Shown in pieces: positions 1 to 64,000 of a stretch of DNA of 64,000 nucleotides. The notes beneath the pieces were generated by a model, which was not told where the DNA came from, ran no database searches, and saw nothing but the letters and a program-made list of their open reading frames with translations. A program made the position numbers and the translations under genes. The stretch lies in assembly GCF_009730915.1 (NCBI RefSeq), contig NC_052475.1, positions 31,309,016-31,373,015 of the forward strand, written 5' to 3'. Source of the DNA: Dioscorea cayenensis subsp. rotundata. Taxonomy: Eukaryota; Streptophyta; Magnoliopsida; Dioscoreales; Dioscoreaceae. Position 1 is the stretch's first letter. Every line of letters begins with the position of its first letter.

Positions 1-1739
1 CCACTCTTTTTCTCCTTCACCGTGATTGTGAATGAAGGTTCTTCTTCGTCCTCTCCTCCCTTAATGCTCAGCTGAATTTCTTTCGAAGGTGAGTCGGTCA
101 AAAACAGATGCTTTAGCAAAGAATCGGCATCCTCTTTCGACCTCAAAGCAGTGGTATAACATTCGACCGTCGTCTCCCTTTGATGGCAAGCGTGGACTTG
201 AACCCTCGCCAGTGATAACGGTGGGCTTGGCACGGTTGACATATTCTCAAATGAGCCCCAAATTTGATCTCGACTCCAGACTATGCCACAGGTACACTGT
301 AGCATAGGGAAGCTTCACTCTGAGTGCCTTCACCAAGGAAAAATGGTGCATGATGCAACGTGCATTGTTGGTGTTGTTTGTTGGTGCCATTGCAAAAACC
401 TCACAAAGGAAAGCATCATGCTAACAACAATGGTGATTTTTATCTACTTTTTTTACTTTTCTCATTCACACTTTGTTTCAAAGATGGGAGGAGAAGTTAG
501 TCCCCACCGGGCGTGCCAGACTTTGTGGGTTCCTTTTCTTTCCAATCTCGCCTTTAATTGGGATTGACCGGTTGAAAAGCATGGATCACAAATCAAAAAT
601 TTAATTTTTTATATTTCGGGATGATCACGGGTTCATGATTCTATTAGGGCAAGCCCCTAATATTAATTACCCCCGCATAATGTCATGGGAACCTCCGATT
701 AAGAAACAAGTGTGAATGAGAAGTAACTGAGTAAACATGATAAATTTTTTTTATATTTTATTTCAAAGATGCATGCGAATACATGATCATAGACAAGAAT
801 ACAAAAAGAAGAAAAGCTATTCTCTAAGAGAGCTTTAACAAGAGATTTTTTTAGAAAGAGCTATTTTTTTATCATGCTCTTCAAAAATTTATAGTCGGCG
901 CCTTAGCTCCTATACTAAAAAGTGTGTCGAAGATCCTTTTTAGCTTTGTGGATGTAGCTCTCCCTCGATTTCTTTTTATGTGGGTTTGTGTCTTGAAACA
1001 TAGCTTAGTCCAAGTCGCGGCCACTCTACATTTACGAGTTGCCTCCTCTGGCCTCTTTTGCTTTCTTTTTATCACTCAAGACTTTGGCTCTTTGCGCTTG
1101 TAAAATCTCCACTCCTTGACTTGTGAAACTCCCTCAAGTTTTTGGCTTCTTGGTGCCTTAAAAACTTCGTGAGTTGCATTTGTCGCTTACATGATGCATT
1201 TAGGTCTCAGCTCTTCAATGCTTTTTGAGCCTTGACCATTTGATTTTTAAGTCGTGACCTTTAGCATGGTTAGGTCATTAACTTGATAATTTTGACTTGA
1301 CTTTTAAAAATGAACCTCAAACTCATGAGACCTCATAATGAGCTTAGGAAAAATCTTTGCCAACTCAACTTTTTTTCAATGAGTGTTGACTTTAGAAAAC
1401 ATTTTTTTCTTCTTTTTATGAAAAATTTTCATTCATTTTTTTATTATCCATCATCATTTTTTCTCTCTCTCGGAAATTTTTCATTTTTACTCTTCATTTC
1501 ATTTCAAGAAAAGATGTACTTTTTCATTGCACCTCTTTTTCACTCCAACGAGTATCAAAAAGACCTCCAAGTGAGCTTTCAAGAAATCTTTGTTAACCTT
1601 TTCTTTTTTTATAAGTGTTGATGAGAGATATTTTTTTGTGAACTCTTTTCATTTTTTTATATTTTTTTATCACTTCAAGAAATTTTTTTATTCTCCTTTT
1701 CATTTCACTTTTTACTCTAATGAGTGTCAAAAGACCTCA
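1..1739. other. Unassigned, probably repeat-derived spacer
   Basis: No gene was recognised. Short open frames exist (89-307, 283-567, 1310-1621 on plus; 881-1075 on minus), but none resembles a protein family I know. The stretch from about 880 to 1740 is rich in T-runs and shifts directly into the minisatellite that follows. This makes an origin in the untranslated part of a large retroelement plausible, but that is inference only. Confidence 0.4.
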
Positions 1740-1759
1740 AGGTGAGCTTGCAGTAAAGG

Positions 1760-2625
1760 GTTTGATATGGAAAAATTTCTCTTTACCCCCAAGAGTGTCA
1801 AGACTCAAGGTAGAATTAAAGAAATTATGAAAAAAATTTCTCGCTACTCCCCTAGAAAATCGAGACTTCATAGTGGAATGAGAGAAATTTATAGAAAATT
1901 TCTCGTTACTCCCAAGGAAGTCAAGACTCATAGTGGAATGAGAGAAATTTATAGAAAAATTTCTCGCTACCCCAAGGAAGTGAAGACTCCATAGGAATGA
2001 GAGAAATTTATAGAAAAATTTCTACATCTCCCAAGAAAGCCAAGGCTTCAGTGGAATGAGAGAAATTTATAGAAAAATTCTCGTTACTCCCAGGAAGTCA
2101 AGACTCATAGTGGAATGAGAGAAATTTATAGAAAAATTTCGTTACCCCAAGAAAGCCAAGGCTTCAGGTGGAATGAGAGAAATTTATAGAAAAATTTCTC
2201 GTTACTCCCAGGAAGTCAAGACTCCAGTGGAATGAGAGAAATTTATAGAAAATTTCTCGCTATCTCAGCAAGTCAAGACTCCAAGGTGGAATGAGAGAAA
2301 TTTCATGAAAAATTTCTCGTTACTCTCCCAAGAAAAGCCAAGGCTCGAGGTGGAATGAGAGAAATTTCTAGAAAATTTTTCGCTATCCCCAAGGAAGTCA
2401 AGACTCATGGAATGAGAGAAATTTCATGAAAAATTTCTCGTTACTCCCAAGAAAGCTCAAGGCTTCATGTGGAATGAGAGAAATTTATGTAAAATTTCTC
2501 GTTACTCCCAGCTGAAGTCAAGACTTCAGGTGGAATGAGAGAAATTTCATAGAAATCTCGTTACTCCCGAAAGAAAAAAGCTTTTAAGGCTTCATGGTGA
2601 ATGAGAGAAATTTCATAAGATTTTT
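1760..2625. repeat. Minisatellite, ~60-bp unit, about 13-15 copies
   Basis: The unit is about 58-62 bp. It contains GGAATGAGAGAAATTTATAG, then AAAATTTCTCGTTACTCCC, then a variable AAGGAAGTCAAGACTCA-type segment. Clear copies begin near 1877, 1936, 1995, 2053, 2113, 2171, 2230, 2289, 2351, 2409, 2471, 2536 and 2600, with more diverged units before them. Each unit contains the self-complementary arms GAGAAATTT and AAATTTCTC separated by only a few bases, so every unit can fold into a small hairpin. Copies differ by substitutions and 1-3 bp indels, and two alternating spacer types (AGTCAAGACT and AGCCAAGGCT) are seen. No coding role is evident. Confidence 0.9.
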
Positions 2626-2639
2626 TCCCATAGAGGCCT

Positions 2640-3060
2640 TGCAAAAATGAAATTACCAAAATACCCCCACTCAAATTCATCCTTTACTTTTTTTCTCATT
2701 TTTTTACTCTCGCTTTTTTAACCCATCTTTTTCATTTTTCCCCATATTTTTTTCTTTTCTTCTCTCATTTTACTCACCCTCCCATTTTTCCATATTTTTT
2801 CTCTCTTTTTTCCAACTCACCCTTCCATTTTTCCATATTTTTTTCCTTCTCTCTCTTTTAAATTCACCCTTCATCTTTTTCCATATCTTTCCTTCTCTCT
2901 CTTTTTTTAAAATTCACCCCTTCATTTTTTTCCATATCTTTTTCTCACCTTTCATCATTTTTTTATTTTTTCTCTTTTCTCTCATTTTTTTACTCTCCCT
3001 TCATTTTTTTCGTCTCTTTTTAATTTCTTTTCATCATTTTTACCAAAAATGCCCCTCACC
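2640..3060. repeat. Pyrimidine-rich tandem block
   Basis: A strongly strand-asymmetric C/T-rich stretch. A degenerate unit of roughly 55-60 bp recurs at least four times: CCATTTTTCCATATTTTTT followed by a CTTCTCTCTC run and an ATTCACCC link. It directly follows the minisatellite and looks like a second tandem array in the same repeat-rich block. Confidence 0.7.
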
Positions 3061-3437
3061 AATAAACTCTCCCTCTATTTTTAAGACAAGGAAACTTTTA
3101 AAGCACCTTGCAGCATTGGCATGGCTGAAGACAAGCACTCCTCAAAAAATGCTCTCCAATAGCAAAGGCAATGTCTCCGAAGCTTGAGAAAGTAGGAGGT
3201 TTAATAGACTGATGAAGCTATAAAATTCTGAATCAAGATACTCATAACAAGTGGGACTTGATGGTTCTGTGTCACAGGCGTTTTGCATTTATCCTGCCTC
3301 AAGTCTGGATCCTTTATGCGAATTTCTCCAATGATATCTCACGGTGTCAACTCCATTCACAAGCTCAGCCCCATGATCTATGCTTGTATTCACCTGTCCT
3401 TGCATATCCTTCCCATTCAAACCTGCAGAGCAAGCAG
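3061..3437. other. Spacer beside the NAGK-like fragment
   Basis: No intact gene is seen. On the minus strand, the stretch after the end of the acetylglutamate kinase-like frame (3438) stays open in short pieces. I could not match these to the C-terminal part of that enzyme, so the homology appears to stop near 3440. Confidence 0.4.
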
Positions 3438-3926
3438 TCACATTCTTGGCATGGCTACCTTCTCAAACCTAACAGCTACCATAGGTTCGCCATCTGCTAT
3501 ATCAGTATTCACATTATAACCCTTCCCAGCCTCATCCGCGGCCACAGAGGCAATCATTGGGATATGACCGTCGGCGAGGATCGAGTGGAGCACAGAGGGA
3601 TCAACACGCGAAACCTGATCATTAACAATCCCCAGGACAGCGGACTCCGAGGAAGACATTATTACTCGCTTGAATCGCGAAAGCCCCGACGCCGATGCCA
3701 CCAAGTTGATCTCAGCAACGAGTCTCTTGTTGATCTTCCTAGCAAGAACCATCTTCACAGCTTTCCTAGTATGAGCATTGATAACATAAAAGGCTGCTTG
3801 TAGAGCTTGGGTTCGTGGCTGGGTTGGGTACAAAGGCGGCAGACGGAGCAACATGCCACAACGGAGGACTCGTATGCGGCGGAAAGGTAGACCCGTAGAG
3901 ACCAGATGAATTAGAAACTCTCTCAC
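3438..3926 (-). pseudogene. Acetylglutamate kinase-like fragment
   Basis: A single open frame of 162 codons. Its residues from about 50 onward resemble plant N-acetyl-L-glutamate kinase, the plastid enzyme that phosphorylates N-acetylglutamate in arginine synthesis. Segments that support this are VKMVLARKINKRLV, NDQVSRVDPSVLHS and GHIPMIASVAADEAGKGYN followed by NTDIADGE, which match the central part of the kinase fold around the substrate-binding DTAAGE-like segment. The normal enzyme is about 280-350 residues plus a transit peptide. Here both the N-terminal nucleotide-binding part and the C-terminal third are missing. The glycine-rich GLSGKDG-type segment is changed to GLSRFKR, and the expected LLTDV continuation is replaced by VAMPRM and a stop. 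No introns are seen in the matched part, so a decayed retrocopy or a captured fragment is likely. Confidence 0.6.
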
Positions 3927-4631
3927 GGTATTTGATAAAAAAATGGGAGAGAAAGAGAACGAACCAGAGAGAAGGAAAGAAATGCATGCTATTAATCATG
4001 GATACATGCACGTGTATGTGTTTTTCTTTCTTTTTTTTAAATGCATGAGAATCACAAAGTGGCGGGACCCACTGCCATTTTCTCTTTTGTACATGAGATG
4101 GGTCATGGGCAGCATATGCATGCATGACATGCATTCGATTTTTTAATATCACTAAAAAGATGGGACCCATTGCGTTTTTTCTTCCCTTAATGCATGTGAA
4201 AAGTATCATGGCTACTGGAATGACATGCATTTGATAAAAAAAGTATCAATTTTAAAGATGGGGCCCATGTATCTAAAGGCATGGACTATGGAGACATCAT
4301 ATTCATAAAAAAAAAACATAAAATGCAGTACCTCTTCGTTTTTCGAGATCAACCTCCTCTCACCTCTTCTTTGCTTCTTCTTCTCCTCCTCCTTCCTTCT
4401 CACTTGTCTAAAAAAATTCTCTCCTCCTTTTTTTCTTCCTTCCGCCTCTTCTCTCGCTCATCTCTCTTTCTTCGCCTCCCCAGAAAATCCTCAACACCCC
4501 AAGAATATTCAACTCCCGAGAGAGATTTTTTTAAAAAAACTTTTGAATTCAAAAAAATTCCCATCCCTATCCATAATCTCTCTTCTTTTTATTTATTTAT
4601 TTGAATTTCCCTCTCCTTTTTATTATTATTC
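3927..4631. repeat. Spacer with three 98-bp imperfect repeats
   Basis: Between about 4055 and 4290 a unit of about 98 bp occurs three times. It is anchored by GGGACCC at 4064-4070, GGGACCC at 4162-4168 and GGGGCCC at 4260-4266. Each anchor is followed by a T-rich stretch and ATGCATG-type (RY) motifs. The remainder (4320-4630) is CT-rich without a credible gene. Confidence 0.65.
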
Positions 4632-4638
4632 ACATATA

Positions 4639-4678
<40 letters not shown>

Positions 4679-4784
4679 TTGAAATTTCAAACGAATATAG
4701 ATATATATATATATGCATATATATCTTCAAATATATTTAATTTCAAACGAATATATATATATATATATGCATATATATCTTCAA

Positions 4785-4854
<70 letters not shown>

Positions 4855-4855
4855 T
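4632..4855. repeat. (AT)n microsatellite with an internal duplication
   Basis: Long TA/AT dinucleotide runs (about 4636-4676 and 4790-4851) flank two copies of a roughly 55-bp segment. That segment begins TTTCAAACGAATATA, at 4684 and again at 4741. Array length is likely to vary between individuals and to be hard to assemble. Confidence 0.9.
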
Positions 4856-5405
4856 CTTTCCTCTTCTTTATTATTATTTTTTCATTTACACCCCTACTTT
4901 TATTTGGAATAGGATAATCCTTATCTCCCTTTTTTTTTCTTTTCTATTTGAAGTAGGAGAATATAATTCATCATCACTATTTTTATTTATCCCCCCTTTT
5001 TTTGTTTGATTTTAATTCGAAGTAGAATGCCAAATTCCTAATGAGATTAGGAATGAAAATTTTTATATAAACAGATTGTTTAATTTTGTTGTTGGTACTT
5101 ATATTCGAAGTGCTTTGCATGCTGTGTGTACATCTGTGTACAGAGAGAAAATATACCTGTCATTGCATCAATGATCTCTTTGCCCAATTATATCATTGTA
5201 AATTCAAGGTAAGCATATTTTTTTTAAAATATTTTTTTATAAGAGGAATCAACCACTTAACTCAACTAAGGAAGTCCATAGTATCTGTAATTTGATATTA
5301 TTTTATTTCTTCATTTATTAAAAACCTATGAATAAGTTACAGATTTGAACCCTCAACAGTTTGAGATGGGAATAGTAAAATAAAATACAACTTCTATGAT
5401 CCTAA
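4856..5405. other. AT-rich spacer, nothing recognised
   Basis: T-rich and A-rich sequence with short open frames only. I see no splice-supported coding segment and no RNA gene. Confidence 0.5.
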
Positions 5406-5839
5406 GGGATCGTTTGGTTCACGATAATGTACATAGATTACCACATATTATGTGGTAATATAAAAATATTATTACATTTGGCATTGCACCGGTGATAATA
5501 TGGATGGTAATATCACATTACCAACTTATAAATATTATTAAAAAAGTGGTAATCCTATTACCATCAAATTTGGTGCATATCTTGGATTACTATGGTAATT
5601 TTATAATTTTTTATATTTTAATAAATTGATTACCATGACAATCAAACAAGGTAATGAACTATTCCCGGTAATAAAAGTTCCGAACTAAATATGGTTATAT
5701 TAAATTACCGTAATATTTCTAACCATATAATATTTTCACTCATATTATCATGGTAATCTCGTTACATGGTAATATATCATTACCACAATGGTAATCTCGT
5801 TACACGGTAATATGTCATTATTACGAACCAAACAACTTT
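5406..5839. mobile_element. PIF/Harbinger-like (Tourist-type) MITE
   Basis: A 434-bp non-coding element. Its left end reads GGGATCGTTTGGTTC; the reverse complement of its right end reads AAAGTTGTTTGGTTC (11 of 15 match). TAA stands directly outside both ends (5403-5405 and 5840-5842), which fits the 3-bp target duplication of PIF/Harbinger elements. The interior is built from many direct and inverted copies of GGTAAT/ATTACC, so it can fold into a long hairpin. No transposase is encoded. Confidence 0.7.
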
Positions 5840-5842
5840 TAA

Positions 5843-7607
5843 AAGTCTTTTTTTTTATTATTATTGTTTGAATTATTATGTATTTTGCATTAAACTTAAA
5901 TGCTGCTTTGCTTGGTTGTTATTTGAGAGAATGGCATGTGTTATTGTTGTTGCTGTTGACATGCATTGTTGGGGAGAATTTACGAGAAGTGCTTTTAATT
6001 ACTTTTTTTTTGTTTTTTTACTCCGGTTAACTCAAGACTTTGTTTATATCCATTGATTTATAAAATTATAGTTCATCACTACATCAGTCCAGTTTGTATA
6101 AAATGTTTTAAGATTTTTTTGGATAATTTTATTGTAAGAATAGCAAACTTTGACAGTGTATAGAAGCTTTTTTATCCTGACAGTTAAGTTAATACATGAA
6201 AAAATATTTGTAATTTCGATTGATATATTACTTTGTTATTAATCCAAAAGTTATATGTGATATTAACTTAAAAAAACAATGTAACAAGCAATGCAAAAGG
6301 GGTAAAAGAAAAACATACAAAATGCATGAAAAAAGATGAAAAATTAATGAAGGTTAACGGAAGGGAGGGGATTGAGTAAGGGGAGAAAAAGAAAAACAAG
6401 TAGAAATGGGCTACACATGGGACATGCGTCAATGTGTAATTGGGCACTATATAAAATGCACACAATGCACTTCATATAAGCTCTCCCCTTGATTGTTTGT
6501 GGCATTTTTCTTCCCTTGGGTTTTGGAATTCTTTTAATCCAAAATATATTCAGGATTAATGATAACAACTTAATTATTTTATTTATTTTTAACTTCATTA
6601 AAAATAATAATATTATTTATTTATTTTTATTAAGATGGATGTGCCACACACCTCAACTACAATAGTGTAAGCAATTAATCAGTGTTCAAGTTTTGCAAAA
6701 ATGGTGTATTAATATAAATTATAAATAACTTTTTTCACTATAATATCTAATTAATATTTTTTTTTTCCAAAATAAAGCATTTATAAAAAATTATTTGAAA
6801 AGTTTAACGATTTATTAGAAGGTTGTATTCAGAAATTATGGAAAATGTGATAACATAATTAAGATTTTATGGATTAAATGTTTTTAAAAATAATTGAATA
6901 AACCACTCAAATTGTATTAATGAAAAAACTATATACATGCGTAGTGCGCATAAATTACACAGCACTAGGCATAAATTACAGAGTCATCCTATCATGGTTG
7001 CTCTGGATTATTAGCTAAACAACACATTTAACAAGAAACTACCATAAAAATGTTTACTTTAAAGAGTGATGATTTAGTTATATTTTTGTTAATAAATATT
7101 TATTTACTATTTTCACAATGATGTCCTGCTTTTAAAGGTCTGTTTAGTGACAGAAATTTGAAAATTTTGAGTTACAAAGAGCATACAGAAAGAGGTTGTA
7201 TAATTTTATGTAATCATCTATACACACTTTTTTTTTTATACATTCACCTACACAATTGTTACGTATAAGGTCAAATATTCATGACACAGTGTCCTATATG
7301 CTTATAACAAATGAGAAACAATAAGAATACAACCCAAACCCAGGAAGCCAAGAAAACAGGAGGCCTGATCCAACAAACAGATCATATGGAGTGAATCCAA
7401 AAGAGTCAAAGAAATTATTCAAGAAGAGTTTGACATTATGCATTGAAGACTAAAATAAAGAGTTAACAGCAGACCTCTTATGAGCGTTTCTAAAGCACAA
7501 ACATATCAAATACTCCATTCAAAGAGTTTTGATTCAACTCAATAAAAACACAAGGCAAGCATTGATCAATGGTTTCATCACATAATTATTGAGATGGGTC
7601 CTGAGCT
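5843..7607. other. AT-rich intergenic region
   Basis: No gene recognised. The segment contains many A/T homopolymers and short open frames without family resemblance. The part nearest 7607 is the downstream flank (3' UTR side) of the minus-strand B12D gene. Confidence 0.5.
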
Positions 7608-9395
7608 TCATTTTGGATCAGTGAAGAACTTATTGATTGATGGCATTATTTCTGGGGTTTTGTTGCGGACGAATTTCCTCAAGCTATGTTCTGCGTATTT
7701 ATGCCCTTCAGCAAAGTTCTCCAGCACTCCGGCAGCTCTGCCTTCCTTGTTAATTCTGTGCATGTAAACCAATAATTGGTGAAACAGATCAAACAATGCA
7801 GTAAAGTTCACTGGATGGTATTTTTTTAACTGTTAGATCAAATGCCGATATGAGATATTTATTTATTTATTTATTGTTTAAGATGCAAAAGAACCCACAG
7901 ATGAAACACATATTATTGATGATCACAATATTTAAATAGTTTTCCACAATAAAGGAAGATATCAAACAAGAACTTAAGATCATGAAATCCAAAACAGGAA
8001 GCACAGATTTTAACAAAAGATTGCATTGACTTCAGTTTGGTGCATATGTTCATTATAGAATGAGTCAAATACAGGAAACATAGCTATAATCTCAGTTTTT
8101 CAATTTTCCAAACATCATGTAGCTACATAATGAAAGCCAGTTAGTACTAGGTAAGACATCATAGAAGAGATAATTGCCATTAGATCTCTTACAAGACTTG
8201 CCAATTTACCACAAAGAAATGACATCATAGTGTGCAAAACAAGCTCAGGTTTAGGCTTGAAGAGGTTTTATCAAAAAAGTGAGTGATAAAAATTCATAGA
8301 CCTGAAACACACACATTGATCTGGCATAGGCTTCTCTTGTTACCCCAAATTATATGATTTTCCGACTTCCTGTCTAATTTTTTTCCAACAAAGTTACATA
8401 ATCACGAAGCTAGTCCAAGAATTTAAGAAATGATATAGTAATAGGCCATGCTTGATTCAAGTCATAAAAAACCAACACTCATTAGTTAAACAGACTATAT
8501 ACTTAATTGAATGGAAACTTCATTTATACGTATTTGATGCTTGTTTTATGAAATTATTTTGTAAAAGCTTGAACAGCATGAGATTGTGAAAGGCTTGCCA
8601 GATGCACAGCAACAAAATTATTATGCTATGCCCACTTGAAAATACCAGCACTAGTTATTATCAAATAGCTTAATTTCAAAATTCAAAAACATCAGACAAT
8701 TTTGAGCCATTATTTTCTTGATTTTTTTTTGTGAGATCATGAAATAAACTAAATTGTTACCAATACTGTTAAAATCTGTAGTTTTCCACTTTTTCAAAAA
8801 AAAAAAACTAAAACTAAAAATAAATTCTTTTCCTTTTCCCCATCATTTTCTAAAATTTTCCCCCTTAATTTCTTCTAATTCCTGTCCTCAATGCAAACAA
8901 ACCCTAACGCCATTGAAAAAGGCACTACAATCCTAGATCCACCACCACATAAATCTCCATTGCAAGCAAGCATCAAAGCAGCACACAAATACTAAAATTA
9001 GATTTTTAGAAACACAAAGTAATTCATCAAGCATAATATAATCAACCATAGATCTCATCTCCTCATGAATCTCAAACAAACACCTCCGATTCTTTCTCAA
9101 ATTAAAAAAAAAAATAATAAAAAGGGCATGAACTTGGTCGAAGACTCACCTCACTTCAGGATTGATGCGAAGGTTACGGAAGAGCTGGTAACCACAGATC
9201 CCGATAGCAACCCCAACAGCACCAAACAAAGGATAAACCTAAAGATCAACACAAGACCAAAACCCAAACCCTCGATCTATAAATCCGAGAATCACTGAAA
9301 TCAAGAGATATAGAGAAGAAAGAGGAACAGATCTAACTAAATCAACTGCACCAAACCTCAGGCCTCAGCCATCGATTCACAGTGGGAGCAGCCAT
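7608..9395 (-). CDS. B12D: B12D-family mitochondrial protein
   Basis: A small protein of the B12D family, related in fold to the MLRQ subunit of NADH dehydrogenase. Plant members are mitochondrial inner-membrane proteins linked to respiration. Exons on the minus strand are 9395-9357, 9238-9150 and 7755-7608. All junctions are GT-AG and the frame closes exactly (276 nt, 91 residues). Exon 1 gives MAAPTVNRWLRPE. Exon 2 gives VYPLFGAVGVAIGICGYQLF, the single hydrophobic membrane segment, then RNLRINPEVR. Exon 3 gives the family signature NKEGRAAGVLENFAEGHKYA and ends in PEIMPSINKFFTDPK. The start is the first ATG preceding the conserved WLRPEVYP block. Intron 2 is 1.39 kb. Length and all conserved blocks are normal, so it looks functional. 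Confidence 0.93.
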
Positions 9396-10900
9396 GGAAC
9401 GCCGCCGCGGGATGAGCGAGATCGCCGGCGATGAGAGTGGAGGAGACCGATGGAGACGAAGAGGACGACGGATTGATAAAAGAGTGATGGTGAGCTGTTG
9501 GAAGTGCTTTGTGGGGTAATTGAATTCCAATATTACCCCTGCTTTATTTTTCATATTACTTATATAGTAGTATTTTGTTTGGATTTTTATTAATTAATTT
9601 TGGAAAAAATATATCTATGGTTTATCTCCTTTATCGTCAAATTATATATTGATTGTATTTTTGTAATTAATTAATGTTTGAAAATATTTTTTTTATACCT
9701 TAAAGTTTTATTTAAAATATTTATAGTAATCGATATTAATTAAATACTAGTACATTCCACTTATCTATATTGTTAGGTTATCCAATAAGTGTTTTTCTAA
9801 ATATTTCAGAATTTATATTGATAAATAATTATTTCCTCATAAAAATATTGATTATTAATTATTATAATTAAAATACAAATTTATTTTTAAAATAATTTAT
9901 TAATAATTAAGTCCAAATTTGCTCACCAAGGAACTCAAACAAATAATCAACAAACAATGATTTATTTAATTTGTTATCATTTGAAAGGATAAATAAAAAA
10001 ATATATATTTTGGTTAATGGTAATAGGTGTGACAGTTCGCCTGTATATATCCAAAGGGGTATTTTAGTCATTTTACTTTTTTTAAAAAAAAAATCTTTAT
10101 TTATTATATATATATATATGACTTTACAAATAATTTTAAATTGGAGAAAAATCTGGCAGAAAATTTTCAATCTATATAAAAAAATATTAGAATTATGGAA
10201 AAAACAAAACAAAACTAGTAAATTGATGATGATAACCACTGATAAAAACATCCGCTTACACACCCCTAATAACATTGTCACCTACTTATATCCCATCCCA
10301 CTTTGACCAAGCACACAACTAAAAACCTCAGTTTATAAAATTAAAAAAAAGTGTATACATTTGGTTAATTTTAAATCCCAAGTTTAAAACAACTTTGAAT
10401 TTTTACAAGAAAATATAAACAATTACCCACTTCCAGTAAAAGCAATTTTCTCAAATAGATCATATTAGTTGCAATTTCAAGATGTTATTATAGTGACAAA
10501 AATGTAAAAGAAAAACCCTTAAAAAAAAAAAGGGGGAAAAACACATCAACTACTTCTTTCAGTGTTATTACAGTGACCATATCTATGAGTTTTAAGGATG
10601 AAAGAGTTTTTCTCCATGTTGACTCTTGTAGCAACCTTAACTTCACACAAGTCCATTGATTCACTTTCTTCATCAAAATATCAACAAGTAAAAAACCAGA
10701 AACACTGACAAAGCAAAGCATATAACAGAAGATTTACTTGAGAATCATAATATCTGTACAAACTCGAGTAGAAATTCACTTTTTACTGTATGAAACAAAA
10801 TGTTGAAGGCTCACCTCAGAACTGTGAAATTCTCATCATTAGTTTATTCTCAGTAATATTTGCTGTAGTGATTGATATAATAAGGTTTGCTTCAATTCAT
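9396..10900. other. Intergenic, B12D promoter side to PDH E1 alpha 3' side
   Basis: AT-rich spacer. The first part (9396-9550) is the promoter and 5' UTR side of the minus-strand B12D gene. The last part precedes the stop of the minus-strand PDH gene at 10901. No additional gene or RNA was recognised, and open frames at 9907-10281 and 9971-10306 look random. Confidence 0.5.
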
Positions 10901-13900
10901 TCATGGAAGAACACCTTTCAACTCTTTCCTATCAGGCCCAAATGACTGCAGAAGCACAATGGTAATTGAAACAGCTAAACATTATCACATTCATAATTTC
11001 AATGGCAGGAATATCACTTAATTCAATCAGATGATCACGTTAATAGTTTTACCTCAACACCATAACCTTTCACATATACATTGGTAAATAGCTCAGACGG
11101 ATCTGGCATCGCGATCTCCTGTAAAGAAATGGGAAGGAAATGAGAACAGAGATTGATATCAGCAAAATAAGGAAACTAATTTCATTCTGGAAAACACAAT
11201 TACTTTGGCTTGAGCAATAGCATCATCTACTTCCTTTCGGATTTGCTTTTCAACATCCTGCACAAATAAAATAAATGACAATTGGACCTTCATGGTACAT
11301 ATGATCTAAGTAAACCTTTTGTTTTGCTGTGCATTAAGATGCAGCATGCAATCAAGAGATCTATACAATATTTTTAGCACATACCTTGAGTTCAGAGGCA
11401 GTGGCTAGTTCATGAGACAATATCAACTTTCGGATCCTTTCAATTGGATCACGCTCCTGTCACACAGTACAATCAGAAAGAATATGGCAGTATCTAACAC
11501 AACTAATTGGGTTTTAATTTGACTAACCTGCCTTACACCAGTAATTTCATCACGAGTACGATAAGTGCTCCCAGGATCTGACATGGAGTGGCCATGGTAC
11601 CTATAAGTATCCATTTCAAGTATCTGCACAAAACGCCAAAAGATCAAGCTTACACTCTGATAAGAACACCTCCCATGATATATAAAAAAAAAAAGCATGG
11701 AAAACATTTAAGCAGGAGGACGAGAATGACTTGAACAAATATATAAGAGATGCTCAAATACAGTGGATTTTTTTTCATTATATATATATATATATATTAT
11801 TCTTAACATACAAAACTGAAGCTTAGGAGTTAAGAAATGCCACAAAAGTTGAAGGTGCTAAATAAAATTATTATTCAAACAAAATCGGGTAAGCTGGAAT
11901 TTGCTATTACACAAATTACCATCCCAAAAATAGGCGAGTGGTAGTACCATTAATTGCATAGATCCCTTACAAAGCATAATAGAGGTGTGTGTGGGGTTAG
12001 CTCACCCAATTATCTTTTTTAAAAAAAATGTTATGACTTGCAAAATGACTTAATTTAAAAAACTATAAAACCGACATGTTCTTGAGAGAAACAAACGTAA
12101 CTACCATATGCAACAACACCAATACCAGAGAAATGTTGAGAGAAATTAAAACCAAACAAAACAAAATTCTTAGAATAATAAAAATCTATTAAAAAAAAAA
12201 CTCTCAGGATTAAATGACTCAGAAAGTTGATGAAGAATGATGATTTAAAAAGGTTTACGGAGTTTAATAAGATAAAAATAACATAGATTCCAAGAGATAG
12301 AAACTTGAGATTGAAATCAATGAAAAAAATTAGTGAGGGTTCAAGAAGAGGAGAAATAAACATTAGCTAGAGGCAAAGAAAAGACTAAAACCAAAAAATA
12401 AACTCACACATGGGAAGAACCATAGAAGATACCCAAATAGGATACACAACTATTTTTCCCACACCTCATATCCAGAAGTAAGATAAAGTTTTATCTATTA
12501 AAAGGGGATTATATATCCCTTCAGTCCATTTAATGGAATATTATAATTAAATAAAGACTGAAATATAACAGAAATGTCCACTAGATGTGAATGTGCAGTA
12601 TCTAAACATTTCACGTTCAATACATACGTAAATGATAGGGGATTATATATATCTTCAGTCCATTTAATGAAATATTATAATTAAATAAAGACTGAAACAT
12701 AACAGAAATGTCCCCTATATGTGAATGTACAGTATCTAAACATTTAACGTTCAATACATACGTATATGAGTCATATATTTATTTCTTTGTATCAATTTTT
12801 TATTTATATTTTAAGTTATAACTATCCACATAATCCATTTATGTTTTAAAAAAAATATTTATCTATATAATAACTACTTGTGCACATAACAGAAATCCTT
12901 GTGTAAATAAAATTTTCACGATATTGAAATGAGGGGTAGATTTGTCTTTTTCATAAAATCATTATTAAAATAGTGCAAAACTCATGATTAACTTAAAAAA
13001 GGGCCATGCAGGCACATTATTTGTAAACGCAAGCAAAAATATTTAGAGAAAACTCATAAAAATAAGGTAATAACATAAGCTGATAAAACTACTAATGCAA
13101 AACCAAAATAACCCTCAAGATTAACAAATAAGGAGAAAACAAGGCCAAACGAATCCTTGGATAAGAACTCACAATTGGTCCATTCTTTAAAGCATGTTCC
13201 TTGGCAAAACTACATGCTTGCTTTACTGCAAAAACATCCATCCCATTGACCTGTCAATTTGGAAAAATATGCTGAGAAAATGATACAATCCATAGCAACA
13301 ATGACAAGAGAACTAGTACATCTTTGGCTGGCATCAACAGCCAATTTACTGCCCAGCTCAAAGTCACCTTACCATGTAATACTTGAAAATCAGCAAAAAA
13401 AAAAATAAAAATAAAAATAAAAATATATTCATGGAGAAGTTATACATTGCTAACATCCTGAAGAACTCCTAGGTGCACAATCAACAACTTATGATATGCA
13501 GACATAAAAAGTTCACCCAAAAAAAAAAGCAATGATGATGAAATACAAGGAAATCAACAAAGATAGAGTTGCAGTTCATTTAAATCATATGCCAAGGTAC
13601 TCAATTAGCATGCCCTCTAAACACAAACATAAGATATAGTGTGACTGGTCACTTGTGTGGTTGATTAAACATTAAATCAGGCTAAAAAAAAGGCTCTCAT
13701 CTGCGTTGATCTACAAAACTAGTATGTAAAGCGATGCAAGAAAAAAAATTTCCCTCGTATTAGAATAACAGTGCAAAAGGAATGAATTAGCATGTGCTAT
13801 AATGCAATCAAAATAAATTGCTTTGTGTCTAATGTACAAACTCATTGGTCAACAGACTAAAGCTAAAGAAAATAATAGAAAAAGGCTTATATTTAACAGG

Positions 13901-15777
13901 CACAGAATTTACATTATCTTCTACAAATCCGTTATTCAAATAATAAAACTGCAATCCATAACATGATTGAAAAAGGCCTAATTAAATGGTCAGGGTACTA
14001 ACAAAATAGTTGTACTTATACCCAAAATAGTATTATTCCTTTCACTGGTTAGGAACTTCTATCAAAATTAAATTTAATAAACTAGATGATGTAACTATAA
14101 CAAAGTACAAACCAAACCATCCTAAAGTACAAAAGAAACTGGCCAATGTAAGAACTCGTCAAGCTACATGGTTGTCTTGTATGTCACCGACAAACCAAAA
14201 AACTAGATTTATATGATTTTGCATTAGCCTCTGTATGAATGTAACCATTGCTACAGAGTGTTACATCACAAATGACAGGAAAGAATAAATGGTTCCCAAA
14301 CAATCAAGGAGATGTTTCGGATACACATTTCAAGTATATTCAAAATTCAATGCCAAATAAGTATATCAAATTTAATTGTCACCCAAAAGCTTGAAGACGC
14401 AACTGGGCCAGGAAAAATTAAGGTTAATCTAATCCGGTAAGTTTGGATTTAAAGTTTTCTAGACCCAGCAGAGCATATGCAATTACCTGGTCGGTTAACA
14501 TGAGATTTAGTACCAAAAAAAAATCCATTTCAATGGCAGAAGTTAAATTAACATAACATAAAGACAATATGCATAAAGAAAATCAATCTAGATCCCTTTG
14601 TTATTCTCAGTCCATCCCCACTAATGCTCATTCATTTAAATTTTCTAACTGGTTCATATGTAATATTAGACATCTTCACAAAATCATTAAGAGACAAATC
14701 TCAGCTACAGCCAGAACACACTCAAAACTCACTATCAGTTAACTACAACACCTCTGAAGCTGATCGCAAGAGCCAAATCAATAACAAGTTTTGAGGCCTA
14801 AATAAAATAGCTCAAATGAAACCAAAATGGCACGCAAGCAACATATATATATATATACAGCCAGAACCAATGTCAGGAGGAAAGATCGAGTTCAGCAAAA
14901 GGGAAGAATTCTAACCTTCAAACCAGGAACATAGTCGCCACGCTTGTAATAAGCAGGGCTCTTCGATGCCCTCCACTCTGCAGTCCCCATTCCATCTTCA
15001 AAATCAAGATAAGATCATAAGGGATAAAAAAAAATTACTTTTTTTTATTATCATTTCAACAAGAACGAAGTTCTCACAGTGGTTATTCTCGCAAACCAGG
15101 ATCACAGGCAGGTCCCAGAGCGCAGCCATGTTGAGGGCCTCAAAGAGCTGGCCCTGGTTCGCAGCCCCATCTCCATACAAAGTAAATGTGACAGTCTCAT
15201 CCTTAGAGTACTTCTGCCCGAAGGCAATACCACAACCAAGAGGAATTTGGGCTCCAACGATACCATGGCCGCCATAGAACTGAGCGTCCTTCTTGTAGAA
15301 ATGCATAGACCCACCCTTACCCTTGGAGCACCCAGCGCGGCGGCCCATGAGCTCGGCTAAGGCCGAAACAAGGTCACCACCGCGGGCGAGGTAGATACAG
15401 TGATCACGGTATGCGGTGATTATAGCATCACGGCGAGTGATGGCCGCCTCCATGCCCACTGCAACGGCTTCCTGACCGTCGTAGAGGTGGCAAAACCCGC
15501 GGATGAGCTTGGCCTTGTAAAGGGTATCAGCGGCGATCTCCATGCGGCGCATGACGGACATCTCACGGAAGAAGCCGAGGAGTTCCTTGGGGGTAGTGTC
15601 GATGGTGCGCGGTGGAGGGTCGCACTTATGGGCGGTAAAGGGGACGCTTGTCTCGACGGTGAGGACAGCCTGGTCATCGGAGGACTGGGAAGAGAAGAGG
15701 CGGGAGGAGCGTAGTATGCACGATAGGGACGAGCGGAGAGGGGAGGATGAAGGGAAGCGATGGGCGGCCATGGCCAT
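10901..15777 (-). CDS. Pyruvate dehydrogenase E1 alpha subunit, mitochondrial
   Basis: Thiamine diphosphate-dependent alpha subunit of the mitochondrial pyruvate dehydrogenase complex, which decarboxylates pyruvate to feed acetyl-CoA into the citrate cycle together with E1 beta. Minus-strand exons: 15777-15078, 14995-14916, 13250-13173, 11623-11528, 11456-11385, 11257-11204, 11118-11053 and 10945-10901. All junctions are GT-AG and the total is 1,191 nt (396 residues). The N-terminus (about 1-35, rich in Ser/Arg/Leu) is a mitochondrial transit peptide. The thiamine diphosphate motif runs from GDG at 202-204 to NN at 231-232. The conserved [16 protein letters not shown] loop, which carries the regulatory phosphoserine site of the family, is at 293-308. 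The C-terminus is [13 protein letters not shown]. Two in-frame ATGs (15777 and 15771) are possible starts. Introns 2 and 3 exceed 1.5 kb. The gene appears complete and functional. Confidence 0.96.
12504..12771. repeat. 134-bp tandem duplication in a PDH E1 alpha intron
   Basis: Two adjacent copies begin GGGGATTATATAT, at 12504 and 12638. They share the CTTCAGTCCATTTAATG, AGTATCTAAACATTT and TTCAATACATACGTA blocks with a few substitutions. The duplication lies inside the intron between exons 3 and 4 and does not touch the splice sites. Confidence 0.85.
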
Positions 15778-16678
15778 GGCTTCGCGGAGCTCGGGTGGGG
15801 AATGGTCGGAAGAGACGAGAAGGATTGAGAACTTGAGCGAGTTTTTATATTTGGAAATTTCATAATTTACCTTTTTTTATTATTTTTTTAATTTAAATGG
15901 TAATAAGACAAAGGTTTTTTTTTTTTATTTGTCATAAATATTATTATTATTATTATTAAAATAATAATGAGGATAATAAAGTTTATTCAATTCAACTTGA
16001 AGAAAAGAAAAGATCAAAAGAAGAGATGATTGATACCCAGTTTGGTGTTTAATTGTTGTGTTTTATATTATTCTAAAATTATTTTTATAATTATTATTTG
16101 ATAAGATAAGTAACAGATGGACTGAAAGGGGTTTCAGCTGCCAAACTAAGATTTGGCCAGATGGCTCAATGTTAAAATATGGACATTAAAAAGAGCCAAT
16201 AAAGAAGCAGCTCATCAACCAAACATGGGATTTGATTAAGTAAAATGAAATCAATCATCTCAATAATAGTAACGTAAGCTGTGATCTGCATGGTTGGCCA
16301 CGTGTCCATCGGACATGACACCAGCACAACAGTAGATGGCACTCTCTCCGTCCCATGACTGCTAATGGCTATCCACGTCATCATGCATCAAAATTTGCCA
16401 ATAAACTGTTTAACTTTGCAGGCACGCACATATAAATATCGGGGTGTCTAGTGCTTTACTTAGAAAATATTTTAATATAATTTAATTGATGAAAAAATAA
16501 TTCAAAAAATAACATTTTTTTTTTTTTGTTGGTATGCATTGAAAAATTTGATTAAATTGATAGGAAAGTAATATTTCTGTATTTGGTATGATAAGATATC
16601 CCTAAAAATCAGTTGACATAATAATAGAAATGTCTTTGTCTTATTTTACTTATCTACAGTACGTTAATCAATTTTTAA
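15778..16678. other. Upstream region of PDH E1 alpha
   Basis: About 60 bp of 5' UTR-like sequence follows the start codon on the minus strand, then AT-rich promoter sequence with an (ATT)n run near 15943-15960. No other gene is seen. Confidence 0.45.
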
Positions 16679-17050
16679 GGGTAAATTTTTTAACATATCA
16701 CTAAACTTTGGCTTATTTTCACTTTGATCACTGAACTTCAATTTGTATTAATTTGATCACTCAATTTCAATTTGATTTCACTGGATATTAAATCAAGGGA
16801 TTTCGGCTCCCAAATAAATGATGTGGCTCTTTTTCGATGACATGGACACCTCTAATAAACTTAATAATGTGTCATGGGGGAGGACTGATTTAGATTTTTA
16901 GAAAGCCATCTTATCAATTGGGGGTTAAAATCCTTGTTTTATTACCGATTAAAATCAAATTAAAGTTGAGTGACCAAATTGATATAAATTGAAGTTTGGT
17001 GATCAAAGTGAAAATGAGTAAAGTTTAGTGACCTACTAAAAAATTTACCC
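16679..17050. mobile_element. Foldback MITE with ~100-bp inverted termini (MULE-type)
   Basis: The left arm starts GGGTAAATTTTTTAACATAT and continues through CACTAAACTTTGG, TTCACTTTGATCACTGAACT and so on. The reverse complement of the right end begins GGGTAAATTTTTTAGTAGGT and repeats the same blocks, giving imperfect inverted arms of about 100 bp. The flanks are AATTTTTAA (16670-16678) and AAATTTTAA (17051-17059), an 8/9 match consistent with the 9-bp duplications made by Mutator-like elements. No coding capacity. A related element lies at 31031-31375. Confidence 0.75.
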
Positions 17051-17059
17051 AAATTTTAA

Positions 17060-18865
17060 TTATTAAAATAATAATATGTTTTCAAATATATAAAAATCAA
17101 TTAAAAAAATAAATTTAATAAAATATTTATTAACTTAATCAATTGTTTTAGTTTAAATATTTTTCAAGAAAATATTAAATGTTTTTTATGAGATTAAATA
17201 TTTAAATATTTTTATTTAAATATTTATTTGAATGGAAAAGTAATTTTGAAAAAGTTTGAGGGTATTTTAGTAAAAATAATAATTTCACTTTCCTTTCCCA
17301 TAGGATTATGACTTTCCCACTTTATAAGGAGGGAATCACTTTTCCTCAATTTGATAGAATTACTTTCATATAGCAAAATTACTTTCCAGAGAAAAAAACT
17401 CAACCAAACATGGTAAAGTAATTCCTTTGTATTATTTTTAAAGAATAATTATTTTCACTAAATAATTTTCCCATCTACCAAACACACCCATAAGGTGATG
17501 ATCTAGAGGTACAGTTTCGTGATAATTGCCGTAGAATCTAGATGTATAATTTTTATTATTTGATCATCTTAATTTAATAATTTCTTTGTAAAAAAACAAC
17601 AAATTATTTTTATTTTATATACTAAAATAAATACTAAAATTTATAAACCTATGGTTGTGAGTGGACCATGTCTACTATAAAATAATGTTCATGGGCTCAT
17701 TATTCCTGAATATCTAAATATAGTATTAAAGACCTTAACCTTAGCATCATCTAATTAACCACAACTTCAGAGATATTTTTCAAAAGATTAAATAAAAAAT
17801 CATTTAAATAATTAATTTTTACTTAAAATTATAAATGAAACTAAAAAAAATAAAATTATCAAATATTAGATTTTTATAAATATTTTTAATACTAATTTAT
17901 AAATACAAAAAGTCACACAGGTAAAAAACCAGAGGTATCATATAAGTATTTTTTTTAAAAAAATTCTAAAGCATACCTACTAGGTTAACTCAAAAGGGTG
18001 GATACCATAGATCCATATGAATATTTTTTTTTATATATATATAAAATATAATATTTTTAAAATATATAAAATAATATGTATAAAAACCATAACAATTGCA
18101 ACAACATCAAGAATTAGACGTAAGAAAACCAGTCACAAGTGACACCCAAGAGAGACATCACTGTAACATCATTTAGCTGTTTTGTTTTTCCTTTTCTTTC
18201 ACTTTATTCCAACAAAGGATTGGTTTGATTTTACTAAATTAATATATTTTAATGCCATGTTGTTTAGATTTATTTTGTTTGAATAAAATTATTTCTTAAA
18301 TTTTAAATCTTGAGAAAATAGATCCACTCCATTTTACCAAGCAGCAATAATCAGACTCTAAAATCAAACTAATTAACCCACATATATTAATTTAATATTG
18401 GGTACCTTGTTTGGTCTAATAACAAACCTCTTTTGTGTTATATTAGATTTTAAAAACTAACATATTGTAAGTTTATATTTATTTTGAGTCAATTATTCCC
18501 CAAAATCAAGAGTATTTAGCTAAGCTACAACAACCCTGGACATAGTTTCACCCAAAAAAAAACACACACACAAAAAAAAAAACTACCAGTTAAAATCAAT
18601 CATTGATCATATATTCTTATAATCCCTTTTAATCATAAATATTAATTAACTAATATTTTCGTTTTAAAAATTAAAAAAATTTAAAATATAAGATAACGCA
18701 TCTTCTAGATCAAATCACAAATAATAATAATAATAATAGTAATTAATAAAAATTTCTTTTACATTTGTCCGCCAAACCCCAACGGTAATAAAGGGCATTT
18801 TCGGTATCTCAGGCTCACAAAATTTTTGAAAAAATGAGAGTGAGAGAACGGCTGTTCATTCTCCA
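17060..18865. other. AT-rich intergenic region upstream of the MAPKKK gene
   Basis: Divergent spacer between the PDH E1 alpha gene and the MAPKKK gene. I see A/T homopolymers and (AT)n stretches but no coding segment or RNA gene. The last few hundred bases contain the promoter of the downstream kinase gene. Confidence 0.5.
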
Positions 18866-18900
18866 GCCTCTCTTTCTCTTTCTCTTTCTCTTTCTCTCTG
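18866..18900 (+). repeat. (TCTTTC)n tract in MAPKKK 5' leader
   Basis: A short CTTTCT/TCTTTC repeat about 110-145 bp upstream of the MAPKKK start codon. Pyrimidine tracts of this kind are common in plant 5' leaders and core promoters. Confidence 0.6.
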
Positions 18901-19011
18901 GGAAAGCACGATGGCAATGGCGTTGAAGTAGCATCTCGATTCCTCTCTTGTTCTCCAATCTCCATTCACTGAAGAACCTTTGAAATCGATCTCAAAGATC
19001 CAAGAAGGAAG

Positions 19012-22000
19012 ATGCACGACCTCTTCGGATCGGTGCGCAAGTCTCTGGTTTTCCGACCGAGTGCTGATGGGGTTGGAATCGGGGAGAAGATCGGATCTTG
19101 TTTGAGGAAATCTAGAGTTGGGTTTGGTTTAGGGTTAGGGTTTTCCCCGAAGCTGCCGGCGCCGGTGTCGGAGGATGAAGGCCCGCCGATCCGGTGGAGG
19201 AAAGGGGAACTCATTGGCTGCGGCGCCTTTGGGCAAGTGTACATGGGTATGAATCTTGACTCTGGGGAGCTTCTCGCCGTTAAGCAGGTTGTGAATCTCT
19301 TTTTTTTTTCCTTCATTTCTTGAATTTTTCAGATGATTTAGGGTTTGCTCCTCGGTTTCTTATCCGCTTTTTTCGCCTTGATTTGCAGGTTTTGATTGGG
19401 AGGAGCAGTGCCAAGGAGAGAGCGCAAGTAAGAATTTCTGGTTTATTGTCAGTTTTTCTTGTTTTTTATTTGCATGTGGGTTTGTTGATGATTGGTTTTA
19501 TTTGGAAGGCTCATATAAGAGAGCTGGAGGAAGAAGTCAAGCTTCTCAAGAATCTTTCGCATCCTAATATTGTTGTGAGTGCACCTTGTTGGGCTGTGTA
19601 AAGGATCATTCTTTTATTTTGATTTATCGGCATTCTTTTCATTTTGTTGTGTTGTTCACAGAGATATCTGGGAACTGTTAGGGAGGAAGAAACCTTGAAT
19701 ATCCTGCTAGAATTCGTCCCTGGTGGGTCTATTTCATCATTGCTCGGAAAGTTTGGTTCTTTCCCTGAATCTGTAAGTGAATTTGGTTTCTTTCTTTTCT
19801 GGTTATAATGTGGAGGAATAGAGATAAGGCATGCTGATATCTCTCTGTTTATTAATTTATTTACTTTTTGTTTGAATAAAGGTTATAAAAATGTATTCCA
19901 AGCAGCTCCTGCAAGGTTTGGAGTATCTCCATCAGAATGGGATCATGCACAGAGATATAAAGGTATTTCTATATGATCAGATTATTTCTGATATTACTAG
20001 CCTGCTCACTAAAACCTTATGGATCTTTTTTTTTAGGGGGCAAACATTCTAGTTGATAACAAAGGTTGCATCAAGCTAGCTGACTTTGGGGCATCTAAGC
20101 AAGTTGCTAAGTTGGTATGATGCTGCATGAACTTTTTGATGTGCTAGTGATATCACTCTGCTTTACTAGGATCTGTGTACATGTCCCATGTCCACTGAGA
20201 TCAGTTGGCAAATATCATAATTTACAATTTCAAGCTACCTTGTAACTTGCAAGGTTAATGTGAAGTGCCATGTCTTTTTATCACTTGTGTAATGCTGGCA
20301 TGCATCTTAATTTTTGGCCATAAAATCTACTTCTGCTCTGTAAACAAGATTTATAAACATTCGTGGTTTTGATTGACTTGATGATTGGATGATCAAGGAA
20401 GAGCTTTTTCTAATTTCTCCTTCACTCAGTTTTTTCATTTAGCCAGTTTTCTCGGCGTTTGTTTTTCTGACTTTTGTTCAATATCAGGCAACTATGACTG
20501 CTGCCAAGTCAATGAAAGGCACACCTTATTGGATGGCACCAGAAGTAATTCTTCAGACTGGTCATAGCTTGTGAGTACCAAAACTTAACTGTTTCCTTTT
20601 TTTGTTTTTTTGGTTTAATTTTAAAGCACTTCATTATTCATGATCTAATTATTGCTGATATACATATGTTGGATTATTGGGCTCTCTAGGTTTCTGTATT
20701 TACTAAATAAATTTTCATAACTGCATTTGTAAAAATTAAACCACAATTCTGACTTTGTTAAGCATTGAGTATGCCTACAAACTTAAAATCATATCTCTTA
20801 TTGTTTTGGCTATCCTAAAGCAAAAAAAAATTGTTATCTTCACATTACAGGAAGTGAAAAACCTGTCCAGTCTTATGTTCTTGGTTAATTCTTGGTAGAG
20901 GGATAATATGGCCATTGAACTCATTAATGTTTTCAAATATGTGTGAATGCTAGGAAATGCTTTGAAAAAGGGAAGAAATCAATGATAGAAAAGAAGTTTT
21001 GGTCCACTATTATAAATTCCATCGGTCAAATTATTTAAATAAATATATGTATATGCTGGGTTATGTGAGATTTAAGTTTCTGACAGAAAACCATTTAAAA
21101 TGCTAAAAAATATCTTTAGTGGGCCTTTTTTATTTTGTTTTATGAAAAATCAGCGTTAGTGTAATTTTTTTTAAGAACTTCTGCGTTAAACCATTCAACT
21201 TGTACTAATAATTTCAGGGCTAAATATGTAACTTAACCATTACTATTATACTTTTTGTTGATGTTTTTCATATTCCATTATTCTAGTTTCTGACTGGATA
21301 AATCTTCCAGCTCTGCTGACATATGGAGTGTTGGCTGCACTATTATTGAGATGGCTACAGGGAAACCTCCATGGAGCCAGCAATTCCAGGAGGTTTGCTT
21401 TGTTTAATGCTCCACCACGCAGAGCTTAATGTTATTTTTACTATATCTTTTTGGTGTTTTTTTATTCATGACTAATATTCACAGGTCGCTGCACTTTTTC
21501 ATATTGGCACGACCAAGTCGCACCCACCAATTCCAGAGCATCTTTCTCCGGAGGCAAAGGATTTCCTCTTGAAATGCTTACAGAAGTATTCACCTTTTAC
21601 ATTCTTTTATTTTTATTTATTAATGGCTAAGGTTCTGAATGTTTTCTCAAAATCATTTTATGTCTGCCAAGTGTTTGACTTCATTTATGTGTGAAGAACA
21701 GTTGTCAGTCTGTGGATTATGGATCCTAACTTTAGTCAAATGAACTGATCATGTTTTGTTCTTCATCAATAATTCATATACTTCATATTATGGTAGTAAT
21801 ATTTGAGAGACTATTTATAATTTTATAAAAAAATTTCTCAAGTCAGCCTAGCTAGTAAGATCTCATTTCTTCGTCTTATAAGTAATAATTACCATCTGAC
21901 AGTATGGCATTTTGATTGTACGCATTTTTGTTTGACTGTTGTTCTTTTGTGCCCTTGTAATTATGATGATGTTTACAGGGAGCCGAACTTGAGGCCCAGC

Positions 22001-23760
22001 CCATCTGATTTGCTTAAGGTATGTTTTGAAGAAAGTAGCTTCTAGTGCCAAAATACATTAATATTATTTATAGCATCCATTTCATCGCTTGTATCATCTT
22101 GTTGTATTGTGGATATTTTCTACAATTGTTAGCAATTTATCATATGCTTCTATGCAGCACCCATTTGTAACTGGAGAGCGTGAGGATTCTCATACAGTCA
22201 ATCACTCCACTGTTATGGTCAGTCTATGTCGACTCTAATTTGCTTCCACCCAGCATACTCTTCATATTAGGTTCTTCTTTGGTTCTTCAACTAATGGTGA
22301 TTTTCTCATCAGGAGCCACCAAAAAATCCATTCTCATTCAGATCATACACAAAAAGCATGTAAGCATTATTGATGTTATTGCTAGAGCTTAATGATTTAT
22401 TCATTTAAATAGTGACATCCAAAAGGCTCTCCAAACTGCAGTTTTAATTCAATGACTAGCTATGGAAATGCTGATCACATTCGCGGCAGCTGCTCAATGA
22501 TGATCCCCAGCAAGAATTTAGGAGCAAAACCTCTATGGGATGTGCGTGCTAGTGATGATATGTGTCAACTTGGTGGCATGGATGATTTCCCAAAGGCTGA
22601 TTCAGTAAGACTCAAATTGTAATTATGGTCTATATTTTTGACAGCAATGAGCCAATGAAATATTTTCTATAACTAATTAATGATGAGACTATTCTTTGAT
22701 TTTCAGAGTTTTAATCCCATGTCTGAACCATTTGATGATTGGGGTTGCAAGTTTGATTTGAGCCAAGAGCAAAGAAGAATGGACTCAGAAGACTTCAGTG
22801 GCTTAGCTATTGATTCCACAGATGGAACAGGCAACAAAGACTTCACGGTTCCTTGTGAAGCAGCGGGTGAGGATGATGATGAAGTTACAGAGACAAAAAT
22901 TCGAGCATTTCTTGATGAGAAGGTTTGCTACAATCTGATTTTCTTTGAAATTTCTTCTTTATATAAGAACATATGTATTAGTTCTCCTGTATGTGCTATT
23001 ATGTAGAAGATAAGACCGTGTACAGCCTTTTACTGATCAACAATCTTTTTGGTTCTACCAGGCCCTTGATTTGAAGAAATTACAGACACCACTATATGAA
23101 GAGTTCTTCAATTCCTTGAATTCAAATGAACCTGTTGGAAGTACAAGTGAGGAAAATTGTACAAACAACACAAAACTTCCTCCCAAGAGCACAAAATCTC
23201 CCAGCCGGGTTACAACTGATGCATCAGCCACAATTGAGAATCCTGCGTCTATCATTAACCCAGGTAATACCATTGCAAGATTCACAAGGAGCAGAAGCGG
23301 GATTTGCCGAATCCTAAAAGAAATACCTTTTCAAGAGGCCCAGAAAGAATCCAATTGTGTGAGGTTTGTCTCAAACATCACACACTTGATTATTAATAAA
23401 TAAATCTTTTGATGGTTGCAAGAAATTTAGGAAGCTGCACTTTCTCAAGTTATGAACTCATTGGTTTGTTTGACAAGGCCACCATCAGAACATGAAACTC
23501 TTGACAATTATTTAATTAGTTTAGAAATCTTAGACCATGCGATCTTTGTTTACGGCATGATCATTTTCTTTACACAAACTGATAATTGAGACATTTGCAA
23601 CAGCTCAAGCTTTTTAGACAGACGACAAAAGTGGAAGGAAGAGCTGGATCAAGAGCTTGAGATGATGCGCCAGGCCGGTGTTGTTGCCAGGACATCTCCA
23701 AAAGACAAAACTCTTAACAGGAAGCGCGACCGATCACGATTTGCATTCCCGGCCAAATGA
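19012..23760 (+). CDS. NPK1/ANP-type mitogen-activated protein kinase kinase kinase
   Basis: A MEKK-type MAPKKK of the NPK1/ANP group, kinases that act in cytokinesis (with NACK-type kinesins) and in oxidative stress signalling. Sixteen exons: 19012-19287, 19389-19427, 19509-19574, 19662-19772, 19882-19962, 20037-20114, 20488-20570, 21311-21392, 21485-21585, 21979-22018, 22158-22217, 22313-22359, 22442-22604, 22707-22922, 23062-23363 and 23604-23760. All are GT-AG and total 1,902 nt (633 residues). The N-terminal [17 protein letters not shown] block is typical of the group. Kinase hallmarks: IGCGAFGQV at 68-76, catalytic Lys91, HRDIKGAN from 187, DFG at 207-209 and [10 protein letters not shown] at 228-237. 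The regulatory C-terminus holds [17 protein letters not shown], a coiled-coil-like [14 protein letters not shown] and the basic end [12 protein letters not shown]. The start is the first ATG of the conserved block. The gene looks intact. Confidence 0.95.
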
Positions 23761-24605
23761 ATGTGTACAGGCATTGAACTTCTCATGGTCTTTTCTTTGC
23801 TGGAATGATTTGTTTTCCATCAAGATGGTGAACCTGAAGAATGCATTTCACTTAAAAAAAATCTGCCAGTTTCGCATCATCGGTCACACCCTGCGGAAGC
23901 AATGGAAAAGATATGTATTGGCATTCAATTGCCAATTTCATCAACTCTTGTATTATAGGGTGATATTTATGATTAATTGTTATTCCCTGGCAATTCTGTA
24001 ACATAAGAAGGTCAGGGATAAAGTTTGAGTTTTGTCATGTATTATAATGTCAGCCATGACCATAACCATAAGTTGATGATCAACTGAAATATGTACCAGA
24101 ACTTAAGTTATTTGATAAAGCTCTGGTATTTTAGTTGCGGACCTCAATAGAGAAATAGAATATAGTTCAATATTTTCTAAACATATTTTTGTTTGTAAGT
24201 ATCATCAATACTTGTTTCTTTATATATATTCCCACAGATAGAGAAGTATGCAATTGAATCTAACCTCATCATCTTGGAGAGAGGCCAAGTTTTGCACATA
24301 CACCCCTGAAAATCCCAGTAATTACATATAAAACCTTGCAAAATTGTAACAACATGTACAACCTCCTCGCCAAAACAAATCACTGCAGTTATAAAAGAAT
24401 TTGTTTACATTCTACAGTAAATCCATATGATTAGGAGGTAAATTGTTAATTACATAAATAACCCTCTTTCTGATATGGTTATTTTGGCTTATATAGGACA
24501 CTGCCGTTATGCAAAAACAACCTTGACTGGGCTTTTACAGAATTTGAGGGTCAAATAAAAAAAATAAAAATTTACACTGACAAGTAGAGAAATTTAATGA
24601 AAAAA
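23761..24605. other. MAPKKK 3' region and spacer before U6
   Basis: Sequence after the MAPKKK stop probably includes its 3' UTR. AT-rich spacer follows. The TTTTGCACATACACCCC stretch near 24290 resembles a stretch near 30385 (TTGCACATATACCCC), suggesting a shared short repeat. No gene recognised. Confidence 0.45.
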
Positions 24606-24655
24606 AAAATTTGGACCATTTCTCGATTTGTGCGTGTCATCCTTGCGCAGGGGCC

Positions 24656-24687
<32 letters not shown>

Positions 24688-24707
24688 TCGGATGTCCCCG
24701 AAGGGAC
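24606..24707 (-). ncRNA. U6: U6 spliceosomal snRNA
   Basis: The minus strand gives the full canonical plant U6 sequence. It starts GTCCCTTCGGGGACATCCG (the 5' stem-loop), carries the invariant ACAGAGA box within GATACAGAGAAGATTAGC and the AGC triad, and ends in AATGGTCCAAATT followed by a run of Ts, the Pol III terminator. The length is about 102 nt. It acts in the nucleus in the catalytic core of the spliceosome. I see no mismatch to the conserved plant U6 consensus, and both promoter elements are in place, so it is likely an active gene rather than a pseudogene. Confidence 0.97.
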
Positions 24708-24728
24708 GGTTGTCAGTAGTTTGACACC

Positions 24729-24773
24729 ATATAAAAACTTATGAAACCTTTCCAAATTTTCCGATGTGGGACT
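24729..24773 (-). promoter_or_regulatory. U6 Pol III promoter (USE plus TATA)
   Basis: On the minus strand, AGTCCCACATCG (24773-24762) matches the plant snRNA upstream sequence element RTCCCACATCG. TTTATAT (24735-24729) is the TATA box, about 25-28 bp before the U6 start at 24707. The gap between the two elements is 25 bp, the spacing that specifies Pol III rather than Pol II transcription of plant snRNA genes. Confidence 0.93.
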
Positions 24774-25662
24774 AAACTTCAAGGACAACATAGGAAAACA
24801 ATAATAAGAGATTTGGAAAAAACATATATGTAAAACCAATCCAAATATCAATTAGGGCAAGTGTGGTCATGTCATGGCTTCTTTTCCTAACCTACTATAG
24901 ACTCTCCATATATATTATATTATATTATATATATATCATATATGACCAATGAAGCTTTTCTAAATTCTATGACATTTTCTTTTTTTTTAAAAAAAAGTAA
25001 TTTAAATGGTTGAAATTTTTTATTCAAATCCTATTTTCCTTTTTTTCGGTTCTGTGCATTATGGATTTGAAGATGAATGGATCAGAGGTCTTTTATAGTT
25101 GCCATGAAACATAATCTTAAATTCATTTTTTAGTTTATTGATATCCAATTTTTTTTTTTAAATATGTGTTCAATTAAAAATATGGGTTTAAACTTAAGCT
25201 CATACTAATATGAACACATGTGTTTTAAATTTATTTCTAATTCTGACACATAATTTATTTATATTTAAAATTTTAACTTCATTAATTTTTTTATATTCAT
25301 AAAAAAAAACTATAATTACAATTACTTGTTACAAGATGAAGAGCATTAAAAACTCCACTTGTATATGTTGGGGGAGTTGATAATCCCATAATAATTGTCT
25401 TTTGAAACTTATATTTTATTTTTAATTTATTGTTTAAGCACTTATTAATCAATTTTTCTTATCAGAGTAACTTTTTTACTTTTGCTTATATATAAATAAA
25501 AAAATATATAAAAAGATTAACTCATTTTTTTAAAAAAATTTACTCACTTTTTTTCAAAAAGTTATATAAAATAAATAAATAAATTTTTTTTCTCCAAAAT
25601 CATATTCAATATTCATCCAATCCAAATCAATCCTTCATCCTCGCCACCACATCCTTCTCACC
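24774..25662. other. Spacer between U6 and the PPR gene
   Basis: Very AT-rich, with T-runs and (AT)n. It holds the upstream part of the U6 gene (minus) and the promoter and 5' leader of the PPR gene (plus). No further gene seen. Confidence 0.5.
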
Positions 25663-28600
25663 ATGCCCCCTTCTCTTCTCTCTCTCCCTTCTCCTTCTCC
25701 TTCTCCTTCTCCTTCTCTCCTTAAACCCTTCCTAAACCCTAATCCTCTCCTCCATATCCATCTCCATCTCCATCCCCGTTTCCTCTGCAACCTCACCACA
25801 GCTCCGTCCCCTAAAAGCCGCTACGCAACCGCTTCCTCAAGAGGCAAAACCAAAGAACTCGTCCTCGGCACTCCAACCATCACTTTAGAGAAAGGAAAGT
25901 ATAGCTACGATGTCGAAACCTTAATCAACAAGCTCAGTAGCCTTCCCCCTCGCGGTAGCATCGCTCGCTGCCTTGAATCCTTCCGCAATCGTCTCTCCCT
26001 CTCTGACTTCGCCGTTGTCTTCAAGGAATTCGCCCGCCGTGGCGACTGGCAACGCTCCCTCCGCCTCTTCAAGTACATGCAGCGCCAGTCCTGGTGCCGC
26101 CCCAATGAACACATCCATGCCATTCTCATTGGTGTTCTTGGCCGTGAGTCCCTCCTTGAGAAAGCCAATGAGGTGTTTGACGAAATGCCTGCTCATGGTG
26201 TACCACGTTCCGCTCTCTCTTATACCGCTATTATCAATGCTTATGGCCGGAGTGGCTTCCATGAACGCGCTCTTGAGTTGTTGTCCAATATGAAGGCTGA
26301 ACGCATTCCGCCGTCCACGCTCACTTACAACACTGTGATCAATGCTTGCGCGCGCGGTGGTGTTCCCTGGGATGCGCTGCTCGGACTATTTGCTGAGATG
26401 CGGCATGATGGCGCACAACCGGATATTGTAACTCATAACACTCTTCTCGCTGCCGCTGGAAGTCGTGGCCTTGCTGACCAAGCTGAGATGGTTTTTCGGA
26501 CAATGCTTGAAGCTGGTATCTTTCCTGATTACACTACTTATAGTTATTTAGTAGAAACATTTGCGAAGCTTGGTCAGCTTGGGAGGGTTGCTGAGCTGCT
26601 TGGGGAAATGGAAGAAAGTGGCCATCTTCCTGATGCCTCGGCATACAATGTGCTTATGGAGGCTTATGCGCGGGCTGGTGCTGCCAAGGATGCAGTCAAT
26701 GTGCTTCGGCAAATGCAAGGGGCGGGTTGTACACCTAATGCTGCTACTTATAGTATCTTGCTGAAGCTTTATGGGAGGAATGGGCAGTATGAGGATGTGA
26801 GGGAGCTGTTCTTGGAGATGAAGGTTGGGAATACAGCACCCGATGCGTCTACCTATAATATACTCATACAGGTGTTTGGAGAGGGAGGATACTTTAAGGA
26901 AGTGGTCACATTGTTTCATGATATGGTGGAGGAGAATGTGGAGCCTAACATGGAGACCTATGAGGGGCTTATATTTGCCTGTGGGAAGGGTGGCCTCCAT
27001 GAAGATGCTAAAGGCATACTTTCACATATGAACAGCAGAGGAATGGTTCCCAGCTCCAAGGCATATACCGGTGTTGTTGAAGCTTATGGTCAAGCTGCTC
27101 TTTATGAGGTCAGGTAGTTCATTAGAAATTTTTCAAGCTCGTAGTTGTTTAATAATTTGAATGTATTGCTGTAAATGGTTCTTGAATGTAGGAAGCTTTT
27201 GTTGCATTCAATACAATGCATGAGATTGGGAGCTTGCCGACAATTGAGACATACAGTTCCCTTCTACACACATATGCCAGAGGAGGGCTGTTCAAGGAGG
27301 CCGAGGCAATTTTGACGAGGATGAATAATGCTGGGATTTGGAGGAATGAGGACTCTTTTAATGGCTTGATTGAAGCGTTCTGCCAGGGTGGCCAATTTGA
27401 GGATGCTGCTAAGGCATACGCGGAAATGCAGAAGTCAAGGTGCAATCCAAATGAACGGACTCTTGAGGCAGTCCTCAATGTCTATTGTTCCGCAGGGCTT
27501 GTAGATGAGAGTAAAGAGCAGTTTCAAGCGATCCAGTCCTTGGGAATCATGCCCAGCATCATGGCTTATTGCTGGATGCTGTCAGCGTATGCTAAGAATG
27601 ACAGGTGATAATGCAAATCTTCTTTTGTTTTTATGCTCATTCTTATTAGATGGAATTTTAGTTTATTAGTTATCTGGTATGCAAGAAGATATTGATGTTT
27701 TGACTCAGTTTAGGCTCTACTATCAGTCTTTTTAGAACCGGTGGAGTTTTTATTTAGTGAATCAATGTTAAACGTTCTTTGATTTGCATAAGAAGGCAAT
27801 GTTGCCTTCAATAAATCCTACACGGATATCAAATTTGACAAAATTGCCAATTAGGCGATTGAAGAAAAAATAATTCAACTTTTAATAGAGAAAAGAGATG
27901 CATGAAATAAGGATCAACCTGGAGCTATATTTGATTGAAGAATCATTAGACTTGATAAGAATAAATTTACATGCTCATAGTGACAACTTGCAATGTTGCT
28001 TCATATCAGTAATGATTTTGAAATTACTTTGCATTGTTGTGAGCTATGATTTTCGTAGGTGATTGTATCTATAGAATACAAACTACTAGTGGAGTTTTAA
28101 ATTGCCTTTGGAGTGGAGAGGGCAAATACTTCTGATGGCTGCTAATCAGTGTCAGCTTTCTGTTAGGTGATTTTTTCTGATGCTCAAAGGTAATAATGAT
28201 AGCATATAATGTATGTATCTGAAATTGAGTTTGGAATAAATTTTGCATTCTATTTTTAATAAAAAAGGATTCTGCATTAGATGAAACAACTTTTGTATTG
28301 AAGTTAGGACTGCCCACAATAAAAGTTAACAAGTCCCAGGCCTAGGCTATGGCCTCACACATCACTCAAAGCATTGATGCCACATTAGGATTTTCTTGGC
28401 TTGGCAGTGGTCTGATGTGCACAGATGCACATTTGAAATCCTTCATAAAAATTTATACTAAGATTGAAAAGTCAATAAGATCAAAAGCCCAGCTCCAGGT
28501 ATCACAGTTTGAAGAATGATTAAGACCACTGTATTAAGAATTGTTCTTGACTCAAGGAACCATGCATAACCTTGGATCAGCCTTTTCTTTTTTTGTAATA

Positions 28601-29820
28601 TTTTGAATATTGCCCCTCATGAGTGTGCTCTCAACTTTCAGATGGGAGGAGGTATACCAACTACTTGAAGAAATGAGGACCAACAGGACTTCCAACCCTC
28701 ATCAAGTAATTGCTTCCATGATTAAGGGTGATTATGATGATGAGTCAAATTGGCAAATGGTGGAGTACATCTTTGACAGATTTAACTCTGAAGGCTGTGG
28801 CTTTGGCATGAGATTTTATAATGCAATTTTGGAAACACTATGGTGGTTGGGACAACGGGCTCGAGCTGCTCGCGTGCTTCGGGAAGCAACAAGCCATGCT
28901 CTCTTTCCAGAGCTATATCGAGAAAGCAAACTTGTCTGGTCTGTAGATGTGCACCGGTAAGCCAAACTTCTTAGTTTCCTTTCTACTTACACTAGTACTT
29001 TTATTGTAAAATAAACTTGCTGAGCTTTCATTTGATTTGTCATCCAGAATGTCGGTTGGTGGAGCTCTCACAGCGATATCTATATGGTTGAATGACATTT
29101 ACGAAAGAGTCAGAAGAGGGGATGATCTTCCTAATTTGGCTACTGTTGTTGTAGTGTGAGTTGTCGCAGCCTCCCCTTTTCTATAACCCGTATTTTCTTT
29201 TTCACTTTTAAGACTGCAGATAAGATTCAGTTCAAATACTAATTCTTAACTTTCTAGTTATTTGATTTAGTAAGCATAGGTTTGAGTATTATTGGTCCTT
29301 CCTTCTATCTCTAACATTTTTTATTAACTATTGGTGCACGTTCTGTTATTCTATACCATTCAGTTCTTTTACTTTTTCAAGTCCAGTAAATTGATATTCC
29401 TCGATTGTAACTTTTTACCATATTGATTAACTCTCCATTCGGTGTATTCTAACGATGATTTTTTGTGTGTTTATTAGACGTGGAGAAATGGAGAAAAGTT
29501 TAGCAACCAGAAATCTTCCTGTTGCAAAGGCTGTGTTTTCCTTTCTAAAAGATAACGTATCACCGTCATTCAATTTCTCTGGATGGAACAAGGGTCGGAT
29601 TGTCTGCCAGCGATCACAACTAAAGCGACTTTCATCTCTAGCCCCCAGTCTTTCTTCAGAGGTTCCTATTGAAGGGTTGATTTCAATTACTAATTCATCC
29701 TTTCCGCTTCCCGGCAGTCAATTATACACTACAGCAGATGTCGACACAGACCAACAGAGTGGCAGCAAAATAGCAGCCTTCAAATCAGAAAATGAAATCA
29801 TGGAAACTGTTATGCGATAA
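25663..29820 (+). CDS. pTAC2-like plastid PPR-SMR protein
   Basis: Pentatricopeptide repeat protein with a C-terminal SMR domain, most like plastid transcriptionally active chromosome protein 2, which is needed for plastid-encoded RNA polymerase activity. Five exons: 25663-27108, 27192-27604, 28642-28956, 29048-29155 and 29478-29820. All are GT-AG and total 2,625 nt (874 residues, close to the ~860 of the Arabidopsis protein). The N-terminus (about 1-60, Ser/Pro/Leu-rich with a CTTCTC hexamer repeat coding SPSPSPS) is a plastid transit peptide. From about residue 105 to 600 there are tandem 35-residue PPR units with typical pieces such as TYNTVINACARGGVPWDAL and TYNILIQVFGEGGYFKEVV. The SMR part spans the exon 3/4/5 junctions near 715-770 (VDVHRMSVGGALTAISIWL, then VVVRGEMEKS). 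The protein is expected in plastid nucleoids. It appears complete. Confidence 0.93.
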
Positions 29821-31030
29821 AGTCAATAACAATCATCTCGTCTCTTTTCATCTTGAGCTGATCCTTTTGGCTTATCGCAAATGCAGTGAGAGGATTGAAG
29901 CAAACATGATGCTTGGTCACCAAACATGAAGGAGTTCCTCTTAAGGTGTACCGATGAAACGATACTCTTTTCTAAATCATGGTATTAACTGCATTCACAA
30001 AGTGTGTGAGTTATCATCTTGGTGCAGTCTTATGATGTTTGTAAATGGCGAAAATTTGGAGCTAACCCAACTGCCGAAACAAGTGAGTTTTGAATGGAGG
30101 TAAGCATTATTTTTTGTCAATTGCTTGTTCTTCATGTGGATTCTTATACTTGGTATCAACAAGAACAAGAAAATTAGGAGCCATGCTCATGATTTTTTAA
30201 GTCGGTAGGATTTTGTGCATGCATGAATGAATTAATTCACGTCAAAAATGAGTAGTAAAGATCCCATGTTTATATGTATGAATGTGACAGTGAATTCTCT
30301 CTGTTTGATAGAAAATCACTGTAGTCTGTATTTTGTACTAAAACCTTTGTTTTGTATTTGTTTTTGTTTTTAATTTTGGAAAAAAATTGCACATATACCC
30401 CAGTTGAAGTGTATATTTGCATATGTAGGTCTTAAAAATTTAATATTTGTGCATATAATATAAGCACAAGGACACCAAAACTATATCATTTGTATGTGTG
30501 GATAAACTTAGGTGGTGTTTGTATTTGATGTATTTTGGATTATATATAAATTTAAATACATTAGTGGTTGTAATTTTTTGTTTATTTTAAACAATTTATT
30601 TTTCAGTTTGACCAGCCAAATTCTTTGACTGAATAAGAATGCAGCCAAAATCGGCCGCAAAACCAATTGTGTCTCACGAGAACATCAAAACTATTTCATT
30701 TTCAAAGCTACTTTTTGACTGTTGAAACATGTGTTTTTCATTTACTTATTTATTTAAAATACATCATTTATATCGTTATATTATGTGTGAACAATAATTA
30801 CTGATGTATCTTGCAGTGGGCAAAAAATTATATTAATTATTGGTTAAAAGTCAAAGGTCTAGAGATCTAATCTTTAGTGTTTCGTTACTTTTAAGAAAAA
30901 AACATTTGTCTTTTTGTAAGCCTACTCGTTGAGTTCTGAAACACGTGTTTTATTTATTTACTTATTTTATTTGTTTATAAAATTCAAACACTTTTTTTTT
31001 AATCAATAATTTGTGTTTTTGAATTCTAGT
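29821..31030. other. PPR gene 3' region and AT-rich spacer
   Basis: Probable 3' UTR of the PPR gene to about 30360, then AT-rich sequence. Part of 30370-30500 shows a repeat-like TGCACATATACCCCAG stretch. No gene recognised. Confidence 0.45.
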
Positions 31031-31375
31031 GGGTTAATTTTTTTTAGAGCACTAATTTATGGTATTTTAAAGTCCAAATTTCAATTTAAATCAAAATACC
31101 TAATTTTAATTTTATTTCACTGAATGATTTTTTTGATGATGATATGATGTTAGAAATTTTCTGTAGATGAAATTACCAATTGAGCAGACAGTGTGTCATG
31201 CATATCAACATAGAAAATTTTTGGCATCTATATTATAAAAAAATATGTTAGGATCTCTCGGCTAATTACCCGATAAAAAAAAATTGAAGTTGGGTAACTA
31301 TTTTGATTCAAATTGAAGTTTGAATCCCATGGTAAAAAATGATCATAATTTGGTATTTTGCCAAAAAATTTATCC
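31031..31375. mobile_element. Foldback MITE with ~100-bp inverted termini (MULE-type)
   Basis: The left end starts GGGTTAATTTTTTTTAGAGC and the reverse complement of the right end starts GGATAAATTTTTTGGCAAAA. Both continue with matching ACCAAATTATG-, CAAACTTCAATTTGAATCA- and AAAATACCTAA-type blocks, giving imperfect inverted arms of about 100 bp. The flanks GAATTCTAGT (31021-31030) and GAATTTTAGT (31376-31385) are a 9/10 direct repeat. It is related in end sequence and architecture to the element at 16679-17050. Non-coding. Confidence 0.72.
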
Positions 31376-31385
31376 GAATTTTAGT

Positions 31386-32318
31386 GAATGAACCAAGAGT
31401 TCCTCTACTTGATTAAATCAATAGATTTTAAAAATTAAGCACCTGGTTCTCCATGGAGTAAACGAACATTTTTGTTAATTTTTTGTCTACCATGGATCAT
31501 AGACATATAATTGAGTGATAAATAACCATAACTTCACAAATTATTGCAGACCAAATAATGTATAAATTAACGCTTTTTTTATAAAAATAAATTAATGCAT
31601 TTTCAAAAGGTCATAGCAAGCAATACCAACTGCGCCGCTGTTTTGTTATTATAAATTTTTTAAATATTTTAATTTATTTTGGCTGTGGAATTATTAGAGG
31701 TTTTTACTTGCACTCTTCAAAAATAGCCAAATCATTCGTCGTCCATTAACTTTTCAAATGTTATTATATATCATTTTATGTTATTTTCATTTCATTTATC
31801 ATTGAAAAAACAATATTTGTTAACATTTAATATTTTATGTGTTATATGATATATCCACTGACTTTTCAAATATTAGGTATATAGTTGATTATAATGAAGA
31901 AATTATGTATTTTTTTTCTATTAATATCAATTGAATGAAACGAATTTATAAAATTGATTTATATGAACAAAATGAATTAAAAATTGATTTTAAATAGCAT
32001 TTGGTTATGTGTAACTTTCCATCCATTGAATACAGATAAAAAATAATGTGCACATACAAAATAAAATTTTTTTTTGGCAATTGTGATATTATAATTGATG
32101 TAATTTTTAATATAAATAACAAAAAAAAAATTGCATAAAACCAGGTAAACAATATTGGTAATATTATCATTAACGAAACTATAATAATCATTAAAACTAA
32201 TTTAGTATCATTTAAAATATTCTTATTTTTATTTTTATTTTAAAAAAACATACGAATTAATTTAAACTCTATTTTCACGTGTGGGCAAGCTCGTCCATGT
32301 ATTATTATTATTATTATT
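31386..32318. other. AT-rich spacer, nothing recognised
   Basis: Extremely AT-rich sequence with short open frames only, ending in an (ATT)n run that forms the left flank of the next element. Confidence 0.5.
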
Positions 32319-32519
32319 AAAAAGGGAAAATTACTGTTTACCCCTCGATAATTTCAAAACTTCCCAAACAGCCCCTGTGAGTTTTGCATACCTCAGACAA
32401 CCCTTCCTTTATTGTTTCACTTCCTTTTTACCCCCTGCATTATGAAATTCCATCATTGCCCTTAAACCTTTTTGCATACATTTTTTTCATTCTTTTTTGC
32501 ATTCCTTTTTGCATGTACT

Positions 32520-32920
32520 CATTTTTTAAACAAAGAATTCATTTCTTAAACAGAGAGTTCATTTCTTAAACAGAAACCTCATTTCTTAAACAGAAAACTC
32601 ATTTCTTAAACAGAAACATCATTTTTTTAAACATAAAACTCATTTTTTAAACAAAAACATTAATATTTAAACAGAAAAACAAATATTTACATGATAAATT
32701 AATCCTGGATATAAAAACCAATTAATCTTGGCCACTCGTACATATTTAAATAGAAACAACGATATTTAAGCACTTTTTTTAAAGCGTAAAGCGCAATATA
32801 TTAAGCGAAACATCGATAGTTAAACAAAGACAAACAAGCGTATAAAGCGAGAACTCATTTCTTAAGCAGAGAGCTTATTTTTTTAAACAAAGACCCTCAT
32901 TTTTTTAAAGCGAAACCTCA
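32520..32920. repeat. TTTAAACAGA-type motif array in the short MULE
   Basis: A run of about 20-25 bp units of the form CATTTCTTAAACAGAAA(A)CT, with variants TTTAAACAAA, TTAAGCAGAGA and TTTAAAGCGAAA. The same units return at 33440-33600 and 34220-34510. They fill the non-GC-rich parts of the element. Confidence 0.85.
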
Positions 32921-34091
32921 TTGAGTAGGGGACATTGAGTATCTCATCGTCGTCGATCTCGCGTGAGCGGCTGAGTCGCGAGCTCCGGATCCGGGCGAGC
33001 GATCTCGAAGGTGGCGTGCTGCGTGTGGGGTCTTAAAGGAGACATCTTTATTAGGGCGTTGGCGATCCGATTGGCGGCGTTCCTCGGCGGTCGGAGTGGT
33101 GAGGTCTTCGGTGGCGACGTCGGATAAGACAGGGTCGAACTTGAGCGGAACCATTCTCGATTGCGAGACCGCAACATGGATAGCAATAAGGTTAGGGTTA
33201 GGGATCGTTCGGGGTTTGGATCCAGTGGTGCCTAAGTCGGTGGCGGGAGCGGAGGGAGGAAGCGGTGCCGAGTGAGGGGTTCGATCTCGCCGTCTTCGTC
33301 TTCATCTTCATCGTCTTCCCTGTCGTCGACCTCATCTCTTTCATCTTCTTCGTCGTCGACCTCGGGGAAGACCGCGATGCTCCCTCGTCGTCGAGCGAAG
33401 GCATCAAAAGGTTGCACTCGTACGTATTTAAATAGAAACAACGGTATTTAAGCACTTTTTTTAAAGCGTAAAGCGCAATATATTAAAGCGAAACATCGAT
33501 AGTTAAACAAAGACAAAGAAGCGTATAAAGCAGAGAACTCATTTCTTAAGCAGAGAACTCATTTCTTAAAGCAGAGAGCTTATTTTTTTTAAAGCAGAGA
33601 CCTCATTGAGTAGGGGACATTGAGTATCTCATCGTCGTCGATCTCGTGCGAGCAGCTGAGTCTTGAGCTCCGGATCCGGGCGAGCGATCTCGAAGGTGGC
33701 CTCGCTCGTGTGGGGTCTTAAAGGAGAAAATCTTTATCGGCGTTGGCGATCCGGGTTGGGCGACGTTCCTCGGCGGTCGGAGTGGTGAGGTCTTCGGTGG
33801 CGGCGTCGGATAAGAGCGAGTCGAACTTGAGCGGAACCATTCTCGACTGCGGAGACCGTAACATGGATAGCAATAGGGTTAGGGTTAGGGATCATTCCGG
33901 GGTTTGGATCCATGGTGCCTAAGTTGGTGGCGAGGAGCGAGGGAGGCGGCCGATGAGGGTTCGATCTCGCCGTCTTCGTCTTCGTCTTCATCGTCTTCCC
34001 ACGTCGTCGACCTTATCTCTTTCATCTTCTTCGTCGTTGACCTCGGGGAAGACCGCATGCTCCCTCGTCGTCGGCGAAGGCATCGAAAGGT
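32735..34091. repeat. ~678-bp direct duplication inside the short MULE
   Basis: Copy 1 runs from about 32735 to 33412 and copy 2 from about 33413 to 34090. Both begin at CACTCGTACNTATTTAAATA, contain the TTAAAGCGTAAAGCGCAATA block, and carry a GC-rich core with GGATCCGGGCGAGCGATCTC and a GGTTAGGGTTAGGGATC segment. Both finish before AAGGTTGCAC. Copies differ by substitutions and many 1-3 bp indels. On the minus strand the cores encode an acidic EDEDEDGEIEP-type stretch in one frame. Confidence 0.8.
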
Positions 34092-34776
34092 TGCACCTTT
34101 TTCTCTGAACATGAAATCCCATTTTTCATGCAACGTGACCATGATTGTGAGTCGCATGCTTTTGTCTCATCTGGCCCGATCCAATCGTAATAAAGAGATT
34201 TTGGGGTGATAAATACACCACAAAAAAACTCATTTCTTAAACAGAACTCATTTTTTTAAACAAAACCCTCATTTTTTTAAAGCGAAAAACTCATTTCTTA
34301 AATAGAGACCTCATTTTTTAAAGCGAAACCTCTTTTCTTAAAGCAGAAAACTCATTTCTTAAGCAGAAAACTCAATTTTTTTAAACAAAAAAACTCATTT
34401 TTTTAAATAGAAAACTCATTTTTTTAAAGCAGAAAGCTCGTTTTTAAAGCAGAGCCTCATCGCTCGTATTTTTAAATAGAAAGCTTCGTTTTCAAATAGA
34501 AACTCATTGTCCTAGAGGCATTATAGTCAAACCCTGTCACACTTGCCATAACTTCCCATGAGGACGATTTCGTCCAAAAAAATTCAAAATTAACTCTATC
34601 AATCACTATTAGATGTTTGGGGGTTTAAAAAAATCATTTGTATTGAAAAGGAAGGGGTTTTTGAGGGTCTAAAACTAGAGGGTGTTTTTTTAGCGATATC
34701 GCATAGCTTTCAGGTGTTTTTGGCAATTTCCACTTATTATTATTATATAATCAATATATATATATATATATATGCG

Positions 34777-34806
34777 GTTTTTGTTTTTGTTTTTGTTTTT
34801 GTTTTT
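34777..34806 (+). repeat. (TTTTTG)n microsatellite
   Basis: Five TTTTTG hexamers between the MULE end and the first Nudix exon, in the presumed core promoter or leader of that gene. Confidence 0.8.
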
Positions 34807-34850
34807 AAATCCTTTGTAAGTCCACTCCTACAAAAGCAGGCCTTGGGGCG

Positions 34851-34977
34851 GTGCTGTTTTCGGCTTCGTTGGTTGTGGGATTTATGCTCAGGTCTCGAGC
34901 TCTGGTTCTCTTCTCCAGTTCCGGCAACGCCCTTCTCCGTCCAGTGAATCGGAGCCACCTCCGATCATCACCTGTTG
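34851..34977 (+). other. Probable 5' exon of the Nudix gene
   Basis: A GC-richer segment with ATGs at 34851 and 34884 in one frame, encoding an Arg/Ser/Leu-rich, transit-peptide-like start (MLRSRALVLFSSSGNALLRP). It ends at a good donor (G|GTACCT at 34977/34978). The phase at that donor (1) does not join in frame to any acceptor I find before the conserved Nudix ATG at 35648. It is therefore either a 5' UTR exon with an upstream frame or part of an alternative isoform with a splice site I missed. Confidence 0.5.
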
Positions 34978-35647
34978 GTACCTCAATTCCGTTTCTCTTC
35001 TTTCTTCCGTTGGATTTGGCTTCTTTTGTGATTTTTTTTTTTAAAGTTCTTTTTCTTTTTTTATTTTGATCTAGGGTTTGGATGGATCAAATGATTTCGC
35101 ATTAAAGTTTATACTTGAAACTCCGGTTTGATTTCTTATTTTTTTTATTTTTCCTTTCTTTTTGTCCATCTTGTTATCAGTCTTTGTGAATTTGAATGCA
35201 ACTTTTAACTTGTGATTGTTTAATGAATTCTCTGCTAATGATAATCCAGTGTTGAGGTTCATTACGAGTTAGTTTGTGTGTTTATTTAGCTTATTTATTT
35301 AGATTTTTCTCAATCTTTTACTTTTCAATTTTAAACTGGAAAGTCAAGTGCTTTAATGAAAACATTTCTTGTGAGTACTATTATATCCGGATTTCGGAAG
35401 GTGGAGCCCGCTTTTACTGATCATCATTTACTGTTCTTTAGTCAACATTGAGCATGTTTGTGTTGCGCTCTGACTTGTTTCTGGTTTTTTGTGTTTTGGG
35501 AATTGCATTTGTAGGCACTTAATTGGTAGCATAATTTTGTAAGCTGTCATTTATATGTGACTATGGAATGCAAATTAACTTAATTTTTCACTTATTAATC
35601 CTGTCTAGTTCCATAAAAGTCATAGGTGTTTGGGAAAAATATCATCA

Positions 35648-38600
35648 ATGTCAAACTCAGCAAATTCATCATCAGTTGTTTTACCAATGTCAAATGATGA
35701 AAGAGAAGAAGTTGGGCTTCTTGATGCTGTCGATGATATCCATGGAGGAGTCATTGTTGAACTTAAAGGGCCAATGGATTGTAAAACTTTTGTTTCTTCG
35801 TTGAGAGCTTCTTTATCACATTGGAGGCAACAGGTGATTCCCTTGGTCATGAAATGACCACTTCTTTGTTTCAATTGTGTTCACCAAACAAATTCTCCCA
35901 AAAATAAAAAATAAAAATAAATTAACACACAAACACAAAGGATAACACCATATGATTCAATTGCTAATAGCATGTTATGTTTTATAATGAAGTTGTCTTT
36001 TGATTGTTAATCTAATTAATTTAGTTAAACTATGGCTTGCATATTTGTATTTTTAGGAATTTTGAAATTAGTTTTAATGAGTGCTTGGAATTTTTCTTAA
36101 CATCTGACATTAAATTGCTCATCCCTTTGTGGTGTTATAACAGAAATATAAATTGCAGATTGAATAAAATATTTCAACATTGATTGATGAATAGCATCTC
36201 AGTGGCAAATTACACTCATCTCATTTATATATTTTCACTTTTATGTGATACACTCTGCAATGAAGTTCTTCTTCTTCTTTTTCTGCGCTACCTTTAACTC
36301 TTTGATGTTACCAGTTTTGTTTCATCTGCTCTACTTTAACTCTTTGATTCTAATGCAGGGGATAAGAGGTGTTTGGATAAAGTTGCCCATTGAACTTTCC
36401 CATCTTGTTCAACCAGCTGTTCAGGCAAATTTTCTCTATTGTCATTCCTAATAGATGAATATAGTTTCTCATGTATTCAGTCTACTAAATTCGGTAAACA
36501 GATGGGTTGCTATTAAGTATAATCATACATTCCATTTTCTGATAGTTAAAGTCACACATAATTTTCCTTTTCTTCATATATCTATGTGACTGTTGTTAGA
36601 CTTAGTTTTCTTTGTGGTTCAGAATATTTATGTACAGAAGAACAACATGGCCTTGTAATGAATATGTTGAATATGAGAAATTTTAGAAAGTGAATGGAAA
36701 TATAAGAAAAATGAGAGATATATATGTTGTAAACTATGGTCTGGCTGAAATTATTTAAGATGGTCTGACAGTTCATTCCATAGAATGCTTGAGTGAGGTG
36801 ATTCAAATGTAGCCAAGAGTGTAGTAGTTATTGGGTTCCCCAACTTGAAGAAATCATTGAAGCTTGACCATTGCTATGTCAAATGATTTTCATTTCCAAT
36901 TGTCAAGCTTGCACTGCCCTTATAAACATGTCCAGATGATGTTCAAACAGGGTATCTATTACTTGAATAAGTTTGCTTTTTATATTCCTTTTTTTCATAT
37001 TTCATGCAGACTTTGACATGAATGTCTTAAATCTGAAACAGGAAGGGTTTTGCTACCATCATGCAGAACCAACTTATTTGATGCTTGTATATTGGATCCC
37101 TGTCAGCGAGAATACTTTACCTATTAATGCCACACACCGGGTTTGTATTGGTGCTTTTGTGATGAATGAGAAGCGAGAGGTATTATCATGCAACATTCTT
37201 ATGATAAAACTTTGCAATAGTTGGCAATTAAAAAAAAATAAAATGCAACTCAGGTTTCCTCCACCTATAAAATACTCCTATTCTGAAGAGGATTTTGATT
37301 GGAAATCACAAAAATAGGTTATAAAATGATAGTCTATTGACTAGTTGATTAATTTTTCTACCAATTCATTTGAAAAGCAATTCTAATTTAACCATTTTTC
37401 AGAATCTCGCATTCATGAAAAAAGCTATTTCTTTCTGTTAAACTTCTTCCACGAGCACTTTTATAATGACAAACTTAAATTAAAAAAAAAAAATTTGTTC
37501 ATCTGTGGCCAGATTTTGCATCATCTCTATTGAGAACTTAGCTTAAATGGTACTCCATATCGTATTCTTTGACGAGCATCATGTCATAGTTTATCAATCT
37601 GTTAAGGGTTATTAGATGAGCATATATACTTTTGTTTATGTTTAAATTAAAAATGCTCAGACTTTCAGTCACAGCTGCAAATTTAATTTTGGTAGGTGCT
37701 CGTAGTCCAGGAAAAATGTGGAATTCTCCGGGGGTCAGGCATATGGAAGTTTCCTACAGGGGTGCTTGAGCAAGTATTAGTTATAGTGCTTTAAGCTTTT
37801 CTCTTCGTTTCTTTCATTATAACAACTGAAAGGCTACTTTGTCTCGCCCTCTGTGCAGGGTGAAGATATCTTTGCTGGAGCTATTAGAGAAGTCAAAGAA
37901 GAAACAGGAGTATGCACTTAATTTAACTGGATACCTCAATCGCTGATCTTTACCAGTTACCATGTTTTTCTTTTAGCTCTTTGTCGTGCACTGTGACTGT
38001 TTGTGCATAGTTTTTAATACCAATATTGGTTTTGCTATATCACAGATTGAAACTGATTTTCTGGAGGTGCTTGCATTCAGGTATTAAGTTCTTAAATTCA
38101 TCTTTTCCTTTTTTTTTTCATGTGTTCAATGTTATTTGTCAGCAGAGGTGCCTGTGTTTGTCTTAGGCTCTTAATTCATTTTTTGCTTCCTTTATCACTG
38201 TTGGCTATGCATCTCAAACTTATGTCAAAGCAAGCCTCAAAATTATTCAGTCATTGTGACTTGTTCTGGTGAAACGAGCAAATATGAAAGCTGTGAATTC
38301 CATAAAGTTTATCGACACACTTCCCATTCCAATTGGTAGCCAACTGTCTCTGAATGGATAGGATTATGAAGCCTATGTTATCTATTTACTTAATAGTTAT
38401 CACTTATCACAATTGCTATTAATCTGTTCATCAGAAACATTCAGATATTTCATGTCTTTAAAGATGCAATAAATACTAAAATGTTGTGTGTTCTCACTAG
38501 TTAGAAAACTTTTTTAATTGAAGTTATGTTCTTAAAGAGAACTGTACTTATTAATCACCATCCCGCATATTATGTTCTTAAAGAAAACTGTGCTTGGAAG

Positions 38601-39584
38601 CCGATCCGACTCCCCTGAGGGATAGGTCCCCTATCCTCCATCTCCTTCCCGCTGTTTTGTGTTTGACTTTCAGAGGACTAACCGCTTCAAATCCATCACC
38701 CGACCCACGTATTATGTTCTTAAAGAGAACTGTAGTTGTCCATCACCCAACGCACATTCTGGATTTTGAAGCTTTTCAGGTGGCTCATGAGTGCGCATCT
38801 CGAGTGACTAATCATATATCATAGTATGATGGATTTATCATGCACATCTTTAGGCATTCTATGGTGTAACAAGATTTCTAATGTTTACTACACAGTGCAG
38901 CATGATAATTCTTTGTACTTTTTCATGATGTATGCAACATTAGTGATAATAAGATAAGCTGCACTTCACTCTTACGCCTTGTCATTGTTACTTCGGAACT
39001 TAGTTCAAGCATTCACTTCCTTTATGTTGCACAAATGTCAAAACAACTCATGTGAAATTGTTATTGCAATGTTGTATTCCTCTTCAATTTCTGACTTCAT
39101 AATTGTGATAACTAAATAGATCATTTTGTTTTGTAGTACTCTCTTCACATGAGTTTGTTTGACTGCATTTTTCAGGCAAAATCACGGGGCATTTTTCGGG
39201 AAGTCAGATTTATTCTTTGTATGCATGCTGCTACCTCTTTCCTCAGAAATTCATAAGCAAGAGTCAGAAATCGAGGCTGCTGCGGTACCAACCAACTCAA
39301 TTCAGTTTAGAAATTCTTGAGAAATTCAGAGGTTATATAATGTTATTGCGGGATTTATAACTTCAGTTTCTGAAAAAAAAAAACACCATTATCTTATGCA
39401 GTGGATGCCGGTCGAAGAATTTGCAGCACAGCCTTTTGTCAAAAAACATGAACTGTTGAAGTACATTCTTGATCTTGGATTGGCTAAAGCGGACAGGAAT
39501 TACTCTGGATTTACACCCCTGAGTATATCATCCGCATTTTCTGAGGAGCTGAGCTTTTTATATCTAAACTCCAGGGGCCTGTGA
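35648..39584 (+). CDS. Nudix hydrolase (plant NUDT2/10-like)
   Basis: Nucleoside-diphosphate-linked-moiety hydrolase of the plant NUDT group whose members cleave ADP-ribose or NADH. Coding exons: 35648-35833, 36359-36424, 37042-37179, 37696-37773, 37859-37909, 38046-38080, 39177-39284 and 39402-39584. The Nudix box GX5EX7REUXEEXGU is complete: GVLEQGEDIFAGAIREVKEE then TGI, spanning exons 4-6 (residues ~152-174). The pre-Nudix domain has GVWIKLPIELSHLVQPAV and YHHAEPTYLMLVYWIP. The C-terminus has WMPVEEFAAQPFVKKHELLK. Length would be about 281 residues, normal for the group. Two oddities: the second listed intron starts GC (CAG|GCAAAT), and exon 39177-39284 counts 108 nt where 109 are needed to stay in frame. 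I chose ATG 35648 because the upstream exon does not connect in frame. The group is cytosolic unless the upstream leader is used. Confidence 0.88.
38566..38730. repeat. GC-rich insert between direct repeats in a Nudix intron
   Basis: Two near-identical segments, TATTATGTTCTTAAAGAAAA (about 38570) and TATTATGTTCTTAAAGAGAA (about 38709), flank a comparatively GC-rich insert of about 110 bp in an otherwise AT-rich intron. A further partial copy of the flank lies just before, near 38525. Its origin is unknown. Confidence 0.55.
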
Positions 39585-39682
39585 CTAGTCATCAAAATTT
39601 GATGATTGATGCTGCAAAGAACAATTAATGTTTTCCTATTTTTCCTTATTCATGTTTCATCCTTTGTGCTAAATTTATCATT

Positions 39683-39716
<34 letters not shown>
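39683..39716 (+). repeat. (CAG/AGC)n microsatellite, about 11 units
   Basis: An uninterrupted AGC trinucleotide run about 100 bp after the Nudix stop codon, so probably in its 3' UTR. Confidence 0.95.
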
Positions 39717-39718
<2 letters not shown>

Positions 39719-40660
39719 TCAGAAACAAACAAACAGACGCTGGTGTATTCTTATTGTTCTTTGAAATTATATATATTTATAATTTCAGATAAGTTTGTGT
39801 GAGAGATGTAATTTTCATCTTATTTCAGACTGAGTTTTGTTATTTAATAATAATAATAAAAAAAAAAACTTTACATTGGTTATAATCTGCATGTCAAGGT
39901 TACAACTCATTTACATTTGGAAAATATGCCACATTTATTTGAAAATATGCTTAATTATTTACTTCAAATATTCATCTAAAAGAATCTAATTTTTTTTGTC
40001 CATTTCTTTTAATTCCTTTAAATCATTGTATACAAAAGTGTTAGATATAAAATTTACATATTTCTCTTCAAATTCATAACAAACAATTTTAAGAGATTTT
40101 AAAAAAAAAATTCTTCAGATAAAACCTACACTACATCAGTTATACATCACGTCTGCAACTGCCCCATTAAAGCCTAATGACAAAAATTAAAAAATAATAA
40201 TAAAGATGATTCGGTAACTATTATTAATTATTATCTTTCACAATCTCCCAATCAATGTCACCACAATAAACATTATTATAATTAAATCAGTGGTAGATGA
40301 TGACAAACCACAAGCTCATGATATCATATTTTGTGTTTTTATTATCCTTTCTAAAATGACGGATTAACCCTCCCTGTTTACTTAAATTACAGTTCCACTG
40401 TTTGGTTTTTTTCAACAGAAAATAACTGTTTATTTTTATTAGTCAAAATATATTTTCAAATTTCTCTCATCAATGGCATGACGATGGCCATTCTCATGCT
40501 GCTTATTTTTTAAATATAACAATGAGCCCATCCAATTGATTAATAACCCAATTTCGAAGCTAGGTCTTTTTGGGGAAATATTTTTTTCCCAAATTCAATA
40601 AAATAAATAAATAAATAAATATTATTAGAAAAAGGCCATTTTTTCCACCAATTATTATTA

Positions 40661-40678
40661 ATATAAATAAGTATAAAG
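40661..40678 (+). promoter_or_regulatory. Candidate TATA box of the kelch gene
   Basis: ATATAAATAA and TATAAAG occur 46-63 bp upstream of the kelch start codon at 40724. A transcription start about 30 bp downstream of either would give a short leader. The region is AT-rich, so chance matches are possible. Confidence 0.3.
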
Positions 40679-40723
40679 CTAGAACAACTTTACGGAGCGG
40701 AGAAGACGAAGGTCTGAGAGAGA

Positions 40724-42903
40724 ATGGCTGGAAAATGGATTAAGGTTTGCTCTTATCCTCACACTCTTCTTCTTCTTTTCCAAAATTTCAACTTGTTTCT
40801 GTTAAGAATCTTTTGTTCCTTTCATCTGGTCTCTGGTCCCATGTTTTTCTTCTTTTTTTTGTTTTTGTAGATTTTTTTGCTTGGAATGTGTTTTTTTATG
40901 TTTGATTAGTGAGCTTGGAAAGCATATGAACACTGATCAAAGCTCACTTTTTTCTGGTTGTGAATTTTGGGGTTGAATTTGATCAAATTAAAATTAGTCC
41001 ATGATGAAAGAGCAAAAGATGTGAAGTGAGTTTATTGGGAACAGAGTTTTTTTTGTGAAATAATCTAGAAATATGAATATTCAAGAATCATTTTTTTTTT
41101 TAAAAAAAAAAAATGAAGTTTAGATTGTATTGTGACAATGGAAGATATAGTTTTTATGAGATTAGGATGAATTAAAAATTGCATACACATTGGATATACA
41201 CATTTATGAGATATACACATTTATTATTATGTTTCTTTGATGAATGAATTTGTAGCCATTTGAATGAGTTTGGTGATTTCATATTGATGATAAATCAACT
41301 TTTGCTTCATCCTTTTTCAAGAGGACATCAGTCTTTGTATTTGGTAAGAATGCATTTTGAACTCTAATAATAAACATGAATGATGGTGACCCTGTACTCT
41401 TTTTAAGTAATAACTTTTGGCTATTTAGTACACTCTCTCCAAGCTTTATAACAAGATAGTTACCATGAATTCCTACATTGTGAATTTTTTATTGTGGTAT
41501 GTTGTTTGAATATACTAGACTATCTATCCATATAGATATGTTCTAGTTGTATCACTTAAATGTATGTAGATTTTTCAGAGAAATTAAGTGGCATTAGTCC
41601 CTTCTTTATATGGATTGCGATTGCTAGTTAATTTATATGTACTTACTTCTTGAATTCAAACAATTTGCACTAGAGTCAGTGACTTTCCTGTAAAGTTTTT
41701 TTTTTTTTTCAAGTTACTTTGTTGTTCTGTGTTAAAAACATCCAAATACACTAACTGTGATTTAACAGACAGCTCTCAGTTAGTGATAAATCTGAACATT
41801 TGCTTAAACTTATCAAATTCATCAATTTCTTGCTTTATATTAGATTGTTCAGATGTTGCTTATTTGTTTTACTGAATTACTTTAACATCTCTTGCCCAAA
41901 AAGGAGATTAGTGTTAGTTGGAAGCATTCACTTAAAACTAATCTTTGTCGGCATTCAGCTAGAACAAAAAGGAACAGGACCTGGAGCAAGGAGCTCCCAT
42001 GCCGTTTCACTTGTTGGCCAAAAGGCCTATGTCTTTGGTGGTGAATTCACGCCCCGTGTGCCCGTGGACAATTATATGCATGTGTTCGATCTTGAGCAGC
42101 GAACTTGGGCTATTCTAGATGTTACAGGTGATGTTCCTCCTCCCCGTGTCGGTGTCACAATGGCTTCAATTGGGAGTACCATCTTTGTCTTTGGTGGCCG
42201 AGATCAAGAACACAAAGAGCTCAATGAGCTCTACTCTTTTGACACTATAACTAACAAGTGGTCATTGCTCTCATCTGGTGATACCGGTCCTCCACACAGG
42301 AGCTACCACTCCATAACAGCTGATGATAGTTGTATTTATATCTTCGGTGGTTGTGGCAATGCTGGCCGCCTAAAAGACCTTTGGGCATTCGATACCATTG
42401 CTCACAATTGGATCATGTTTCCTTTACCAGGTGAAACTTGTCATCCCCGGGGTGGCCCTGGGTTGGCTGCCTGTGGAGGCAAGATATGGGTTGTGTATGG
42501 CTTCTCCGGTGTGGAGCTCGATGATGTACATTACTTTGATCCAGTGACAGAGAATTGGACCCTTGTGGAGACCTCCGGGGACAAGCCATCTCCTCGCAGC
42601 GTCTTCTCCACGGCATGCATTGGCAAGTATATATATATTTACGGCGGAGAAGTAGACCCAAGTGACCTTGGCCATCTAGGTGCCGGGAAGTTTGCTCAAG
42701 AAGTATATGCACTGGATTCTGATACACATGTTTGGGAGAGACTCAAGGAGGAAGCTGATGCCGGTGAGCACCCGGGGCCACGGGGTTGGTGTGCATTCTC
42801 TGCAGGGACTATGGATGGAAAGGACGGCCTGCTTGTATTTGGCGGGAATTCGCCAACCAATGATCGACTTGGTGACATTTTCTTCTTTATTCCTAGTCTC
42901 TGA
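40724..42903 (+). CDS. Kelch-repeat protein, nitrile-specifier protein 5-like
   Basis: A kelch beta-propeller protein of the group that includes Arabidopsis NSP5. Brassicales specifier proteins of this group redirect glucosinolate breakdown; outside that order the biochemical role is unknown, so no reaction is assigned. Two exons: 40724-40744 (only MAGKWIK) and 41959-42903, joined by a 1.2-kb GT-AG intron in phase 0, giving 321 residues. Successive kelch blades are visible with paired glycines: AYVFGGEFTPRVPVDN, IFVFGGRDQEHKELNELYSF, IYIFGGCGNAGRLKDLWAF, IYIYGGEVDPSDLGHLGAG and LLVFGGNSPTNDRLGDIFFF. The stretch EVDPSDLGH lies where Brassicaceae specifiers carry their iron-binding Glu/Asp/His residues, but the spacing differs from E-x3-D-x3-H. 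The tiny first exon is supported by the frame and by the conserved start of the family. The gene looks intact. Confidence 0.92.
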
Positions 42904-45900
42904 AGACTTAATATAGACTTTGAAATTTCAGGTTTTGCATTTTGAACTCTAGTTTCGGTTGCCATTTGAAGAAGTTTGATGTAATCTATATATATATATA
43001 TGGATGTATGTGGGTAATAAGCTTTTGAGTTGGTTTAGTATATCGGTTTTTCGGACTAATGACGATGTTCTATGTATCTAATTGTGTATATGAGTGTTGC
43101 ATTTGAAGGTAATATACTAGATATAATACTAGTAGCTCATTTATGTCTTCAATGTGATGGTTCTTGTTTCTCAAAAATAGCTGTTCTCAATTGAGATTTT
43201 TAGTATTTAAATGACGGTCAGAATTCAGAAGCAATGCTTTTATTTCACACTTGTTTCAGATTGTTTTTTCTAATTTTTAATCTCAGTTTTTCTGGGAAAA
43301 AAAAACCAGATATTTTATGCAGCTAAAAGAACTTTTAATTACTCTTCATAATCTTAATCTTGGTCAAGCCCTACAGTTACAAATATTAAAAAAAAATTTA
43401 ATTCAACAACACTAAACAATCCTTATACCTTTACACCAAATAAATCTTGCATCAAAATATTTCATAAGAAACAATTGCATGAGACTTATTACTAGAGATT
43501 TGGTTAAAAATTTACAAATGCTATAAGCTCCTTTGAAGGCTACTAGCTTTGTTTAGTTAACAACTTTTTGGGGATAAATCCTCTGTCATACAACAATAGA
43601 AGAGAGAAAATATCGTTATAAAAACAAACAATCAATACTGATAAATAATATTTGATACTAATATATAATATGTGAATAGTATTAATGAACTCTTGTCTTC
43701 ACATGCATTTTGTGAAATATACAATAATTTATTCTGTCCATTTTCATCAAGAATAAGTTTTCCACATTTTAAGGAATAATAAAAAAAATTTAAGCAAGAA
43801 ATTTTGTTTTTATTTTATTTATATTGTTTTAAGCTTTTAATATTAAATTGTCATCTGCCAAATATGTGCATGAGATTGGATATATATATATGTGTGTATA
43901 TATATACATTTCACGAGAATCTTATTTGTATTGTGACATCTCAACAACCCTCTCTAGTCTCTATTGAAATAAAATAATTAATTGATCTCAATCTTGTAAA
44001 TTAAAAATTATGAGAAAAGTGAAGATTTCTCATCAAGATTAAAATCATGGAAGAAGGTAATTTATTCATTTTCACTGTGATAATTAAATACAAATTTAAT
44101 TCATATTGCATGAAATGAGGAAATTAGAAATTTTCATTGTATAAAAAAATTATAGTAATTGAATTAAAAAAAATTATTGATAGTAATAATCCACCTCTCT
44201 TGTTTAAGCCAAAATAGGTGTGAATTTGTACTTCAACTATTTTAATTAATAGCTATTAACTAAAAGATTGGTTCTTGATTAACAAATTAATAGCTATTAA
44301 CTAAAAAATTGGTTCTTGATTAACAGAAATTTATCACTATATATATATATATGAGCATCGATCCTCTGTGAACGTCTATAGATTATTAATCTATAGTCAT
44401 TGATTTCGACTGTTGGATTGAAATCCAACGATTTATTATTTTTAAATTAATAGTAATATTGTATTGCACAGTTACAAATGGATGAACAGTGTATACATAA
44501 TAATCAAACAAATCACAACCATTGAACCCTATTCCTACTAACATCTACAAATATAAAAACTAAAACCCAAACCAAACCTATTTCTGTCTGTGGATGTCTA
44601 CGGACGTCCGCAGAATGCCAGAAACACTTTTTATTATATATATATAGATTGTTAAGGCATCCTCATCTAAGCTTAAATATTGATTTTATGGAAGAATAAC
44701 TCTTATTTCATTGACTAGCTAACAACCACTAGGACAAAGAAATTTTATATTTGAAAAAAATAAATCTAAGAATTTTCAATACAACAGTGAAGGAAAAGTT
44801 TGAACTATTCTTAAACTAAATTGATCATTATTTTATATATATATATAGTATATCAAGTTTTATGGAAGAATAACTCTTATTTCATTGACTAGCTAACAAC
44901 CACTTGGACAAAGAAATTTTATATTTGAAAAAAATAAATCTAAAAATTTTCAATACAACAGTGAAGGAAAAGTTTGAACTATTCTTAAACTAAATTGATC
45001 ATTATTTTTTACCTATATATATAGTATATCAAGTTGATAATTTATATTATATAGTTAGTTTATGTGTCAAATTCTTTTCATTTATGCATTTTTTTTAACT
45101 TGTTAATTTAAATTGAAGTTATGTATTTTTAAATCCTATCATTATTATTAGTCTCAATCTTCTTATATAATTGGGCTTATAATTCCAATTACAAAAACAA
45201 ATAGAATCCATCTTTTGGAATTAATTGAAATAATAAATTGAAACTTTAATTTTTATCATGCATGCTTCTATAAAATAATAAGTGCAATTCACTGGCCCCA
45301 AGTAACTTGATTCTCATTTTCAAGTCCCATTCTTGAGTGAAGTTGACAAGCAAACTAACTTAAACATACATCAAATTAGCTGTCTTTATTTTGTAGTGCT
45401 ACCATTGTCCAATTGCTACCATTTTAGTGTCGGCCAACCCACTGCCAACTTTCCATGATTAATTAATTAATTAATTGTAATTAAATCAAATATTATTCTC
45501 TCTTATGCATACAAGTTAACTATTAGCTAATTACATAATTATTCAATAATTATATATATACATATATATATATAATAGACTGAGCAACTACCAAAATGAA
45601 TTGGCTTCCATTAATCCTTCTCATTTGAGAATGTATGTCACATTATGTTTCAATGATTGACAACAAAATTAATCATTTTAGTGAACACTAATTTGTTTAC
45701 TTTGAGATATATTAAGACAGTGAATTATTTTCTCATAAATTAATATAATTTTTATTATTATTATTATTATTTTTACTTTCTCATTTTGATCTGTTTAGGA
45801 AAAATCATAAAAAAAATATTTTTTTTTGGGGGGAGAAAAATTGAGTAAAAATAAAATATTTATAATGTGGTAATTAAAATTGAAATTAGTAAAACAAAAA

Positions 45901-46070
45901 AAAAAAGGGAAATAAAAGTGAAAAAAAGGGGGAAAAAAAGAAAAGAAAAGGCAATCTAAAGAGAGAGATGCCAAACGTTAGCTCAAAGAGATCCATACGA
46001 TCGGACGGTAGAAGGGGCCACACGTCTAGGAAAGAAATCACAGCCGTCGATTGCGCTCTGGTTCCCAGCT
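42904..46070. other. Long AT-rich intergenic region
   Basis: About 3.2 kb without a recognisable gene. It contains short (AT)n arrays (near 42990, 43880, 44340, 45550), a 44-bp duplication near 44246-44335 and the 174-bp duplication listed separately. The last 150 bp become richer in G/C near 45960-46070, approaching the FLA upstream region. Confidence 0.5.
44683..45030. repeat. 174-bp tandem duplication
   Basis: Two adjacent, almost identical copies begin TTTTATGGAAGAATAACTCT (about 44683 and 44857). Both include TTCATTGACTAGCTAACAAC and end in a TATATATAGTATATCAAG stretch. Divergence is only a few bases, so the duplication is recent. It is non-coding. Confidence 0.88.
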
Positions 46071-46126
46071 AAGCCAACCATGGCTGTCGGCGCTAGTCAA
46101 CGTCAGCACACACGAGGATCACCGTA

Positions 46127-46785
46127 CACGTGGCAATGCATGCCAATGGGTCCCGCACAGCCTGTCCTCTTTATTCAACTACCCCAAACTTTTATACAAA
46201 TTACGAACGTACCACGAAATATCAGTCTTTTTGATGGACGGTTGAGATTGAATGCAGGGTGAGAGATATGTGAATCACGTGACTGGCTTCATGTCTTTAT
46301 TAACTTTTAATCAAGGGAGACAGATTAAAAACTATTAGTATCTTCTTTGAAATCGGTGAGTAAAGTTCCGAGTCGTCCGGGCATTAATCACTTTAACGGT
46401 CCTATCAATCCAAAAAATTACTAATATAGATTGTACCACAAGATTTCCTCATCTTTCCATCCATGATGTAAAAAACCAGCATTAATTTTAAATTTTAAAT
46501 TTCATATTTATTAATTTATTTTGATAAATAAGTTAAAAACAAAAATAACCAATTATCCAAAAACATTCATAACCATTTATAAACAGTATTATATAATAAT
46601 TATGTATAATAAATTTATAAACAGTAACTATTTAATCGTTATTTACAGATGTAGATAAACATTCTAATAAATTTACACAGATAATTAAATTATTTAAATA
46701 TATATATATATATAAATTAAAAAATTACCGTAGAGAGAGAGAGAGAGAGAGAACGCGCCACGTGCGCAACGCATATAATCACGTG
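46127..46785. promoter_or_regulatory. Four CACGTG (G-box core) motifs upstream of the FLA gene
   Basis: CACGTG occurs at 46127-46132 (within TACACGTGGC, an ABRE/G-box context), 46276-46281, 46759-46764 (GCCACGTGCG) and 46780-46785, all within 860 bp of the FLA start codon. The palindrome binds bHLH and bZIP factors involved in light and abscisic acid responses. Its density here is above chance for AT-rich DNA. Whether it controls the FLA gene is inference. Confidence 0.5.
46732..46752. repeat. (GA)n microsatellite
   Basis: About ten GA dinucleotides directly before a G-box, about 235 bp upstream of the FLA start codon. GA tracts are common binding sites for BPC/GAGA-type factors in plant promoters. 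Confidence 0.85.
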
Positions 46786-46985
46786 CCATCTAGAAGTAAT
46801 AAGTGGGTATTCTATTCATGTGAAAACGAAACAGTTAAAAAAGAGCAATGGCAAAAAATCGTAAATAGAGTGAAGGTTGAGGGCATTATCGTCACCTGAT
46901 CACCGTCTTCTTCACTACTTCACCTTCATCTTCACAAACAAACCCTATATCACCAGCTTCGTCTCCATTGAAGGAGCAAGCAACA

Positions 46986-48212
46986 ATGGCGCATTCACTG
47001 CTGCCAATGGCCGCCACTTGCTTACTACTACTCACATTCCTTCCTTCTTCCTCAGAGGCTCACAACATCACCAAGATCTTAGCCCAGCACCCAGAGTTCT
47101 CCACCTTCAACCACTACCTCACCATCACTCACCTCGCAACCGAGATCGACCGCCGCCTCACCATCACTGTCCTCGCCGTCGACAACTCCGGCATGTCCTC
47201 CATCCTCGCCAAACACTTCACTCTCCCCACCCTCAAGAACGTCCTCCGTCTCCACATCCTCGTCGACTACTACGGCGCTAAGAAACTCCACCAACTCACC
47301 GGCGGTTCCGCCACCGCTTCCTCCATGTTTCAAGCCACAGGTGACGCTCCCGGTACCTCCGGCTACGTCAACATCTCCGACCACCACGGTGGCAAGGTCT
47401 CCTTCTCCGCCATCGACGACGCCGAGGGTGACGCCCCTGCGACCCCTTCTTCAATGTTCGTCAAATCCATCAAAGAAATGCCTTACAACATCTCAATCAT
47501 CCAGATCTCCGCCCCTCTGACCTCCCCCATCGCTGAAGCTCCGGCCGCCGCCCCAGCTCCGATCAACATCACCGAATCCATGAAGAAGAAGGGATGCGGC
47601 CTCTTCGCGGATCTCCTCCTCTCCACCCCCGACGTCGAGAAGACCTTCGAATCCAACGTCGACGGCGGCCTCACCATCTTCTGCCCCATCGACTCCGCCG
47701 TCAAATCATTCATGCCTAAATTCAAAAACCTCACCTCTGAAGCCAAGCAATCTCTCCTCCTTTTCCATGGCTACCCCGTCTACAACTCCCTCCAGGGTCT
47801 CAAAACCAACAACGGCCTCGTCCCCACTCTCGCCACCGACGGAGGCGGCAAGAGCTTCCGATTCACCATCCAGACCGAAGGCGCGGATATCACTCTCAAG
47901 ACCAAGGCCATCACCGCCACCATCAAATCCACCATCATCGACCAAGATCCATGCGCCATTTACACCATTGATAAGGTTCTTGAGCCTCATGAGTTGTTCA
48001 AGGAGGTGCAAACCGACGCTCCGGCACCGGCGCCGGCTCATGCCGCTAAATCACATAAGGGTAAGAATGCCGCCTCCCCACCGGCTCCCGCCGATGGCCC
48101 TGACTCTGCTCCAGCTGATGATAAGGCCGCCGATGACAATGCCGGTATCGTCCTCAGCTCCGGCCGCTTCCTCACCGCCACCGCCGCCGTCCTCGTTGTG
48201 TTGATGGTTTAG
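46986..48212 (+). CDS. Fasciclin-like arabinogalactan protein, two FAS1 domains, GPI-anchored
   Basis: A cell-surface adhesion-type glycoprotein of the FLA family, with a single uninterrupted exon of 408 residues. The signal peptide is about residues 1-26 (MAHSLLPMAATCLLLLTFLP, then SSSEA). FAS1 domain 1 spans about 28-180, including TVLAVDNSGMS and LRLHILVDYY. A short Pro/Ala segment (APAAAPAP) follows. FAS1 domain 2 spans about 200-345 (LTIFCPIDSAVKSFMP and LLLFHGYPVYNSLQG). An arabinogalactan-type region rich in AP/SP repeats (DAPAPAPAHA, SPPAPADGPDSAPAD) lies at about 350-390. The C-terminal hydrophobic tail (FLTATAAVLVVLMV) after a small-residue site is a GPI-anchor signal. An in-frame ATG at 46968 would add six residues, but the signal peptide fits the 46986 start better. 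Codon third positions are strongly C-rich, unlike the other genes here. The group is related to FLA1/2/8/10. Confidence 0.95.
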   Translation: MAHSLLPMAATCLLLLTFLPSSSEAHNITKILAQHPEFSTFNHYLTITHLATEIDRRLTITVLAVDNSGMSSILAKHFTLPTLKNVLRLHILVDYYGAKKLHQLTGGSATASSMFQATGDAPGTSGYVNISDHHGGKVSFSAIDDAEGDAPATPSSMFVKSIKEMPYNISIIQISAPLTSPIAEAPAAAPAPINITESMKKKGCGLFADLLLSTPDVEKTFESNVDGGLTIFCPIDSAVKSFMPKFKNLTSEAKQSLLLFHGYPVYNSLQGLKTNNGLVPTLATDGGGKSFRFTIQTEGADITLKTKAITATIKSTIIDQDPCAIYTIDKVLEPHELFKEVQTDAPAPAPAHAAKSHKGKNAASPPAPADGPDSAPADDKAADDNAGIVLSSGRFLTATAAVLVVLMV

Positions 48213-49556
48213 GTTTTCCTTTTTTTTTTTCCTTTTTGTTTTTTTTTTATTTTTAAAAAAATGGGGAAAATGAGAAGTTATTGATTTCATGGAAAATAAA
48301 AAGAGGTGATGAGTGACGTCATCTCTTTACATTTCATGTAGGATTTTTGGGATTTTGTGGTTTGTATTTGTAAAAGCATGCATGGAATTTGTAGTGGCTG
48401 CTGCATCTAAATTGTGTTGTAAAAAATTTATTTATTATTTATTTTTGCATTGTTATTGTATAATAATTATTTAGATTTTATTTTGTTATTAATAATAAAA
48501 TTGAGTAAATATTAATGGAGAGGTTGGTGATATGGTGGGACTGGCCAACTGGTTTTGTGGAGGATGAGCACATGGGAGACATGGGAACTCTTTTTTTTTT
48601 TAATAAATAAATAAATAAATATATTTATTTATTTATTTATTTATTTTAATGTGAGGGAACCATGGCATTTGGATGGTGGTGCCGGCACCATCCTTGTTCC
48701 GAATAATGTTTATTTTTATTTGATATTTTCCCTATATTGAGAAAATAAATTTTTATTTTTTTGAAAATATTTGTGTAATTAGAGAAAATACAAAGAATGT
48801 TACTCCCATAGTTATTATACTTGTGTCAGCTAGCTATGTGTGAAACAAGACATGCAAATCATGTCTCAATTATGTCTTCATGGATTTGCTTTCTCACATT
48901 ATTATAAAATATCATAATGGTACTGTATTTATTTGCAATAATTAGGTGTGTTACAAATCTACTCACTTGTGTTTACTACAGGTGTGCTATTGCATTCCCA
49001 ACTAATTTGTTTTAAAATTAAAATAAATAGGGAATATAATTATATCTATGCATACATATCCAAGTAAAATTTATTATTTTGCTCACACAATTTATTGGAT
49101 TGTCAATTTTTTTTTTTTCCATCTTTATCATTGTATTTGTCACACTTAATTGATTCATTTTTTAAATTAAAAAAAAAAATTCAACACATTGAACTCTTTC
49201 TGATAATTTTACAAATTTGAGTTAGTAGGTATTCTCATAAGCTTTCAATATATTTCATTCCGCTCTAATTTTTATAAAATAGAGGTTTATTTTTTATTTT
49301 TTATTTATAATTTCTTTCTTAAAAAGCATTCTAAGTTTATGAATACGTGAGTAATTTATTAATTTAAATCTTGTTGGAATTAACTACATTATTTTATTTA
49401 AATTTTATTTAAATGAACTATGATTTTATTATGAATATCACATGTTTTTTTTAAGTATTGTGGAAATCAATATGGTGTAGCTTTTAGGTAATGTTGATAT
49501 TAATATATTGTGTACTTTTTACTCATTTAAATTGCTAGGATTTGAAATATGTGACG
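48213..49556. other. FLA 3' region and AT-rich spacer
   Basis: The FLA 3' UTR probably extends to about 48450. Then follows AT-rich spacer with an inverted (TAAA/TTTA)n run near 48600-48645. No gene recognised before the MULE terminus. Confidence 0.5.
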
Positions 49557-50500
49557 TTTTTGGAAAAATTCTGTTCACCCCATCGTAATTTTTCAAAACT
49601 TCACAAAAACCCCTCCTACTTTTTACACACCACGGACTGACCCTTCAGTTAGTGTTTAACTTCACTTTTACCCCTACAGTTCACTTCAAATGGGTCAGTG
49701 TTGTGAAATCCCGATTTTTAGTCCCCGAAAATGGTGGGAAAGGAAAGCGCAAAATCACGTCATGTTCGACCTTTTGAAGGGCTTTCTAGCTGGTTTCGAT
49801 GAGACAATGCCGAGGAGTTACATTACATCTTGTTGTTCTCCTCATTATCATACACGAAATATATAAATCGGTTTCTCGAGCAGAAAATGAAATTGATTTC
49901 CATCGGATTGGTCGAAGTGCACTTCATCTTCAAATGAGTACGTAGTCGATTTTTATTGTCGAGGCGAGCATGTGCCATTGTCGTCTTCTCGTTTATGGTT
50001 GTAAAGTTGTATTCGACGAGAAGAACGATAATTACTGACGAGTTCATTTTCGTTGTAAAGTTCTTCTCGTTTATGGTTATCTATTTGTATATTTTTAAAT
50101 AATGTTTAACTATTTGCTATTATCCGGGTTTAAATATTTTTACTAATATGTTTAATAATTGTCATATCCAGTTTAATACTTCCCATCTCAGTTTAACATT
50201 ATCTTTACATGTATAACTATTCATAAAGCGTGTAAATTCTCAAAAGTCTCTGCGTAAAAGCGGTGATCTTTTTCGTTTGATCCGAATTGTTGGCATGTGG
50301 CGCGTGGCGGTGCGAGGTTATGGTATCCCGTGCGTGAGAATTAATGGCGACATTAATTCTTATGCCGCGATAACTCAAATCTCCGAACACCCGATTCGTT
50401 CTCATCGATCGATGTCGACATCTGTGCGTTTAACTTTTTCTCGGATACGAAGAGTCGACTGCTTGTGGACTTCACGCATAAATAACCGGGGAAGAACCCT

Positions 50501-50862
50501 CCCCATGGACAACCACTCCTCGTCGTCCTCATCATCCTCCTCCTCCTCCTCCTCCTCTTCCTCCTCTTCCCAGTGGGACTGACCACTCTATCACGAAAGG
50601 ATGTTTCGTGAGCCTTCTTCCTTATCTTGAGAATCGATTAGCCGTAGTCACCGAACTAGTTAAACTATCTTTTTCACGCCCTGAGCGAAGTCCTCTCATA
50701 ATTGCACGAATGCGGAGGATTCTCCAGTGGTGGATGACGGGAAAGCAATTAAGAAAGCATTTTCGACTTGGGTATGAAAAGAAAGTTTTTCACGTATTGC
50801 GTGATTGCGGAGGATTCTCAGAGGAGGAGATCGTGAAACATCCTTTAAAGACTCGGGGTTGA
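50501..50862 (+). pseudogene. Coding-like segment of unknown function in MULE 5' half
   Basis: After a Ser-rich start (MDNHSSSSS..., from a (TCC)n run) the frame ends, and a second open frame at 50608-50862 follows (LPYLENRLAVVTELVKLSFS, then FRLGYEKKVFHVLRDCGGFS). I do not recognise the product. It lies between two motif arrays and may be an exon of an accessory protein of the element or a captured host fragment. Confidence 0.35.
50517..50572. repeat. (TCC)n microsatellite
   Basis: Imperfect TCC/TCT trinucleotide run of about 55 bp inside the large MULE, coding for polyserine in one plus-strand frame. Confidence 0.85.
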
Positions 50863-52358
50863 CATTTACCACTGAGACTTTTACGTTAGCGTTTAAGAAA
50901 ATGATGTCGGGTGTACAAGCTATTACGTTACGTGTTTAACTACTCGGGATCGTCGTTTTAAGTCCTACCATGACACATTGATTAATAGTCGTTTTTCATG
51001 AATGTGTGTTGTTTAACCTTTTTTTAATGTTATACGTTTTGCGGGTTCAAGTTGATGCGCTTGTTATGCAGACGGCGTGAGCGTTCGAATGTACGGGACA
51101 CTTGTTTCAGTTATCACGGGTCGAGTCGTGAGTGTCCAAAGTCCGAGCGGACGTTGTAAATGTTGTAAATGTTGTAAATCTTTGTAAATGTTGTAAATGT
51201 TGTAAATCTTTTATAAATAAAAGCGAAACAATCGTATTTGATTTGTGAACTTACGAAATTTAAGCAGAGACCTAGTAAAAAAACAATGTGGGAAACAGCG
51301 TCATTGTAAACAATAGAAAAAAAGTTAAACAATACTCAAGTTACTCTTTAAACAATGACAACGGTGTTTAAGAAAATACGTAAATATGTTTAAAGCAGTG
51401 ACCCGGGGAGGTACCCATCTAGCAGCGCGATGTCGATGAAAAGCATTCGATTTAAACAATAACATATTATTTACATGATATAGACTTTTAGTTAAAGCAG
51501 TTAACCGTTATTTTAAACACTATATGTATCTGTTTAAACATAAAAAGCTTGAGCGTTTACACGAGACTCATGTTGAGTTGAGAACTTTCATTCGAACGAT
51601 GACAACATGTCTTCCTCGCGACAATGACATATATTTCCCTTTTTGCCCTTGGGATGGAGGAAAAAATACCGCCTAATCACATCACGTCTAGTCTAACCTC
51701 TATGCATACAAGCTATGCACTTTTTTTGTTTGCGATTACGATTGCTATTTGTTCTTTACATCTTCTACTTCTTCTTACGTCATCTTCGTTTTTGTTCTTC
51801 ATTTCATTTTGGTTTTGTATGCGATTTGGTTTTCGAGCCGATATATTATGGAGAGTTTTTGTGGTATTGCTAGATTCAGCGGGGAGGGAAGAGTGCTAAT
51901 GTTCACGGCTCGAGACTTCTTGGGGAATTGGTGTTAGGTGAGATATGTGAGTGATGGGGTCTCGAAGTTTCTCTTGTCGAGGGTTAAGTTACATCACACG
52001 GATGGATATAAAAGCGGTTTTGCCCAATAGAAAAGCGATGTTGACTTCCATCGGATGTGTCACGTCCACTCCATCTTCAAATGTCTTTGTAGTTGATCTT
52101 GTCGTCGAGACGGAAAAATGTGCCATTGCGAATCCTAATGAAAAGCGAGGGTTTTACTCGTTGTAAGTTCCTTTTCTTTTAATTATTTCGAGTTGTGCAG
52201 GGGTCATTTATTGTTTAAATATGTCCGTCATCTGGTTAACATATTAGTACTAGTCCTTTACGTTATTAGTTAATTGTTTAAGTATTTAATTTAACGTTTA
52301 ACTATTGTCATTATCGCTTAAACATTATATTCTCAGCTTAACATATTGATCTTTTCAT

Positions 52359-54390
52359 TTGAGTGAAGTGTTGGCGGGGAATTCGATTCTGCGAGTGCTC
52401 CCATTCATCCCCGATGGTGACCACGACGGTGTGGGATGTCTTCCTTCCTCGTCGGATCATTACGAAGTGTTGTCGTTGGATATTGGTCAGCGTTTTGTGC
52501 AGTGTCGAACATTTTCGAGGGATGTACTTGAAATCATGCGATCAAAAGGAATTTTTGACTTCAAATTCATAAAGAGCGAAAAAAACATCGGGTGATCGTG
52601 GAATGCTGCTGCTGAGTGGTTGTCGTTAGGCGCCTCATGCATCAAAAGAGTATAACAAAAAAATACTTTCGGAATCAAGACAATCAACCCGTCACACACT
52701 TGCGGTGGTGGCATAGGTTCGTCGCATCCAAAGCGTCCAAAAATGGGTTAAGCGCACGAGTGATTCGGAAGCTCGAGGGACCGTCCCTTATGCAAGGCCG
52801 TCGACATTCGGAAGGACATGTTGCGGGAACATGGTGTCCACATACCATACAAGCGAGGGCTTGGTTGGGAAAAAGAGCATGCGGGTGGTCCTCGGCGGCG
52901 GTGACATCTCCGGCTATGATTGTTTGCTTTGGTATGTGGATAAGGTGGGCGAGACAAATCCGGCGGCGTTGCGATCGTGGAGAGGGCGGTGATCGTTTTA
53001 AAGCGTGCATTCTTTTCTTTTCGGTAGCGTGTATTGTGGGATTCGAGAGGGCTTGCGGGCGGCTGCTGTTTCTCGATGGTACCCACCTCCTTGGAAAAAT
53101 ATCGAGATACACTCTTTGGGTGCCACGAGGAAAGATGGTAACAATGGTTTTTCCACGTCGCCTTCGGTATGAGTCGACAACGAGACCCGATGCCAATTGG
53201 ACTTGGTTCGTATCTAAGTTGGGCGATGCCTTATCACGAGGGTGGAGATTATCATGAGATAATTACCTTCGTGTCGGACAGGTCCGAGGGCCTTGTGAGC
53301 GCAATTGCGAGAGTCTTCCCTTCTTACGCCACATGCGTCTTGTCTTCGACATTTGGAGCCAATTTTATGAAAGCCAATGTCGGACTTGGGAAGGCATTGA
53401 GGGAGGAGTCTTTGGTCATATGCTTCCGCATTGCGTGGGCATCCACGGCTAAAGATTTCGATGATACTCGTGAATGAGCTGCAGGCCGTATCACCCGAAG
53501 CTCATCATTTGGTTGATTAATAAATCGGATATGGCACATTGGTCGAGATTATCGTTCGGAGGTGATCGTTGGGGTGAGATGTATTCGAGCGTCGCGAGTC
53601 GATCAATGCTTGGATCAAGGAAGCTCGTCATTCTACGGTGTGAAAATGGTCGACTCCATAAGATGCAGTGAATGTTGATTTACACTTAACATTTAGTATT
53701 ACCCTTTAAACATTCTCAATCTTTGTTTAATTACACTTTTCGACTTTTAAATATTAATCATTTCGTTTATTTAATTACAATAATGTTTAAACATGTTGAC
53801 GAATTATTTAACCATCATCTGTCTTTGTTTTAACCTTATTTTTCGAGGTTCAAGTTGATGCGCATGTTATGTAACGGGCGTGAGCAAGCGACCAAAATGG
53901 GAGACCTACTTATGCCCGGACATACATTCGAGGTTAGAGATCATTGTTGAGGACGGTCGAAATCTTCGTGTTGGTCGTTGTGTCGATGATCGATTCTGAG
54001 TGATCGACCAATCGAGCAACTCCGTGGATCTCGCCATCGAGAACTTGTTCGTGTCGAAGGTGGCAAGTTTATGGTATCCCTTGCGAAACATGCTTGCAGC
54101 GACTAATGCGAGCAGAACACCAGCGTACATCGATTTATGAGCGGGTACTTCACGTCGACAATTACAATGGCGTACAAGGAAGCTATATTCCCCATGCAAG
54201 CGATGGCAGGGCCTTGAGGCGGAAATCGTGAGCTTCGTTTGCGACCGCTTTGTGACTAGAAAGGCGACTAGGGCGGCCTAGAGCGAAAAGAGGATCGAGT
54301 CGCATGGCGTTTGATGTCATGAGTTACATTGCGTGACTGCCGAGGATCGGTCACGATCGGCGATCTTCTGATGAAAGCTGTCGCCGACTA
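52359..54390 (+). pseudogene. MuDR/MULE transposase (mudrA-like), frameshifted
   Basis: A degenerate DDE transposase of Mutator-like elements. Near 52480-52600 the N-terminal MuDR DNA-binding type domain is visible (DIGQRFVQCRTF, GIFDFKFIKSEKN). At 53000-53600 the catalytic MULE domain follows (ACIVGFERACGR, LLFLDGTHLLGK, DANWTWFVSKLGDAL, ITFVSDRSEGLVSAIARVFP, NFMKANVGLGKALREE, WLINKSDMAHWS). An intron-like motif array interrupts at about 53670-53846. After it come the SWIM zinc finger (CSCRRWQVYGIPC near 54040-54095) and remains of a zinc knuckle near 54330-54372. The frame shifts many times by single bases, yet the residues between shifts are well conserved. Intact relatives are about 700-900 residues. 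Not translatable as written. Confidence 0.85.
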
Positions 54391-55039
54391 GGCATTGTTA
54401 ATAAACCGAGCGATGACGGAAACATTGTGTATTTATAACTGAATTGAATGTATTTACGCGGAGACATTGTTATTTTAAAGCGGATACACTGTAATTTGAA
54501 ATATTTCAGCGATGTTTAAAGCGATATATGGTATATTTAAACAATGAAAGCGGAAATGTACACAACTACAGACGTAAATTAAACAATGAAATGGACCCGA
54601 ATGAAATTTAACCGCCTTTACAATTGAAAACAAACAAAATTTACATTGAAATATACAAGTCATGTTCTTGAAAACAAAAACAATGAATTGAATTGTGTAT
54701 TGATGGGCAACTTTCCATATTTAGTTAAACAATAAATGCATTCATTTAAACAGAGAAAGTGTTATTTTACGGTACACCGTGATTTGAAATATTTAAAAGC
54801 GATGTTTAAGCGATATATACTATATTTAAACAATGAAAGTGAAATGTACACAATCACAGCGTAAATTAAACAATGAAATAAAACCGAATGGAATTTAACC
54901 CGCTTTTACTGATTCAAAACAAACAAAAATTTACATTAAGATATACAAGTCATGTTCTTGAACACGAAAACAATGAATTGAATTTGTCAGATTTACATTT
55001 GAAAACAAAATTGACGATCGGATATACTAGACATGTTAT

Positions 55040-55790
55040 TCAGCAATTTAACCCGCTGGCGACCCCCTTTGTCAGTGAGACTGGCGCCTCCCTCCTTAAG
55101 TATCGCGGGTAACATACCGTGTCTGAGGTAAGGCGATGCATGCTGCGGTGGCCGTAACTTCTCACCCCTACGAATGGTGCTCGATAAACCGCATGGCGTA
55201 GGGCGGCGCAATCGGCGCTTCCTTGTTTTGGGCGTGGGGTTTACGTAGCCGTGCTGACGGGTGCTCTTGTCGCCGACTCGCCTAACTCCATATCGACACA
55301 AAGGTCGAATAGATTCCATTGTCGAGATATGCAAGTCGAGATTAGAATACCGATTTAAATACCAAAGCGAGATATTAATCGGACATAATTAAAGAACTTA
55401 CCATGTCCAACGCGTCCTTATCGTACCGGACATGAAGAATAATGCACCGTATTCTTGTTTATCATTGTCGGAGACGACGACATGGAAGTGGCCATTCATG
55501 ATTACTCGGGAGGATGACAATTTGAACTTCATGCGAGGTCTGCGCGAGCATCCCCGATCATAGCCATAATTGTGTCATGTCGTCGTCTCGCTTTGACATA
55601 AAGCAGTAAGCGGTCGATGATGAGGCGCGCTTCTTGTAAGGATATGGCTCTTTGCTCAGCGACTTTTGTATTATGCATCGAAAGCGTCCCATCACATCAT
55701 CAGTGACCATCTCGCTTCCCCTCAAGCGTGTATAACCTCGTGCGTGTAGTGCTGGCAATCGTCGTTCTTCCACACGATGCTCGAGGTTAA
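55040..55790 (-). pseudogene. Ulp1/C48 SUMO-protease-like domain, frameshifted
   Basis: On the minus strand, pieces of a C48 cysteine protease catalytic domain are readable across frames. First comes a DDVMGRFRCIIQKSLSKEPY piece near 55700. Then MNGHFHVVVSDNDKQEY (55499-55449) carries the expected catalytic His in a hydrophobic strand followed by Asp. A LCVDMELGES piece lies near 55300, and GSADCA with a shifted YAMRFIEH lies near 55215-55180, where the catalytic Cys of the family lies. This order (His, Asp, Cys in GSxDCxxYVMRFIE) matches ULP genes carried by plant MULEs. At least two frameshifts and several stops break it. Further coding-like minus-strand pieces between 56000 and 58980 may be its 5' exons, but I could not assign domains to them. 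Confidence 0.72.
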
Positions 55791-55989
55791 ACGATATAAG
55801 ATATTAGAAGACCATATTGTAAATATTTAAATGATATTATCAATTGTTACATGATATTATATATAATTAAGCGGTAAGGCGAAAACTTAAATGATAACAT
55901 AATGGTATTAAACACTATTAGGTAATAGTTAAACACTATAAGAAACCCTTTAAACAATATCATAAAAAGCGTTACACTTACCCGTCCAT

Positions 55990-58250
55990 AGGCGGTTGAG
56001 GAAGATCCTCATCAACTCCTCGCTCGTATTTGTTAAAGACGACTCGAGGCCAACCCATTTCTTCTTCTTCGGAATAAAAAGCTTTCCGAGACAGTGCGTC
56101 CAATTTTTGATTGGCCTTGATCATCTCTCTCGTTGCTCGGTCGGGGTCTTCATCAGCATCTTCCTTCGATCGCGGGGGACGATGGCGGCAAGCATCAGCT
56201 CATGACACGATCCTTACATTGTTGTTCTTGTTGTGGGATTGTGTCCCGGCTTCGATCTTGAGGGACGACGAGCGGCAGACATCAACAGCGAGACACTTCC
56301 TTACATGGTTCTTGTTGTGGTGGGATTGTGTCTGCTTGGGCTGCTGATCTTGTCGCGCGGCCACGCGATAGCGGATTCGACGATCTTCTCAACCGTGGCA
56401 CGATGACGAGCATCATTGGGAGACACACCCTTAACTTGTTCTTGACCTTGGGGATTGTGTCCGTCTTTGATGCCGCGATCTCGAGCGGCCGGTTCCAGCG
56501 GGTCGGCTATTTCATCGAGAAGAAGTCAGCGACGCTTCTCAGCCGGCGTAACGGCCACATCGTCTCGATGTCCTCCAGCGTCGTAGCCATGTCATCAGCG
56601 GCGGCAGGACTCGATACTGACATCGGCAGCCGATGGTGTTGCTATTGTTTCATCGTCGGTCGACGGTGGAGACGGAGGCGATATGTTCTCCTCTTTTTCG
56701 CAAGTCTCTTGAATGTGGCCGCCTTGGAAACGACCTTCCGATGATGTCGCGTGCGTCAGTCGGCGCCTCGTTCGTCCCGGGTGCTTCGGTTCTTTCGAGG
56801 ATGGCGTGGCCGGTTGTGAAGCGTCCTTCCGGCGCCTCCACCGACGAGCAAGCAGGAAACTCGATCGTCAATATCTCGCATGCTGCATAAGAGTTGCGGT
56901 GACATCTTACGCGCAATGTCACCGGGTGGGGACTGCCACGTCGGAAGGGCTGCCGTGGTCGGGGGACTCGTCGTTGTCGTGGTAGGGGGTTGTTGCTGAT
57001 CGTACGGGGTAGGGGAGGGCTTCTCCGGCGTCGAGGAATGCGTCTGTGCGTGGTGGGGTGGAAGTAGGAGAAAAGGGCGTCCAGTCAGCATGCGATGAGT
57101 ACGCCCTCGTCACCGCCTTGAGCAGTGGTTCGGGAGCGATGGCGTCCATCCGTCGGTTGGCGCTTCAACAAATATTTCTTCTTCGACGATTCACGGGAAC
57201 CGACTCAGAAACTAACATATGTAAACCAAAACAATTTCAGTGAGATCATTCATTTTAAACTATAAAAACTATATATTTAAAGCGTTATAGAATATAATTA
57301 AACCCGGAGAACAAAAATATTTAAAGCGAGTTATGAATAATAGTTAAGCAGTAAATACTAAAGTTAAGCTAAATAAAATGTTTAAACATTAAGACTTATA
57401 TTTGAGACATTGTCCATGATTTATTACCTCTTTTCCATCGAGCGATGACAAGCTGGTTTCTCACAAAGTAACACTTGCTTAGGTAAGTACTTTCACCGTG
57501 GCACGACATCCTTGGGATCTTCTGAAATCGGACTTTCTTCCCCGTCGACTCGACTAGAAAAACCAGACGTTAAGCGCGGCAAGCCACCCTATAATGTACC
57601 TTGTGTTGATCTTCACGCTACGCATCTATCTTGCGCTCGGGCGGACGCTTAGTGGAATATCCTCCATACAGCCACTTGTCGCGTGCATCGCGCCATGCGT
57701 GTCGCCCATGCTCGGTAGATCATCGACGTAATCAGCGATCCGATTCGGAACCGAGCGTGATGTATTTGGGAAGAGGGGCCCGTCGCCAGGGTACGCATCG
57801 GGAGTTTGACAAAAATTATCTTCTTCTCCCTCAGTCGAGACAAGTTGCCCCTGAGTGCTCTTGATGGAGTCTCTGTGTCTCTCGTGAGGTCTTTGATGAG
57901 ATCACAGAGCCTTGAGCGACCGGTTTTTCTTCTTCACGAAGACGCATCGCGTCGCCATCGCAGACGGAGCAAGAAGGGCGCACATCTTGAGGTGTCGAAA
58001 CTCAGCGAGGCTTTCCCGATCCACGAATTTTATTGGTGCGACCATCGACACTTCTGCGAAAAAGAGAATCAGAAGGGGCCCTCTCTCGGTATATGAGCTT
58101 CCAGCTCGATGAAGCAGCCGCAAGCGGTGTCCTTGAATAATCTCCCGAGTGTCGAGGGTCGTGTTAACTTTCAATTCGGGCTAAGGTCTCCACAGCCGTG
58201 TCAAATAGCAACGCCCGTTAACTAGGGTTGACCGCCAGTAATCACAAGCC
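55990..58250 (-). other. Coding-like, unassigned part of the large MULE
   Basis: Near-balanced base composition and overlapping open frames on both strands suggest decayed exons, most likely the N-terminal part of the minus-strand ULP gene. No family signature could be read. It is interrupted by a motif array at 57240-57420. Confidence 0.35.
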
Positions 58251-58722
58251 TGCTGATGTTGACAAAAGTTTAGCGGAAATATAAGGTTTTAAGCGGTGAA
58301 CTCCTCGATTATTAAAGCGGAGATATAAAATGTTAAAGCGAGACCCATTTTGTTAGCAGAGCGAGAATACTTAAGCAGACAAGCAAATGTTAAAGCTGTA
58401 ACATCTCGTTTCTAGCGTCGACCTCGTTTGTAGAGCGCAACTATATCAAAGCGAAGCGGAAATGTACGTTATAAATATTATACAAAATCATAACAATCGA
58501 AAAAACTATTTCGATGGTGTATCATCGAAAATGCAGAACAGCAAAACCCTAGCCAGAAATCTCCTCGAGACTAACAAAACCCCGGTAGAAATCCCCTCGC
58601 GACTTCGATATCTTCCAGCAAAAAGCAGGGAGCACAAAAGCAAAACCGAAAAAAATCTTTCTGTGTAGAGCGAGTTAACGTAAAAACCATCACTAAATCT
58701 GTGATTGCAAAGCGATGAAATG

Positions 58723-58980
58723 CTACAGTAGTTGCTTGACTTCTCCTTCGAGAGTATCTGGGTGGAAGGGAAAAAGGCGATGAAATGCCAATTCTGGAGG
58801 CTTATGGGTAGAGAACGACGGAGGCGAGCGGAGAATGGAAAAGGGCGAAGGCGTGAGTTGAGAAAACGCGATTAAGCGAGCTCCGATAGAGATTCGTCTA
58901 CCGAGGGTTCTGCCTGAGGAAAGCCCAACACTCTCAAATCGCCAGAGATCAGTGCCGTGCGACTCACATGCAGAGGGCAT
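58723..58980 (-). other. Possible first exon of the ULP gene
   Basis: An open minus-strand frame starting ATG near the outer end of the element (MPSACESHGTDLWRFESVGL). Its place, about 150 bp inside the right terminus, is where the first exon of the inward-facing gene would lie. No homology recognised. Confidence 0.25.
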
Positions 58981-59133
58981 TTTAAATTATTTGGCTCATA
59001 AAGTTCACTCAGATTCTGGCGGTTTGGGGTTTGAAAAACGTAAAGCTTTTAAAATGACGAGGGTTTTTGGGGATTACTTAGTCACGTGTTTTTGTGATTT
59101 CTGGCTTAAAGGGTTTTTGGCAATTTCCACTTT

Positions 59134-60133
59134 NNNNNNNNNNNNNNNNNNNNNNNNNNNNNNNNNNNNNNNNNNNNNNNNNNNNNNNNNNNNNNNNNNN
59201 NNNNNNNNNNNNNNNNNNNNNNNNNNNNNNNNNNNNNNNNNNNNNNNNNNNNNNNNNNNNNNNNNNNNNNNNNNNNNNNNNNNNNNNNNNNNNNNNNNNN
59301 NNNNNNNNNNNNNNNNNNNNNNNNNNNNNNNNNNNNNNNNNNNNNNNNNNNNNNNNNNNNNNNNNNNNNNNNNNNNNNNNNNNNNNNNNNNNNNNNNNNN
59401 NNNNNNNNNNNNNNNNNNNNNNNNNNNNNNNNNNNNNNNNNNNNNNNNNNNNNNNNNNNNNNNNNNNNNNNNNNNNNNNNNNNNNNNNNNNNNNNNNNNN
59501 NNNNNNNNNNNNNNNNNNNNNNNNNNNNNNNNNNNNNNNNNNNNNNNNNNNNNNNNNNNNNNNNNNNNNNNNNNNNNNNNNNNNNNNNNNNNNNNNNNNN
59601 NNNNNNNNNNNNNNNNNNNNNNNNNNNNNNNNNNNNNNNNNNNNNNNNNNNNNNNNNNNNNNNNNNNNNNNNNNNNNNNNNNNNNNNNNNNNNNNNNNNN
59701 NNNNNNNNNNNNNNNNNNNNNNNNNNNNNNNNNNNNNNNNNNNNNNNNNNNNNNNNNNNNNNNNNNNNNNNNNNNNNNNNNNNNNNNNNNNNNNNNNNNN
59801 NNNNNNNNNNNNNNNNNNNNNNNNNNNNNNNNNNNNNNNNNNNNNNNNNNNNNNNNNNNNNNNNNNNNNNNNNNNNNNNNNNNNNNNNNNNNNNNNNNNN
59901 NNNNNNNNNNNNNNNNNNNNNNNNNNNNNNNNNNNNNNNNNNNNNNNNNNNNNNNNNNNNNNNNNNNNNNNNNNNNNNNNNNNNNNNNNNNNNNNNNNNN
60001 NNNNNNNNNNNNNNNNNNNNNNNNNNNNNNNNNNNNNNNNNNNNNNNNNNNNNNNNNNNNNNNNNNNNNNNNNNNNNNNNNNNNNNNNNNNNNNNNNNNN
60101 NNNNNNNNNNNNNNNNNNNNNNNNNNNNNNNNN
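59134..60133. other. Assembly gap, exactly 1,000 N
   Basis: The round length indicates a placeholder gap. It starts directly at the right terminus of the large MULE and ends inside a Ty3/gypsy element, so the adjacency of the two elements is unproven. Confidence 0.98.
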
Positions 60134-63100
60134 CAAGCACCAAGGAAGATGAAGTTTGATCTGGAGGAGCGTCGTGAAGAAACCAAGAAACTAATCGAGT
60201 CGGTTTCATAAGGGAGGAAAAAGTACCCTAATTGGATTACCCGACATAGTGCTCGTCGAGCAAAGAAGAATGACGGCGAAATCGATTTATGTGGACTCGG
60301 GACTTAAACGAAAAGCATGTCCCAGATGATTTTCCACTACACCAGTAGGAAATCATGATTGATAACACTTCCTCTTATCGAGATGTTTTTCTTTTCATGG
60401 ATGGTTTCTCCGGGTACAACCAAATTAAGATGGACCTAGAAGATGAAAAGCATCATGGCTTCTAGGACATCAATGAGGCATCTCTGGCTATAAAGTTATG
60501 CCATTTGGACTAAAAGAAAGCGCAAGCTGACATATCAAGAGCTATGTCGAAGATTTTTGATGATGATTCACCAAGTCGTGAGAGTGCTATGTGAGATGAT
60601 TTCTGGTGGTGAAGACCCGACAATCAAAAAGATCAACACCTTAATGACTTAAGAGCGTGTTCGATCAGTTAAGGGAAATATAACTTGAAGATGAACCCTA
60701 CTGAAATGTGCATTTGGGGTATCGTCCGGAAAATTCCTTGGATGCGTCAGTGAGGCACCGAGGAATGAGATTGATCCTTCCAAAATTAAGGCAATCATGA
60801 AAATGCCACCTCGAGAGACATTGGAAAGCGCTAAGTAGTCCTTTTCAAGGGCGCCTCGCCTATATCCAGGAGATTCATCGTGATCTTTCGGTGGTGCAAG
60901 CTGTTCTCAAAAGGATTGGTAAAAAGGATGCTCCCTTTAGGGTGGGATATGAATGCCAAATTGCTTTTGAAGAAATCAGCGCTATTTATTTGAATCCCCC
61001 AGAGTTAGCGAGCACCAATTGAAGGAAAGCCATTGATTTTATACACAACGGCCTTGGATGGATCACTTGGAGCTCTACTAGCCCAAGAGAATGAAGAAGG
61101 AAAGGAGAATGCCCTATACTATCTTAGTAGAATGTTGGTGGGTGCTGAAAACAAATATACACCAATAGAGAAGCACCGTCTCTCCTTGGTGTTTGCGAAA
61201 GAAAGCTTCGGCATTATTTGCTCTCACATAAAGTTATTCTTATCTCAAGAATAGACCCACTCAAGTATTTGATGACCGAGCCACTACTTACTCGGAAGAT
61301 TAGCGAAATGGGCGTTGATACTCATGAGTTCGACATAACTTATACTCCACAGAAAAGCAATCAAAGGTCAAGCACGTTGGCGTATTTTTCTTCAAGGCAA
61401 GATCCTTCGCCTGCGGAATGGAATCTCCTCGAGGATGTGATCTCCGACTGAAGAGACTTTGGCAATTGAATCGGGAAAACAATGTTTGCGAGATGTACTT
61501 CGATGGAGCTTCTTCGATACTGACCAGTATTAGACCAAAAATTCCTCAAGTTAGAGTCGTGTATCTGGACTCATCTTCATTTCTCCCAAGAGTGGAATCT
61601 AAGATACTCTCTTTCTTTGTCAAAAGCCATGTACTAACAACGAGCGCATACTGAAGCTCTTTACTGCTTTGGATTGAGCTAGCGATCGATATAGAGTTCA
61701 AAGCTTGCGATATATATGGCTTATTCACAACTCATTACTCAAATCGAGGTTGAAGGAAGTTTCAAAGACTCATAAGCTAGAACTCCTTCGGTATCATCGA
61801 TAGTTATCGAATTGTTGAAAGCAAATTTCCCGATGTTAGTCGGGAAGAGTTTTCGTGTCGATTAATGGAAGAATGGTATATAGCCAAATTGGCAAAAGAG
61901 TTGGTCGATCCGGATCAAGAGGAGATCCAAGTCACCATTCAAAACATAGAGTGCTAAGTTCATGCTTTGATGAAGAATTCGAAAACAAGAAGCTCAAAAA
62001 GAAGAAATTCTCACGGTGGTTGAAGATGATCGAGAGCCTTCATTAAATACTTTGAAGTATGGCGAGCTCCAGGATGAAAAAGTCTCGAGCTACTGCAAAG
62101 TTAAAGAAAGAGGGCGATGAGGTTTACCCTTGTTAATGATGTTCTCTATCGAAGATCATATGATCAACTCCGCTAAAGATGTCTCTCGGAAGGAGGAGTC
62201 CGCGAAGTCATGCATGAAGTCCATTCCGGTATTTGTGGAGCTCACCGGTCAGATCAAGATGCGGTTGAAGATTAAACATATTGGGTACTATTGGCCGAGC
62301 ATGATTAGCGATTGCCTACAATATGCAAGAGCAGAGTGCAAACCATGCCAAGCCCATGGGGATTTCGTTCATCAACACCCCAATCCTTACACCCTCTGCA
62401 TCTCTTGCATGGCGCTTTCGAGATGTGGGGCTCGATGTGATAGGTCCTATTGAGCCACCATACATCAAGAGGGCATCGCTTTTATATTGGTCGCCATCGA
62501 CTATTTTCTCACGGATTGGTGCGAAGCCATTCCTTTAAAAGGAAGTAAAAGCGGAAAACATTATCAAGTTCTTCAGAGATCATGTGCTATATATAAATTT
62601 GGGAGCTACTAGAAGGATCATCTCCGGCTAACCAGTGAGCATTCAAAAGTTTCAAGGTTGGAAGGTTTGCTCAACATCACAAAATAGATTGGAGGTATTC
62701 CTCTATCTATAATGCTAGAGCAAATGGTCTCGTCGAAAGCATTCGATAAAACAATATCCAAAATTGTTGAAGAAAGCAGCTTCGAAAAGTCAAAGGGATT
62801 AGCACGAAAGGCTTCACGAGTTTTATGGGCATCACGAACAACGTGTCGAACAGGCGACTCAACACCATACTGGCCGGTATTTGGTACTGTGTCGTTCTTC
62901 CACTGAAGTCCAAATTCCATCTTTAAGAATGCCTTACAAAAAGCGAACTCACAAATGAAGATAGAGTTCGCTACTGCGTTTGGATGAGCTTGATCTTTGT
63001 CAGATGAAGAGAAGGCTAGAGGCCCAACAAAATCTTGGAAGTCTACAAAAAGCAAGGATGGCTCGAGCTACAATAAGATGGTCTTCGATCGAACTTTCGA

Positions 63101-63295
63101 GAGCAGAGATGGTATGGGTAGTTAAGAAGGCCAATCATCACCAACAAAGCATGTTGAGGTAAGTTCAGAGTCAAATTGGGAAGGCTCATATATTAGTAGA
63201 GGTCGATCTTGCACGGTGCTGCATCGACTAGTCGACGCCGATGGAAGGAGACCTATGCCACCTATCAATGCGCTGCGTTTTTGAAAAATATTATC
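60134..63295 (+). mobile_element. Ty3/gypsy Tat-lineage LTR retrotransposon, degenerate pol
   Basis: Pol domains are readable in order but in shifting frames. Reverse transcriptase is at about 60270-60900 (FMDGFSGYNQIKM near 60394-60432, a FGLK piece near 60507, and the YVDDF catalytic region near 60590 with an extra base). RNase H is at about 61020-61440 (TALDGSLGALLAQENEEGKE, LYYLSRMLVGAENKYTPIEK). A second, archaeal-type RNase H begins with MYFDGASS near 61490. Integrase is at about 62130-62560 (IGYYWPSMISDC, CKPCQAHGDF, GLDVIGPIEPP), with its C-terminal part near 62980-63110 (RLEAQQNLGS, MVWVVKKAN). The double RNase H is the mark of the Tat lineage. Gag and the 5' LTR would lie in the gap. 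Many frameshifts make it inactive as written. Confidence 0.85.
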
Positions 63296-64000
63296 AGTGA
63301 TGCATATGTAACGCATGATTTGAAAAATGCTACATGTAAACACAAAACAAAAACAAAATAAAAAAAAGAAGAAGATAAATATAAAAATAGAAGAAGAAGA
63401 ACATGTGTTTGTTTATGACGGAATGTCCAGTGCTCTTGTTTGAGCAGGTTGGTCAAGCATAGTATATGCTTCTCGAGGCAAATTATGAGTTCTATTATCT
63501 TGTTTCTCTTTTGAATAAAAGCGCATTGTAGAAGAAAAATTTGTGTTTGTCTATGATGGAACGGCCAATGCCCTTGTTTGGGCAAGATCGGTCGAGCGTG
63601 ATAGATGCTTCTTGAGGCAAAACATAAATTCCATCATGTTGTTTTCTTTATCAAGTTGAATAAAGATATGATTTCATGAATTTTGAAATTATTTTTGCAA
63701 ATCCTATAAAAAGGCTATAAGATCAGGTAAAAAGAGAAAGGAAAACCGAAAAAAAAAAAAATCTGCAGTTTTTCATACGAATGCTGTTTTGATCAAGTAG
63801 CTCATCAGGTATCCAGATCAACTCTGATCGTCATGAAATTTTAACTATATTATAAACACATGACAATAGTCAATGTGAACGGTTGAAATTAAATTTGGAG
63901 TTCTGATGATTTTTAAAGAATTCTATACTTCAAGCTAAAATTCAGGAAAATTATTTTCAAATGACCAGAGTTGATCATAACTTAATCGGACTACGATGAC
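63296..64000. other. Sequence downstream of gypsy pol
   Basis: No gene. After an A-rich stretch come two diverged tandem copies (listed separately), then AT-rich sequence to the window edge. It could be the 3' untranslated region of the Tat element, since elements of this lineage have long ones. The 3' LTR start is not identified. Confidence 0.45.
63399..63660. repeat. ~130-bp tandem repeat after gypsy pol, 2 copies
   Basis: Copy 1 (about 63399-63526) and copy 2 (about 63531-63660) share GTGTTTGTTTATGACGGAAT / GTGTTTGTCTATGATGGAAC, a GCTCTTGTTTGAGCAGGT-type block, ATGCTTCTCGAGGCAAA / ATGCTTCTTGAGGCAAA and a TTGTTTTCTTT-type end. Identity is roughly 75-80 percent by eye. Confidence 0.75.

Follow-up and report, generated by a model that had tools for sequence, protein, structure and literature searches.

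The window analysed here, a stretch of 64,000 nucleotides from the yam Dioscorea cayenensis subsp. rotundata, contains a large MULE in which a (G)TTTAA core recurs every 20–21 bp in nine noncoding blocks, in mostly uniform orientation within arrays and with almost no sites in exons, and a short non-autonomous relative that bears the same array unit. Judged from relatives, the large MULE has a second gene of PMD/DUF1985 type, and the motifs differ between the DUF1985 groups of this genome. We consider it reasonably probable, on the analysis below, that the arrays are family-specific, helically phased docking sites for the element's own anti-silencing-type protein. The features are as follows.

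32325..34738, no strand assigned, short non-autonomous relative (5'-end alignment and shared 3' end)
about 32515..32930, minus strand, array S1 of the short relative (TRF, unit comparison, spacing)
about 33420..33610, minus strand, array S2 of the short relative (TRF, spacing)
about 34215..34510, minus strand, array S3 of the short relative (TRF, unit comparison, spacing)
49562..59131, no strand assigned, large MULE; copies start GGGAAAATTACTG and finish GGCAATTTCCAC, without a terminal inverted repeat
50085..50220, plus strand, motif array B1 (pattern tests, copy counts, spacing)
50870..51030, plus strand, motif array B2, the weakest (pattern tests, copy counts, spacing)
51260..51560, minus strand (the majority orientation of the core), motif array B3 (pattern tests, copy counts, spacing)
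52190..52350, plus strand, motif array B4 (pattern tests, copy counts, spacing)
52360..53647, plus strand, transposase, MULE-domain stretch; frame broken in the window copy, splice limits putative
about 53650..53850, plus strand, motif array B5, at the position of a transposase intron predicted from translation (8 sites, 6 of 7 spacings regular)
53847..54390, plus strand, transposase, SWIM zinc finger stretch (PF04434)
about 54390..55060, minus strand, motif array B6, in the spacer between the 3' ends of both genes (pattern tests, counts, spacing)
55061..55778, minus strand, second gene, C-terminal exons, Ulp1/C48-like (PF02902 in L054)
55779..55980, minus strand, motif array B7, second-gene intron (6 of 6 spacings regular)
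55981..57200, minus strand, second gene, linker exon(s); open frame L012:6586–7497, matched in L031, L035 and L036
about 57201..57420, minus strand, motif array B8, in the intron on the 3' side of the DUF1985 exon (regular in 6 of 7 spacings)
57421..58240, minus strand, second gene, PMD/DUF1985-type exon, judged from relatives
about 58241..58470, minus strand, motif array B9, on the 5' side of the DUF1985 exon (regular in 4 of 4 spacings)

The nine blocks and the three stretches of the short relative, all of which the earlier note had described as motif arrays, were compared by three patterns with 500 dinucleotide-preserving shuffles each (with slightly narrower limits for B5, B7, B8 and B9). 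The better of two oriented core patterns gave p values of 0.002–0.004 in 11 of the 12 and 0.03 in B2, and the arrays, including the one noted at the transposase intron, are real; in the same test one of seven coding stretches (57430–58240) was nominally significant at 0.036. The units had been put 15–25 bp apart; they are indeed regular, but the true spacing is 20–21 bp with skipped units. Of 90 distances between neighbouring [TC]TTAA sites on one strand of the window, 71 are 18–24 or 38–46 bp, against a mean of 2.5 and a maximum of 8 in 300 mononucleotide shuffles. Chains of at least four sites are found at nine distinct places in the whole window, eight inside the two elements and one at 17152–17220 (the search printed 11 lines, both short-relative arrays being counted on both strands because the core is near-palindromic). 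By eye the core consensus is around CTCTGTTTAA or GTTTAAAYATT; the logo from an EM motif model 21 positions wide was uninformative. The exceptions to uniform orientation are B6, with 11 sites on the minus and 10 on the plus strand, and B9, where intact GTTTAA cores are few and orientation is not readable, and which has a clean counterpart in L035. Within B6, a segment of about 245 bp is also duplicated in direct orientation.

Twenty copies of the large MULE carry the arrays as well: their 63,794 noncoding bases contain 800 core sites and their 88,950 coding bases 3 (799 in 61,792 and 2 in 86,215 without L020 and L027 in the second-gene half; B8 is missing from these two copies). The description of every noncoding spacer as array-filled goes too far: each copy has 0–1 core site in the left 330 bp of the element, and there are few or no sites in the right 660 bp, in 50221–50869, 51031–51259, 51561–52189 and the small intron near 55346–55400.

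In these copies the left match starts at 49557–49583 in 20 of 20 and the right match finishes at 59127–59133 in 14 of 20, with pieces that are 80–93% identical; an assembly gap of 1000 bases starts at 59134. The best inverted match between the window element's ends is 10 bp (E 0.066), indicating that a terminal inverted repeat is absent or degenerate. A target-site duplication of about 9 bp is present, exact at the ends of L009 and L010 and with 9 exact positions within a 12-bp match with one mismatch in L028; it is imperfect or doubtful in L011, L015 and L018, and none was found in 7 of 13 copies, including L026, whose left side reads N, and L017, whose right flank is short. The MULE domain (PF10551) is recognised in copy L027:3372–4307 with an E value of 5.6e-19. 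In the window's own transposase pieces Pfam gave no PF10551 match, and among its broken frames SWIM alone is above cut-off (PF04434, E 1e-5 at 54004–54228; 2.1e-10 in copy L020, and also found in L024). A set of MULE-domain places in the genome (150 scored of 3312 candidates, all above 100 bits, the yam family itself scoring 52.7–68.9) was not used.

Judged from relatives, the second gene is of the PMD/DUF1985 type with an Ulp1-like end. DUF1985 is over cut-off in L031, L035 and L036, and in L036 the PMD and DUF1985 E values are 1.3e-13 and 5.5e-10 with stops read through and 1.6e-10 and 1.7e-10 in the open piece; the exon of copy L009 is 41–53% identical in amino acids to these three relatives. 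DUF1985 had no match in the window's broken exon or in two copy exons scanned. The Ulp1-like domain (PF02902) in L054:720–1217 has an E value of 3e-4 and at 21.1 bits is barely over the cut-off of 20.7, and the match in a piece of copy L020 (E 0.043) is below it. DUF287 gave no match in the pieces scanned, which included no intact full protein, and an AlphaFold model of the DUF1985 exon from 19 sequences has a mean pLDDT of 39.5. Divergence among copies is 0.154 substitutions per site in the DUF1985 exon versus 0.064–0.083 in the transposase exons, excluding L020 and L027; with these two, which carry unrelated sequence there, the value is inflated to 0.236. Second-gene divergence may come partly from miscalls; many of the AAAGCGA/AAAGCAGA variants probably reflect miscalled cytosines in CG/CHG contexts, and many TTTAAAGCGA/TTTAAAGCAGA forms are probably miscalls too.

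The short relative is joined to the large MULE by a 114-bp alignment at its 5' end (75% identical to 49562–49674) and, as seen by eye, by the common 3' end GGCAATTTCCAC; blastn of one against the other gave no similarity beyond the 5' end. TRF finds a 20–21 bp unit at 32517–32678 (8.1 copies), 33526–33607 (3.9) and 34225–34445 (10.6), and the S1 unit, read on the reverse strand as TTTCTGTTTAAGAAATGAGT, resembles the intron-1 units of L035.

Corresponding introns of 25 DUF1985 loci in seven groups (A–G) were compared, and those of other groups carry different motifs, TGTGTATAAT and CACTTAA. In the sense direction GTTTAA has 91 sites within 3,680 bp of introns in group A and 0 within 2,760 bp in group B, and TGTGTA is found 47 times in group B introns and 0 times in group A; group D introns have CACTTAA-type sites. 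The motif sets differ between group A, groups B with C, and group D, though the separation is not complete: GTTTAA was also counted 8 times over 4,542 bp of group B exon, D introns contain it 4 times and C 2 times, A introns hold 9 sites of the D pattern, and TGTGTA has 4 sites in F introns and 1 in D. In group A introns 76 of 102 spacings are 19–22 bp (shuffle mean 0.6, maximum 3), and the grid is looser in B (20/66), C (6/18) and D (4/15), with at most 1 in shuffles. Groups E, F and G (7 of the 25 loci) have no array of the three motifs, and a period near 20 or 40 bp is weak at most in them (z up to 3.3). No transposase was found in one 2.2 kb stretch beside the group B locus L032, and the loci of groups B–G are thus only candidates for lying within MULEs.

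The earlier note knew of no MULE family with internal arrays, which is mistaken: according to PMC5735166, Arabidopsis VANDAL elements carry arrays of motifs in their introns and in intergenic and terminal noncoding DNA, and the VANC protein of the element itself binds them. These motifs are described there as uniform in orientation and dense, with other motifs in related families; VANC is the VANDAL anti-silencing protein, contains DUF1985 and is less conserved than VANA. According to PMC5735166 and PMC10398659, VANDAL21/Hiun and VANDAL6 resemble the yam family in being MULEs without clear terminal inverted repeats that carry a transposase and further gene(s), including a DUF1985 protein. In all of them arrays of a short motif occupy introns and spacers; the motif is rare in exons and different in related families, and both systems include motif-bearing elements that do not encode the protein (AT9TSD1 in Arabidopsis, the short relative in yam). 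The yam displays the VANDAL/VANC traits of a DUF1985 second gene (in relatives), same-orientation noncoding arrays and motifs that differ between families. The yam cores (GTTTAA, TGTGTATAAT, CACTTAA) differ from those of VANDAL (YAGTATTAY, AGTTGTMC), the host is a monocot, the yam domain is recognised as PMD too, its element's ends are nearly motif-free, and the yam system is known from sequence. Membership of the VANDAL clade is not claimed. Sasaki et al., in EMBO J in 2022, are said to have treated motif sequence, density and helical periodicity, and an origin in eudicots. KIU/Kaonashi VANDALs have Ulp1-bearing VANC genes which in this domain resemble the second gene of the array-bearing yam MULE, but they are described from eudicots, and the yam Ulp1-like match is the marginal one given above (PMC13317346). 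In the parts seen of PMC6446971 and PMC5418596, PMD-bearing MULEs comprise MULE-Monocots, MDR, MUDRAVI2 and half of VANDAL members; like the yam MULE they have a PMD gene, often antisense, and Ikeda et al. speculate on a use of PMD in anti-silencing, but no motif arrays are described for them in those parts.

The docking reading is favoured by a layout that matches VANDAL/VANC, by the phase and the near-exclusion of sites from coding DNA, by motifs that differ at corresponding introns, by a DUF1985 exon more divergent than the transposase exons, as VANC is less conserved than VANA, and by the shared unit in the short relative. Against it stand groups E, F and G without an array, the looser phase outside group A, motifs that are not wholly exclusive, the weak conservation of core columns between loci, the even orientation in B6 and the few intact cores in B9, a window exon with no DUF1985 match and the marginal Ulp1-like match. 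Of the three meanings offered earlier, a silencing-related array is the most apt, but in the form of docking sites for a putative anti-silencing protein. The minus-strand second gene, with its PMD/DUF1985 part, linker and Ulp1-like end, would encode a VANC-like DNA-binding protein that recognises the family-specific core; the 20–21 bp spacing would set successive molecules on one helix face and increase occupancy. Once bound in introns and spacers, the protein would remove silencing marks and free the element from silent chromatin long enough for expression and movement, and motif-bearing non-autonomous copies would likewise be freed in trans. Exons would lack sites because coding constraint excludes them, and with one motif per MULE family release would therefore stay specific.

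The principal alternative, which we regard as unlikely, is that the arrays are neutral minisatellites that arose by slippage and unequal exchange in freely varying noncoding DNA, with no bound protein. The short-relative arrays are 20–21 bp tandem repeats with non-core identity within an array of 0.63 (S1) and 0.56 (S3), B6 contains the duplication described above, and core columns are only weakly more conserved between loci than random blocks, which equalled or exceeded them in 35/300 (A 5' intron), 19/300 (A 3'), 18/300 (B 5') and 133/300 (B 3') cases. However, the arrays have core and phase in common, whereas in several of them the remainder of the unit has drifted to near chance: within-array identity is 0.34 and 0.38 in two L054 spacers against an expectation of 0.31 (core identity there is biased, as sites were located by the core, and spacing is not), and between six arrays of L035/L054, one clean element, agreement over the 12 positions that follow the core is 0.29–0.42, expectation again 0.31, with phase kept. 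DUF1985 groups with different cores also lie near one period. Units probably multiply by slippage under any reading. A host factor, activating or silencing-related, might dock in place of the element's own protein; this is improbable, since the motif changes with the second-gene group, which favours an element protein that co-evolves with it. Internal transposase-binding sites, an earlier suggestion, would suit the SWIM zinc finger of the transposase and a motif common to autonomous and non-autonomous elements, but fit poorly because the terminal 330 and 660 bp, where transposase would be expected to act, are nearly site-free, and we give them very little weight; transposase sites at the ends are rejected as the main account. 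Just as little credence goes to an RNA-level role in splicing or termination of element transcripts: several arrays lie in introns and point mostly in the sense direction, but the intergenic spacer and the short element also carry sites, and at the corresponding intron the core varies from group to group. The other earlier suggestion, an expanded intronic repeat, is unfit because arrays also fill the inter-gene spacer and the non-autonomous relative, and a simple microsatellite is dismissed on its 20–21 bp unit with drifting flanks.

More tentatively, and with slightly more doubt than belief, we suggest that monocots own sequence-specific transposon anti-silencing: at least three yam DUF1985 kinds (A; B with C; D) would each have their own motif on a ~20-bp grid (two helix turns) in the corresponding intron, and the VANC type would predate the monocot-eudicot split or have arisen twice from PMD/DUF1985-bearing MULEs. 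As far as we could find, in a search confined mostly to literature outside subscription, no case of motif-array anti-silencing in monocots has been published. If the suggestion is true, transposon-coded, motif-addressed removal of silencing is wider than Arabidopsis and the eudicots and is a feature of DUF1985/PMD transposons, and the yam holds several natural motif-protein pairs at corresponding introns, so that how such a protein reads its motif becomes directly testable. The grid of about 20 bp, common to groups whose motifs differ, speaks for a geometric rule.

The motif arrays are carried by two elements of the window:

49562..59131, large MULE with a plus-strand transposase gene, a minus-strand PMD/DUF1985-type second gene and nine noncoding motif blocks, B1 to B9
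32325..34738, short relative, a non-autonomous element with motif arrays of its own

The claim of the earlier note that the spacers of the large MULE are made of regularly spaced motifs withstood comparison with shuffled sequence: the oriented core exceeds the dinucleotide-shuffle level in all 12 blocks, most weakly in B2 (p 0.03), and 71 of the 90 core spacings in the window are regular (shuffles: mean 2.5, maximum 8). Across 20 copies the noncoding parts contain 397 GTTTAA and 403 TTAAAC sites per 63,794 bases, the coding parts 3 core sites per 88,950 bases and the unassigned parts 42 per 28,546 bases; the coding parts are higher in G+C, so the dinucleotide-shuffle test serves as the composition control. 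With L020 and L027 left out for the second-gene half, the counts are 799 core sites in 61,792 noncoding bases and 2 in 86,215 coding bases; in these two copies the alignment sets unrelated sequence against the DUF1985 exon and its arrays (truncation or replacement). One core orientation is dominant in eight of the nine blocks (GTTTAA versus TTAAAC density, 20 copies), plus in B1, B2, B4 and B5 and minus in B3, B6, B7 and B8, and B9 has few intact cores; GTTTAA therefore runs in the gene sense in the blocks assigned to introns. In B6, the spacer between the 3' ends of the two genes, the looser core [TC]TTAA has 11 sites on one strand and 10 on the other. This block also holds a direct duplication of ~245 bp (54452-54694 and 54744-54984, offset 290 bp, 85% identical).

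The genome has 584,211,761 bases, and the window is G000:C5:31309016-31373015 in it. The host is taken to be white Guinea yam, a monocot: the two primers of the D. rotundata sex marker sp16 (PMC5604175) each have a single exact match, in facing orientation, on contig C11 between 1,499,867 and 1,500,128, and that paper assigns the sp16 region to pseudo-chromosome 11. In a carbonic-anhydrase cluster on C14, dioscorin 5 is the top PDB match of two exons. A genome search with window 53600-54400 gave 2007 candidates; the 40 that were scored, window included, are 86-100% identical. Twenty stretches (L009-L028) were fetched, and 19 of them were aligned with the window. The match to the window has its left limit at 49557-49583 in all 20 and its right limit at 59127-59133 in 14, ending earlier in the other six; copies start with GGGAAAATT and finish with GGCAATTTCCAC, and comparison of these ends found no terminal inverted repeat, the best match being one of 10 bp attributable to chance. 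Nine-bp target-site duplications among 13 copies are exact in two, nearly exact in one, doubtful in three and not seen in seven. A domain scan identifies the plus-strand gene as a MULE transposase, SWIM finger included. Within the part of it that was examined, no copies have longer open frames than L020 and L027. Because the second gene is frame-broken in the window copy it was assessed through relatives, of which L036 gives PMD (1.3e-13) and DUF1985 (5.5e-10) when stops are read through and L054 gives Peptidase_C48 (E 3e-4). The 5' part of the element duplicates pieces of the transposase gene beside its arrays (49893-49980 vs 52041-52128; 51019-51082 vs 53825-53885), like a decayed second copy.

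A DUF1985 search of the yam genome gave 455 candidates, 150 of which were scored, all at E <= 0.001. Twenty-five loci (8 cut from this search, 17 picked for spread) form seven groups, A to G, at 75% nucleotide identity, two of them single loci. Group A comprises eight relatives of the large MULE; L031, L035 and L036 match it at 71-77% of nucleotides and the remaining five were placed by clustering. In introns cut at fixed offsets from the domain, sense GTTTAA sites number 91 in 3,680 bp of group A vs 0 in 2,760 bp of group B; outside A introns there are 8 GTTTAA sites in the B exon (4,542 bp), 4 in D introns and 2 in C. Sense and antisense sites in group A number 36 and 4 in the 5' intron and 55 and 17 in the 3' intron, the antisense count being inflated by the palindromic GTTTAAAC. 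TGTGTA is found 47 times in B introns, 10 times in the single C locus, and 0, 1 and 4 times in A, D and F, respectively. Group D (three loci) has 10 CACTTAA-type sites in 1,380 bp, a pattern that also matches A introns nine times and F introns three times; the seven loci of groups E, F and G have no array of any of these three motifs. Spacings of 19-22 bp account for 76 of 102 in A, 20 of 66 in B (24 of the 66 being overlaps at 2 bp), 6 of 18 in C and 4 of 15 in D, with shuffle maxima of 3 in A and 1 in B, C and D. For autocorrelation at lag 20, each of the eight group A 5' introns has a z of 6.1-7.4, and the 3' introns have weaker, less regular values; L032 (B) has 4.9, L044 (D) has 6.6, L041 (C) has 6.7 at lag 40 and 3.8 at lag 20, and groups E, F and G stay at or below 3.3 at either lag. 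Corresponding introns thus carry different words on a comparable grid. By eye, L054 2905-3120, in the transposase region, resembles the 3' intron of the second gene, array included.

The arrays are probably best accounted for by a VANC-like putative docking system, likened by layout, with no VANDAL clade membership claimed. As described in PMC5735166, VANC, the anti-silencing protein of Arabidopsis VANDALs, has DUF1985, and its target motifs form arrays in noncoding parts of these elements; VANC21 binds YAGTATTAY and VANC6 binds AGTTGTCC or AGTTGTAC. The yam MULE likewise has noncoding motif arrays and, judging from its relatives, a DUF1985-type gene. According to a review (PMC13317346), Ulp1-bearing VANC genes exist and the Ulp1 capture dates to the monocot-eudicot separation; PMD genes are recorded in monocot MULEs and in VANDALs in PMC6446971, and anti-silencing is raised as a speculation by Ikeda et al. 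(PMC5418596). The literature searched yielded no description, for any monocot, of such motif arrays or of motif-addressed anti-silencing. Between-copy substitutions per site, L020 and L027 omitted, are 0.154 in the DUF1985 exon and 0.133 in the linker, and 0.064 and 0.083 in two transposase stretches, so that the second gene is more divergent than the transposase, much as VANC is described as more variable than VANA in VANDALs (PMC5735166); miscalls may contribute to this divergence.

A docking site used in trans would predict motif-rich elements without the second gene, and the short relative would fit this. Its reverse-strand unit, TTTCTGTTTAAGAAATGAGT, is similar to the L035 intron-1 units, and blastn finds no similarity to the large MULE except at the 5' end. 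An array query of the genome gave 1130 candidates, and since the 40 that were scored, its own place among them, are 93-100% identical, the short relative is numerous and little diverged. It has a direct duplication of ~690 bp (32733-33417 and 33415-34096, 91%), and, to judge from where the matches lie, some copies in the genome may have a third unit.

Units were compared in eight arrays, six of the clean element L035/L054 and those of the short relative. Post-core positions agree at 0.29-0.42 among the six (expectation 0.31); the short-relative arrays agree with L035 intron 1 at 0.53 and 0.45 and with each other at 0.58, and other comparisons give 0.27-0.37. Core identity is biased because sites were located by the core; spacing is free of that bias. 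Between loci, 35, 19, 18 and 133 of 300 random placements scored as high as the core columns, which are not clearly better conserved than random blocks, and this counts against selection. We read the arrays as units supplied by slippage, with core and phase retained.

Throughout 49562-59131 and L009-L028, CG and CHG cytosines show what looks like systematic miscalling, such as GC in place of C, with CHH mostly spared. In the 20 copies TTAAA?C is read as TTAAA?GC at 116/191 CHG, 322/559 CG and 21/1329 CHH sites; the corresponding figures are 0/49, 12/37 and 2/92 in eight clean relatives and 2/25, 0/11 and 23/147 in the remainder of the window, because of which some CG-context forms may be real. 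L027 trinucleotides are retained in 18 other copies at 7% for CAG (n=360), 27% for CTG (n=324), 56% for CCG+CGG, 70% for others with CG and 79% for the rest. The pattern points to methylated cytosines having been wrongly called in unpolishable copies of an assembly that is presumably nanopore-based. The copies would then be CG and CHG methylated, hence silenced, the motif would be better retained than the assembly shows, and methylation in unpolished repeats might be mapped indirectly through assembly errors. Distant from the large MULE, window 1772-2568 is a 59-bp tandem repeat of 13.3 copies.
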